Source: a virus
DNA: 45,055 nucleotides
IMG/VR virus record: IMGVR_UViG_3300020410_001053
Location: 1 to 45,055 of that record
Strand: one strand, 5' to 3'
Made by a program: the position numbers and the translations under genes. The notes under the pieces are model-generated. The model made no database searches. It had not been told where the DNA came from and saw nothing but the letters and a program-made list of their open reading frames with translations. Shown piece by piece: positions 1-45,055 of this stretch (its first letter is position 1; the number at the start of each line of letters is the position of its first letter).

Positions 1-2
1 GA

Positions 3-2063
3 AGTGTCCAAATAGAAGCCCTTGGAGAAGGATTGCTTAAGCTAGACAATATAACAGCTCAGGCCGCTAACAGATTTGCGGAGTTTGCAGATTCATTTGC
101 GACTGATTTTGATAGAGCTTTTGGTTCCGATGCAATACTTGCACTTGGGCCTCAAATAAATCCTTTTGAAAATTTGGACACTTCAACACCTGACGAGATT
201 GCAGCAGGTTTAGAGAACATAAAAGCTGCAATAGGAGATGTGGCAGGAGGGCCTAACGAAGGCGCTACTAAAGGATTCCAAGACACACTTAAGAGTACTC
301 AAGAGCTACCATTCGCACTCAAGGGAGCGATGCAGGATCTTGTTGGTGCTGAAGGAGGAAGAGAGTTCGCTAGTGCTCAAGATGCTAGTTCTGCTATACT
401 TAAACAGCTTGAAGCTAGAGGAGCTGCGCCAGAAGGGGCCGCTAGAGATATACTAGTTAAGAATATTGAAGCTCAATTCAATAAAAGACAGACTGAAGCG
501 GGCGGTGGGGCTATCAAGATAACCTCAGACTTGGTAACTGGAGTAGCTTCTCAGATAGGAGAAATGGGCAAAAAACTTCAAGATGCTTTAGCGAGCACCG
601 CAGAATCTCTTAATGTATATCGTCAGGCTCAGCTACAATTAGCTCAGTTTGAGATAGAGCTTATAAATAAGAGAAAAGAGACTGCAAACAAACTGTTAGA
701 CATTGATCAAAGAAGAGCACAATTTTTAGGCAGAGACGAAGGAAAAGATCCTCGGGATGTAGCTAATAGAGACCTTTCCGCTAGATTGGCGGCTGCTCAG
801 ACAGGGATTGAAGGTGTAGGATTAAGTGCGGTGACTAGTCCGGGTGGAAGCATTGGGGTTAGCCAACTTCAATCTAACAGAAATATCCTTCAGGACAGAA
901 GAGCGGAGTTACAGAAACAAGTAGACGAGACTGCAGGTCCAGTAGATCAAGGAGTTATAGATGAGCTGGCAAAAGTAGAAGCAGCATTAGCTGGAACTAA
1001 ACAGTCATTAGATATACTTGCGGATGACACAACCAAACTTGCAGCTATACAGAAGAATATAGAAGGCATAGAGAAGAGGAAAATGAGTGCTCAAGACAGG
1101 CTCTTGACATTGCAAGGAGAGCTTGCTGCCGCTATGGAATCTGGAGACTTGCAAAAGGTAGCAGAGCTAAGAGCTGAAATAGATGCTCCTAGAGCAGCAC
1201 TAGCAAAGGCTCAGGCTGGAGAAGCATTGACACTGCAAGAATCAAACGCTCTAGCTCAAGGTAGAGATCAGCTAGTAGCAGAAGGACTCATAACACCTGA
1301 ACAAGCAACAACGTTAGGGAACTCGATAGCAGGAGGATTTTTAGCATCTGCTGGTGGAATACTAGGAGGCCCTACAACAATAAATGGTGGCGCAGCTATG
1401 GACTTCTTGAGTGGAGAGACCAGTCTTGGTGGCGGCGCAATGGTAGGTGTTGACACTGCTGAGCAAAGAGAACAAAGAACCCAAGGAGAAGAAATAATAC
1501 AGGAGCAAGAAGCAATAGCAGCAGAGAAACTTAAAAATGCTGAAGCTCAAATGCTTCCGGTTAGACAGAAGTTAACAGAAGAAGCAGAAAGAGCCAAGCA
1601 GTCATTCTTAGATGCGGGAGAGGCACTACAAAGACTAAGATTCGAATCAGAAGCCCTAAGTGGAAAGCCTTCGGAAGTGGCAGGAGCTACTAACAATGCT
1701 GGAGGCGCTGGAGGAATGGGCAGTAGTCCTCAAGAAGTTTCACAAGCTGATCAGATTCGCAACCAAATCGAGAACCTTCAGAGTACAGCAATGGCAAACG
1801 CCTCAGCAAATGATCCTACTACGCAAGCAATGACAGATGCTCTGAACAACCTTGCTTCAAGAATTGGTTCTCTTGAGTCCAATGGAATACAAGGAACTAT
1901 TAATGGACAACAAAGTGTAACATTAACAAACCCAGCAACTATTGGTAGAGAATTTGAACAACTTGCTGAGCTTGGTGCAATTAGAGAGATTGCCTCACAA
2001 GAACCTCAGCTGCAGCAAAGATTTCAACAAGCGGTTTCGTCTCAGATGAACGCAGCAACATAA
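3..2063 (+). CDS. Tape-measure-like tail protein, 5' end outside window
   Basis: This is the C-terminal part of a long tail protein, probably the tape measure that sets tail length. The reading frame is open to the left edge of the window, so the TTG at base 33 is not the true start and the N-terminus is missing. The visible 687 residues are rich in Ala, Gln, Glu and Lys and look mostly helical, with long coiled-coil-like stretches around residues 190-420. A Gly/Ala-rich, hydrophobic segment lies near residues 430-490, and the C-terminus is Gln/Asn-rich. No enzymatic motif is visible. It lies directly upstream of two baseplate-type genes, which is where tape measures usually sit. Another long coiled-coil virion protein is the main alternative. 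Confidence 0.6.
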   Translation, partial: SVQIEALGEGLLKLDNITAQAANRFAEFADSFATDFDRAFGSDAILALGPQINPFENLDTSTPDEIAAGLENIKAAIGDVAGGPNEGATKGFQDTLKSTQELPFALKGAMQDLVGAEGGREFASAQDASSAILKQLEARGAAPEGAARDILVKNIEAQFNKRQTEAGGGAIKITSDLVTGVASQIGEMGKKLQDALASTAESLNVYRQAQLQLAQFEIELINKRKETANKLLDIDQRRAQFLGRDEGKDPRDVANRDLSARLAAAQTGIEGVGLSAVTSPGGSIGVSQLQSNRNILQDRRAELQKQVDETAGPVDQGVIDELAKVEAALAGTKQSLDILADDTTKLAAIQKNIEGIEKRKMSAQDRLLTLQGELAAAMESGDLQKVAELRAEIDAPRAALAKAQAGEALTLQESNALAQGRDQLVAEGLITPEQATTLGNSIAGGFLASAGGILGGPTTINGGAAMDFLSGETSLGGGAMVGVDTAEQREQRTQGEEIIQEQEAIAAEKLKNAEAQMLPVRQKLTEEAERAKQSFLDAGEALQRLRFESEALSGKPSEVAGATNNAGGAGGMGSSPQEVSQADQIRNQIENLQSTAMANASANDPTTQAMTDALNNLASRIGSLESNGIQGTINGQQSVTLTNPATIGREFEQLAELGAIREIASQEPQLQQRFQQAVSSQMNAAT

Positions 2064-2073
2064 AGGATTTATA

Positions 2074-3639
2074 ATGTCAGAGAGCGTATCGGTCGAGTAT
2101 GGTGGAAATGTATTTGCTCCATCACCTAATGTAACTATTCAAAGAGAGACTTTCAGAAAAACGGACAACTCTCAAATAATAGGAGGTCTTTATAGGATAA
2201 CTCTTGCGGGAACCAATATACGCGGAGGAGCTAAAGGCCTCGGGATGTCAGCTTCAGATTTACAGAAATCTCTTACCCGAGACTGGGAACTTTTTCGGAT
2301 AACTGACTGCGACGGTCAACCAGTGGTTCAGGGACGCGGTATTGTAGATTCTGTGTCAAAGAGTAGTGATAACTTTTGGTCTATCACAGATACTTATGAT
2401 ATAGAGATAGTCATTCCCGGAAATTACATGAGTGGAATGGCAGGTTACTTAGGAGCAGGTCTTAATCTAGAAAGTGCATCAACCTCATATAATCATAGTT
2501 ATATTTCAAAACCAATAAGGTTTGGGTCAGAACAAACAGACGCAGTTGTACAAATAGACCGAAGCATAAGTGCAAAAGGCCTTACTGTTGGTTCGGGACA
2601 AGAAAGTACCGATCCTGCAGTGATCAATACCGGAGCAAGCCCTACGGGTCAGGCTGCTGCTGGAGGCGTCGTTTATATATCTGGGTTCTATCATGCACTA
2701 GACTATGTAACAGGGGTTCTTGGTCCAGACGGAGCAAGTATAAAAATTCCTGAGATGACAAACATAGTATTAGAGCTTCCATCAAATACTGAACCATTTC
2801 TTACCGAGAGAACTATTGATGCAAACCCTGACGAAGCTACGCTAACGGTTAATGATACTTTTCTGTGTTTTCCTACAGGGCTGGGATCAAGTAGGCCCAC
2901 AGGACATGCAGCAACCGACTCATTCACACTGGCATGCGATTTTGCGCTTGACAATGGGAACGGAACAATTGCCCTGCAAGGCGATGTTAAAGGCTATCCA
3001 GTCTATACTCAGGGAGCGACGGGAACTCCCGGCGGAGGTTTACTCAGACCATTAGCAAGCAAAACAGCTTTCGAGAGTGCTAGCGGATATTTTACAGCAG
3101 CAATTGATCAAGGGATCTTTGGAACCAGAGCAGCTCATTTGTATAGTACTCAGTTAGCTAGTAATATTAGTGGAAAGGCTGGTATTTCTTTAAATACTGG
3201 AGCCCCAACAGCAGTATCATATAACTATAATATAGAAGAGGGATCAGTTAGTTATAACCTTACTTACGATAATAGGCCTGCGAACTGCCATACAGGGGTT
3301 TTGTCTGAGGTTATTAATGTGACTAGGAATCAAGGAGTGCCGGTAGTGGCTTCCCATACTGTCTTAGGTAGAGCAGCTGGCCCCATATTTCAGGATATTG
3401 GAACAAAGACAGCGTCTTCATGGGACTTGAGCATAGAAGCAACAATACTCCCTCCAGTAGGATGTGTAGCAGCAACGGCATTTTCCTATGTACCTAATTA
3501 TAATGACGTTGTTACTGGTGTAGAGGGTCAGTTTACTTCCAACTATCAATATCATAGAACGGCAGACAATGAGACGTTCGATCCAAAAACAGGAAGATAT
3601 ACAAGACAAGTCAGCTGGGCTTATTCGGAGTGTAACTAG
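2074..3639 (+). CDS. Virion structural protein, baseplate/tail region
   Basis: A 521-residue, beta-rich protein with no signal peptide or membrane segment. A good ribosome site (aaagga) lies 7 bases before its ATG. The sequence alternates short hydrophobic strands with Gly/Ser/Asn turns. Its C-terminal part has aromatic segments such as GSVSYNLTYDNRP and ends in RQVSWAYSECN, a look typical of phage tail or baseplate proteins. It sits 10 bases after the tape-measure-like gene and 6 bases before the giant hub-like gene, so the three are almost certainly one late transcript and probably one assembly. I do not recognise a named family. A tail-tube-to-hub connector or baseplate wedge protein are both possible. 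Confidence 0.55.
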   Translation: MSESVSVEYGGNVFAPSPNVTIQRETFRKTDNSQIIGGLYRITLAGTNIRGGAKGLGMSASDLQKSLTRDWELFRITDCDGQPVVQGRGIVDSVSKSSDNFWSITDTYDIEIVIPGNYMSGMAGYLGAGLNLESASTSYNHSYISKPIRFGSEQTDAVVQIDRSISAKGLTVGSGQESTDPAVINTGASPTGQAAAGGVVYISGFYHALDYVTGVLGPDGASIKIPEMTNIVLELPSNTEPFLTERTIDANPDEATLTVNDTFLCFPTGLGSSRPTGHAATDSFTLACDFALDNGNGTIALQGDVKGYPVYTQGATGTPGGGLLRPLASKTAFESASGYFTAAIDQGIFGTRAAHLYSTQLASNISGKAGISLNTGAPTAVSYNYNIEEGSVSYNLTYDNRPANCHTGVLSEVINVTRNQGVPVVASHTVLGRAAGPIFQDIGTKTASSWDLSIEATILPPVGCVAATAFSYVPNYNDVVTGVEGQFTSNYQYHRTADNETFDPKTGRYTRQVSWAYSECN

Positions 3640-3645
3640 TTAAAT

Positions 3646-6600
3646 ATGTCAAAACAAGTTTGTTCATTATCAAACCCGGCTTTGCCTGCTAATATAGTAG
3701 GTCCATTCAAACAGACCTTATTTTTAGGCTGTAGCGTAAAATCGTTCACATCTTCGGTGGGATGGAATGAGCAGGAATCCAGTCTAAATATCGAGCTTAT
3801 TGAAGACCCTTGTGCGCCTGCTGATGGATCACTTAAATACTATTATCCTAAACCGGGAATGGTAAAAACTTGGAATCTTGCAGATCCCGGATTTCAGTCG
3901 CCTACGGTAGGAGCACCAGTCTATTTCAGGGTAGAAGATTTTGAGTTTGCAGGGATAGTCCAGTCTTGGTCTAAAAAAGATGACAGCTCTAACTATCCAA
4001 CTTATTCTGTAACTCTGTCTGATCCTAGGTTCCTCCTAGAGAACATGACAATTATAGCTGGTGAGTATGCTGGAGAGGTTAAGGATGTTCCCAATCTAGT
4101 AAATGCTTATGGATGGCTCGAAAGTATAAGTCCAGATGTATGCTTACTTGACGACAATCTAGAATGCCGCCCATGTACACTTGATAGCACAAACTTTCCG
4201 GACGATGATAATGCGGGTAAAGAAAATCCACTTCTAGGCTCTCCTGCAGATGGTTTTGGCGGCGCGAACGAAAATGACCAAGGAGTTCCTTGGGTAAGGC
4301 TTCAGGAAGCTATTCAAATTCTTCTTTCTGGAAATCCTCATCCTAAATATAGCCCAAAAGGTTACGCGCAGTTTAAAGGCCATTCAATCCTTACGGCTGC
4401 CGGACCTTCCCAACAGCAATGGAATATGGGAAGGATCAAATATGACAAAGCTAATGCTACATTAGGAACTAATTTTAATAGCAATGGTAAAATTTCGGAA
4501 TATTATGTTGATATATCTGAGATACCATTCGCCCCAACATACTACAGAATATCAGCTACCAGTCAAAGTCTATTATCCATAATATCTCAGGTATGCCAAG
4601 ACGCTGGCTGCGACTTCTATATAGAGCTGATCGTCACTAAGAATCTTGATAAGGTTATAAAGGTAAGAACAGTCAAGAGAAGAGCCCAGCCAAACTTAGG
4701 TGAGATTGAGGCTTTTCTTAATACTAACAACGACTATCTAATTTCAAAAAATGTGGGTAGAGAGCTTAGGAACGAGCCTACATCAGTATTTCTTTATGGT
4801 GCTAACTTAGAGCAAACATATGAAGTGGTCCCTACCGGAGCAAATGGTCAGCTAGGTCTTGATTATTGGGTTGGGATTACCGGCTTACATGAGTGTCCTG
4901 TTGAACAGCATTGGGGCTTTGATAGTAAGGGTGCATTTCAGGAGGTCAGTATATTCAGTGGAGATAGATATCACCAAGAAGGCCTTCTTGAGCACGATGT
5001 CTTAGTTGATATACTACCTCTTCAAAACAATCTGTCAAAACCGATCAAAAATTTACTAAATGGACTCGTCAGCGACTACAGTATAAGTGAGACGGAGTTC
5101 AGGATGGCTATGGGTAGCTTTGATGCTTGGCTTGCATATACGTGCTTTGTAGGCATTACAGGCACCGACCAAGATTTATTTGCTAGTGATATTGGAACAG
5201 TATTCGGGAGATTGCTCAAGCAAGATAACAATTTTGGTAAAAATATCCCTATGGCTGGTCTTAGTAGCAAGCTAAAAAAGGATAACGCTAATGACCTTAC
5301 AGCTAATTCTATTCCTAATGTTGTAAAGGTTGATGCTTCAGGATCATTTGCTAAGCCTGTAGGCAATATAAAGAAAGATCTAGAAGCTATACACAGTTTC
5401 ATTAAGGCTATTGGAGATGCTAACTACGGCAGAAAATATGTCGTAAAAGTTCCAGAGATATGCTACTATAAAGATGCTGGACAAAGCCGCTTAAATTTCT
5501 TTTCTGATACCCCAACTAGTGCCGCGTTCCCTCCTAGTGGTATTAGTGGTGTCTTAGACTTAAAATTCGGTAGTACAGGAATAGAAAGGTTTGAAGAAGA
5601 AAACACTGCAAAAATAAAGGGCATCGCTCGTTACTACATGGAGCCAGCTAGCAGCTCAATGAGCGGAGACTTCAAGCCTAAAGGCGACGACTATATAAGA
5701 TTTAATAGCGGTCTCTATTCCCCTCTTTCTGTTGACAGCAAGAACTATCTTTTTCCAACTGGCGGTCGTTCCGGAGAGCCAGTAGGATCAGCAACAGGCG
5801 TTGTGCCGGCTGTTATAGTAGAGGTGGGAACCCCTATCTTTAGCGGAAAACCTAAACAGACTAGCACTGAGGCTCCCGGAGATTTAAAATCTAGCCCAGC
5901 TGGAACAGATGCTCTAGGAGGAGAGGAACTAGTAGTAAAAGGTGACTGGTTTGGGCAGACACTTAAGAGCTGTTTTGCTGTTGCTCCTCAAGCATTGCCA
6001 ACTTCTGGCTTCGCAATACCTATTCTTAGCAATACTCAAAGATATGGGCCTTGGGGATATATTGGACCTCCGGGACCTGTAAGATTCGAAGAAGATACTG
6101 ACCTTGCCCCTTGGAATTACAACGGGTATGACCTGATGACATCTGGAGCAATAGAGAAGGTTGCAGATGGTTTGACATTTATGCAAGCTGGAGAAAGAGG
6201 AGGCTTTACGCTAGTAGGATACCCACAAAAGGCTTTGGGGCAAGACTTGAGATCTCCACAAAAGTCATGGACTTCATATACTCTTACTAACGCAACGACG
6301 AATTATGGCACATACAAGTATTTGCCTACTACTCCTATGGATGGCACATTCGGCCCTAATATAACTAGCTTGAATGTTAGTATAGGCGAAGGGGGAGCTA
6401 CAACAACATATGAATTAGCTACCTTTACTCCATCTTTTGGGAGAATGTCTAAGCTCAATGCCAATAGAATAAAAGAGATAGCCAAGCTAAGGGCAGAGAG
6501 GAAGAAACAAGAAAGAGAAAATAAGAAAATCGCTGCATTGGCTAATAAAGGAGCTTCAAGCGATCCGTCCATTTTACAAACTATTAAAGAGCACGTAAAA

Positions 6601-8997
6601 GGATTCATAGGCAATGAAAATATGAATCAGGTAAAGAACCTGATGATGGGCAGATCCAGTACTTTAAGCAGTAGTGAAAATAATGATGAAGACCTTGCCT
6701 TAACTGCTGGCGCTGATAATCAAATATTTAGCAAACAGTCTGCTAGATCTGACGATATCTTTTCGACATCTGCTGTCATGAGCCAAGAAGGCATGTTTCG
6801 TCCTGTATCAAAAGCTGGAGACGGAGATCTTCCGGGTTATGACACTCAAACTGCTATAGTGACGGGCAACGAGGCACACTCAGTCCAGCCTGATGGGCCA
6901 TTCATTGAGTGGACAAAGCCAGTTATAAACGCTAGCTACCTTGACCCTCTTGCTAGTTCAGGTCAGGCAAAACATTCTATGACCGGCGATATGAGTGGGT
7001 TTCATGACATATTGCAAGTTGGGTTTGGAACCAGTCTCAATCAGTCTGGTGGCTATGGAACAACAGAACTCAGAGACTATGTAGCACAAGGCAACAGTTG
7101 TCCAGATGACTTTAGATTTCTAGCACTAAGAGGCCCACTCGTGATAAACGGTTGGGGATATGACCTGCAAGGAAAGCCTATACCAAATGAGGCTGACTCT
7201 CCTAATTCAGCCAGAAGTGGTGAGTATGCAGCAACTGGACTTACAGACAAGTTTATGAATGGATGGCTTAAGAAGTCAAAAACTTGGCCTGTTGCTCCGG
7301 TTGATTTGAGATATGATAGAGATAGAGGTGTTTGGACTGTTCCAAATAGTTTTAGAATTGTCCATTGTAGAAATACTGGTAATGATATAGGTCCGGGACT
7401 CTCTGGAGAAGTCCAAGTATTGAACCCAGCACCAGTGTATGATACTAGTGGAAATCTAGTCCCTAACACTGGAGTTCATATAGTCCTCCATAATGTGCCT
7501 TCTACTAACTCAATATCAGGCTCTGGCTCTGGATATGTCAATGCTTACTACGATACAAACGATCATAAGTGGTATACCCTAGGATCTTCTGTGCACGCTA
7601 GCTCTGGAGATTTTGATCCTAAGAACCCCAAGATTTGCGTCTACAATACAGGGTGTGTCACAGGAACTTATCCTAGCAGACTTAACTATCTAGATAGTTG
7701 TAAACAGGTAGAGGACTGTGTAGGAAAAGTTAAAGCATTATACTTCGGAGATAATATAAAAGTAGATTCTCTTGCGGGATATGAGGATTGTTGTTCTAGC
7801 GATACCAATGCTTATATAGAGCTCGACCTACCTATTGCCGCAAATGCCACACCTACAGGCAGTTGGGGATCTCAATTCACAGCCTGTACCTCTAACTATA
7901 CTGCCCTTAATTTTGTCAGTGGTTTTGAGCTATATCATGACAATAACCCTGAAGGTGGCTGTCCAGTTATAAACATTGCCCTTGATCCTGCAATTGGATC
8001 TGGCATGTATGGTGGAGGAAACAACACATGCCCAGCTGCTGCAGCTGTTGCCCTGCAGCCAATAAACAAGATTTTTGCTCAGGACGGACTAGAGGTCGCA
8101 GTCGCAGCCAAGCAATACTCGATAAAGACCATACATAAACTTGAAGGGGCGACATTTAGAAACCTCAACTTGAGGAGTGGGCTAAAAGCTACGGCTTATG
8201 GTGGAAATTGTGATTACTATATTGATGTCACAGGGATGCCTCCATGTTTCAATATAAGCGGAAGTGGGGGCATAAGCGTCAGTCAGTATGGTGAGTGTGG
8301 ATGGATTATTGCTCATACTGGCTCTGGACTGAGTTGTGACGATATAACTATAAATGGCGGAAGGGCCGTAACAGTAACTAAGAGTGAAGAGTCATGCACA
8401 TTTACCGTAGACTATGAAGGCTGTACAGGTATAGTGCTCAACGAGGGCGCCAATATACAAATTACTGAGAATAGTGCTTGCGAGTTTACTATAGCAGCCA
8501 CTGGTGGTGGTCTCGGTCCGGGCGATATAATAGCTGGAAACTGTATAGATGTCACAAATAATGGAGATGGGACTGTTACTATCTCTGTCGAAACAGGATG
8601 TTCTCAAAGCGGAAATTCTACGGGTACAGGGGCGCCTACTGGAGGAGGTGAGGGCTTCCCATGTCCGGGCCAGATACCTGTTATCAATATTACCGCCGAA
8701 GGCGGTATTGAAGCTAATAGTGACGCAGGAGACCCTTGCCAGAGTTTCAACCTTAGTTTAGACTGTGAATGGATCGAGTCTAACTGTCTTCTAAATCAAG
8801 GTTGGAATAACTTCAATTTCTTTGGAGCATCAGTTGCTTCCGGGACAAACCTAAACTTTGTTAGTTCGTCGGGCCTCTCATTCAGCAATAGCAACGGGAC
8901 AGTCAACTTTGCAACAACAGGAATAACGTCAGGATTTTCTGTTGGTGGTAGAACATTCAATTTTACTAACGGATTATTAACTTCAACTTCAGCTTAA
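3646..8997 (+). CDS. Giant baseplate hub / tail fibre-like protein (1783 aa)
   Basis: The N-terminal third resembles phage tail-hub proteins of the gpD/gp27 type. A strand pattern around VYFRVEDFEFAGIVQSW (near residue 95) is followed by YSVTLSDPRFLLENMTII, and a second hub-like segment near residues 300-350 reads SQSLLSIISQVCQDAGCDF. The middle contains a charged helix (near residues 940-965, LRAERKKQERENKK) that could be a coiled-coil linker. The last 300 residues are Gly/Ser/Thr/Cys-rich and contain at least four repeats of about 30 residues, then an Asn/Ser/Gly-rich end like an adhesive fibre tip. Hub and fibre functions thus appear joined in one chain. This is inferred from pattern and position, not from a firm family match. 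Confidence 0.6.
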   Translation: MSKQVCSLSNPALPANIVGPFKQTLFLGCSVKSFTSSVGWNEQESSLNIELIEDPCAPADGSLKYYYPKPGMVKTWNLADPGFQSPTVGAPVYFRVEDFEFAGIVQSWSKKDDSSNYPTYSVTLSDPRFLLENMTIIAGEYAGEVKDVPNLVNAYGWLESISPDVCLLDDNLECRPCTLDSTNFPDDDNAGKENPLLGSPADGFGGANENDQGVPWVRLQEAIQILLSGNPHPKYSPKGYAQFKGHSILTAAGPSQQQWNMGRIKYDKANATLGTNFNSNGKISEYYVDISEIPFAPTYYRISATSQSLLSIISQVCQDAGCDFYIELIVTKNLDKVIKVRTVKRRAQPNLGEIEAFLNTNNDYLISKNVGRELRNEPTSVFLYGANLEQTYEVVPTGANGQLGLDYWVGITGLHECPVEQHWGFDSKGAFQEVSIFSGDRYHQEGLLEHDVLVDILPLQNNLSKPIKNLLNGLVSDYSISETEFRMAMGSFDAWLAYTCFVGITGTDQDLFASDIGTVFGRLLKQDNNFGKNIPMAGLSSKLKKDNANDLTANSIPNVVKVDASGSFAKPVGNIKKDLEAIHSFIKAIGDANYGRKYVVKVPEICYYKDAGQSRLNFFSDTPTSAAFPPSGISGVLDLKFGSTGIERFEEENTAKIKGIARYYMEPASSSMSGDFKPKGDDYIRFNSGLYSPLSVDSKNYLFPTGGRSGEPVGSATGVVPAVIVEVGTPIFSGKPKQTSTEAPGDLKSSPAGTDALGGEELVVKGDWFGQTLKSCFAVAPQALPTSGFAIPILSNTQRYGPWGYIGPPGPVRFEEDTDLAPWNYNGYDLMTSGAIEKVADGLTFMQAGERGGFTLVGYPQKALGQDLRSPQKSWTSYTLTNATTNYGTYKYLPTTPMDGTFGPNITSLNVSIGEGGATTTYELATFTPSFGRMSKLNANRIKEIAKLRAERKKQERENKKIAALANKGASSDPSILQTIKEHVKGFIGNENMNQVKNLMMGRSSTLSSSENNDEDLALTAGADNQIFSKQSARSDDIFSTSAVMSQEGMFRPVSKAGDGDLPGYDTQTAIVTGNEAHSVQPDGPFIEWTKPVINASYLDPLASSGQAKHSMTGDMSGFHDILQVGFGTSLNQSGGYGTTELRDYVAQGNSCPDDFRFLALRGPLVINGWGYDLQGKPIPNEADSPNSARSGEYAATGLTDKFMNGWLKKSKTWPVAPVDLRYDRDRGVWTVPNSFRIVHCRNTGNDIGPGLSGEVQVLNPAPVYDTSGNLVPNTGVHIVLHNVPSTNSISGSGSGYVNAYYDTNDHKWYTLGSSVHASSGDFDPKNPKICVYNTGCVTGTYPSRLNYLDSCKQVEDCVGKVKALYFGDNIKVDSLAGYEDCCSSDTNAYIELDLPIAANATPTGSWGSQFTACTSNYTALNFVSGFELYHDNNPEGGCPVINIALDPAIGSGMYGGGNNTCPAAAAVALQPINKIFAQDGLEVAVAAKQYSIKTIHKLEGATFRNLNLRSGLKATAYGGNCDYYIDVTGMPPCFNISGSGGISVSQYGECGWIIAHTGSGLSCDDITINGGRAVTVTKSEESCTFTVDYEGCTGIVLNEGANIQITENSACEFTIAATGGGLGPGDIIAGNCIDVTNNGDGTVTISVETGCSQSGNSTGTGAPTGGGEGFPCPGQIPVINITAEGGIEANSDAGDPCQSFNLSLDCEWIESNCLLNQGWNNFNFFGASVASGTNLNFVSSSGLSFSNSNGTVNFATTGITSGFSVGGRTFNFTNGLLTSTSA
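8206..8505 (+). repeat. Four Cys-anchored beta-strand repeats in the hub/fibre protein
   Basis: Within the 1783-aa protein the segments NCDYYIDVTG (residue 1521), ECGWIIAHTG (1550), SCTFTVDYEG (1583) and ACEFTIAATG (1611) share the pattern x-C-x-[YWF]-x-[IV]-x-x-x-G, at spacings of 29, 33 and 28 residues. Between them lie strand-forming stretches such as GGISVSQ, GGRAVTVTK and GANIQITE. This looks like a repeated beta-strand unit of a fibre, each with one cysteine. The repeat is visible at protein level and is too diverged to be a DNA repeat. Confidence 0.6.
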
Positions 8998-9012
8998 TAG
9001 GATAATTAAAGC

Positions 9013-9303
9013 ATGGAAAACAATTATGAAAATCTTTCAGATGAGCAACTCGCAGATAGAGTAATACATGAATTCAAGGCTGATGGAGTGGACGAATATG
9101 TTGACTCGCATGCAGACGAAAGAAAAGGACTTGGAGATACTATAGAGAAAGTATTAAATAGTCTGGGTGTAACGCCTAAAAATATAGAAAGAATTTTTGG
9201 TGTTGACTCCGGCGGATGTGGATGTGGAAAGAGGAAGAAATTTCTAAATCGTCTGTTTCCACATTTTAACAAATATAAAGAAGAAAAAGTTGATGAGGAA
9301 TAA
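9013..9303 (+). CDS. Small acidic protein with CGCGKRK cysteine knuckle
   Basis: A 96-residue protein of unassigned function. The N-terminal two thirds are acidic and helical. A short Cys/basic motif, GCGCGKRKKFLNRLFPHF, begins near residue 68, and a charged tail follows. The tight CxC with following Lys/Arg could bind a metal or a phosphate-rich partner, but two cysteines alone do not make a classical zinc finger. It begins 15 bases after the hub/fibre gene and ends 6 bases before the phosphoribosyltransferase fusion, so it starts the accessory part of the same transcript. I recall similar CGCGxRxxxLN stretches in small phage proteins, but I know of no function for them. Confidence 0.6.
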   Translation: MENNYENLSDEQLADRVIHEFKADGVDEYVDSHADERKGLGDTIEKVLNSLGVTPKNIERIFGVDSGGCGCGKRKKFLNRLFPHFNKYKEEKVDEE

Positions 9304-9309
9304 ACGTGT

Positions 9310-10320
9310 ATGGACAAGTGTGAATGCCCATCTCATGGCTTCTGCAACTACTTCAAACAGGACATGACTTACGATCCTCCTAATTGGCAGTGGTGCCAGT
9401 CTGCTACCAAAGAGGAGAGGTTAAGATATAAAGTCAACGTAGACAAAAAGCATGCAAGGACACAAGCATTTCTTGGGGCAAAGTATGTAAAGACTTCACA
9501 GCTTGTTGAAGATTGTAGAGATCTTCTTTTGCCTAAAGTAGCTGGCCTGAATCTAATAGGAGTCCTTGGTATACCAAGATCAGGAATGCTTCCAGCAAGC
9601 ATGATTGCGATGCTGCTTAATTTACCTCTTTATTACATAGACAGCGACTCTGGGGAAATAAAAGTTTTGTCAGGGTGCGAGCAGTTTGGAGGTATGAGGA
9701 TGAAAGACCATCAGATTTCTGAGGGTAAAATGCTTGTTGTTGACGATACAATCTACGCCGGCACAGCCATTCACAACATAAAGCAAAAGATAAAGCGCGA
9801 TGCTTATTATTGTGCTGTGTACGCCCATCCGGATTCGAAATCCAAAGTTGATTTTTATGCTAAGGAACTTCCTCCTCCACATTTTTTGGAATGGAACCTG
9901 TTCAATTCGGGATATATAGAGAGCGCATTATTAGATTTTGATGGTATACTTTCTCCTAATGTGCCGTATGACAAGTGTATAAATGAAGAGGCTTATATAG
10001 ATTATATAAAGAATGTGAAGCCATTGTACAATAGAGTTCCTAAGAATCGTTGTCGTGGTATAGTAACAGCAAGGCTTGAAAAGTATCGGGATATAACAGA
10101 AGACTGGCTTAGGAAATATAATATAGAGTACGGGTTCCTAAAAATGTTCCCGACAGAAAGAGAAGAGGAGAGAGACAGAAATCACATACAAGAAGCTGCG
10201 AGTTTCAAAGCTGAATGTTTTAAAGGATCAGATGCTCATTTCTTTATAGAAAGCGAACTACCCGAGGCTATTATAATAAGACAGGAGACAGGCAAGTTTG
10301 TAATTTGTCCCGATGAGTAA
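9310..10320 (+). CDS. Phosphoribosyltransferase fused to HAD-like domain
   Basis: The N-terminal half is a type I phosphoribosyltransferase. VVDDTIYAGTA, with Asp145-Asp146, is the PRPP-binding loop, and GIPRSGMLPASMIA near residue 95 matches the pyrophosphate loop region. The C-terminal half starts with LLDFDGILSPN, whose Asp209 and Asp211 form the DxD motif I nucleophile pair of HAD phosphatases. It continues with a TAR motif II-like segment and a long Lys-containing tail. The first 30 residues carry four cysteines and may bind metal. The enzyme could combine base or sugar phosphoribosylation with phosphate removal. Its substrate cannot be read from sequence. It sits in a glycan-type gene run after the tail genes. 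Confidence 0.75.
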   Translation: MDKCECPSHGFCNYFKQDMTYDPPNWQWCQSATKEERLRYKVNVDKKHARTQAFLGAKYVKTSQLVEDCRDLLLPKVAGLNLIGVLGIPRSGMLPASMIAMLLNLPLYYIDSDSGEIKVLSGCEQFGGMRMKDHQISEGKMLVVDDTIYAGTAIHNIKQKIKRDAYYCAVYAHPDSKSKVDFYAKELPPPHFLEWNLFNSGYIESALLDFDGILSPNVPYDKCINEEAYIDYIKNVKPLYNRVPKNRCRGIVTARLEKYRDITEDWLRKYNIEYGFLKMFPTEREEERDRNHIQEAASFKAECFKGSDAHFFIESELPEAIIIRQETGKFVICPDE

Positions 10321-10323
10321 TAT

Positions 10324-10839
10324 ATGATATATTTACCAAAACGAGCTGTTTTTATCCATATCCCTCGCACAGCCGGAAACTCTGTAACAAGTGCAATCTC
10401 TGAAGTATGTGCTGGCAAGGGTATTGATATAATATTAGGGACTAGCGGGATGATACAAAATTGGCAGCAAATGAAACGCCACATTAGAGCTGTCAAGCTA
10501 AAGGAGATAATAGATGAGTGGGATGATATATATAAATTTGCTATCCACCGCCCGATGAAAGAAAGAGTTAATAGCGTTGCAAGACTCATACAGAGAGATA
10601 TTGCTGGAAATGTTCATCAAGATCCCACATGTCCAGAAGATTGGAGAAAAGTTTTGACTAACGAAAACAAGGACTATTGGGCAAATTTTATGAGGCATGA
10701 CTTTGACTGGTATACCAAAGGGCGTGATGGGCAGCATATAGGGGTCGAGAGGTATGATTTTTCAGAAATAAATAATGTTTGGCATGAGATATGCGATAAG
10801 TGTCATATACCCCGATGCTCCCTACCTAAGTTGAATTGA
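10324..10839 (+). CDS. Sulfotransferase-family protein
   Basis: A short (171 aa) sulfotransferase-like protein, expected to move sulfate from PAPS to a sugar or other hydroxyl group. HIPRTAGNSV at residues 12-21 corresponds to the 5'-phosphosulfate-binding loop (usual form HIPKTAGTS), with Arg in place of the common Lys. AIHRPMKERVNSV near residue 74 corresponds to the 3'-phosphate-binding motif (RDPxxRxxS type), with His-Arg-Pro replacing Arg-Asp-Pro. It is shorter than most members, so the acceptor-binding part is reduced. It starts 3 bases after the phosphoribosyltransferase fusion and is followed 9 bases later by the pyruvyl transferase, which fits glycan decoration. Confidence 0.7.
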   Translation: MIYLPKRAVFIHIPRTAGNSVTSAISEVCAGKGIDIILGTSGMIQNWQQMKRHIRAVKLKEIIDEWDDIYKFAIHRPMKERVNSVARLIQRDIAGNVHQDPTCPEDWRKVLTNENKDYWANFMRHDFDWYTKGRDGQHIGVERYDFSEINNVWHEICDKCHIPRCSLPKLN

Positions 10840-10848
10840 GCAAGAAAT

Positions 10849-11613
10849 ATGAGATTAGTTGATCTATCTTTGTTCGCCCCAGTTTTTGAACCATTGTCTG
10901 GCCTAACAGTAGGTATAGTAGACGGCATAGGGAATATAGGAGATCAGTTATTATACCTGTCCGCTAGGGAATTATGTAAAGAGTTTAATATTGAGTACTT
11001 TACTGTAAACACTCTAGCTGAGAATCCTATACCAAGATGTGATAAGCTTTTATTGTTTGGTGGAGGGAACATTGGATTTCCGCCTGCTGTTGCTATAAGA
11101 AGAAAAGCCTTCGAGTCAGGAATCCCATGCTGGCTTTTACCTCAAAGTGTTGTGAGGTCCGAAGATCTACAGTGCGAGAAGGCATTCTTTAGAGAGTCTG
11201 TTAGTAGGGACATAATGGGTTATGGAGAAATAGCTCCAGACCTAGCTCTGGGCTTTAACTTTCCAGACTCTTGTATTAACAAAAGAGGTTCTCAAGTCTT
11301 CCTTAGAAGAAATGGAGGTTCTGTGCATCACCATGTCAGACACGAACTAAAGATAGATCCGGCTATGTGGTGTTATACTCCAGAGGATTACTGGTCTCTT
11401 GCAGATGAGTTTGAAAGCATAACAACAGATAGGTTACACTTAGCTATATGCTCTTTGGCTATGGGCACAGGCACTACGCTTTTGCCTGTGAACTATCATA
11501 AGAATAATGCCATGTTCAGAGAGTGGCTGGAGCCCCTTGGTTGCTGTTGGAAAGACCACATCCTTTCTAATGAGATCTCAGGCACTTTAGAAGGAAGGCA
11601 ATTTACAAGATGA
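10849..11613 (+). CDS. Polysaccharide pyruvyl transferase-family protein
   Basis: A 254-residue protein with the marks of the polysaccharide pyruvyl transferase family (a GT-B-like fold that adds pyruvate ketals to sugars). GNIGDQLLYLSARELC appears near residue 27, GGGNIGFPPAVAIRRKA near residue 73, and the C-terminal ITTDRLHLAICSLAMG segment carries the conserved Asp-Arg-x-His. It is somewhat shorter than typical members. Its stop overlaps the ATG of the following radical SAM gene by four bases (ATGA), so translation is coupled. With the neighbouring sulfotransferase it would put acidic groups on a glycan. The acceptor is unknown. Confidence 0.75.
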   Translation: MRLVDLSLFAPVFEPLSGLTVGIVDGIGNIGDQLLYLSARELCKEFNIEYFTVNTLAENPIPRCDKLLLFGGGNIGFPPAVAIRRKAFESGIPCWLLPQSVVRSEDLQCEKAFFRESVSRDIMGYGEIAPDLALGFNFPDSCINKRGSQVFLRRNGGSVHHHVRHELKIDPAMWCYTPEDYWSLADEFESITTDRLHLAICSLAMGTGTTLLPVNYHKNNAMFREWLEPLGCCWKDHILSNEISGTLEGRQFTR

Positions 11614-12605
11614 AATTTTGCTCAAACCCTTTCAATACACTTCATGTGCATCCTGCTAGCTATATAACATGCTGTCCTAGTTGGTTTACTGATCACGGAG
11701 AAGTAACTGTAGAAGGTAAGTACGAAAATCTTTGGAAGGTGTGGAATCACGAAAGATTTCAAAAACTCAGGCAGGCTTGGATCAATAGTGATGACAGCCT
11801 CTGTAAAGGATGCGTATTGTCATTATTAAAAGACAGGAAAGATCCACCTATAGAAGAGTATATGAAACCAGTTATGAATCGTGGTCCAAGGAGTATTGTC
11901 TTTGCAAATGATATGACTTGCAACCTGCACTGCTGGTCTTGTAGGTCAAAGCCCATAATAGAAAAAAGGCAAGATGAGATATTTAGACAAACTAAGAATG
12001 TACTAGATACTTTCCATGAGAGCATTAAGTTTATATCAGCTATAGGGTCTGGAGATCCTTTAGCAAGTCCTGCTTGGAGAAAGATACTTCAGACGTTTGA
12101 GATTTCTAAATACAAAGATTTGGAGATTGAGATTTTTACAAATGGCCTATTAATACCTAAGTACTGGGATTCTATAAGTCATATACATGACAATATTAGT
12201 AGAATAAAAATGAGTGTAGACGCTGCTAGTAAAGAGATCTATGAGAAGACCCGCCTTGGAGGCAGATTTGAAGATCTTGACATAGCTATGAAGTTCGTAT
12301 CAAAGCTAGGCAAGCAGTTCATATTAAACATGGTAGTAGAGTCAGATAACTTTACTGACATACCCCTGTTTATTGAAAGAGCTATAGAGAACAACGCCAC
12401 AAGAGTCAATCTTACAATGTTAAGGAACTGGCCCGACATAAGAGGAGGAGTTGCTACCTTCAATGAAAAGAGTCTTGCCAACACCAATCATGAAAAATAC
12501 TCTGATTTCATAAAACTACTACACAACAATGAGGATTTGTTATCTCACCCAATAGTTGACGCCTCAAGAATCAGGCCCGAAGGACATGGGATTATAAGGC
12601 AATAA
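11610..12605 (+). CDS. Radical SAM protein with N-terminal SPASM/twitch-like cysteines
   Basis: A 331-residue radical SAM protein. DMTCNLHCWSC gives the CxxxCxxC cluster at Cys104, Cys108 and Cys111. Before it comes a segment usually seen as a C-terminal SPASM/twitch motif: FCSNPFNTLHVHPASYITCC at the start, then SLCKGC near residue 67. The auxiliary-cluster part therefore precedes the catalytic barrel. SAIGSGDPLASP near residue 145 matches the GGEP-type SAM-binding strand. Proteins of this architecture often lie in glycan or peptide-modification clusters. It ends the plus-strand transcript, just before the convergent terminator. The substrate cannot be inferred. Confidence 0.75.
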   Translation: MKFCSNPFNTLHVHPASYITCCPSWFTDHGEVTVEGKYENLWKVWNHERFQKLRQAWINSDDSLCKGCVLSLLKDRKDPPIEEYMKPVMNRGPRSIVFANDMTCNLHCWSCRSKPIIEKRQDEIFRQTKNVLDTFHESIKFISAIGSGDPLASPAWRKILQTFEISKYKDLEIEIFTNGLLIPKYWDSISHIHDNISRIKMSVDAASKEIYEKTRLGGRFEDLDIAMKFVSKLGKQFILNMVVESDNFTDIPLFIERAIENNATRVNLTMLRNWPDIRGGVATFNEKSLANTNHEKYSDFIKLLHNNEDLLSHPIVDASRIRPEGHGIIRQ

Positions 12606-12627
12606 AAAAAGGGGGTATAAAACCCCC
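12604..12627 (-). terminator. Intrinsic terminator at the convergent junction
   Basis: Five G (12611-12615) and five C (12623-12627) form a stem around a 7-base loop. Seven A flank it on the left (12604-12610), which on the minus strand is a U-tract directly after the hairpin. It therefore terminates the long minus-strand unit whose last gene stops at 12656. Read on the plus strand the U-tract is weaker (agtttt, from 12631), so readthrough from the radical SAM gene is less well stopped. A small palindrome, agttttaaaaaact, follows at 12631-12644. Confidence 0.75.
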
Positions 12628-12655
12628 TCCAGTTTTAAAAAACTGCCTTAGAATC

Positions 12656-13042
12656 TCACTTAGAAGCTGGTGGCTTATATACAAACCACCCTTTCTGTGG
12701 TAAGAACCCTCGGTTTTTATCAGCATAAGCCTTTTCATTTGCTCTTTGCTCTTTCTGCTTCTCAGAAAGCTGATCCCATCTGATCTTTGGATAGATTTGA
12801 CCACCCTTCTTCGTGCGTCCGAATATAACCTTTGCTCTACAGTCCTTGCAGACTACTTCAAGCCAGTCATTCTCTGAGCTATCATGACGGCAAACAAACT
12901 TCACATTTGGTGAAGCACATTTACCACAGGATTGATGCTGAAAAACTTCTTGAACTCTAGCAACTTGTTTAAAAAGTTCTTCTTCAGTTTCCGCATCAAC
13001 TTGAAAAGTCAAGTCGGGTGTTGCTCTAACATTAGCCTTCAT
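12656..13042 (-). CDS. Zinc-finger protein, probable DNA-metabolism accessory
   Basis: A 128-residue protein with a clear zinc-ribbon arrangement (Cys39, Cys42, Cys51, Cys65, Cys68) embedded in VVCKDCRAKVIFGRTKKGG. A C-terminal basic/aromatic segment ends in GWFVYKPP. Its ATG overlaps the stop of the upstream putative annealing protein (TAATG), so the two are translated together. I recall similar small zinc proteins beside phage single-strand annealing or single-strand-binding genes, which suggests a role in replication or recombination. No enzyme motif is visible. It is the last gene before the convergent terminator. Confidence 0.6.
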   Translation of the reverse strand: MKANVRATPDLTFQVDAETEEELFKQVARVQEVFQHQSCGKCASPNVKFVCRHDSSENDWLEVVCKDCRAKVIFGRTKKGGQIYPKIRWDQLSEKQKEQRANEKAYADKNRGFLPQKGWFVYKPPASK

Positions 13043-13794
13043 TACTTTTTACCTCCGGTATCAAATGTTTCTCTCCATTCGGAATCGTAACCCTTCAAGT
13101 TTTCAGGAATAGATGCTGGACTTCTTTGGTACTCGGATAAAGTACTTAACAGCATCCTGCCTTGGAGGTTACTAGAATCTCTGATTGAGTCGGCGTTAGG
13201 ACATACACTTTTCACACCCTCAACCAAGTTTACATCCAGTCGTTTACACATTTGGTTGATTGCCAGTATTTGCTGGTCAGTTATATTCTCCTGAGCAGCT
13301 AGCACATCATCTTCAGATGTTTGCTGGACTTCCTCAGCAGTCACGACCCTTAATTTAAGAGCTCTTCGCAAGGCTTTGCCTTCAGCTCGGGTATCTGCTG
13401 TAGAAACAAGGTGTTGGTTGAAAGGGTGTGGAATGTTTTGAAACTTAACATCAACACAACCATCTACAGTTATTATAACATCGGTAGCATACTTTTGGAT
13501 CGCTAAAGTGTGTTTAACCGTGCAAATACCTCTAGAAGTATCGTAGTTAAATATTTCACTTGTCGAACTTACTATTTCCCCATAGACTCGTTCAGTGACC
13601 CTTCTTAGTCCGTCTACGGTAGGGTTTCCCTGCTTAAGCTCGCTGTCATGCATTTGATCCAATACATATTCACTCCATTCAGGGTCAGCAGGAGTATAGG
13701 TCTTGTCCTCATTCTCCTCCATTAGTTCTTCTTGGATAACTTCTGCGATCTCTTCGAAATCTTTTGGTTCAGGCTTTTTCTTTGTTTTAGTCAT
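13042..13794 (-). CDS. Putative single-strand annealing / recombination protein
   Basis: A 250-residue protein with an acidic, charged N-terminus. The central domain contains NPTVDGLRRVTERVYGEI (near residue 57) and, further on, STADTRAEGKALRRALKLRV (near residue 130). This Arg/Ala-rich helix after a beta-rich stretch resembles phage Rad52-like annealing proteins. The C-terminal third is probably a separate small helical domain, with possible involvement in protein contacts. Its ATG overlaps the upstream homing endonuclease stop (ATGA), and its own stop overlaps the zinc-finger gene. Assignment to the Rad52/Sak group is by pattern and neighbourhood only. A single-strand-binding protein is the alternative. 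Confidence 0.5.
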   Translation of the reverse strand: MTKTKKKPEPKDFEEIAEVIQEELMEENEDKTYTPADPEWSEYVLDQMHDSELKQGNPTVDGLRRVTERVYGEIVSSTSEIFNYDTSRGICTVKHTLAIQKYATDVIITVDGCVDVKFQNIPHPFNQHLVSTADTRAEGKALRRALKLRVVTAEEVQQTSEDDVLAAQENITDQQILAINQMCKRLDVNLVEGVKSVCPNADSIRDSSNLQGRMLLSTLSEYQRSPASIPENLKGYDSEWRETFDTGGKK

Positions 13795-14576
13795 ATTTCT
13801 ATATACCTCTGATCTTCCTTTGGAAATTTAGTTTTTATCTTCCTCAATTCCTTTTCAAGGTTCTCAAGGATACTTCTGAAATATCTCTGAGAGCTCCTTT
13901 TGTCTTGCTTTATTCTAATTAGAATCATTCCCTGTGATATAATTAGACCCGTTTTTTGTCGATCTGACCTCTTATTTCTTTCAAGATTTTCTTCTCCCCA
14001 AACAGGTTCGAAATGTGATGGGCCGTCTACTTCTATAGCAGTCATGACATCATTAACATAAAGGTCAATCTCAAGTCTTTGGTTTTTTAATATATGTTCT
14101 TTATGAAACTGAACTTCGTATCCAAGCTTTGTTAGTTCCTCAAGAAGATATCTTTCTAGTTTTGAGCCAATTCTTGAAGCCTCCCTAATAGCGATATTCC
14201 CTTTCTGTACAGTTTCTCTTTTTTCTGAGTCGCTTTTGCTATGCCAAGACTTCTTGCCTATCTCAGATCTGGAGATTTTTTCTTCTTCAGTCAGAGCGTC
14301 CCATACTTTTCCTTGGCTTTCACTTATCTTTAACTTGGTATCCTCAGAATGTTTCTTACCCTCTGTTGGGTGGGTTGACCGGCCTTCTTTTAATGCTAGC
14401 TTTGCGGCCTGACTTCTACTCCGAATAGGAATTCCAAACCTCTTTGCATCTCTCCTAACCTTATTAGGATAAGTACCCAATTCCTTAGCTATTTCCGAGA
14501 AACTCATATTGTTCTTTACGTACATAGACTCAATTGTCTTTGCTTTTTTCTTATCGTTAAGATCATGATATTTCAT
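13791..14576 (-). CDS. Free-standing homing endonuclease, Vsr-like (EDxHD-type)
   Basis: A modular DNA endonuclease of 261 residues. Residues 18-50 are a helix-turn-helix (SFSEIAKELGTYPNKVRRD). Residues near 73-90 (GKKHSEDTKLKISESQGK) form a NUMOD3-like DNA-binding module typical of homing endonucleases. The C-terminal half holds a Vsr/DUF559-like nuclease core with LEIDLYVND, then AIEVDGPSHF, then a Lys/Arg-rich helix. This layout resembles Vsr-fold phage homing enzymes such as I-Bth0305I. It is inserted between sugar genes and recombination genes with a one-base gap upstream and an ATGA overlap downstream, so it has not disrupted the operon. It is a selfish element of its own. Confidence 0.7.
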   Translation of the reverse strand: MKYHDLNDKKKAKTIESMYVKNNMSFSEIAKELGTYPNKVRRDAKRFGIPIRSRSQAAKLALKEGRSTHPTEGKKHSEDTKLKISESQGKVWDALTEEEKISRSEIGKKSWHSKSDSEKRETVQKGNIAIREASRIGSKLERYLLEELTKLGYEVQFHKEHILKNQRLEIDLYVNDVMTAIEVDGPSHFEPVWGEENLERNKRSDRQKTGLIISQGMILIRIKQDKRSSQRYFRSILENLEKELRKIKTKFPKEDQRYIEI

Positions 14577-14577
14577 A

Positions 14578-14988
14578 CTATAGCGCCTCTATCAATTTTT
14601 TATCTAGACTATTCATCATACCATCAGGCTTTCTGAAAAACTTACTTATAACAGAAAATATTGTCTGGTCATTTGCGACTATTTTTATATCATCATTGCA
14701 GAAGACATTTAGTAAATCCCTGTATGGGATAGTATTAAAGCTATGCCACTCGATTGACTTTACCCAATATACTCTTTTTTCACATGTGTTATTTTTTAGG
14801 AGTCCTATAGCCTCTTGCAAGTGCAAAGCCAGTATAGTCCCTTCAAAGTGATACGACATATAAGAAGAGAAGATTGAAGTCTGTTGAGTTTTCTTATTAT
14901 AGTTACAGTTGGAGAATATAGTAACATTAGCCTTAGCTACTTCTTCTAGATCTATACCATCAAGACTTTGAGATATAATGCCAATCAT
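14578..14988 (-). CDS. Uncharacterised protein in the sugar gene run
   Basis: A 136-residue protein I do not recognise. It has no signal peptide, membrane span or zinc motif. It has mixed alpha/beta character with hydrophobic strands at its start (MIGIISQSL) and in the middle (KRVYWVKSIEW), and a basic tail. Its ATG overlaps the stop of the preceding glycosyltransferase-like gene (ATGA), and its own stop lies one base before the homing endonuclease. The coupling suggests it works with the glycosyltransferases, perhaps as a small acceptor-recognition or partner protein. That is inference from position only. Confidence 0.55.
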   Translation of the reverse strand: MIGIISQSLDGIDLEEVAKANVTIFSNCNYNKKTQQTSIFSSYMSYHFEGTILALHLQEAIGLLKNNTCEKRVYWVKSIEWHSFNTIPYRDLLNVFCNDDIKIVANDQTIFSVISKFFRKPDGMMNSLDKKLIEAL

Positions 14989-15839
14989 ATTGTGGCCTCC
15001 ATTTGAATTTTTAACTTTGATTCCATTACTGACTGTGCAGCCACCTCAGACCCTAGCCTTGATAGCAGAGAAAAACAAACATCAAACCCACTAGAAGACT
15101 TTATTATTTCATTGAAGTTATCTAAGTAGTCATTTGTAGACTTAGCTTCTGATATCGCTATAGCAAGAGAATTCGGATCATCAAAAATGGGGATTCCTCC
15201 TATAGGATTTTCTGACATAACTACAACTGGACAATTTTTAGTTACTGCCAAAGGCCACATATTTCCAGTCAGATCTATATAGACTTGGCAGGATTTAAGT
15301 ATGTTCCCTCTATCCTCTGGTGTAACTTGGCCTAAGTAGTTGGGGGTTTCAAGCTTCTGTGATCCAAAGAACCTTACATCTTGCGAACACATATAGGAAA
15401 GCAGCCCTGTAATCTTATTAACTCCTTCTTGAGTAAAGAAGTCTGTAAAGCAGGCGGCTTCACAAATCATATCTTTATCCTGTTTTCCGGGAACGTTATA
15501 GTATTCAACAGTGTCATAGATGTTGGTAGGGATACTTAATAATTTGTCAATCTTAAAATCCATGCTAGACATTATAACATCACTAATTGAAATGTCAACC
15601 TGACTAGGGGTTTCTCCCATATAGACAATAGCCTGAATTGTTGGACACATATGTCTCAAAGTCTGTATAGAATCAATCTTAGAGTTACTATTGTATACTA
15701 ATACCCTCGGTTTCGCCTCATGAGCCATTTTGAATAAAGGCACTGCATGGCTGTTCCAACCAATACACTCTATATTTGAGTACTTTAAAGCTCTTCCGAT
15801 AGGCTCTGAATTTCTGTGGTTTTGTTCTATAACTATCAT
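14985..15839 (-). CDS. Glycosyltransferase-like protein (GT-B type)
   Basis: A 284-residue protein with the outline of a short GT-B glycosyltransferase. An N-terminal Rossmann-like half contains PRVLVYNSNSKIDSI. The C-terminal half has FFGSQKLETPNYLGQVTPED followed by ILKSCQVYIDLTGNMWPLAV, which matches the donor-binding region where a short strand and a Glu/Asp-containing loop hold the nucleotide sugar. A classical E-x7-E motif is not obvious, so activity is uncertain. It overlaps both neighbours by ATGA, the nucleotidyltransferase upstream and the 136-aa protein downstream, and belongs to a run of sugar genes starting at 21250. Confidence 0.55.
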   Translation of the reverse strand: MIVIEQNHRNSEPIGRALKYSNIECIGWNSHAVPLFKMAHEAKPRVLVYNSNSKIDSIQTLRHMCPTIQAIVYMGETPSQVDISISDVIMSSMDFKIDKLLSIPTNIYDTVEYYNVPGKQDKDMICEAACFTDFFTQEGVNKITGLLSYMCSQDVRFFGSQKLETPNYLGQVTPEDRGNILKSCQVYIDLTGNMWPLAVTKNCPVVVMSENPIGGIPIFDDPNSLAIAISEAKSTNDYLDNFNEIIKSSSGFDVCFSLLSRLGSEVAAQSVMESKLKIQMEATI

Positions 15840-16537
15840 TTTATATCTATCGCTCTTACTAAATCTTTAGATGTATCTATATCTATAACTTTTATATCTT
15901 TATCTTGTATGCATTTGATTTTGCCGCCCAAGTCAATAACTTTATTCATAACTTCAAATCCGAAAAGTTTATTATGCTTTCTATTTTGACATACCTTCTT
16001 AAATAAGCTTAACTCTTTACCTTGAAGGTAGGTAATTTGATTCCATTTATGGTCTAAGTCATACATCATATTTGTTATATTATTATTTGAGTCCTTAATG
16101 CAACCTACTTCTTCTTCTCTGTTTGAGTCTACACTCGCAGAAGTGCAGGATGTAGTGTAATCCATTTTAGAGAGAGCATACTCGTTAAACACTAAATCTC
16201 CATATATAATTAAGACACGCTCAGACTTTATGCTTCTAAGAGCAATAGATAGACTTCTTGATACATTGGTTGTTGAATAATTCTCATTCTCCAACTTTAT
16301 AAAGTCTTCAGGACAAAAGTCCATAAGCTTGTCACATTCAAAACCTGCTATTATTATAAACCTAACATCTCCCAAGACTTTTCTAACAAGCCTTACTTGT
16401 CTAGTTAAGATCCTTTCCTTTTTTATATCCAGTAGAGGCTTAGGTCCATAACTTTTCATTCTCCTGCCTTCTCCTGCCGCAGGTATTATTACTGTTAGGC
16501 TATCTTCTAACTCAGCTTTTATTTTATGCTTTGCCAT
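15836..16537 (-). CDS. Sugar/alditol-phosphate nucleotidyltransferase
   Basis: A 233-residue nucleotidyltransferase of the GT-A-like NTP-transferase fold. IIPAAGEGRRMKSYGPKPLL (from residue 17) is the signature nucleotide-binding loop G-x-G-x-R-M with the downstream KPLL. VLIIYGDLVF near residue 107 supplies the metal-binding Asp after the central strand. Such enzymes join CTP, UTP or dTTP to a sugar phosphate or to phosphocholine and so make the activated donor used by glycosyltransferases. The short length is closer to LicC/IspD-size enzymes than to RmlA. It overlaps the following glycosyltransferase-like gene (ATGA), which could be its partner. Confidence 0.75.
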   Translation of the reverse strand: MAKHKIKAELEDSLTVIIPAAGEGRRMKSYGPKPLLDIKKERILTRQVRLVRKVLGDVRFIIIAGFECDKLMDFCPEDFIKLENENYSTTNVSRSLSIALRSIKSERVLIIYGDLVFNEYALSKMDYTTSCTSASVDSNREEEVGCIKDSNNNITNMMYDLDHKWNQITYLQGKELSLFKKVCQNRKHNKLFGFEVMNKVIDLGGKIKCIQDKDIKVIDIDTSKDLVRAIDIK

Positions 16538-16542
16538 CTAGG

Positions 16543-17352
16543 TTAACCCATGCTCGGACATAAGTCTTTTATGTTATAAAAGTAATCTGCGGCATCCGAC
16601 TCAAAGCTCTTTATTTTTTCTTCTACAGGAATTTCAAAAGCATTACCAGTGTGCTTTCTATGCATAAGTTTATTTACTAGCATGCCATTTAGATCATCGT
16701 CTACATGCTGAGCAAATATTGGTTGCTCTCCATCATATATAGTAGAGTCGTGCAATTCTTCACTAAATGAAGGAGGTATCTGGAAACCACAACTAAAGAC
16801 GATATAGTAAGGATAGTTATACTTAAAGTATGTTCCATCAACACAGTGGTCTATTCCAGACCTAATACTGATATTAGATCTTAGTATATTCTGTATCCTC
16901 CATTCAAACTTATCTTCATAATTCTTTGCAATTGCCTCAATATCCATATTTAACTTATATATCTTCTTACCTACTTTCATATTAAGAACACTAACAACGC
17001 TAGGAGGATTGAACTGCGAGGCCAAATTTTCCATCATCTCTGCCAGATCATCTAACTTGTCATGCTCTTTAAGTACAATTATACAGTGGTAAGGTGTCTT
17101 TATCTGTGCTTTTACTATATTGAACAGTTCAGACTTTGGGTAGTTCTTAGCCCATTCGTTATCTCTATGGAAGTGGCAGATCTTGTCATTTACAACATAG
17201 AACTCTTTGTTGTTGTCGTCGTAAACCTCTATAATTTCTTTTCCAGCCGATCTATATTTATCTAGCAATCCTGCAGAGCATCCTACTTGAGATCCTTTTG
17301 CGTACTCAGCAAATGCGCAGTCGCGACAGTTTGTATGGATTTGGTTTATCAT
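16543..17352 (-). CDS. Cys/His-motif protein with probable glycosyltransferase-like domain
   Basis: A 269-residue protein. Its first 65 residues carry a Cys/His set (CRDCAF, then GC at residue 24-25, then ICHFHRDNEW) that looks like a small metal-binding module. The remainder is alpha/beta with hydrophobic strands (HCIIVLKEHDKLDDLAEMM; YYIVFSCGFQIP) and a possible DDD segment (QHVDDDLNG). I recall proteins with this N-terminal motif beside glycosyltransferases in large phages, and the fold could be GT-A-like, but no convincing catalytic DxD can be placed. Its ATG overlaps the stop of the methyltransferase-like gene upstream. It belongs to the sugar operon. Confidence 0.5.
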   Translation of the reverse strand: MINQIHTNCRDCAFAEYAKGSQVGCSAGLLDKYRSAGKEIIEVYDDNNKEFYVVNDKICHFHRDNEWAKNYPKSELFNIVKAQIKTPYHCIIVLKEHDKLDDLAEMMENLASQFNPPSVVSVLNMKVGKKIYKLNMDIEAIAKNYEDKFEWRIQNILRSNISIRSGIDHCVDGTYFKYNYPYYIVFSCGFQIPPSFSEELHDSTIYDGEQPIFAQHVDDDLNGMLVNKLMHRKHTGNAFEIPVEEKIKSFESDAADYFYNIKDLCPSMG

Positions 17353-17765
17353 TTTCTCCTCGCTTCCAATATATAGTGTAGCCCTGATATGCCAGCATAC
17401 TCAATGGAGAATTCTCCCGAAGACTTCACTTCATCCATCAACGAATGTAGGCTAGTTGGTCTATTTTTACCTTTCAGGACAAGTGTAGAGAAGTCGGATA
17501 TATTCAAATCTCCCGTGCATAACGCTTCCGCAGCTTGATATATATCTACACCCTGTAACTTCACTACTCCTCCTGCCCCAACTTTAGATAAAAGTTGTTG
17601 TATGCAATCTTCAGACTCAGAAGATTCCACGAACCCAAAAGCTTCTACTCTCGAATAGTAGTAATCTATAGCACTAGAAATATCTGTGCTACTTAAAGTT
17701 TTGACATCCCCTTTAGATCCCGGAATCGCCGGCCTGTTTTCATTACAGAATATAAATAGTCTCAT
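17349..17765 (-). CDS. Methyltransferase-like remnant or accessory protein (138 aa)
   Basis: A short protein whose second half resembles the C-terminal strands of class I SAM methyltransferases. LLSKVGAGGVVKLQGVDI looks like the strand and turn after motif IV, and the final SGLHYILEARRK resembles a last strand ending in basic residues. The N-terminal glycine-rich SAM-binding loop is missing. It may be a structural partner of another enzyme or a decayed copy rather than an active methyltransferase. It is linked by ATGA overlaps to the glycosyltransferase upstream (17762) and the Cys/His protein downstream (17352), which argues that it is maintained. The family assignment is tentative. Confidence 0.45.
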   Translation of the reverse strand: MRLFIFCNENRPAIPGSKGDVKTLSSTDISSAIDYYYSRVEAFGFVESSESEDCIQQLLSKVGAGGVVKLQGVDIYQAAEALCTGDLNISDFSTLVLKGKNRPTSLHSLMDEVKSSGEFSIEYAGISGLHYILEARRK

Positions 17766-18628
17766 TGTTTTTGACCTCTAAGAATATGATTCCACTTATT
17801 TATGAAATCTTGTTTTGTTGTTAAACAGTTGAAGAACGTCTCTTTGATACTGTGTGAATCTGACTTGTCAGCTAATGCTTTTTCAACACATGTTGATACC
17901 TCTTCATACTTATGAAAAATATACCCTTTGCCGTTCAGTATACCCTCTATCTCTTCGCAATAAGGAACTACTGGTATACATCCATATGCTAGAGCAAGCA
18001 TTAGATGTTCTGTGTATCCTATAGCTGTATCTAGAAACACTTTTGACACTGCTAAATTTTCTAAACTAAATGGTAGAAGTTGATGCTGAGCTGCCGCAGT
18101 AACTCCCTTCACTGTTTGGGGAGGGCAGTTAGTAAATAGACACACTACATCTTGTTTCTGTAGCACTTGTTGGCATATGTTAGAATCGCAGTGAGGGATT
18201 AAGATAGAGTCAGGCCTGTTTAAATGTTTAGAGACGCTTACACTCGTAAAGTCATTATACTCAGTTTTTTTTGCTACTTCAAAACCAAAAGGCCTATGGC
18301 AATATGTCTGTTCACTAGCATTCTCAACTACTATAAGTTCTATTCCAAACCTTTCTCTTAGAGTTGTTGCTATATCTAGCTCAGGTCCTCTACCGATACA
18401 TATAATGAAGTCGAATGAACCAGTTACAGGAACAGTGGTATTTGTTATAGTTACTACGTTTGCTGGGGTCATCTCATTAGCAATTCCCCAAGGATGGTAC
18501 AAGTATAGCTGTACATTCTCTAGCATAGAGAGAATCCGCGTATATTGATCATTAGTTCTTTGCACCACAAGTATATTTTTAGTGCTTGTTTTATTTAGTC
18601 TGTTTATTCTGTTTATAACAGAGAACAT
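17762..18628 (-). CDS. Glycosyltransferase-like protein (GT-B type)
   Basis: A 288-residue protein with two alpha/beta halves. The second half contains LFTNCPPQTVKGVTAAA, then a GT-B donor-site-like segment AIGYTEHLMLALAYGCIPVV, where the usual pattern is E-x-x-x-x-A-x-G-x-P-V-V. The Glu before the helix is present. The first half has the repeated strands of an acceptor domain (SFDFIICIGRGPELDI). The ATG lies 16 bases inside the end of the preceding glycosyltransferase gene, and its stop overlaps the methyltransferase-like gene. It is likely to add one sugar in the glycan assembled by this operon. The nature of the sugar cannot be read. Confidence 0.6.
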   Translation of the reverse strand: MFSVINRINRLNKTSTKNILVVQRTNDQYTRILSMLENVQLYLYHPWGIANEMTPANVVTITNTTVPVTGSFDFIICIGRGPELDIATTLRERFGIELIVVENASEQTYCHRPFGFEVAKKTEYNDFTSVSVSKHLNRPDSILIPHCDSNICQQVLQKQDVVCLFTNCPPQTVKGVTAAAQHQLLPFSLENLAVSKVFLDTAIGYTEHLMLALAYGCIPVVPYCEEIEGILNGKGYIFHKYEEVSTCVEKALADKSDSHSIKETFFNCLTTKQDFINKWNHILRGQKQ

Positions 18629-19608
18629 AAGATTTCTCCTACTGTCTGTTCATTGTCTGGGTAAAAAGACTTGTAAGAGTCCTCTATTAAAGCTGCTTGC
18701 ATTTCTTGAAATTTTTTGCTATCGTGAAATGCACTGAGCATTTTTTCTGATAGAGAACTACTAATGGGAACATCTCCGATCAAAAAACTATTCCTCGAAC
18801 CTTCGTTTGATTCAAACTTGTATATCCCATCGTTGACCCATTCACATATAGCATTTGAGCTAGAAGCGATTACGGGATTCCCAGATGCCACTGACAACAT
18901 GGTGTTTATTGACAAATCATAACCCATAGAGGCATCAATTAAGCACTGGAATTCAGAAAAAGAATTACATTCCGCTCTAAGTGTTATTTCTGGGTACATG
19001 TCAATTGTGCCAAATCTCCCGATATCAGATTTAATCGAAGCGATATATTCTACCATGCTATTAGGGTCAGGAGACAGTATTGTCAAATTGACTTTATCGT
19101 TTATACTAAAAGAGGTCAGGTAGCTGAGTAGGACTAAGTCCAGATTTGTATATTCCTCGAAGGTTGATGTGTAAAAAGTGAACTTGCTGAAGGCAGTCTT
19201 CTGTTTACTAGGCCTTTCCATAGGCATGATCGTCGGCCTTGCCACACGAACCTTGTCCGAGACTTTTTTGCCCAAGCATTCCTTTTGCTTCTCTCCAAAA
19301 ACAATAGCATAGTCTAGCAATCTAACATAGTTATCTATGTACCGAATCTTCTTGAAAGCCGGCTCAAATATACCCACATCAACATAAGGAGTCTTTACAA
19401 AATTTTTAAAGTCTACATTCTGAATGCAAAGGTCATAATCCTCTGACTCCTTGTCCAGCTCTAGATCGAATTCGACATTCTCAGAAAAAATAGGTATGCT
19501 GTAGTTCTGTATGTCTTTGTGATCTGAGATACATTTAACTATTCCTCTAGCCTTATTTCCTTGACCTCCAAACATCTTATAAGGAGCTACTGTTAGAGTT
19601 CTAATCAT
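18613..19608 (-). CDS. Glycosyltransferase-like protein (GT-B type)
   Basis: About 331 residues from ATG at 19608, chosen over the TTG two codons earlier because ATG overlaps the preceding stop region and gives MIRTLTVAPYKMFGG, a typical GT-B opening with a Gly-rich loop. The C-terminal half contains FTFYTSTFEEYTNLDLVLLS and, later, SINTMLSVASGNPVIASSS, where a Gly-x-Pro-Val-Ile element marks the donor-binding site. It is one of three consecutive GT-B-type genes (21250, 19608, 18628) on one message. It is probably soluble and cytoplasmic, as there is no signal peptide or membrane span. Confidence 0.65.
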   Translation of the reverse strand: MIRTLTVAPYKMFGGQGNKARGIVKCISDHKDIQNYSIPIFSENVEFDLELDKESEDYDLCIQNVDFKNFVKTPYVDVGIFEPAFKKIRYIDNYVRLLDYAIVFGEKQKECLGKKVSDKVRVARPTIMPMERPSKQKTAFSKFTFYTSTFEEYTNLDLVLLSYLTSFSINDKVNLTILSPDPNSMVEYIASIKSDIGRFGTIDMYPEITLRAECNSFSEFQCLIDASMGYDLSINTMLSVASGNPVIASSSNAICEWVNDGIYKFESNEGSRNSFLIGDVPISSSLSEKMLSAFHDSKKFQEMQAALIEDSYKSFYPDNEQTVGEILCSLL

Positions 19609-21250
19609 TTGCAACTCCTTTCATTAGAAAGTTCATAGGTATTCCTTGTGCTTGTCCAGTTCTCAGTAATTCTATAGTATTATTCTCGTTGGCCTTGTTC
19701 TTGAACAGGTTAAATAAACCATCTACACTCGCTCCTTCAAGGTGAGGGCCATAGCTTCCATCTACAAAGCAACCATATTCTAGAGAAGCTATATACTTAT
19801 GAGCATCATAAGAAGAGATTCTTTCTGGAGATTGAAGTAGATAAGTAAAGCACCAGTGTATAAATTGTTCATTTGATAGGCCTTGAGGAGGAGCATCCGG
19901 AATCTGTACCATATTTGGAGGAGAGTCCCATCTTCCCTGTAGACCAGAAGGCTCATAGGAATCAATATAGTTTTCCCATATCGCTGCAGTCTCATCCCAG
20001 TCATAGCGATTCATAGTAGCTTCTCTTACCTGTTTAGATTTGTTTTTTCTGAAGTCAGGATCTTTTGAGAAGTACTCACTAATTATCTCCGCTAGATGAT
20101 CATTGTCTGGATATACCCTATCTGCGTTAGTGTTCAGTTCACGAAACATCTTTTCTATTTTTATTGGGTATCCACCAGTATTCTCTACAACATCTTGCAT
20201 AGCACTATAGTCCGGAGCAGCCAGAGGAACTCCGCAGCAAGTTGCCTCCACTTGTGGCATACCAAAGCCTTCACAGATTGCATATTGGACATAAAGATCC
20301 ATAAGATTGTACACTTTTATCAGGTCTTCTATAGATAAGCCATGACCTACATTTGGCATATATGATGTTCTTTGGTGGCATTTTGGGCAAGTCCTAATTA
20401 TTCCTTGATATTTAGATGGTTCCCAATGACCGCAAGACCGACAGACATATGTGCAGTATACTTTGTCAGAGAGCCCGTTTTCCAATATGCCTTCCTCGAT
20501 GTCCCATCCTCCTTTTTCAGGATAGCTTGTATGAAGGTACAGGAATGATCTGTCTGCCAGCTCTTTTGGTGCATTGTCTAAAAACGTCCTAAAAGATTTC
20601 ATTAGCTCTATAAAAAGCTTTCTAGTCTGGTTTCTCATCACGGTGCCGACAACCAGTGAGTCTGGAGGCAGACCCAAGGACTGTTTATGCTTAGCCTTAT
20701 CATCCACAGGCTTGTATAGGACAGGGTCTATTCCGGGAGACGCACAACCTATTGTATTTATGCTTCCTCTCGATTGCTTATCCAGCACCTTCTTGCCAAA
20801 CTCTGAGTATGTCAGAATAGCATCACATGAAGCAAAGCTCTCTAACCATCTTCTTTTTTGTGGATAAGAATCTACAGTAGGCATCCACACCCAGTGAAAG
20901 TACTTTCTAAGAGGAGACTCTTTGATCCACTCATCCATCCAAGGGTCTCTGTAGGTCAACACAACGTCAGGTTTGAAGTCAAGTATTACCCTAGCAAACT
21001 TCCATATTCCGAAAGAGTTCGCTGGAGACGAGTTAAACTGCTCAGTCTCTTCCGGAGTTGCCGGACTGTTGTTATAGTAGTCCCAAGGTAGTTCACCTAC
21101 TCTTGCGGGGTCTCCATAAGAGGCGAACTCCGCTAGATGATATTTTCCAGTAGCGGCTAGTCTAGGGAGTACTTGTTTCGCATAAGTCCCGAATCCAGAG
21201 GCTAAGTGATGAGACTCAGTAATAAAAAGAACTTTTTTCTTATCTGTCAT
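19601..21250 (-). CDS. Family GT4-like glycosyltransferase with zinc-ribbon insertion
   Basis: A 549-residue GT-B glycosyltransferase and the clearest sugar-transfer gene in the window. The N-terminus reads VLFITESHHLASGFGTYAKQ, with the acceptor-side glycine loop. The donor site has E-x7-E at Glu327 and Glu335 (CEGFGMPQVEATCCGVP). Between the domains a four-cysteine zinc ribbon is inserted (Cys270, Cys273, Cys288, Cys291), which ordinary GT4 enzymes lack. An extra helical domain of about 130 residues follows the catalytic part. It starts inside the end of the sigma factor gene (11-base overlap), so expression of the sugar operon may be tied to that of the sigma factor. Confidence 0.85.
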   Translation of the reverse strand: MTDKKKVLFITESHHLASGFGTYAKQVLPRLAATGKYHLAEFASYGDPARVGELPWDYYNNSPATPEETEQFNSSPANSFGIWKFARVILDFKPDVVLTYRDPWMDEWIKESPLRKYFHWVWMPTVDSYPQKRRWLESFASCDAILTYSEFGKKVLDKQSRGSINTIGCASPGIDPVLYKPVDDKAKHKQSLGLPPDSLVVGTVMRNQTRKLFIELMKSFRTFLDNAPKELADRSFLYLHTSYPEKGGWDIEEGILENGLSDKVYCTYVCRSCGHWEPSKYQGIIRTCPKCHQRTSYMPNVGHGLSIEDLIKVYNLMDLYVQYAICEGFGMPQVEATCCGVPLAAPDYSAMQDVVENTGGYPIKIEKMFRELNTNADRVYPDNDHLAEIISEYFSKDPDFRKNKSKQVREATMNRYDWDETAAIWENYIDSYEPSGLQGRWDSPPNMVQIPDAPPQGLSNEQFIHWCFTYLLQSPERISSYDAHKYIASLEYGCFVDGSYGPHLEGASVDGLFNLFKNKANENNTIELLRTGQAQGIPMNFLMKGVAND

Positions 21251-21689
21251 TGCACTCTCTTATTTTCTGAACGGCTCGGTAAACAACTCTTTTGACATAA
21301 GATCTTCCTCTTCCTATAATATCCGCTATCTCTTGTAACGTGTATCCCATTTTTCTAAGGTCTACTACCTCAAATTCCTCAGAGCTAAGACTGTCAGGAC
21401 AATGTTCCCACAGAGTATCAGACATGTAGTAGCTAGGGCTCCTGTCATCTGTAATAGAAAAATATCTAGTATTTTTAACAGACTTTATTTCCTTCATTAT
21501 TTCCCACCTTATTGGGTTCCAAGCATACGTTGAAAGCGCAGACTTCTTTGGGTCATGTTTTTCTAATGCTTTCCATAGTCCTATCCTACCTGCTTGGATA
21601 TAGTCTTCCTTCTCAGCTGTGTTCCTAGGATTAAACGAGTTAACCACAGATACAACAAGTCCCATGTTTCTTTCTATTAGATCATCCAT
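21240..21689 (-). CDS. Short phage sigma-70-family factor
   Basis: A 149-residue sigma factor, probably redirecting host RNA polymerase to phage promoters. Region 2 is recognisable as EDYIQAGRIGLWKALEKHDP (residues 28-47), matching the DLIQEGxIGLxxAxxKFDP core-binding motif, followed by STYAWNPIRWEI for promoter melting. Region 4 is a C-terminal helix-turn-helix (MGYTLQEIADIIGRGRSYVKR). Region 3 is nearly absent, so it is closer in size to phage late factors than to housekeeping sigma. A TATAAT lies at 21696-21701, only 6 bases before its ATG, too close for a normal leader. It lies between the polymerase C-half and the sugar operon. Confidence 0.8.
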   Translation of the reverse strand: MDDLIERNMGLVVSVVNSFNPRNTAEKEDYIQAGRIGLWKALEKHDPKKSALSTYAWNPIRWEIMKEIKSVKNTRYFSITDDRSPSYYMSDTLWEHCPDSLSSEEFEVVDLRKMGYTLQEIADIIGRGRSYVKRVVYRAVQKIRECNDR

Positions 21690-21715
21690 TACTATATTAT
21701 AACGTCCTTTTCAAA

Positions 21716-23353
21716 CTAACTTGTTAGTTGTTCAACTCTTTTTACCAAAAAACTTCCTCTATTTTTGTCTCGGCTCCCTCTAAGAAGGACTGTATTGCCC
21801 TCATAGAGCAAATTTCTATACTTTTCCCATTCGTCTGAGAATGCAGTTATATTATCTAGAATACAACTAGTGTCACCAGCTGTAATGAATCCCATACTTT
21901 TCCCCTTCGCTCTACCCTTCTTTATTTTCCACTCTCTCACAGATTCAATCTGCACAGCTATAACAGCTCCATATTGACTTTCGAAGCCATCTATAAACTC
22001 TTTGCACGTACAATTCGCCCTATCGGTATTGTACTCATCAACTTTATTGCATGTCAAGGCTATACCCAACAGTTCTTGTTCTTGCTTTGAGAGCCAAGAA
22101 GGAGAATCGAAGAGCTCATATCCGGGATTGTTGTAAGCTCTCAACAAATCTTCAACAATAGGGCATCTATCTCTTCTGAATATCGGCCTATTCTTATCTT
22201 TGCCCTGAGAACAGTTAATCATTTCTTGCAAGCACTCTTCTGTTGTTTTTTCGTAGTTGTTCTTCTTGTAGTCTATTAGCCAAGCGATTTCTCTTTTGCT
22301 AAGTTCCTTGATGATATTAAAATTATGTTGCATCGTAGACCTTGGAATTTTAAAACAATCAAATGCTCCTGCTAGTATAAGATTCTCAAAAGCTTTCTTG
22401 TTAACTTTTGGAGATACTAATATCAGAAAGCAAGACCAATCACAATTTCTAGGATCTATGGACTCACTATCCATATACTGCACCATTTTTTTAAATACTG
22501 AAGAGCCTACTCCTTTCACATTTGTTAAGCCATATCTTGGATGCTGCTCAATCAGTTCAAATTCTTCATTCATATGAATTATACTAGGAGGCATAGTATT
22601 GATTCCCATTATTTTTGCATTATTAACAAGCTCCTGAACTTCAATAAAAGTGTCTGGCTTTCCTACTGCATGCTTCAGATACGAAGTAAAAAACTCATGT
22701 GGGAAATGAGCTTTTGCATATGCCGTAAGATATGCATTATAAGCATAACTAACAGAGTGAGACTTATTGAAAGAGTATCTTTGAGATTTTTCAATCCAAG
22801 AGAATATTTCTTTTGCCTCTTCTGTAGTTACAATACCTCTAGCCTCGGATTTTTCTATGAAAGACTTTTTAACTTCTGCCATAACACTAGCTTTTTTCTT
22901 GCCAATTGCTTTGCGAAGAATATCTGCCTCTTGCAAGTCAAACCCAGCGATCTGCTGGGCAATAAGAATAGCCTGCTCTTGAAATACAAGAATCCCATAA
23001 GTGCTTTTTAGGATAGGCTCCAACGCTTCATGAAAGTACTCAACAGAATCTACCTTATGCTTTCTGTCAATGTAGTGCATAGTAAGAGTCTTTCCCTTGA
23101 CTACCGCCTCAAGACATCCGGGACGCATGATAGCGATTAGATCTGAAAGTTCTTCTATGTTTCTTGGCTTTGCCTGTTTTGCCAGAGATCTTCCAAGCTG
23201 AGACTCAAGTTGGAAAACTCCCTTGGTGTTACCTTCACATATCAAGTCCCAAGTCTTAGGACAGTCCATATTCATTTTTGTTATATCAGTGCAGAAGATA
23301 ATTCTACCTTCATCGTCTTGTTCAAACTGACATCCGCAATCTAGAGTTATCAT
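21716..23353 (-). CDS. dnaE: DNA polymerase III alpha, C-terminal half (split gene)
   Basis: This 545-residue protein is the second half of a bacterial-type replicative DNA polymerase. After a short Cys-containing lead (LDCGCQFEQDDEGRIIF) it enters at TWDLICEGNTKGVFQLES, continues through LIAIMRPG and the fingers motif YSFNKSHSVSYAYNAYLTAY, then a helix-hairpin-helix (GLTNVKGVGSSVFKKM), and ends in an OB-fold (near residues 455-545). All three catalytic aspartates are on the other half, so the two must assemble. Its length plus the N-half (545 + 625) is about that of E. coli DnaE (1160), so little has been lost. It starts just inside the end of the exonuclease gene. Confidence 0.9.
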   Translation of the reverse strand: MITLDCGCQFEQDDEGRIIFCTDITKMNMDCPKTWDLICEGNTKGVFQLESQLGRSLAKQAKPRNIEELSDLIAIMRPGCLEAVVKGKTLTMHYIDRKHKVDSVEYFHEALEPILKSTYGILVFQEQAILIAQQIAGFDLQEADILRKAIGKKKASVMAEVKKSFIEKSEARGIVTTEEAKEIFSWIEKSQRYSFNKSHSVSYAYNAYLTAYAKAHFPHEFFTSYLKHAVGKPDTFIEVQELVNNAKIMGINTMPPSIIHMNEEFELIEQHPRYGLTNVKGVGSSVFKKMVQYMDSESIDPRNCDWSCFLILVSPKVNKKAFENLILAGAFDCFKIPRSTMQHNFNIIKELSKREIAWLIDYKKNNYEKTTEECLQEMINCSQGKDKNRPIFRRDRCPIVEDLLRAYNNPGYELFDSPSWLSKQEQELLGIALTCNKVDEYNTDRANCTCKEFIDGFESQYGAVIAVQIESVREWKIKKGRAKGKSMGFITAGDTSCILDNITAFSDEWEKYRNLLYEGNTVLLRGSRDKNRGSFLVKRVEQLTS

Positions 23354-24027
23354 TTACTGAACGCGCCCTTAAATTTACTTACACTTGCTTGTTTTCTATG
23401 GAACTTCAAAAACTTGACCATTAGCTTAGCCTCATCAATAGTATCTGACAAAGCTTCATGTGCTTGTGCACTAGCTTTAAGGCCGAAGAAGTCTCTGAAT
23501 GTATCAAGCTTCATACTGTTAGGCTCGTCGAGATTCTCGAACCAAGTGAATAAGATATCCATCATATCTATTTTAGTAACCGTAGATAGAGGCATCTTTG
23601 TTTTATATTTTTCCGATAGTCTTTTTAGGATTGGCAAGTCAAAACCAATAATGTTGTACCCTGCAGGGATAGGCTCTGTGTACCACTGTCCGGGCCTCTT
23701 ATCAACTTCATACTTGGAGCAGTAGGACATAAAGTTTTTCCAAGCGACTTTTTCCGTCTGACCATCCTTCCACTCTTTAATAATATCTTCTGACTCAACT
23801 CCTCTTGTCTTTGCGTGCCAAGCTATCGTATCCTGCCTCGCCTTTGTAAAATATTCGTCATCGTCGATTCCATCTGGCTTAATAGTAACCCTAAACGACT
23901 GAGCTTCCTTAATCTCCAAAGTTCTGGGGTCAACAGGAACAGCCGCTAACTCTACTGGGTTGCAACTGTACGGATCAGTCCCGTCAGTCTCTAAATCAAA
24001 TACGATAATCCATCTTTTATTTATCAT
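23350..24027 (-). CDS. DnaQ-like 3'-5' proofreading exonuclease
   Basis: A 225-residue DEDDh exonuclease, expected to act as proofreader (epsilon equivalent) for the split polymerase. Exo I is IVFDLETDGTDP (Asp and Glu bind metal), Exo II is NIIGFDLPILKRLS, and Exo III is AHEALSDTIDEAKLM with the general-base His and the last Asp. All key residues are present, so it should be active. A strong ribosome site (agagga) precedes its ATG. It lies exactly between the two polymerase halves, 34 bases after the N-half and overlapping the C-half by ATGA, so the three make one polymerase-proofreader operon. Confidence 0.85.
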   Translation of the reverse strand: MINKRWIIVFDLETDGTDPYSCNPVELAAVPVDPRTLEIKEAQSFRVTIKPDGIDDDEYFTKARQDTIAWHAKTRGVESEDIIKEWKDGQTEKVAWKNFMSYCSKYEVDKRPGQWYTEPIPAGYNIIGFDLPILKRLSEKYKTKMPLSTVTKIDMMDILFTWFENLDEPNSMKLDTFRDFFGLKASAQAHEALSDTIDEAKLMVKFLKFHRKQASVSKFKGAFSK

Positions 24028-24061
24028 TATTTTTTCCTCTTGTAATATATCCTATAATATA

Positions 24062-25939
24062 TTATACCTGCACTTTATAAGTGTTCTTTATAATATCAGG
24101 CATTTCCATAATCTTATCCAGCATTTTGATTCCAAGAACATCAAGCTTAAGCAGTCCAGCATCTTCACATGAGGGACCCTCAAATCCTGCTAGTTGACCC
24201 TTTCCTTCTTTGTCTATGACCATTGGGCATACATCATATATAGGCTGAGGAGATACAACAACGCCAGCCGCATGCTTAGATTGAATGATTTTTGTATCTT
24301 CCAATCTAATGGCCTGTTCAAATATCTTGGCAAACTTACCTTGCAGTGTTCCATTATCATCTACATAGCACCACTCTTTCAGTTTGTCCTTCTTGTTTTC
24401 AAGAGCCCAAGTTATAACAGAGGCAGTTCCTAGCTCGTCTTTCATATCCTGTAGTTCATCTGAGATCTTTGCTTCATCTAAGATATGAGACGTTATAGCA
24501 TTTTGCTCACTAAAACCTATATTGCCTCTAGCTGCCATGACCCTCTTGAGCGCGGCCCGACCTTTCAGAGTTTGGAAAGTAACGATTTGGGCTACATTAT
24601 CCTCTCCATACTTCTGTTTGATATAATCTATAATATCATTCCTAGATTGTTTAGGAACATCAATATCAATATCAGGCATTGATACTCTTCCACCTGCATT
24701 TCGTCCAGCATTGTAAAATCTCTCAAAAATTAAATCATGCCGCATAGGATCAATTTTGGTAATATCCATAAGATAGGAAACCATACATCCGGCGGCACTT
24801 CCTCTTCCGGGCCCTGTGAGATAGCCTCTTCTCTCAGCATACTTCAGAATATCTCTAACAATAAGGAAATAGCTTGATAGATTAGTCTCAGTAAAAATTT
24901 TAATCTCTTTATTGACCCTATCTCCGTACTCACTGAACAGTGAGCCTTTCTCAATATGACTCATCTTTCTAGACCAACCATCTCTACATAATTGTCTGAG
25001 GTAGTCATTCGGAGACATCCCGTCTGGGGAGTCGAATACAGGTGGGTTTGGAGGACCCAAAATTTCATATTGACTGCACATATTTGCTATGTCAACAGTA
25101 TGCTGCAGCTCTTCTTCGGTATGAAAATCTCTCATATCTTCATAGCTAGGAATATGATAGTTGTTTGAGTTGAAAAATGTTCCTAGAGATCGAGACTTAC
25201 CTTGCTTCAATTCTGTTTGTACCTGACCAATACTTTTACGCATTGAGGTACATAGTAAGACCCTTTGGTCATGAGCATCTTCTCGCCTACAGTAATGTGC
25301 ATCTGGAGTGGCTACACAGGGTATTTTTGTGAGCTTAGAAATCTCTCTAAGTTTTTCAGCAACTTCTTTTGCCTTCTCATTTATGAGAGAGTCAATAAGC
25401 TGTATTTCTATATAAAAATTACCCTTACCGAATGCTTCCTGTAGTCTCTCCGCTTCTCTGATCCCGTCACTTTGCCAGTTCGGATTGTCTACAACGGCAT
25501 TTGCTAAACGAGAGCCTAGATGACCACTAAAAGATACTAAAGAACCTTCCCCCTTGGATGCAAGCTCCATGAAATAATCAGTTCCCAGTCTAGGCTTGTG
25601 GTAGAAGTGCTCTACTTTGTTTGATATCGACACCATAGAAAGTAGACTCTTCCAGCCTTGCAAATCTTTTGCTAAGACAACCTGATGTGCAAGTTTGGAA
25701 TTATCAGGTTCTTTTACGGTAGCGTCTCTATTGCTGATATAAAACTCACATCCAAGAATAGGCTTAAAACCCTTAGAGATGGTCTTATGGAAGTCAATGG
25801 CCCCACTAACTGTGCCGTGATCAGTTAATGCACAAGCCTCAACCTCTATTTCCTCTAATCTTTTTGCAATATGTTTTGTTTGTGACAGTCCATCTAAAAG
25901 TGAATATTCGCTATGGACATGCAGCGGTACGTATTTCAT
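24062..25939 (-). CDS. dnaE: DNA polymerase III alpha, N-terminal half (split gene)
   Basis: This 625-residue protein carries the PHP domain and the catalytic palm of a replicative polymerase. PHP signatures are LHVHSEYSLLDG and ALTDHGTVSGAIDF. The palm contains GPGRGSAAGCMVSY, then MPDIDID with metal-binding Asp423 and Asp425, and the third catalytic Asp600 in LLKLDVLGIKMLDKI, only 26 residues from its end. The next stretch of a normal DnaE starts the other gene. ATG at 25939 was chosen over a TTG 15 bases upstream because it makes an ATGA overlap with the preceding nuclease gene. No intein sequence is visible at the split. Host range of such split enzymes cannot be inferred. Confidence 0.9.
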   Translation of the reverse strand: MKYVPLHVHSEYSLLDGLSQTKHIAKRLEEIEVEACALTDHGTVSGAIDFHKTISKGFKPILGCEFYISNRDATVKEPDNSKLAHQVVLAKDLQGWKSLLSMVSISNKVEHFYHKPRLGTDYFMELASKGEGSLVSFSGHLGSRLANAVVDNPNWQSDGIREAERLQEAFGKGNFYIEIQLIDSLINEKAKEVAEKLREISKLTKIPCVATPDAHYCRREDAHDQRVLLCTSMRKSIGQVQTELKQGKSRSLGTFFNSNNYHIPSYEDMRDFHTEEELQHTVDIANMCSQYEILGPPNPPVFDSPDGMSPNDYLRQLCRDGWSRKMSHIEKGSLFSEYGDRVNKEIKIFTETNLSSYFLIVRDILKYAERRGYLTGPGRGSAAGCMVSYLMDITKIDPMRHDLIFERFYNAGRNAGGRVSMPDIDIDVPKQSRNDIIDYIKQKYGEDNVAQIVTFQTLKGRAALKRVMAARGNIGFSEQNAITSHILDEAKISDELQDMKDELGTASVITWALENKKDKLKEWCYVDDNGTLQGKFAKIFEQAIRLEDTKIIQSKHAAGVVVSPQPIYDVCPMVIDKEGKGQLAGFEGPSCEDAGLLKLDVLGIKMLDKIMEMPDIIKNTYKVQV

Positions 25940-26481
25940 TCTATCAATTCCCAAATGCTATCATGTAGTTCTCTTATAGGTAAATTATACATGTTAACGT
26001 GAGTCTTGAAGCTATTTGTTTTGTCTATTCTCCCACTTTCCCAGAGAGAAGCCCTTTCCCAATACTCAAAAGATCCCATAAAGCCGCACAACCATATATT
26101 TTTTAGGCCATAATATTTCTTAGGATGACTTTTAGTGCATCTGTCAAACTCTAAGCTTATAAACCCATATAGGTCTGGTTTCTGATGCTTGCTTGTTTCC
26201 GCTATTGATACATCATAATGCGATCTTGGAGAGACTGTCCTTCTTTTTGTCTTTACCTCAAGTCTATGACCACATTCTAGAAGAAGATCATGGTTATATT
26301 TATCAAGACCTCTGTTGTTACTTACAATCTTTGCTCCCACATATGGTGCTAAAGCCTCCTCTCCTAAGTACCCAGCTATATTACCTCCGCCCTTCAGGAT
26401 AGAATTATTTATTGATCCTAGAGACATAGCCTTCTCTCTAGCACTTGCTATCATAGCGTCATTAAAAGGTAGCTTTATCAT
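25936..26481 (-). CDS. PD-(D/E)XK-type nuclease
   Basis: A 181-residue protein with a small nuclease core. NHDLLLECGHRLEVKTKRR near residues 63-82 gives D-x(n)-E-V-K, the metal-binding motif of PD-(D/E)XK nucleases, preceded by a helix with Glu (GYLGEEALAPYVGA). The C-terminal third is aromatic-rich and of unknown role. Similar single-domain nucleases occur in phage replication clusters and may process recombination or packaging intermediates. Its stop overlaps the ATG of the polymerase N-half (ATGA), and its own ATG overlaps the stop of the RecB/Cas4-like nuclease upstream, so it is firmly in the replication operon. Confidence 0.7.
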   Translation of the reverse strand: MIKLPFNDAMIASAREKAMSLGSINNSILKGGGNIAGYLGEEALAPYVGAKIVSNNRGLDKYNHDLLLECGHRLEVKTKRRTVSPRSHYDVSIAETSKHQKPDLYGFISLEFDRCTKSHPKKYYGLKNIWLCGFMGSFEYWERASLWESGRIDKTNSFKTHVNMYNLPIRELHDSIWELIE

Positions 26482-27515
26482 ACTTCTCCCGGAGCTTTAT
26501 ATTTCCCTATAGCGTGGTCGGGAGACATACAGTTGCCCGTTACCCACTCTATACCATTTTCTTTAATCATAGTCATGGTCTGTTCGCATTTAGTTAGTGG
26601 GGCGCCAAATATGTTGTACATCGTATCTACATGAGTGTCATCATAAGTGGTCTTTCCAGCAGAACACAACTTGCTACATTTCCAACTTTTTATCTGCTGA
26701 GGGCGTTCAGTTTCCTTTATTACTTCAAATTTTGCCTTTATCATCTCCATAGTTTCTTCAATATCACTATCTTGGAAGTGTAACGTAAAAGGGCCTCCGT
26801 CATTCATGAAGTGTATTGTTATTAAGAAAGACTTTACATGAGGATATAGCTTCTTGACAGCAAGATGATACATTCTAAGCTGAGGATCGTTCTGCAGTTT
26901 CGCTGGCGTCTTTTCTTTCCCAGTGGCCCAGTCTAGCCTACGACCAGTCTTCCAATCAATGACTTCATAAGTATCGTCACCAACATCAGTAATGAGATCT
27001 ATCGTGCCTTTAAGGGATAGATTCCCATCAAGGGTAGTTCCGTCATCTAAAGTGTAACTGTACTTCGCCCACTCTTCTTCTATTTCAAAATCAAAATGCG
27101 GTTCTGCGTCTACGACAAGTCTGTTCTTAGGATCAAAGAAGCCATTGTCATCATTAAATATTTTCCAGACCCACTTTCGACAGTGCTTGAGGTCAAGAGG
27201 CTTCCAGTCGTGATGCGTAGTTCTAGAAGTGTAATACTCATAGACCTTGTCTATAATCTCATCTAGATACTCTGGATCATAGTTGGATGTTTCAATCTTT
27301 CCTATTTCACTGTCTTCGAATATCTCGTACCCCTCCTGAAGCGCCTTTTTACACAACGCAGCAAGCTCAAGCACTTTATGAACGATTGTTCCTTTGTCTG
27401 CCTTCTTCCCTGACTTTCCCCTCCACCCTAAAGTGTATTCGTGATAATATTGCATAGGGCACATCCTATGCGAATTGAAAGAGCTACTTCTAAAGTAAAC
27501 AATTGGAATACTCAT
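26478..27515 (-). CDS. Cas4/RecB-like PD-(D/E)XK exonuclease with Fe-S cysteines
   Basis: A 345-residue exonuclease of the RecB/Cas4 type. The N-terminal motif is SSSFNSHRMCPMQYYHEY with Cys19. The catalytic core is GTIDLITDVG, then YEVIDWKTGRR (Asp, then E-x-D-W-K), then QLRMYHLAVK (the RecB-type QxxxY). C-terminal cysteines (WKCSKLC, then KC and GNC) can complete an iron-sulfur cluster with Cys19, as in Cas4 and AddB. No CRISPR array or cas1 is present, so a role in phage DNA end resection or recombination is likelier than spacer acquisition. It overlaps the dNMP kinase stop by one base. Confidence 0.8.
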   Translation of the reverse strand: MSIPIVYFRSSSFNSHRMCPMQYYHEYTLGWRGKSGKKADKGTIVHKVLELAALCKKALQEGYEIFEDSEIGKIETSNYDPEYLDEIIDKVYEYYTSRTTHHDWKPLDLKHCRKWVWKIFNDDNGFFDPKNRLVVDAEPHFDFEIEEEWAKYSYTLDDGTTLDGNLSLKGTIDLITDVGDDTYEVIDWKTGRRLDWATGKEKTPAKLQNDPQLRMYHLAVKKLYPHVKSFLITIHFMNDGGPFTLHFQDSDIEETMEMIKAKFEVIKETERPQQIKSWKCSKLCSAGKTTYDDTHVDTMYNIFGAPLTKCEQTMTMIKENGIEWVTGNCMSPDHAIGKYKAPGEV

Positions 27516-28279
27516 TAATTCTCCGTTGCTGGTATAACATTAGGTATATGCTTAATAGAATCATGAATTAGTTTTAATTGCTCTTCTATAGTAGACTTTC
27601 TGTTATCCACCACAGTGTCACAAAGATCTATGCATTCTTCTATTTCTTTTTCACTTGAGTGCGCATCACCTTTCTTATAAGGGTCTCTAGTCAGCCCGAC
27701 AATATATCCTCCGGCTTCCTGCAGCTTTATAATCTCATTCTTAAATCTTACGTCACAAATTAAAGCGATCTCAGGCGAGTCTTTTTGTATCTTTCTTAAT
27801 AAGCTTTTAATCCATACGTCTGGGTCTAGTCTTCTAAATATATCAGTTCCAACATACTGAAGAACTTCTCTGGCTGTCATTTTGCCTTCTAGTTTATTAT
27901 TCTTACAAGGAGCAGTAATCCATTCTATCTCGGTCAGTGAATTTTTATCCTTGTCGCTACCATACGCTTGTTCATATGATAGTCCTAGAACCTTAATGCA
28001 TAAATCTTTCAGTGTGTCTGCAAGCCCATAAACTTTCACATATTTATCTAGACCATCAGAGAAAAGCTTGCTTATGTTTAGATTGTCATTGGAAAATTCA
28101 AACCAATCTTTATTAGGTTTTCTCTCTCCAAATATGTCACTCACTTCTATTTTGCCAGACTTAGAAAATCTAACACTTTTAGATATTCCAAGCTCAGCCA
28201 ATTTAAGAGCGACCACATAGTCACAAGCAGTATTCTTACCGCTCTGCTTTTTTCCAGCAAAGCCAATTATTTGAGTCAT
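27515..28279 (-). CDS. Deoxynucleoside monophosphate kinase
   Basis: A 254-residue P-loop kinase, likely raising dNMPs to dNDPs for phage DNA synthesis (T4 gp1 type). The Walker A loop is GFAGKKQSGKNTACDY at the N-terminus. ICDVRFKNEIIKLQEAGG near residue 180 is the strand with conserved Asp-Val-Arg-Phe seen in this kinase family, and TRDPYKKGDAHSSEKE is the following lid-like segment. Length and motif order fit phage dNMP kinases. A nearly identical layout could be a dephospho-CoA-kinase relative, but the replication context favours nucleotides. Confidence 0.75.
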   Translation of the reverse strand: MTQIIGFAGKKQSGKNTACDYVVALKLAELGISKSVRFSKSGKIEVSDIFGERKPNKDWFEFSNDNLNISKLFSDGLDKYVKVYGLADTLKDLCIKVLGLSYEQAYGSDKDKNSLTEIEWITAPCKNNKLEGKMTAREVLQYVGTDIFRRLDPDVWIKSLLRKIQKDSPEIALICDVRFKNEIIKLQEAGGYIVGLTRDPYKKGDAHSSEKEIEECIDLCDTVVDNRKSTIEEQLKLIHDSIKHIPNVIPATEN

Positions 28280-28280
28280 A

Positions 28281-28502
28281 TTAATCTCTACTATAGTACT
28301 GTTCCAAAACTTCTAGTCTGTCTTCTGCATCAGCTAAGTTGCTAAGCGCCTCATCAAGGTTGTTATACAGATCTTCCGTGGAATGATCTCCTATGCCAGC
28401 TGGATGGTCTAGCAAGATTGACAATGAAGCTAGCGCTTTATCTCTATCTGAAGAAGCCTTATTATACAGATAGTCTATTGCATTCTCTTTGTAGGTGCTC
28501 AT
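28281..28502 (-). CDS. Small helical acidic protein (73 aa)
   Basis: A 73-residue protein of unknown function, rich in Asp, Glu, Leu and Ala and predicted to be almost wholly helical, with a heptad-like end (LADAEDRLEVLEQYY) that could form a coiled coil. It lacks cysteines, a membrane span or a known motif. It fits exactly between the primase (stop at 28503) and the dNMP kinase (start at 28279), with one-base gaps, and has a normal start. Its placement suggests a replication helper, perhaps a small protein-protein adaptor. That is inference. Confidence 0.6.
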   Translation of the reverse strand: MSTYKENAIDYLYNKASSDRDKALASLSILLDHPAGIGDHSTEDLYNNLDEALSNLADAEDRLEVLEQYYSRD

Positions 28503-29642
28503 TTAAATTTCCTTATATACATTCATAGCGTTTTCAATAAAAGGTTTAATGTCGGATGTAACTGTATCAACATTCAATTCTGCAATGTCTGCTGCATCGA
28601 AACTTGGGAAGTAAAGCCTATACAATCTTCCACACTGTTCCTCTATCTTCTTAGCTGCTTTTTGTCCAGCATCATCATTATCCATTAAGCAGACCAATGA
28701 TAAAGCTCCAGACTCATCTAGCAAGTTTTTCTGATCGTTGTTGAACGCTGTTCCAAATATAGCAACGACATTGTGTATTCCAGCCTCTGCTAGTCTCCAT
28801 ACATTTCCGGGAGACTCGACAAGGATAGCAACTCCAGTCTTCGATATCTCATCCTTGGCTATCCAGTAGTTATATAGCCATTTCTCTTTTTGAAAGCCCT
28901 TGCTGTGCATCCATTTTGGAAAATGTCTACATTTTTCTTTAGGGTCGTGATAGTTATTGCATTTAGGACATTTATCAAATATACTTCTGCCTGTGCAGCC
29001 GACAATAAACTCATGATTATTATCATAAATAGGAACTACTGCTCTTTGGTACATCGGCTTTCTTGGATTAGTACAATAACCAACATCATATTCCTCCAGA
29101 ACCTTGGCAGAAAATCCCCTGTCTAGATAGTACTTACAAGGAACTTCCACTCGGTCTCGATACATTTGCTGAGTTATGCCGCTTTTCTTAGCAGCTTCAG
29201 AACTAAGCGTGTTCACTAAGTTGTTGAAGTGGAGCTTCTCTATATTATGATTATCAGCTTCAAGCGAGTCAAAGTCCTTTTTAAGAAACTTGAGTAAGAA
29301 ATCAACAGACTCCTTAAAAGTAGCCTCCTTATCTCCTTCCTTTTCCCACCCATAGTTGACTCTGGATAGGATTCCTCTGACTAGATCTATCATCCCATTG
29401 CCAAACACTTCTTCGCATTGATGTGTTCTGCATTTATAGTGCACCTTAAACTCTCCGTTCGGATAAAAGTTTAAAGCAGTTGGGTTATCTCCTCCATGTA
29501 TAGGACATGCTGATTTCATAAGGATATCATTTCTGTAAGCAATACTGAGCCCAAAGTATTGATATATTTGGTCTATATATTGTCCTGCTATCTTTGCAAG
29601 AGTTCTTACTTTAGCGTAGTCATACTTCTTAGAATGCGACAT
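28503..29642 (-). CDS. DnaG-type DNA primase
   Basis: A primase of about 379 residues that makes RNA primers for lagging-strand synthesis. The N-terminal zinc-binding domain reads SACPIHGGDNPTALNFYPNG and then YKCRTHQCEEVFG (a CHC2-type zinc ribbon). The TOPRIM catalytic centre has the conserved Glu in AILVESPGN and the D-x-D pair in CLMDNDDAGQKAA. The C-terminus is short, lacking a long helicase-binding domain. The frame is open from ATG at 29669, but the third Met (29642) leaves the smaller overlap with the helicase and gives a normal opening (MSHSKKYDYAKV). The longer start cannot be excluded. Confidence 0.85.
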   Translation of the reverse strand: MSHSKKYDYAKVRTLAKIAGQYIDQIYQYFGLSIAYRNDILMKSACPIHGGDNPTALNFYPNGEFKVHYKCRTHQCEEVFGNGMIDLVRGILSRVNYGWEKEGDKEATFKESVDFLLKFLKKDFDSLEADNHNIEKLHFNNLVNTLSSEAAKKSGITQQMYRDRVEVPCKYYLDRGFSAKVLEEYDVGYCTNPRKPMYQRAVVPIYDNNHEFIVGCTGRSIFDKCPKCNNYHDPKEKCRHFPKWMHSKGFQKEKWLYNYWIAKDEISKTGVAILVESPGNVWRLAEAGIHNVVAIFGTAFNNDQKNLLDESGALSLVCLMDNDDAGQKAAKKIEEQCGRLYRLYFPSFDAADIAELNVDTVTSDIKPFIENAMNVYKEI

Positions 29643-31080
29643 CTTCTGAGTCATCAAAAAGTTCTCCATCTTCTGTGGCGCTTACACCACTGTCAAGTTC
29701 AAACGCAGTCTGCCCTTCGGTGACTTTACCGATTTTGCCAGTAAGTTCTACGTTAATATAGTCCCCATAATCAAGTCCCTCTCCGTGCCTTGCAATCAGA
29801 GGGACAAGCTTCCTGTTGCCATTCTCAGGACCATCCTTAGCTATCTCTTCATCAGACTTATGCTTATATATACTGAAGTTAGAACATAGCCAAATTATCC
29901 TATCAGAACCAGACGCAGTATCGGTGCTTTCCTTTGTTATCCCATCTCTATTCAACTGGATAAAAGTTAAAATTGGGACTTCATACTTAAGAGATAGATT
30001 ATGTAGGGCTGTGATCATGAAGCCAAGAATTTGGAATTCTTTCATGTCTCCTTTGATCTCACTTGAGTCCATAAGTTTAAGGTAATCATATATAATCACA
30101 CAATCATTTGCCTTGCCCTTATCATTTAGTCCTACAACCCTACTAATCCATCTTCTCATGACGGCAACCTGTTCTTCAAAAGAGGCGCCACCAATAGTCT
30201 TAAAATAATATGGTATATCTTTTATCTCTCTTGCCGCATCCATAACCTTTTTCTTTTTGGCTGGATCATCAGCAAACTTACCCGTTTCAATGTCGTTAAT
30301 TGGAACGCCAGAGAGCATCGCCATCATTCTATGTTGATGGTCTTCCTTCCTCATCTCAGTATCTAAGTTGAGTACTGGAGTTCCTTCTTTTGCAATATGT
30401 ATTCCCATATTGTCTGCAAGAAGAGTTTTTCCAGTCTTAGGTCGAGCCCCAATAACATTTACTGTGCCTTTTCTGAGACCACCCCCAATAGAGAAGTCAT
30501 ACCTTGGAAAGCCCGTTGCTATACCTATCTGATCAACTGAGTCTTCTGCAAGCTCTTCTAGATGGGCTTCGACATCATCAAACATCTGTGTAGGGGATTC
30601 GTCCTCACCAGCTATCACAGACGTAACATCCATTACAGCATCTTCAGCTATCCCTAGTATCTTGGCAATAGGTTCATCACCTTTAATCTCAAGATACCTT
30701 TCTTTAGTTAGATCAAGTTGGTCGTACATCATCCTAGCTATTTCTAGCTTCCTGACCTTTGCTCCAAACTTTCTTAAGTTTTCCAACAGTACCGGAAACT
30801 TTATCACAGAAGACATATGTTGAACTTCTTGTGTATTAAAGAAGTCTGAGAACCCAAGTTCTTTTGCAGCGGACATCATTGTAGGGGCATCTAGAGAGCG
30901 AGAGTCATCTGTTTCAAGCACATGCTTCATGCATGAAAATAAGACCACATTAGACTCGTCTGTAAACGACGACTCTGTTACAATGTCTGCAACATCATAA
31001 TAAGCCTCAGCTCCATATCTAAATATGCCTGCTAAGATTGCTCTTTCTGCTGGTAAATCATTTAGCATATTATTTCCCAT
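29629..31080 (-). CDS. dnaB: DnaB-like replicative helicase
   Basis: A 483-residue hexameric-type replicative helicase that unwinds the fork ahead of the split polymerase. The N-terminal helical domain (LPAERAILAGIF, residues 9-20) matches the DnaB N-terminal domain. Walker A is GARPKTGKT at residues 211-219. Further RecA-core elements include LNLDTEMRKEDH and CVIIYDYLKLMDSS (Walker B). The arginine-finger and DNA-loop region is around SASGSDRI-type residues near 395. It is about the size of bacterial DnaB. An acidic C-terminal tail carries many Glu and Asp residues. Its ATG overlaps the stop of the zinc-ribbon gene by 11 bases, and its stop lies inside the primase start region. Confidence 0.88.
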   Translation of the reverse strand: MGNNMLNDLPAERAILAGIFRYGAEAYYDVADIVTESSFTDESNVVLFSCMKHVLETDDSRSLDAPTMMSAAKELGFSDFFNTQEVQHMSSVIKFPVLLENLRKFGAKVRKLEIARMMYDQLDLTKERYLEIKGDEPIAKILGIAEDAVMDVTSVIAGEDESPTQMFDDVEAHLEELAEDSVDQIGIATGFPRYDFSIGGGLRKGTVNVIGARPKTGKTLLADNMGIHIAKEGTPVLNLDTEMRKEDHQHRMMAMLSGVPINDIETGKFADDPAKKKKVMDAAREIKDIPYYFKTIGGASFEEQVAVMRRWISRVVGLNDKGKANDCVIIYDYLKLMDSSEIKGDMKEFQILGFMITALHNLSLKYEVPILTFIQLNRDGITKESTDTASGSDRIIWLCSNFSIYKHKSDEEIAKDGPENGNRKLVPLIARHGEGLDYGDYINVELTGKIGKVTEGQTAFELDSGVSATEDGELFDDSEDVAF

Positions 31081-31465
31081 TGACTATACATTTGTTACAC
31101 TTCCATCTCTCTGGATTATGCACCTGAGAGGGGAACATCCTATAATCTTTTCCACACCCAGAACATCTGAATGTCCGCTTTTCTACTACTCTTCTATTTC
31201 CTCTATTCGGGTTGACGACTGCGCCCTGATCAGATTTTTTAGCCTCTTCAAGCTCTCTTATCTCGTCGCTACTTAAACTAATTTTTGAAATTATGTCATC
31301 AAACTTATTCTCGCTAGACGGTTTTTTCTCTATAGAATTCTTATTTCTCTTTCTCTTACCCTTGCCTCTTCGTCGTTTTTTCTTATTCGTGGTATTAGAG
31401 AGGGCTTCTTTGATTTCCTCTTGAGTAAACTGCTTCAGTAGCTCTTCTAGTTCTTTCTTATCCAT
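31070..31465 (-). CDS. Basic zinc-ribbon protein next to helicase
   Basis: A 131-residue protein with an N-terminal acidic helix, a very basic central stretch (KKKRRRGKGKRKRNKNS) and a C-terminal zinc ribbon formed by FRCSGCGKDY and WKCNKC. The basic stretch suggests nucleic acid binding, and the ribbon would give specificity or a protein contact. It starts directly after a small helical protein and overlaps the DnaB-like helicase by 11 bases. A helicase loader or replisome accessory is plausible from context, but no sequence motif of known loaders is visible. Confidence 0.6.
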   Translation of the reverse strand: MDKKELEELLKQFTQEEIKEALSNTTNKKKRRRGKGKRKRNKNSIEKKPSSENKFDDIISKISLSSDEIRELEEAKKSDQGAVVNPNRGNRRVVEKRTFRCSGCGKDYRMFPSQVHNPERWKCNKCIVNGK

Positions 31466-31946
31466 GTCTATTTATCTTCGCTCTTTGTAGGTTTATATAT
31501 AAGTCGCTCAGATTTTTTACCGAGCTAGCCAAGTATGTCAGTCTGTCGGCCCTTTGTTGCGCATACACCTTGATACTATCTAGTTTTTTAGCATAGCCGT
31601 CCTCTTTAACAGCTTGGTAATATTGGCTGTCCCAAGAACCCTTATACTGAGACTCTCTTCCAGACATCATTTTTTTAAGATTAGATGAAGCCCAATTAAC
31701 ACGAGCTATTTCTCTGTTGTATGATCTTTGTAGGTAAAATGAAAAACCGCCAAGCAGCAACGCTGCCTCCGCACACTCTTCCACTGTTAACTTCTCCATT
31801 TGTTGTCTAGGCATAGACATGTAATTCTTAACAGATTGATCATGGAAGTCTTCGGAGTAGCCGCCTATTCCTAACTTGCCTTCATACTCATCTAGTACTG
31901 AGTCGATTTGTTCTAATCGTTCCTTTGCTGTATTCTGGATTTCCAT
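31458..31946 (-). CDS. Helical protein of the recombination/replication cluster
   Basis: A 162-residue, mainly helical protein without recognised motifs. The middle (YNREIARVNWASSNLKKMM) and the end (YLASSVKNLSDLYINLQRAK) form long amphipathic helices with basic faces. This outline and its place between the nucleases and the helicase resemble UvsY-type mediator proteins that help a RecA/UvsX-like recombinase load on ssDNA, but that is only an analogy. It has a 34-base overlap with the Vsr-like nuclease upstream and an 8-base overlap with the zinc-ribbon gene downstream. Confidence 0.5.
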   Translation of the reverse strand: MEIQNTAKERLEQIDSVLDEYEGKLGIGGYSEDFHDQSVKNYMSMPRQQMEKLTVEECAEAALLLGGFSFYLQRSYNREIARVNWASSNLKKMMSGRESQYKGSWDSQYYQAVKEDGYAKKLDSIKVYAQQRADRLTYLASSVKNLSDLYINLQRAKINRHG

Positions 31947-32329
31947 TTCTCTTTGCTCTCATTATAAGGAAGCTCAATATATGTAATATTATTATACTCG
32001 CACCACTCTTTCTTTCGCCGGTCTTTTTTCTTCTGATTCGCAAAATCTTGTGCTGAAGTATGAAATAAAGAGTTGAACCTATAGTGTTGCTGTCCGTGAA
32101 CCTCAATAACCAATTTAATAGTATTTATATAAAAATCAAAGTATGCCTTTTCATATCTAGTTAGAGGCACAAGGACTTCTTCTAGAACCTGAACGGTGGG
32201 GAAAAGCTCTGTAAGCAGCTCCCTTGCTGTCAGATGGAGCTTAGAGCGTGGGCGCATATCATTTGCAGCTATCACATATCCGTTTAGCTTCCAAGTATGC
32301 GCTTCGTTATTTAGGTCTCTTATCTTCAT
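31913..32329 (-). CDS. Small Vsr/DUF559-like endonuclease
   Basis: A 138-residue single-domain nuclease. The core reads YEKAYFDFYINTIKLVIEVH followed by GQQHYR, then a Lys/Arg-rich helix (QKKKDRRKKEWCEY) and the strand ITYIELPY. This is the order of Vsr/DUF559-like restriction-fold enzymes: Asp in strand two, Glu in strand three (IEVHG), then a following His. It lacks the N-terminal DNA-reading modules of the homing enzyme at 13791, so it may process replication or mismatch intermediates rather than home. Its ATG overlaps the stop of the preceding gene (TAATG), and its C-terminus overlaps the next gene by 34 bases. Confidence 0.7.
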   Translation of the reverse strand: MKIRDLNNEAHTWKLNGYVIAANDMRPRSKLHLTARELLTELFPTVQVLEEVLVPLTRYEKAYFDFYINTIKLVIEVHGQQHYRFNSLFHTSAQDFANQKKKDRRKKEWCEYNNITYIELPYNESKEKWKSRIQQRND

Positions 32330-32709
32330 TAACTTGCTACTTGAGGCATATACGAAGCTTCTGATTCGTACATAATGGAAACATGTGGCGTTACGAGAGT
32401 CACTCTCTTTTGACAGAACCTTTCAAGCAAGCCTTCTGCCAACCCTTCCATGAACCCCTCTATGATCTCCATATTAGTTCCTGCTCTGGGATAATTAATG
32501 GCAGCTATTTCCCATCCATCTTCAAGATATTTCGGACCGCAAACAAATGCAGTTTTAGTAACTCTAAGCGGCACAATTGCATCTACAGAGTTTTGATAGT
32601 CACCAATATACTTAGTGAGATTCCTTTCATAGAAATGAGCCTTAGTATCTTCATATATAGATCCTATATATATCCTGCACTCATAAGTATCAATAGTCTT
32701 AGCTTTCAT
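32329..32709 (-). CDS. Uncharacterised protein after the recombinase
   Basis: A 126-residue protein of unknown function, of mixed alpha/beta type. Its ATG at 32709 was chosen because a ribosome site (aggaa) lies 8 bases upstream, and the TTG two codons earlier is less likely. It has a Cys near residue 12, another in FVCGPKYLEDGWEIAAINYP, and a helix with Glu-Gly repeats (EIIEGFMEGLAEGLLERF). No membrane span or signal peptide is visible. It overlaps the recombinase by 11 bases and the nuclease by one base (TAATG), so it belongs to the recombination module. Confidence 0.55.
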   Translation of the reverse strand: MKAKTIDTYECRIYIGSIYEDTKAHFYERNLTKYIGDYQNSVDAIVPLRVTKTAFVCGPKYLEDGWEIAAINYPRAGTNMEIIEGFMEGLAEGLLERFCQKRVTLVTPHVSIMYESEASYMPQVAS

Positions 32710-33685
32710 AATCAATTCCTACCATCTCGAAAACCTCTTTTCTAAAATTATTATACTCTTCTGGATTCTCCTCCAAGTATTTTGCCAAGTTAACTTTTCC
32801 TTGAATCTTTTCTCCATTCGGGAGTTTGAGCCATGCTCCAGCTTTCGAGATCAAACCAAAGTCTATCATCAAATCTGCCATCTCCATCTCTTTCCAGATT
32901 CCTTTACCATATCTGATATGGCTCTCCACCTTCTGTCCCGGAGGCCCAATCGCAGAGGTTGTAATTTGCCAGTGCACTGTTTGTCCTATCTGTGTGTCTC
33001 CTTGCATAAGAGCAGTAGAGTGGCTTGCGTGCAGCTTGACATCGACTTGATATTTCAAAGCGCTCCCTGATTTTTCTACTTTAGCTTTTCCTCTTCCAAA
33101 TCGTTGCAGATTCGCCATTAGATGCGTTATGCCAACGACTGTAACTCTATTAATTGGAAGGACGTTAGAAATCCTTCTGCAGAACTTTGCCAAAACTTTC
33201 TGAACACTCATAACTTGCATATCTGACAAGTCTCCTGTAAGCTCAGACTCGCTAGACAGGGCTGAAAACGAGTCCACAATAGCTAATGATCCGGGCTGAG
33301 TGTGTACAATATTGTCGATGATGCTGAGGTATTTTTCGGCAGACAATATATTGCCTTCTGTAGAGCCAATGATCTGCATTTTTTCTGCATCTAAGCTTAG
33401 GTCTGTGATGCCCTGCAAGTCTCTTTTCTTGAGACGGCCCTCAATGTTAGCGTAATATACCTTTCTCTCATAGTGCTTCTGCGCGTTAGCACAGAAAGTA
33501 AGTGCCGTTACAGTTTTTCCGACCTTCTCTGGGCCAGTCATAATAAATAATGAACCTTCAGGCACGCCTCCACCAAGAGCTATATCTAGCTTAGGACCTA
33601 CAGATAAGACTTCTAAGGGTCTTTCTGTTATTGAGGCGGGATCATGAAGGACATTACCATACTCTTTGATAATGTCTTTACTCAT
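32699..33685 (-). CDS. RecA/UvsX-like recombinase
   Basis: A 328-residue RecA-fold recombinase, expected to form filaments on ssDNA and drive strand exchange and replication restart. Walker A is GPEKVGKT at residues 51-58. YYANIEGRLKKRD follows where RecA has its catalytic Glu-containing strand. Walker B is SLAIVDSFSAL, and GITHLMANL is the strand before the DNA-binding loop. A C-terminal charged domain follows, as in UvsX and RecA. The size lies between Sak4 proteins and RecA. It sits with two nucleases, a possible annealing protein elsewhere on the strand and a helicase, a typical large-phage recombination set. Confidence 0.85.
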   Translation of the reverse strand: MSKDIIKEYGNVLHDPASITERPLEVLSVGPKLDIALGGGVPEGSLFIMTGPEKVGKTVTALTFCANAQKHYERKVYYANIEGRLKKRDLQGITDLSLDAEKMQIIGSTEGNILSAEKYLSIIDNIVHTQPGSLAIVDSFSALSSESELTGDLSDMQVMSVQKVLAKFCRRISNVLPINRVTVVGITHLMANLQRFGRGKAKVEKSGSALKYQVDVKLHASHSTALMQGDTQIGQTVHWQITTSAIGPPGQKVESHIRYGKGIWKEMEMADLMIDFGLISKAGAWLKLPNGEKIQGKVNLAKYLEENPEEYNNFRKEVFEMVGIDYES

Positions 33686-34112
33686 CCAAATCCCTTAACT
33701 TAGAAATAATTGATTTCTTATTATTGTTTGTTTTGTGTTTGACTTCTTCTGAGTCATTTATATTATACTCGGCACTCGCCGGTCTCTCGACAACTTGTTC
33801 AGCTTTTTCCTGAATTATTTTTTCTAGAAATGGAGACCTTAAAGAATAGGTAGACCAGCACCTCTTATCTCTAAGCGCGGCCACTATAGGTTCTTCCCCA
33901 TATTTTTTTATAAGCTTGTTAGCCAAAGTTATTTGATACTTATAATACTTCGACCACTCTTTATTCTCCCAGAATTTTATAGGGAGTTCCTTCTTCTCTC
34001 GTTGAGCCTTCTTTTCACATACTAGTTCTGTTATGTACTGAGATGCTGATACCCAGCCTCCCGGAGAATACCGAGAGGGATACCTGCTCTTTTCGCTTCT
34101 GTTTTTTGCCAT
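33678..34112 (-). CDS. Uncharacterised basic protein upstream of recombinase
   Basis: A 144-residue protein rich in Lys, Arg, Glu and Ser. The first 30 residues are basic and proline-containing (SRYPSRYSPGGWVSASQY), and the middle is helical, with WSKYYKYQITLANKLIKKYG. The tail is polar with a Lys/Asn run. It has no enzyme motif, membrane span or zinc site. It overlaps the recombinase start by 8 bases, with an ATG 14 bases after the aminotransferase stop. It could bind nucleic acid or the recombinase. I recall proteins of this composition in other large phages, but no function. Confidence 0.55.
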   Translation of the reverse strand: MAKNRSEKSRYPSRYSPGGWVSASQYITELVCEKKAQREKKELPIKFWENKEWSKYYKYQITLANKLIKKYGEEPIVAALRDKRCWSTYSLRSPFLEKIIQEKAEQVVERPASAEYNINDSEEVKHKTNNNKKSIISKLRDLDE

Positions 34113-34126
34113 CTGTCATCTTTATG

Positions 34127-35239
34127 TTAAAACTCTTTAATAGCGTCTATAACATATTGTACTTGCTCTTCTTCCAATTTAGGATATAAAGGTACATAAA
34201 ATCCGCAATTCCCTAACTCGTCTGATCTTGGATATTCCTTGTCTGTTATATCTTTAAGGAACTCTTGCCTATGTATTGGCTGGAAGTATGTCCTAGAATC
34301 AATACCTCTATCCGCTATATGCTGCCTAATATTATTCCTTGCCTCCTCACTATTGGCAAGTAGAGGCATAACCCATAGCCCAGAATTTTTAACAGCTTCA
34401 GGAACTCTCACACTATCTAGATCTTGCATCTGCTCCTCATACATGTCACGGTATTTCCTTCTTTTTTCCATGAACTCAGGAGCCTTCTTGACTTGCTCTA
34501 AGCCTATTGCAGCCTGCATGTCTGTCATCCTATATCCAAACGCACGTTCTGTATGACAAAAATGTTTTCCCGGAGTGAAAGCATGCATTCTGACTCTATC
34601 AAGTCTTTCCTTGTCTTCTAATACATCCGTTACAACCATTCCTCCCTCTCCAGTTGTAATGTTCTTATTAGAATAAAAACTGAAAATAGCTAGATCAGAG
34701 AATGACCCAACAGGCTTCCCTTCCAGCAGCGCGAAGTGAGACTCAGCACAGTCTTCAATAAACTTTATACCTTTTCCTTTACATAAGTTAGAGATAGCTA
34801 CTGTGTCTTTTACTGGCTCCCCATATGTGTGGACAATTATAACAGCTTTCGTTCTGTCTGTAATACAGTCCTGCACAGTTTTCAAAGAGACATTTCCCAC
34901 GTCATTGTCAGATTCAGCGAATACCGGAGTTGCTCCTGTGAGTAAGACAGCATTTGCAAGTGCTATCATTGTTAAGTTTGGTATAATAACCTCATCTCCC
35001 GGCCCAACATCACATACATGCAGGGCTAGATGCAGTGCTGTTGTGCCTGAGTTGCAAGCAGAACCATAAGTCTTTCCAGCCGTTTGTGCAATAGCATTTT
35101 CGAACTCTGCAACCCTCGGGCCTTGAGAAATCCAGTTCTCTGCCACACACCTGCCAACTGCATCGTACTCTTCTTTTCCTAAAGAGGGCTCAGCTATCCA
35201 GATTAATTTTTCTGCCTGTTTGTTAAGTACCGGGTCCAT
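34127..35239 (-). CDS. DegT/DnrJ/EryC1-type sugar aminotransferase
   Basis: A 370-residue PLP-dependent enzyme that converts a 4-keto (or 3-keto) nucleotide sugar to an amino sugar. The conserved SGTTALHLAL near residue 63 positions the cofactor, DEVIIPNLTMIA follows, and FIEDCAESH carries the Asp-x-x-x-x-H that contacts the pyridine ring. SFYSNKNITTGEGGM contains the catalytic Lys192. Full length and all key residues are present, with a good ribosome site (aaagga). It follows a glycosyltransferase and a formyltransferase, so the probable product is an N-formyl amino sugar such as formyl-perosamine. The exact sugar is inference. No dehydratase is visible in the window. Confidence 0.88.
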   Translation of the reverse strand: MDPVLNKQAEKLIWIAEPSLGKEEYDAVGRCVAENWISQGPRVAEFENAIAQTAGKTYGSACNSGTTALHLALHVCDVGPGDEVIIPNLTMIALANAVLLTGATPVFAESDNDVGNVSLKTVQDCITDRTKAVIIVHTYGEPVKDTVAISNLCKGKGIKFIEDCAESHFALLEGKPVGSFSDLAIFSFYSNKNITTGEGGMVVTDVLEDKERLDRVRMHAFTPGKHFCHTERAFGYRMTDMQAAIGLEQVKKAPEFMEKRRKYRDMYEEQMQDLDSVRVPEAVKNSGLWVMPLLANSEEARNNIRQHIADRGIDSRTYFQPIHRQEFLKDITDKEYPRSDELGNCGFYVPLYPKLEEEQVQYVIDAIKEF

Positions 35240-35252
35240 TATATATCCTTTC

Positions 35253-36311
35253 TTAAGAACTTGTTACCCTTTTTATGTTTTCAAATATTTCTTTAGATAC
35301 ATTGTCTATTAAGTATCTCTCACAAAATTTTCTTCTTTCTTTAATATCTATTTCGGGCTTATCTCTATTATATAGATGCTTTATTTGTGCCTTTAAGTCT
35401 TCACGATAATCTCCACGAAAGTAGACTCCTCTATCTTGAAAAATTTCTCTAGCCCCTGAAAACTTCGAATCTGAAATAAGCACATCCTTGCCATGATAGT
35501 AACCCTCTAGTAAGCTCAAGCCTCCAGTTGACGACTCAGCATATTCACTAGCCAAGAATTCACAGTTCAAGATATAGTGCTTGTATTCCTCAAAGGGTAG
35601 CCCGTGTTCAGATTTTACTATACTATATGTAAAGTCTCTATCACTTTCATCCTCGCCGTTAAGCTCATCACATGAGTGATAAATCCATCCAGTACACGAG
35701 TCTTGCTCATAGTTTCTAAGAGGATGATATATAAATCTCTCTGGCATGTTCTCAGGAGGGGCTTCCTTTGGGGCATCAAAAGGCTCAAACCAAGGTCGAA
35801 TAACTTTCATTCTTTCCTGCGGGACTCCATATATCTCATGTGTCCTCAACATTGTTCCCACAGAGGAGCACCATACCTCATGACATTGATTAAGGTAGTC
35901 ACACCTGCCGTCTGCAAATGACATCCAAGGATACATATCCCAAACATATACAATTGCTTTTTTGTCTTTGTAACCTTCTATAAGTGATGACAGTGCAGGA
36001 TTGTCTACACCTTGCATGGACAAGATTATATCGGCTTCCTCTGCAAAGTCTATTGAATTCCTCCACGCAGACGCTCCTTTTCTCAAGTACCCGAATGGTA
36101 CTACTGTATTCGGAGACTGACCGTCTTCTCCATCCCATACGACTTGTTGCCCAGCAAGATCTATATCTTCAGTATTCAAATCAAATATGTTCACATTTGC
36201 CCCAAGCTCTTCCAGCTTAGGAACCAAGCTCATAGCTAGCCTAGCAACAGTGCTCTTTTTTTCTTTGACCCCTGCTGCGGCGCTATTATATATATAAGAT
36301 ATTTTTACCAT
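35253..36311 (-). CDS. Glycosyltransferase (GT-B type), paralogue of 36932-37783
   Basis: A 352-residue GT-B glycosyltransferase. The N-terminal half contains VKISYIYNSAAAGVKEKKST and the interdomain YVWDMYPWMSF. The donor half ends in ESSTGGLSLLEGYYHGKDVL and SDSKFSGAREIF, the family's Glu-containing donor-binding loop. The same loop (STGGMSLIEAY, then PYMGAKEYF) occurs in the gene at 36932-37783, so the two are paralogues within the cassette. It lies 3 bases after the formyltransferase and before the aminotransferase, which suggests it transfers the amino sugar or the sugar next to it. Confidence 0.75.
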   Translation of the reverse strand: MVKISYIYNSAAAGVKEKKSTVARLAMSLVPKLEELGANVNIFDLNTEDIDLAGQQVVWDGEDGQSPNTVVPFGYLRKGASAWRNSIDFAEEADIILSMQGVDNPALSSLIEGYKDKKAIVYVWDMYPWMSFADGRCDYLNQCHEVWCSSVGTMLRTHEIYGVPQERMKVIRPWFEPFDAPKEAPPENMPERFIYHPLRNYEQDSCTGWIYHSCDELNGEDESDRDFTYSIVKSEHGLPFEEYKHYILNCEFLASEYAESSTGGLSLLEGYYHGKDVLISDSKFSGAREIFQDRGVYFRGDYREDLKAQIKHLYNRDKPEIDIKERRKFCERYLIDNVSKEIFENIKRVTSS

Positions 36312-36314
36312 CCA

Positions 36315-36932
36315 CTATCCTCCTTCTGGATAATAGGACAAATAAATTTTTTCACCTAAGCTATTGTAAAAGAAAGCCTTTTCTTTTTCCTCAAAAGTGA
36401 ATGCTCTGACAATATGGGTTATATCTTTGGCTGACGGCAGATGCTTTTTGAGATAGACCGAGCCTCCTTTATTCTGTACAGTTTTGTATTCTCCTGATAA
36501 AATCCTAGAGAGGTTATCACAGAACATATTATAAAGAATGTCCATACATCTATAGAAGACAGTCTCTGCCGTATCTTTATTGCTTATCAAGGTCTTTTTT
36601 ATCTCTATAATCGGTCCGCTGTCTATACCTGAGTCTATCTCATGCAGTGTAACCCCTGCTTCAGGCTCTTTGTTTATTATAGCCCAACTGTACGTAGCAG
36701 AACCTTTATACTCTGGAAGTATTCCCGGATGGAAGTTTACACATCTTTCACGACTACTTATAAAATCCTCGTCTATGATTGTATCGTATAGTACTGAGAC
36801 AAATATGTCTGACTCTTGCATGTTGTCGCATAGGGAGTATCCTTTTGGCAGATTCTCAGATGCAAAAGAAACACACTTACTCCCTATCTCTTCCATTCTA
36901 GAAGATGCTATATAAACATTCTTTGTTGACAT
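36315..36932 (-). CDS. Sugar N-formyltransferase (Met-tRNA formyltransferase fold)
   Basis: A 206-residue formyltransferase, moving a formyl group from 10-formyltetrahydrofolate onto an amino sugar. The catalytic triad is visible: Asn and His in CVNFHPGILPEYKG and Asp in IDSGIDSGPIIEI. The start at ATG 36932 overlaps the upstream stop (TGATG). A GTG one codon earlier is possible. It is shorter than Met-tRNA formyltransferase and lacks its tRNA-binding tail, which fits sugar formyltransferases. Next to the DegT aminotransferase and two glycosyltransferases it suggests an N-formyl amino sugar in the phage-made glycan. Confidence 0.8.
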   Translation of the reverse strand: MSTKNVYIASSRMEEIGSKCVSFASENLPKGYSLCDNMQESDIFVSVLYDTIIDEDFISSRERCVNFHPGILPEYKGSATYSWAIINKEPEAGVTLHEIDSGIDSGPIIEIKKTLISNKDTAETVFYRCMDILYNMFCDNLSRILSGEYKTVQNKGGSVYLKKHLPSAKDITHIVRAFTFEEKEKAFFYNSLGEKIYLSYYPEGG

Positions 36933-37783
36933 CACTGCTCTTCTAGGGCCTCTACAATACTTTTTGCCATTGTGCTTATGCCAAATTCATGCCTACAAAA
37001 ATCTTTTCTGTCCTGTAAGTCTTCGTTATGTGACCCTCTGTTTTCCCACATATTAAGGATTTGCTGTTTCATCGACTCATAGCTAGGATCGAAGTAATAC
37101 GCACGTTCTTTAAAATATTCTTTAGCTCCCATATAAGGGGAGTCACAAACTAGAACATTCTTACCTAGATTGTAAGCTTCTATCAATGACATGCCTCCAG
37201 TCGAGGCCTCATACCAAGGACAAATAACGAATGAAGAATGAGCAATTATCCATTGGTATTCTTCCCAAGAACGAGTGTTTCCTACTCTTATGTATGGTAT
37301 ATTGAGTTCGTTACATGCTCTTGAAGCCCAGCCAGAATGTCTATCTGGTATATCCCTTAATGGATCGCACACATAGCCGTCATCGGCAATATCATCGTAA
37401 TCAAACAGTTGAGCATAAGCCGGAACAATCATAGTTCTTGCTTCTTCTATTCCCCAATGCTGATTTAACCTCATCACCTGCCCATAAGATGGAACCATTA
37501 CAAGGTCGCTGGCTTTACACTGCTCCCCAAATGGTCTCCAGTCGAACATGTAGGTATGATCCCATATCCATTCGTAGCAGTCCCAGCAGTAAGTAGTGAT
37601 CTTTGCTTCAGGAATTGATTCTCTTATTCCCAGCATCTGGTCTTCACCTCCAGTCTGCAAAGACAAGAAGTGTGTGCAGTCCTCTGTAGGACTTCCTTCC
37701 TGTACCTCAGCGTGCTCCCTTATCGCTGAAATCAAATTTCTAGCATACTGTAGATTGTCTCTATGTTGTATGAAGATTTTCAT
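36932..37783 (-). CDS. Glycosyltransferase (GT-B type)
   Basis: A 283-residue GT-B glycosyltransferase, related to the gene at 35253. The N-terminal part starts MKIFIQHRDNLQYARNLISA, with CWDCYEWIWDH in the interdomain region. The donor loop is YEASTGGMSLIEAYNLGKNV, with the active-site-type Glu. It is shorter than its paralogue by about 70 residues, chiefly in the N-terminal half. It starts with an ATGA overlap to the preceding small HTH gene, and its stop overlaps the formyltransferase start (TGATG). It opens the sugar cassette that ends with the aminotransferase. Confidence 0.75.
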   Translation of the reverse strand: MKIFIQHRDNLQYARNLISAIREHAEVQEGSPTEDCTHFLSLQTGGEDQMLGIRESIPEAKITTYCWDCYEWIWDHTYMFDWRPFGEQCKASDLVMVPSYGQVMRLNQHWGIEEARTMIVPAYAQLFDYDDIADDGYVCDPLRDIPDRHSGWASRACNELNIPYIRVGNTRSWEEYQWIIAHSSFVICPWYEASTGGMSLIEAYNLGKNVLVCDSPYMGAKEYFKERAYYFDPSYESMKQQILNMWENRGSHNEDLQDRKDFCRHEFGISTMAKSIVEALEEQ

Positions 37784-38061
37784 TTTATTTTGTGTATAGC
37801 TGCGTCTCTTGTTTTCTTAGGTATTGTGTTTCTCATTCTGTCAATTCTTTGAGATGTGGCTTCAGTCATAACTGCCAGCCCCTTACTTTTATGCTCCTTC
37901 TTTTCAGGTTCTTCTATAGAGCTCACATATTCTGAGACTAAGTCCACGTCTCTTGATAGAGATTTTGCTATTTCCGAAACATCCATACCGTTGGACACCA
38001 TTCCCTCAATTGCATATTGTTCGGTCTTTGTCAACTTTTTTGCGTTAGATAGTTTACCCAT
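37780..38061 (-). CDS. Small HTH-like protein
   Basis: Starting at ATG 38061 (a TAATG overlap with the preceding stop) this protein has about 93 residues. The longer frame adds ten residues before it. TKTEQYAIEGMVSNGMDVSE followed by IAKSLSRDVDLVSEY resembles a helix-turn-helix as found in sigma region 4 or small regulators, and a basic C-terminus follows (KKTRDAAIHKIK). It might bind DNA and control the downstream sugar cassette, to which it is coupled (ATGA). No experimental family can be named. Confidence 0.55.
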   Translation of the reverse strand: MGKLSNAKKLTKTEQYAIEGMVSNGMDVSEIAKSLSRDVDLVSEYVSSIEEPEKKEHKSKGLAVMTEATSQRIDRMRNTIPKKTRDAAIHKIK

Positions 38062-38444
38062 TATGAGTCCCTTTCTGCATTGTTCAACCAAGCTACATTT
38101 TTGGTCTTTAAAAATTTAATATACTTATCAAATACTTGTTCTGTTGCCTCTTTAAACTGCCACTCAGGACGCCCTGCGTGCCGCAATTGTTTTTTAGCTG
38201 TTCCCTCTGAATATAGGCCAATAGGATTGTATAGTCTTCCATATCGGCCTCTCTTAACGTAGTACTTTATCCTGTTGCCTACAGAAACTCTTTTTGCGTA
38301 AGCATTATGGTGGTCTTGTTCTTCACTTGGCAGTCTAGGATAGCCATCATCATCACTACTAGAGTGCTTACCAAAGATGGTAAAGACATCTACTATAGTA
38401 TTCGAGTCTCCACTCTGCTTCTCTGAATTAATTTTATGATACAT
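38061..38444 (-). CDS. Uncharacterised basic protein (127 aa)
   Basis: A 127-residue protein of unknown function with an acidic patch (SSSDDDGYPRLPSEEQDHHN) followed by a basic, Tyr-rich segment (RIKYYVKRGRYGRLYNPIGL) and a C-terminal helical part ending in RDS. The pattern could fit nucleic acid binding. It begins one base after the zinc-ribbon protein ends and overlaps the HTH-like gene by one base, so these three genes are one translational unit downstream of a terminator. No membrane or signal sequence. Confidence 0.55.
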   Translation of the reverse strand: MYHKINSEKQSGDSNTIVDVFTIFGKHSSSDDDGYPRLPSEEQDHHNAYAKRVSVGNRIKYYVKRGRYGRLYNPIGLYSEGTAKKQLRHAGRPEWQFKEATEQVFDKYIKFLKTKNVAWLNNAERDS

Positions 38445-38822
38445 CTAATTCCTCTTTCTCTTTTTATTGGTGGATTCTTTAGTCCATTTTGTTGAAGAAG
38501 AAGGCTTTTCCATTTTCTTCATTCCTTCTGGAAGCTTTTCCGATAGAGAGTCTTTTGTTTTTGTTTTTTGCTCTCTCAGCAGGTCTTCTACCCTATTCTT
38601 TCCTAGCTTCTTACTTTGCTTGTCTGCATAATGGCCTAGAGTCTTGGCCTCAGATAGCGAGTAGCTATAACCTCCATAGACATTATCCTCTCCATAGTCT
38701 CTATGGACAGGCTTTATTTTATTACAGCAAGGACACTTCTTTTTGTCCTTATACTCAGACCGATGACAAAAGATAGACCATTTATGGTCGCATTCGTCAC
38801 ACGCATAGCTATATTCTGGCAT
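38445..38822 (-). CDS. FmdB-like zinc-ribbon protein
   Basis: A 125-residue protein whose first 45 residues form a zinc ribbon: MPEYSYACDECDHKWSIFCH, then KKCPCCNKIKPVHRDYG. The opening P-x-Y-x-Y-x-C-x-x-C is typical of the FmdB putative-regulator family of small zinc ribbons. The rest is Lys/Glu/Ser-rich and probably disordered, ending in NKKRKRN. It is the first gene after the intrinsic terminator at 38834-38864, so it may start a new transcript, although no clear promoter is visible in the 55-base gap. The role is unknown, with regulation or assembly both possible. Confidence 0.65.
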   Translation of the reverse strand: MPEYSYACDECDHKWSIFCHRSEYKDKKKCPCCNKIKPVHRDYGEDNVYGGYSYSLSEAKTLGHYADKQSKKLGKNRVEDLLREQKTKTKDSLSEKLPEGMKKMEKPSSSTKWTKESTNKKRKRN

Positions 38823-38833
38823 TATGAAACCTT

Positions 38834-38864
38834 AAAAAACAATAGTAAGACCTATATACTATTG
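38834..38864 (-). terminator. AT-rich intrinsic terminator after phoH-like gene
   Basis: caatagta (38840-38847) and tactattg (38857-38864) form an 8-bp stem (9 with the next A-T pair) around a 9-base loop. On the minus strand the stem is followed at once by six U (plus-strand A, 38834-38839). It lies in the 55-base gap just downstream of the phoH-like stop (38878) and before the zinc-ribbon gene, so it separates the structural/PhoH unit from the sugar and replication unit. The stem is weak (three G-C pairs), so partial readthrough is likely. Confidence 0.65.
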
Positions 38865-38877
38865 TACCAGCAAACAG

Positions 38878-39564
38878 CTACTTAGTGTGTTCAAACTCAT
38901 GTAATTTTCTAAGAATTTTTGCGACGATGTCACTGCGGATTATATCAGAATAGTCTAGTTCGCATACTCCCACGCCCTCTACAAGTTCAAGACTGTCCAT
39001 GCATCTCTCAAGTCCTCCGCTTGAAGACCCCAGATCTGTTTGTCTTAGGTCTCCATTTATTACAGCTTTTGAGTTTCTACCTATTCTTGTTATGAACATC
39101 TTTATTTGCTCAAACGTAGCATTTTGAGCTTCATCTAAAATCATAAAGCAGTCATGAAAGTTCCTTCCTCTCATATACTCCAGAGGACAGAGTTCTATTG
39201 TGCCGTTGTCCCTGAGAGTCTCTACTCTAGTTGGTGTAAGATACATATTCATTTCCTCGATAATAGGAACTAAATATGGGTTTATTTTTTCTATAAGAGT
39301 TCCGGGAAGATGTCCCAGTCCACGCCCAGACTCTACAACAGGTCTAGTTATAATTATTTTTTTAAGCTTTTCTGACATTAGATATTCACATGCCAGACCA
39401 ACTGCAACACTAGTTTTTCCTGAGCCTGCGGGGCCGGAGCAAAAAGTAACATCCGAGTCTTCCATCTCGTCTATATAGATCTGTTGGTTTTTTGTCTTTG
39501 CTTTCAAAGACTTTCTTCTTTGCGGCTTTTCGTTTTGTGTTGTTGGCTTTCTTCTTCTTGCCAC
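38878..39564 (-). CDS. phoH: PhoH-like ATPase
   Basis: A 228-residue PhoH-family ATPase, frequent in marine phages. Walker A is GPAGSGKTSVAVGLACEYL near residue 43, RPVVESGRGLGHLPGTL follows, and Walker B is CFMILDEAQNAT. Then come GDLRQTDL and the C-terminal SDIIRSDIV, all conserved in the family. The start is GTG at 39564, supported by a ggag site 9 bases upstream. It may act in RNA turnover or phosphate stress during infection, but the family's true job in phages is unsettled. The N-terminal 30 residues are strongly basic. Confidence 0.88.
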   Translation of the reverse strand: MARRRKPTTQNEKPQRRKSLKAKTKNQQIYIDEMEDSDVTFCSGPAGSGKTSVAVGLACEYLMSEKLKKIIITRPVVESGRGLGHLPGTLIEKINPYLVPIIEEMNMYLTPTRVETLRDNGTIELCPLEYMRGRNFHDCFMILDEAQNATFEQIKMFITRIGRNSKAVINGDLRQTDLGSSSGGLERCMDSLELVEGVGVCELDYSDIIRSDIVAKILRKLHEFEHTK

Positions 39565-39570
39565 TAATGA

Positions 39571-39606
39571 ATCTCCAAAAATTATTATATGTATATAGTC
39601 CAGCTT
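39571..39606 (-). promoter_or_regulatory. Candidate weak promoter before phoH-like gene
   Basis: On the minus strand this gap contains TATAAT (39589-39584) about 20 bases before the GTG start, within an A/T-rich run, and a ggag ribosome site. No good -35 (TTGACA-like) box is seen at 17 bases. It may be a promoter for a phage-encoded or modified polymerase holoenzyme, or only AT-rich spacer. Confidence 0.2.
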
Positions 39607-39607
39607 G

Positions 39608-39627
39608 CCTGAGCCCGAAGACTCAGG
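39608..39627 (-). promoter_or_regulatory. C(UUCG)G tetraloop RNA hairpin
   Basis: On the minus strand, cctgagtc-ttcg-ggctcagg forms an 8-bp stem (one G-U pair) capped by the exceptionally stable C(UUCG)G tetraloop, 28 bases after the stop of the 604-aa virion-type gene. No U-tract follows directly, so it is probably a message-stabilising or processing hairpin, or a factor-assisted terminator, rather than a classic intrinsic terminator. Hairpins of this kind are known at gene ends in T4-type phages. Confidence 0.6.
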
Positions 39628-39654
39628 ACAAATTGAACTTTATTTTCAAAACAC

Positions 39655-41469
39655 TTATGGGCAAGGACACTGTGTCGTTGCAACATCGCCATTGTAGTCA
39701 CCATCAACAGTTGGAGCACTTCCTCCGGAGGAAGCACAGGTTTCACTACGGCTGGATTCTGACCAGCTAGAACCATCCCACATCCAGACTATTTCACCAC
39801 AGAAAGATGTTACGCCCGACCCTGATGGGGACGCTCCTAATGCATTAGCCCAAAGGGTGCCAATGTTCTGAGAGTCTATTAATCTCTTGATAGGCATCTC
39901 AAGTACGGGTCCGGTCGCTTGATAATCGTCGGGACATTCAGCTTGATTGCGAGCGCCTGTCTGTGTCACTTCCCTAACACCAACAATAAAGTCGCACTCA
40001 GCATCACTCCAGTATGGGTCTGCATAACCAGTCACTGTACCGCTTGCGATAACTGAGCCAGAAGGGAGTAGACCAGTAGGCCATGCGGTATAGCGTGTAG
40101 GGCCATCAAAACCGCCACCAGCTGTTGTGCATTGCTGAGGATCTACTTGATTGAAAACCTGAACACACTCAGATGATCGGGCAATAATAGCATCTGCCGC
40201 ATCTCTCCATTTATTAGCTACACTACCCCTTCTTCCAAAGCCATCGGTATATCTTTGAAGACACTCGCAACCATTTGGCCCCATTTGGACTTTTACGAAG
40301 TCAAGTCCGTAGTGTATATATTCAAAATCAACACCTTCTACTCCCCCAGTAGCACCGGCAGACGTTATCACCCATTTATAAACATTCTGAAGGTCGTACT
40401 TTGGAGAATTACGGCATAGGTGGTTGGTCTCATAGAGTATACTGTCATAACTATATGTTCCAGAACAGTACCCAGTATTATTGACGGTAGTTAGAGCTCC
40501 AGATTCAGCAAGAGTTCCGGCATACGTTACGTCTCCACCGTGGACTATGAAGGTGCAGTCTCTCCCTATTCCTTCTACCAGTTCATCTATTTTTTCATAG
40601 CCACTTTCGGTAATAGGGTCTCCGTCTACAAAAAGTTCGGCGTACAATGTTATGTCATTCTGTTGGTCACAACGGACATCATTAACATAGAAGTATCCCG
40701 TTTGCCATTCTGTTCTACCGAGATGGTCGTTCGACGTTGATGGCATTTTACCCGAGAAAATAGATCGCCTTGTCCAGTCTGGCTCAGAGCCAGCATCCAA
40801 AGGAGTCTTTATATTTGAGCACCCTACATATTCTGTCAGGTACAGGCATGTTTCATCATCCAAAGTTTGTGGGCAATCATCACAGTTATCCACTGTTCCA
40901 CCATTATGCAAAGTCTGACTTTTAGTTCCTCCTCCTTGGAAGAACGCTACGGTCTGTTCCCGAGTACTCTTGTCAGCCCCTACGTTGTTAGCGCCTTTCT
41001 TAGTAACATCTGTCCTTACATCTATAGCTAGTATGCCGCTCTCCACTGGGTCTGAAGGATCTGTGTTCCACCCGTTGTAAGAATCCCATTTTCCATCTCT
41101 TATACTAGTGTTAATTTGAGGAGCTATTGTTCCTTGAGCAAAAGGCTGCAGAGAGTTTGCAGAATTACTAGATTTGCCAGAAGCGCCGTTTAGCCTATCT
41201 CTGAAAGGATTGTTTGGCAATGGCTTATCAAAAGGAAACTTCGATGAATCAACGGTTCCAGAAGCTGCCCCTGTCGGTATTTGGCCTATGGTAGGTTCCT
41301 GCCCTGCTGTTATAGGGGCTACACTCATGCCGCCTCCTGCTACAACACTGATAGAGTCTCCGGGGTTTCCAAATACTCCGCCCTCATTCTTGTTTCCTGA
41401 AGGTGTCCCTTTGTCATTATATGCTCCAGTGACTGGTGTCCCTGTGATATTTGTAATGAAATAGCTCAT
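39655..41469 (-). CDS. Large Cys-rich beta-type virion protein (604 aa)
   Basis: A 604-residue protein rich in Gly, Ser, Thr, Asp and Cys, with no enzymatic motif, signal peptide or membrane span. The first 130 residues are low-complexity (Gly/Asn/Pro). The body contains many short strands and cysteines (CDDCPQTLDDETC; NGCECLQRYTDGFGRRG). The C-terminus has a VWMWDGSSWSESS strand pair, then TCASSGGSAPTVDGDY and a CPCP end. The composition resembles the C-terminal part of the hub/fibre protein, so a virion adhesion or head/tail decoration protein is likely. It starts with an ATGA overlap to the small membrane-protein gene and is followed by a UUCG hairpin. Confidence 0.6.
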   Translation of the reverse strand: MSYFITNITGTPVTGAYNDKGTPSGNKNEGGVFGNPGDSISVVAGGGMSVAPITAGQEPTIGQIPTGAASGTVDSSKFPFDKPLPNNPFRDRLNGASGKSSNSANSLQPFAQGTIAPQINTSIRDGKWDSYNGWNTDPSDPVESGILAIDVRTDVTKKGANNVGADKSTREQTVAFFQGGGTKSQTLHNGGTVDNCDDCPQTLDDETCLYLTEYVGCSNIKTPLDAGSEPDWTRRSIFSGKMPSTSNDHLGRTEWQTGYFYVNDVRCDQQNDITLYAELFVDGDPITESGYEKIDELVEGIGRDCTFIVHGGDVTYAGTLAESGALTTVNNTGYCSGTYSYDSILYETNHLCRNSPKYDLQNVYKWVITSAGATGGVEGVDFEYIHYGLDFVKVQMGPNGCECLQRYTDGFGRRGSVANKWRDAADAIIARSSECVQVFNQVDPQQCTTAGGGFDGPTRYTAWPTGLLPSGSVIASGTVTGYADPYWSDAECDFIVGVREVTQTGARNQAECPDDYQATGPVLEMPIKRLIDSQNIGTLWANALGASPSGSGVTSFCGEIVWMWDGSSWSESSRSETCASSGGSAPTVDGDYNGDVATTQCPCP

Positions 41470-41768
41470 TTTTCAACCTTTTGTAATATAGTTTGAATAT
41501 TTGGGTTTTGCGTGCACATGGGACAAAATTCTTGTTGCCCCGGTTCGTGTATACCTATTCTGTGGTGTATCATTAATATGCTCTGCAGCAGTTGACTATC
41601 TCTTACCATAGAATGCTTCGGCATATATTTAAGATCTTCTGGAAAGACAATATCCATAGAAAAATTATTTTCCCTTTCTAAGATCTTACTGTATAAATAC
41701 ACCGTTGTTGCTAAATTTACTAAAGAAACAAAGAAAAGAACGTAAACTGCGTTTTTAAAAAATTTCAT
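41466..41768 (-). CDS. Small membrane-anchored protein with CxxC
   Basis: A 100-residue protein with one membrane span near residues 8-26 (VYVLFFVSLVNLATTVYLY) preceded by basic residues, so its bulk is probably outside the cytoplasm or its N-terminus acts as an uncleaved signal-anchor. The C-terminal part contains HHRIGIHEPG and EFCPMCTQN, a CxxC with nearby His residues that could bind zinc or act in redox. Its start lies three bases after the 97-aa gene stop. Candidate roles: a lysis-type or envelope protein, or a membrane partner for the DUF1501 proteins. None is proven. Confidence 0.6.
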   Translation of the reverse strand: MKFFKNAVYVLFFVSLVNLATTVYLYSKILERENNFSMDIVFPEDLKYMPKHSMVRDSQLLQSILMIHHRIGIHEPGQQEFCPMCTQNPNIQTILQKVEK

Positions 41769-41771
41769 GGA

Positions 41772-42065
41772 TCATACCGAAACATAAAATACTTTGCCGG
41801 TTCCAGCAGCGCTTACTAGAAAAATACTATTCGGATCTATAACTGGAATCACTATACTCTCTCCTGCAGAAATAGGGTATCCATCAGTTGTCTCTGAGCT
41901 ATCAGCTGTTACTGTAGACGATTGCCCTATATATATAGGATGGGCGTTTCCTGTTCCAGCAACTATCTGAACTCCTCTTTGGGCATGAAGCTCCGTACTA
42001 GCTAGTGATACAGCTGTAGTAGTTATGCCTGTTTTAGAACCAGTAAAAAAATTAGGAACTGCCAT
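41772..42065 (-). CDS. Small beta-sandwich virion protein (97 aa)
   Basis: A 97-residue, Ser/Thr/Gly/Val-rich protein that looks like a small phage beta-domain: GVQIVAGTGNAHPIYIGQSS, then GYPISAGESIVIPVIDPNS and a closing strand VFYVSV. This strand pattern is common in head-decoration or fibre-attached domains. A ribosome site (gggag) lies 10 bases before its ATG. It sits between the 189-aa beta-rich protein and the membrane-anchored protein in the same operon as the DUF1501 genes. Confidence 0.65.
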   Translation of the reverse strand: MAVPNFFTGSKTGITTTAVSLASTELHAQRGVQIVAGTGNAHPIYIGQSSTVTADSSETTDGYPISAGESIVIPVIDPNSIFLVSAAGTGKVFYVSV

Positions 42066-42087
42066 TTTTTATATCTCCCATTATACC

Positions 42088-42657
42088 TTATAGTAAGCTA
42101 AACTTACCAATTTCTTTTTTTGTTTTTGTTAAATTGAAAGTCTTTTTATCTGTTGTTTCGCTGCTTCCTCCAGCATCTCCAGCCTCTAAGTACACCTGAT
42201 AGATGTAAGCATAGCCATATGAATCATCGTCAATACCAATCCAAAGATTCAGATCTGTATAGTCTGTTATGTTATTTGCATCAGATTCAGGAATTGCGAA
42301 GTCAAGATTTCTTTTGGAGCCAGTTGCGAATCCGTCACCGGGACCATTAAACCTTTTAATTAACGTTGATCCTTCGTATAGTCTTAGGTCTCCATAATCG
42401 CTTGTGTTCTGGACTCTTATTCTAATACTTAAAGTAGACTTATCGCTGGGTTCGTCAATGTCGCTCAAGCCTAACTTGTAGTACGAGTAACCAGCTTCAG
42501 AGTCACCTCCTCTAAATCTAGCATAGTCTGTGTCGTCTGCAACTACTTCATCTATTGTAGGATACAAGGGGTCTGAGGAGCCAGTGCTTGCTCTCCAGCC
42601 ATATCCTCCATATGCTGTTACGGATATATCACTATCAGGTCGTGCGAATTGCGCCAT
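42088..42657 (-). CDS. Beta-rich virion-like protein (189 aa)
   Basis: A 189-residue protein rich in Ser, Asp, Gly and Tyr, with short repeated strands (YSYYKLGLSDI; LSIRIRVQNTSD; GDLRLYEGSTLIKRF; LNLWIGIDDDSYGYAYIYQV), the outline of a jelly-roll or carbohydrate-binding-like beta sandwich. An acidic, Ser-rich segment and a short basic tail follow. It begins immediately after the DUF1501 stop (no gap), so the two proteins are made together. It may be a virion-surface or sugar-contacting protein. Family assignment is uncertain. Confidence 0.6.
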   Translation of the reverse strand: MAQFARPDSDISVTAYGGYGWRASTGSSDPLYPTIDEVVADDTDYARFRGGDSEAGYSYYKLGLSDIDEPSDKSTLSIRIRVQNTSDYGDLRLYEGSTLIKRFNGPGDGFATGSKRNLDFAIPESDANNITDYTDLNLWIGIDDDSYGYAYIYQVYLEAGDAGGSSETTDKKTFNLTKTKKEIGKFSLL

Positions 42658-43875
42658 TTAGAAAAGCTCCTTTATAACCTTACCTGAATTAGCAATCTTC
42701 ATAGGTCTGCCATTGTTACTAGTAAACGTTGTGCCTAGAGATATTCCTAAAGCTTTACACACAGAAGCCATAACGTCCTGAGATGTGTGCGGTTCCGTCT
42801 CCACTCTAGTGCCGTCTGAGCTGGTTTCACCAACAGCAATACCTCCATTCATACCACCACCACCAACGACGACACTCCAACTTCTTGCCCAGTGATCACG
42901 ACCAGCATTTTGGTTGATGCGAGGAGTTCTACTAAACTCTCCCATCCAAATAACTACTGTATCATCAATGAGTCCTCTTTGTTCGAGATCTTCAAATAAG
43001 GCACTCATGCCTTGATCTAACATAGGAAGCTTATTGTCTCTTAATGTGGGATGAATATTTTGATGATTATCCCATCCTCCAAGATTAACCTCAATGAATG
43101 GAACTCCTGCTTCGACTAACCGCCTTGCCATTAGGCAACCTTTACCAAAACCATTATCTCCATATCTCTCTTTTACATTCTCTGGCTCTCCAGCTACCTT
43201 AAGAGCATCCATCTGAGAGCTTGTCAATACTCCAAAAGCTTCTTTTAGTATGGCTTGATGTTCTTTTGCAACAGAACCTCTTCTTTGATTTATGAAGCCT
43301 GTTTCTATAGCATCTAAAGCATATGCTCTTTGATAAAATCTTTGATCTACTTTTATATCTAAGTTCCTAATTCTACCATCGCTATTAACAACAAATGGTG
43401 AATACTTAGCGCCTAAGAATCCAGCGCCCATACTACCTCCTCCGACAGAGATAAATTTAGGAATGGAAACTTCCGGCCTTTGGAGCTGATGAGATATGAC
43501 GGAGCCATAGCTGGGATGAGTCATACTTGGATTAGGGACATAGCCTGTATGCATATAATATCTACCACGCATATGGTCTGCTTCTCTTGTACTCATGCTT
43601 CTTATAATCGCAGCATTATGCATCTGCTTTGCCATGAGAGGCATATGTTCACAGATCTGAACATCTCCAGATGTACTGATAGGTTTGAATGGGCCTCCTG
43701 TAGGTGCGTCCGGCTTCAAGTCCCAGATATCCATTGTTGAAGGACCACCGCCCATCCATAACAAGATAGCCGACTTGCCATTCTTCTTTAGCTCATCTTC
43801 ATTAGCTCTAAGGGATTCTATTAAAGATAAGGTAGGGAATACTGACAGATGTTTTAAAAAATTTCTACGCTGCAT
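42658..43875 (-). CDS. DUF1501 alkaline phosphatase/sulfatase-like protein with Tat-like leader
   Basis: A complete 405-residue DUF1501 protein (alkaline phosphatase/sulfatase-like superfamily). The start QRRNFLKHLSVFPTLSLI is a twin-arginine-type leader. The core has LLWMGGGPSTMDIWDLKPDA, then RGRYYMHTGYVPNPS, then GWDNHQNIH, WMGEFSRTPRIN and AGRDHWARSW; Asp and His residues of these blocks fit the metal-binding site of the superfamily. A phosphatase, sulfatase or related hydrolase role, outside the cytoplasm, is inferred from the fold, not shown. Such proteins abound in Planctomycetota. It overlaps the upstream broken gene by 11 bases and abuts a beta-rich virion-like gene, which is unusual for phage DNA. 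Confidence 0.88.
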   Translation of the reverse strand: MQRRNFLKHLSVFPTLSLIESLRANEDELKKNGKSAILLWMGGGPSTMDIWDLKPDAPTGGPFKPISTSGDVQICEHMPLMAKQMHNAAIIRSMSTREADHMRGRYYMHTGYVPNPSMTHPSYGSVISHQLQRPEVSIPKFISVGGGSMGAGFLGAKYSPFVVNSDGRIRNLDIKVDQRFYQRAYALDAIETGFINQRRGSVAKEHQAILKEAFGVLTSSQMDALKVAGEPENVKERYGDNGFGKGCLMARRLVEAGVPFIEVNLGGWDNHQNIHPTLRDNKLPMLDQGMSALFEDLEQRGLIDDTVVIWMGEFSRTPRINQNAGRDHWARSWSVVVGGGGMNGGIAVGETSSDGTRVETEPHTSQDVMASVCKALGISLGTTFTSNNGRPMKIANSGKVIKELF

Positions 43876-44149
43876 AATCTACTTCCAGCTTTTCTCCAAA
43901 AAGACAACATGCATCATGAGCCTTCTTGTGTTTCGCATAAGACTCATCATCAAGAGGAAGATACTCTCCATGACTCCAGAGCTTTTTACTACTACCATCA
44001 AAAGTCATACAACTACATGCAAAGTCTACTTCTACACACTCTTCATCAATACGCACAACCTGTGCGATAGAATACTCGTGTCAGTCAAAGGGAGCATTGC
44101 CTTCAAGAGGAAACTTTGTTCTTTGTACCCAATCATTTATTTTAACCAT
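43865..44149 (-). CDS. Small Cys-rich protein gene interrupted by in-frame UGA
   Basis: An ATG at 44149 overlaps the stop of the upstream DUF1501 gene (TAATG, the coupling used elsewhere here), opening MVKINDWVQRTKFPLEGN. The frame meets TGA at 44083-44081 (codon 23), then continues with no other stop for 71 codons (HEYSIAQVVRIDEECVEVDF onward) to TAG at 43865. The tail contains five cysteines (C, CSC and CC). A GTG at 44056 could start a 63-residue remnant instead. Either this is one protein with a recoded UGA (the downstream hairpin makes selenocysteine a formal option), or a nonsense mutation split it. The product's function is unknown. Confidence 0.55.
44052..44066 (-). promoter_or_regulatory. 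SECIS-like hairpin 14 bases after in-frame UGA
   Basis: On the minus strand, cgcaca-ggt-tgtgcg forms a perfect 6-bp stem with a GGU loop. The base of the stem lies 14 bases after the UGA and the loop 20 bases after it. E. coli fdhF has a stem with a GGUC loop 18 bases after its UGA. The bulged U needed by E. coli SelB is absent. It may be a chance hairpin, since the same bases also encode an acceptable peptide (IAQVVRI). Confidence 0.35.
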
Positions 44150-45055
44150 TAAATTAACTCCTTCAGTGGTTCTCTATGGTCTAGAAGGTATTGAGGTCTT
44201 CCGGTATTATCTAATAGTGTTGTGGACATAGTATCAATACCTAATGCTCTATACATAGTAGCACAGATTTCTTGGATATGCACTGGTCTAGTTTCAGGAA
44301 TTTCTCCTAATCTATTTGTAGAACCAACTATCTGCCCATGATTAAATCCTCCTCCTGCTAGTAATGCTGCAGAAACTTGAGGCCAATGGTCACGACCACC
44401 TTTTGGATTGATCTTAGGAGTTCTGCCGAACTCACCCCACACTACAACAAGCGTATCGTCTAGCATGCCGCGTTGATCAAGGTCTGTGACAAGCGCAGAT
44501 ACACACTGGTCAAGCTTTCCACCATGATCTCTGACCAAGCCAAAGTTATCACCATGACTATCCCATCTTCCATATGATAGTGTGACAGAGCGTGCCCCAG
44601 CAGACACTAAGCGGCGAGCCATAAGTACGTGCTCATTGACTGTGGGCGCTCCGTCATATTGGAACTTAAATGGCTTCCCATCCCCATACATCTCCCTTAT
44701 TTTGGGATCTTCCTTCGACAAATCTAGAGCATCTATTAAGGAGCTTGATGTAAGCACTCCAAAAGCTTCTTCGGTAAAGATATCTACATCCACCGCTTTG
44801 TCTATAGTCTTATTGAGGTTTGCAAATCCTGTCAACAATTCTTTACGATTTTTGAATCTTTCGACCTGCATATTAAGTTTTAGGTCTTCCATCATTTCAC
44901 CATTCGGCTTGAACGGCTTATGTGTATCGCCTAGATAACCGGCTCCTCCAGCTTCCGACCAAGGCGTATGTTGCGTTGGATCTGCCAACCCTACTGCAAC
45001 TGGTACAGCGGGGTCAACAGGCCCAAGAATCTTAGAGGCACACGCTCCAATAGCG
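44149..45055 (-). CDS. Second DUF1501 protein, 5' end outside window
   Basis: A DUF1501 alkaline phosphatase/sulfatase-like protein. The frame remains open to the right edge, so the TTG at 44988 is not the true start and the N-terminus with any leader is unseen. The visible 301 residues begin at the segment KILGPVDPAVPVAVGL and include GAGYLGDTHKPFKP, GRWDSHGDNFGLVRDHGG, VWGEFGRTPKINPKGGRDHW and AALLAGGGFNHGQIVGSTNR, the same order as its neighbour but clearly diverged, so not a recent duplicate. The metal-site Asp and His residues are retained. Its stop overlaps the start of the UGA-containing gene. Confidence 0.85.
   Translation of the reverse strand, partial: AIGACASKILGPVDPAVPVAVGLADPTQHTPWSEAGGAGYLGDTHKPFKPNGEMMEDLKLNMQVERFKNRKELLTGFANLNKTIDKAVDVDIFTEEAFGVLTSSSLIDALDLSKEDPKIREMYGDGKPFKFQYDGAPTVNEHVLMARRLVSAGARSVTLSYGRWDSHGDNFGLVRDHGGKLDQCVSALVTDLDQRGMLDDTLVVVWGEFGRTPKINPKGGRDHWPQVSAALLAGGGFNHGQIVGSTNRLGEIPETRPVHIQEICATMYRALGIDTMSTTLLDNTGRPQYLLDHREPLKELI

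Follow-up and report, generated by a model that had tools for sequence, protein, structure and literature searches.

We found few reports of phages that infect planctomycetes. Phage-ZRK32, which infects a deep-sea planctomycete, has a genome of 21.9 kb with nitrogen genes and is released chronically; no DUF1501 gene was found in its description (PMC10945688). The DUF1501 hit published for phage ZC03 is weak and falls on an ORF of just 61 aa, and we set it aside (PMC5418858). Regarding selenocysteine, Basilisk-like phages carry a tRNA-Sec gene, called the first such phage tRNA gene by its authors (PMC6145125), and selenoproteins have been reported from two poxviruses (PMC8310308). The published model of the bacterial SECIS element (bSECIS) asks for a loop of 3-9 nt, a stem of 4-16 bp, a distance of 16-37 nt from the UGA, a G within the first two loop positions and an energy of -7.5 kcal/mol or lower (PMC13188914). 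Our literature search, limited in coverage, returned no phage selenoprotein gene and no reported activity for any DUF1501 protein.

The window analysed here is the whole 45,055-nt stretch of one IMG/VR virus record and is part of a large tailed-phage genome. The features on which the analysis rests are the following.

10324..10839, plus strand: sulfotransferase-like gene (phrog_3347, E 4e-8)
10849..11613, plus strand: polysaccharide pyruvyl transferase-like gene (PF04230, E 1e-8)
38878..39564, minus strand: PhoH-like gene downstream of A (PF02562, 228 bits; phrog_170)
42088..42657, minus strand: 189-aa gene abutting A, no family match
42658..43875, minus strand: DUF1501-A, complete, 405 aa (PF07394, 353 bits)
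43801..43875, minus strand: signal peptide of A, of Tat type and roughly 25 residues long (MQRRNFLKH...RAN; end estimated by eye)
43865..44149, minus strand: candidate selenoprotein frame of 94 codons, containing a single in-frame TGA and conserved in relatives
44052..44066, minus strand: bSECIS-like hairpin CGCACA-GGU-UGUGCG, loop 20 nt past the UGA
44081..44083, minus strand: in-frame TGA, codon 23, at the same position in 10/10 contigs found
44149..45055, minus strand: DUF1501-B, open at the contig end (5' part missing), 301 aa translated from 44149..45054 (PF07394, 214 bits)

An earlier note on this DNA had assigned two genes to DUF1501, one complete and one truncated at the edge, with intact GEFxRTP and GRDHW blocks in both. 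All of this holds: both scores are well above the curated PF07394 cut-off of 27 bits, A is whole, B is cut by the contig end, and the blocks (GEF[SG]RTP and GRDHW) were located in each. The full-length B form in a relative (L003) has 427 aa and a Tat motif; A and B share 39 % identity over 271 aa. The coupling by overlaps is not as the same note described it. A and B are separated by a 285-nt frame, whose ATG overlaps the stop codon of B (TAATG) and whose 3′ end runs into the start of A, so that no overlap exists between the two DUF1501 genes themselves; A adjoins the 42088..42657 gene without overlap. The 285-nt frame contains an in-frame UGA, and both this and the presence of more than two DUF1501 copies per genome had been overlooked. 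A bacterial-phage chimera at about 42.6 kb, raised as a possible objection, is ruled out by the recurrence of an A-type gene with PhoH and replication-type genes in other IMG/VR contigs (e.g. L003, from a 125-kb contig). PhoH-like genes were seen by eye downstream of A in L003, L005 and L020.

In all 11 related large viral records that we chose (105-180 kb), between two and four DUF1501 genes are present, mostly side by side. The tandem layout is not universal: the two copies of one genome (G281) are on different strands and separated by 58 kb. H101, W268, D269, H271, D287, R316 and H328 are identical in 164/164 full-length phage DUF1501 proteins and E313 is present in 162 of them. The median dN/dS is 0.031-0.056 across the subfamilies A-D (0.03-0.06 when rounded), so the phage copies are under strong purifying selection and are functionally retained. 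Searches of 50,697 GenBank phage records with A, B, C and E had no match, and D had a single weak partial one; PHROGs has no family for A or B.

Planctomycetes and their relatives have at least 62 to 74 DUF1501 matches per genome (12 genomes). The best bacterial matches of A (76 % over residues 1-348; 149 genomes), B (67 %) and C (83 %; 117 genomes) are all from Planctomycetota. The best match of D reaches 46 % (117 genomes), and E had none among the 117 genomes at 1e-90, a threshold too strict to be informative. The DUF1501 tree was built by a quick method from 157 rows, of which 57 are phage sequences (reduced at 88 % identity, one being a repeat of the window) and 100 bacterial (reduced at 80 % from 144, a few of them retained by choice, with two hits below 300 aa left out). 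A, B and C each fall within a different Planctomycetota clade, D/E/F lie beside another one, and at least four label changes are forced by starred branches. The matches and the tree indicate at least four separate captures of distinct DUF1501 genes from planctomycetes by this phage family, in agreement with the earlier suggestion of captured host genes. Duplication within the phage as the source of A and B is excluded by the placement of the two in different clades. The divergence between them, previously taken as a sign of long retention, does not show long retention in the phage because the genes were captured separately from bacterial subfamilies that had already diverged. The bacterial homologue of A adjoins a DUF1549/DUF1553 gene, a family absent from the Pfam matches of 48 window proteins; as a crude motif test found an upstream partner of this type in 0/100 bacterial DUF1501 genes (mostly B-like), the pairing is not general in bacteria. 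Judging from these sequences, the host is most likely a member of Planctomycetota, and presumably an oceanic one, going by sample and MAG names.

The AlphaFold2 model of A (pLDDT 90.3, pTM 0.88) predicts an alkaline-phosphatase-superfamily fold, in line with the earlier expectation. Its nearest solved folds include phosphodiesterases, alkaline phosphatases (PafA, SPAP) and sulfatases; Z is 18.3 to ENPP6 (3.2 Å over 242 residues), 17.2 to choline sulfatase and 16.6-18.3 to the 50 solved structures among the matches listed. Foldseek gave an E of 1.9e-6 with a loose superposition (TM about 0.4, rmsd about 10). By sequence, A alone had nothing credible among solved structures, and the profile had weak sulfatase and LtaS matches only (E 0.05 to 0.35). 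Against 14 planctomycete sulfatases, the DUF1501 profile matched over the C-terminal half (E 4.8e-7). The candidate metal-binding residues are D269, H271, H328 and H101 (164/164) and E313 (162/164). None of the 164 phage proteins has the formylglycine signature by which type I sulfatases are recognised (C/S-x-P/A-x-R before TG), and in A an invariant histidine nine residues before the TG takes the position of the sulfatase nucleophile in an alignment made by eye. Removal of sulfate or phosphate from glycans by the phage proteins is possible.

A twin-arginine motif (RRx[FLMI]) lies 2-9 residues past the start in 164/164 full-length phage DUF1501 proteins, whose start codons were picked with this motif in view. 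A cleavage-like x-A motif was found within residues 15-45 in 148/164, and a hydrophobic stretch in all six groups, weakest in E. The phage proteins thus have the sequence features of Tat substrates, and their export is predicted. This bears on the proposal that the genes belong to a virion-type operon and that their products become part of the virion, where they would degrade the capsule as the phage enters. Two small neighbours (42088..42657 and 41772..42065), which by eye we take to resemble phage particle proteins, speak for it; the small genes across 41469..42657 and a 604-aa gene have no match in Pfam or PHROGs. Against it stand the universal Tat motif and one relative, G278, in which the DUF1501 array occupies 55-59 kb on the minus strand and the terminase (122 kb) and tape measure (161-167 kb) are far off on the plus strand. 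In the five relatives with listed ORFs, the neighbours of the DUF1501 genes are, from naming by eye, genes of nucleotide metabolism and of replication type. We therefore reject the virion operon and regard a virion role as very improbable.

The explanation that we favour, by a modest measure, is that Planctomycetota phages keep captured Tat-motif DUF1501 genes whose exported hydrolases remodel anionic glycans of the host envelope; host, export, substrate and benefit are what we infer here. The proteins would fold in the cytoplasm of the infected cell and then be exported by the host Tat system, and outside the inner membrane they may act as alkaline-phosphatase-superfamily hydrolases on sulfated or phosphorylated envelope polysaccharides. 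Other glycan-modifying genes of the phage, namely the sulfotransferase-like and pyruvyl transferase-like genes and glycosyl-, amino- and formyl-transferases, could join them in remodelling the host surface, the most likely benefit being exclusion of competing phages or help with release. Some marine phages carry phosphate-acquisition genes, and the exported enzymes might instead free phosphate, or carbon of sulfated glycans, for the infected cell. The phosphodiesterases and alkaline phosphatases among the closest solved folds, the PhoH gene downstream of A and the strong purifying selection are all consistent with such a supply of nutrients. A single phosphatase activity would nevertheless not need as many as four copies that are diverged and were captured separately, and the glycan-adding genes of the phage point to remodelling, so we consider nutrient supply unlikely.

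In the frame between B and A, the TGA is kept in 10/10 contigs (nine distinct ORFs), and changes at third positions are in excess on both sides of it in the nine distinct ORFs. In codons 24-35, 7/7 variable sites are third positions, which implies that translation in the upstream frame extends through the stretch just past the UGA. A synonymous-constraint test on the nine distinct rows gave p = 0.0013 for codons that were picked after the hairpin had been seen. An earlier test on seven rows gave p = 0.034, and on those rows a run-length test was not significant (3155/20000 shuffles as long). A control of all 231 open-flanked stops in the window was confounded by frames overlying real genes. 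The hairpin follows the loop, stem, G and spacing rules of the model in 7/7 sequences run, and two later distinct sequences outside those seven (L317 and L320) have the same hairpin letters. The hairpin alone reaches -7.5 kcal/mol in 4/7, the other three, including that of the window, being at -6.3; the 60-nt fold reaches it in 7/7 (range -8.9 to -15.9). The invariant stem gives no covariation, and the AlphaFold2 model of the frame is poor (pLDDT 51.7). No bacterial homologue of the protein was found, and no cysteine form in four viral-contig scans, 392 Planctomycetota genomes and GenBank phages. Among eight planctomycete genomes, tRNA-Sec is over the cut-off in five, SelB in five and both in four. 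G005, the best match for A and C, has both, and G133 and G218, the second matches for A and C respectively, have neither over the cut-off.

We consider the frame a candidate phage selenoprotein, most likely a small one translated with the DUF1501 genes. With slightly better than even confidence, we propose a protein of 94 residues with selenocysteine at position 23 and a conserved C-x-C, made by the host machinery through a bSECIS that overlaps the coding sequence. It would form a unit with the Tat-exported DUF1501 proteins, perhaps aiding their maturation or tying their translation to selenium. Ordinary readthrough, or a pair of separate short genes flanking a regulatory hairpin through which translation is coupled to the DUF1501 gene that follows, is a serious contender, although we rate it at somewhat under even. 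A C directly follows the UGA, the frame overlaps or abuts a DUF1501 start in 8/10 contigs (one of these decayed), and the viral-contig scans had no cysteine form; in addition, the RNA fold of the window's element taken alone does not reach significance (z -0.78), 89/271 ordinary TGA stops are followed by a model hairpin if no energy limit is set, and the near genomes G133 and G218 have neither tRNA-Sec nor SelB over the cut-off. What weighs against these readings is the restriction of changes in codons 24-35 to third positions and a hairpin that obeys the rules in every sequence run, with an energy matched by only 3/271 and 15/1628 controls. Selenocysteine in host DUF1501 proteins was also considered, on two planctomycete genes that each have a single in-frame TGA at a shared alignment column, and set aside on the relatives of one of them, the SP4 gene. 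Its TGA is probably a nonsense mutation or an error of sequencing, with arginine in 13/13 other aligned sequences (14/30 fetched loci gave a usable frame).

At least four captures and strong selection suggest that DUF1501 proteins matter at the host envelope. The phages offer compact versions for assay of a family hugely multiplied in planctomycetes, and their genes mark a large-phage family likely infecting Planctomycetota. Should the UGA frame hold selenocysteine, it would encode a phage selenoprotein for which our limited literature search found no earlier report.

With bacterial selenoproteins that use a bSECIS, the candidate shares a conserved in-frame UGA and the loop, stem and spacing of the hairpin (PMC13188914); unlike them, it is phage-borne and had no cysteine or bacterial homologue among our searches. 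Basilisk-like phages are alike in having a selenocysteine-related gene in a bacteriophage, but theirs is a tRNA gene and not a selenoprotein gene, and no tRNA was detected in the window (PMC6145125). The predicted fold and the C-terminal-half profile match link the DUF1501 proteins to type I sulfatases (PF00884) and NPP/PafA-type phosphatases, whereas the formylglycine signature separates them from the former (0/164). DUF1501 proteins of Planctomycetota resemble the phage copies in the full-length match, the Tat motif, the core residues and an identity of up to 83 %; the phage copies differ in lying in a phage operon, and a DUF1549/DUF1553 partner like that next to the bacterial homologue of A was not found in the window. 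Like Phage-ZRK32 (PMC10945688), this would be a Planctomycetota phage carrying genes of host metabolism. As with phage auxiliary metabolic genes, host-derived enzyme genes are retained under purifying selection, but here they comprise several paralogues, separately captured and all with a Tat motif.

Both DUF1501 genes recognised in the earlier note were borne out by Pfam, as they score far over the cut-off of 27 bits: DUF1501-A (A), which is complete, with 353 bits and DUF1501-B (B), truncated at the contig end, with 214 bits. The two share 39% identity over 271 residues. The window (IMG/VR virus record, 45,055 bases) is identified as phage by its gene content, which comprises DNA polymerase III alpha (two genes), an exonuclease, DnaB, a primase, a UvsX/RecA-like protein, a PD-(D/E)XK nuclease, a dNMP kinase and PhoH. 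The split DNA polymerase III alpha spans 21716..25954, with an RNase T-type exonuclease gene lying between its two parts. Neither A nor B matched any PHROG. We also searched 50,697 GenBank phage records with A, B and the related phage groups C and E as protein queries without a match; a further group, D, gave a single partial match (31% over 113 residues).

42658..43875, minus strand: A, complete, 405 aa
43865..44149, minus strand: frame between B and A with one in-frame TGA (the UGA frame)
44149..45055, minus strand: B, 5′ end cut by the contig end

Two scans of IMG/VR recovered 79 A loci and 30 B loci, on contigs partly shared between the two sets. Up to four DUF1501 genes lie on one strand, mapped in the order D, C, B, A, and 11 selected viral records of 105-180 kb carry 4, 4, 4, 3, 2, 2, 2, 4, 3, 3 and 2 copies, one copy among them being cut by the contig end. 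One viral record (G281) has two copies 58 kb apart on opposite strands. With frames that run off a contig or fall short of 350 codons set aside, 164 distinct full-length phage proteins remained; clustered at 50% identity, they give six groups (59 in A, 40 in D, 36 in C, 21 in B, 6 in E and 2 in F). Within-group median dN/dS, calculated on pairs with dS 0.1-1.5, was 0.031 for A (134/1711 pairs), 0.036 for B (45/210), 0.042 for C (82/630) and 0.056 for D (37/780).

The earlier note placed the genes in a virion-type operon. In the one genome mapped, the viral record G278 (166.8 kb), the array of neighbouring DUF1501 copies is distant from the terminase-like and tape measure genes and on the other strand, which counts against such an operon. 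The two ends of this record have 100 bases in common, with one mismatch, which suggests that the genome is circular.

G278, 55-59 kb, minus strand: DUF1501 array
G278, 122 kb, plus strand: terminase-like gene
G278, 161-167 kb, plus strand: tape measure

At five viral loci (L003, L005, L020, L036 and L047), the genes upstream, named by eye, are ribonucleotide-reductase-like or primase-, dNMP-kinase- and nuclease-like, and those downstream, likewise named by eye, are PhoH-like, recombination or replication genes. Between DUF1501 genes, small proteins are encoded that carry a Sec-like signal (MKYL..LLCLLF..) and whose aromatic C-terminus has F or W as its last residue. By eye they resemble secreted or outer-membrane proteins; the one from L005 had no Pfam match. 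Proteins with a C-terminal PGP[KR]WKARYWSC[KR]AW repeatedly adjoin the array, and the one from L003 matches DUF5824.

L005 6696..7082: small protein with Sec-like signal
L020 8968..9405: small protein with Sec-like signal
L036 8767..9237: small protein with Sec-like signal
L047 9598..9999: small protein with Sec-like signal
L003 5293..6711: protein with PGP[KR]WKARYWSC[KR]AW end
L036 9247..9996: protein with PGP[KR]WKARYWSC[KR]AW end
L047 12179..12811: protein with PGP[KR]WKARYWSC[KR]AW end

The AF2 model of A (pLDDT 90.3, pTM 0.88) had sulfamidase and choline sulfatase as top Foldseek matches, with E of about 2e-6 to 3e-6, yet with TM of about 0.4 and rmsd of about 10 or more. VIA-align gave Z 18.3 against ENPP6 and 16.6-18.3 across the 50 listed entries, which are NPPs, PafA, SPAP, a phosphonate hydrolase and sulfatases. 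Profile comparison with 14 planctomycete sulfatases aligned the C-terminal half (probability 92.5, E 4.8e-7). H101, W268, D269, H271, D287, F314, R316, T317 and G325-R-D-H-W329 are invariant in all 164 phage proteins, and residue 313 is E in 162 of them and D in the other two. The formylglycine signature occurs in none of the 164, and by eye H101 appears to occupy the position of the sulfatase nucleophile. The motif RRx[FLMI] is located 2-9 residues past the start in 164/164, the start codon having been picked near the motif. A Tat motif on DUF1501 proteins and a conserved operon with DUF1800 are described in PMC5122149; the available part of PMC5615132 has no text match to DUF1501.

The window also encodes sulfotransferase-like, pyruvyl transferase-like, glycosyltransferase, DegT aminotransferase and formyltransferase proteins. 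From these glycan-modifying genes together with the structure and residue evidence, we favour envelope-glycan remodelling by predicted-exported DUF1501 hydrolases, for which we infer both the substrate and the benefit. The phage may both attach anionic groups to glycans and strip them off.

10324..10839: sulfotransferase-like gene (phrog_3347), adjoining the pyruvyl transferase-like gene
10849..11613: polysaccharide pyruvyl transferase-like gene

Regarding origin, a scan of GTDB genomes gave at least 592 matched stretches; by title, the best 80 loci belong to planctomycetes (70), Verrucomicrobia (4), a genome labelled Actinomycetota (1) and bacteria without a group name (5), and the top identity to B among these 80 was 67% over its full length. 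Twelve genomes of Planctomycetota and Verrucomicrobiota have at least 62 to 74 DUF1501 matches each. The highest identity to A among 149 genomes (76% over residues 1-348) came from the Planctomycetaceae MAG SP4 (G005, locus L148), where the A-like gene runs off the contig. This gene is bacterial, since a DUF1549/DUF1553 gene precedes it; a crude motif test on 100 other bacterial DUF1501 genes, mostly B-like, detected no such partner upstream of any. A second G005 gene was the top match of 117 genomes to C of L003 (83%, full length), and D reached only 46% in the same 117. In a 157-row tree with bacterial DUF1501 proteins, as the earlier note had proposed, A, B and C are each nested in a separate planctomycete clade, and D, E and F group together as a phage clade next to a PVC clade. 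The phage label requires 6 changes, at least 4 of them forced by starred branches. For both A and C a bacterial row falls inside the phage rows, with unstarred support values of 87 to 93, so transfer may have been repeated or have run in the reverse direction.

The UGA frame has 94 codons and its lone TGA is codon 23; an ordinary TGA stop ends 15/47 window genes. Homologues were sought by two routes, one reading TGA as U and the other using a DNA pattern in which that codon was free (a repeated pattern search returned the same nine contigs); forms diverging in the FD-x-HEYSIA stretch would be overlooked by the patterns. TGA is present in all 9 distinct ORFs from 10 contigs, the window included. 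Counts of variable sites at the three codon positions are 9/5/16 upstream of the TGA, 0/0/7 for codons 24-35 and 17/10/31 for codons 36-70, a spread which indicates translation of the frame both before and after the TGA. In 8/10 contigs the frame either overlaps a DUF1501 gene or lies directly against one, and in one of these contigs (L318) that gene is decayed; the other two (L317 and L323) share an identical ORF with no DUF1501 gene directly downstream. Two planctomycete DUF1501 genes (L283 and L284) have one in-frame TGA each, in the same alignment column, where the aligned relatives of L283 have arginine.

The UGA frame is a candidate selenoprotein. The loop, stem and spacing rules for the bacterial selenocysteine insertion hairpin, taken from PMC13188914, are satisfied in 7/7 sequences tested. 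The energy of the hairpin alone was -6.3 in three, including the window, and -7.8 or -8.2 in four (the rule is -7.5), and that of the 60-nt fold ranged from -8.9 to -15.9. Some model hairpin was found at 89 of 271 ordinary TGA stops and at 483 of 1628 window TGAs, with -6.3 or lower at 3 and 15, respectively. Where a codon's third base falls within the stem or the AGGU loop, the codon was unchanged in 4/4 cases, compared with 4/31 of the remaining conserved degenerate codons (p = 0.0013; the choice of codons was made once the hairpin was known). Counting against the selenoprotein reading are the lack of covariation in the stem, a fold z of only -0.78 for the window element, a poor AF2-type structure model, and the absence of a cysteine form or of a homologue in bacteria (two weak matches among the 392 genomes searched are taken as spurious). 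Among eight planctomycete genomes, tRNA-Sec and SelB are each over the cut-off in five and both in four, including G005; G133 and G218, with the second matches to A and C, have neither over the cut-off. Neither PMC12013277 nor PMC1088965 gave a text match to phage or virus, and the available part of PMC12386605 names selenocysteine as background only. Phage links to selenocysteine have precedent, since a tRNA-Sec gene in Basilisk-like phages is described in PMC6145125.
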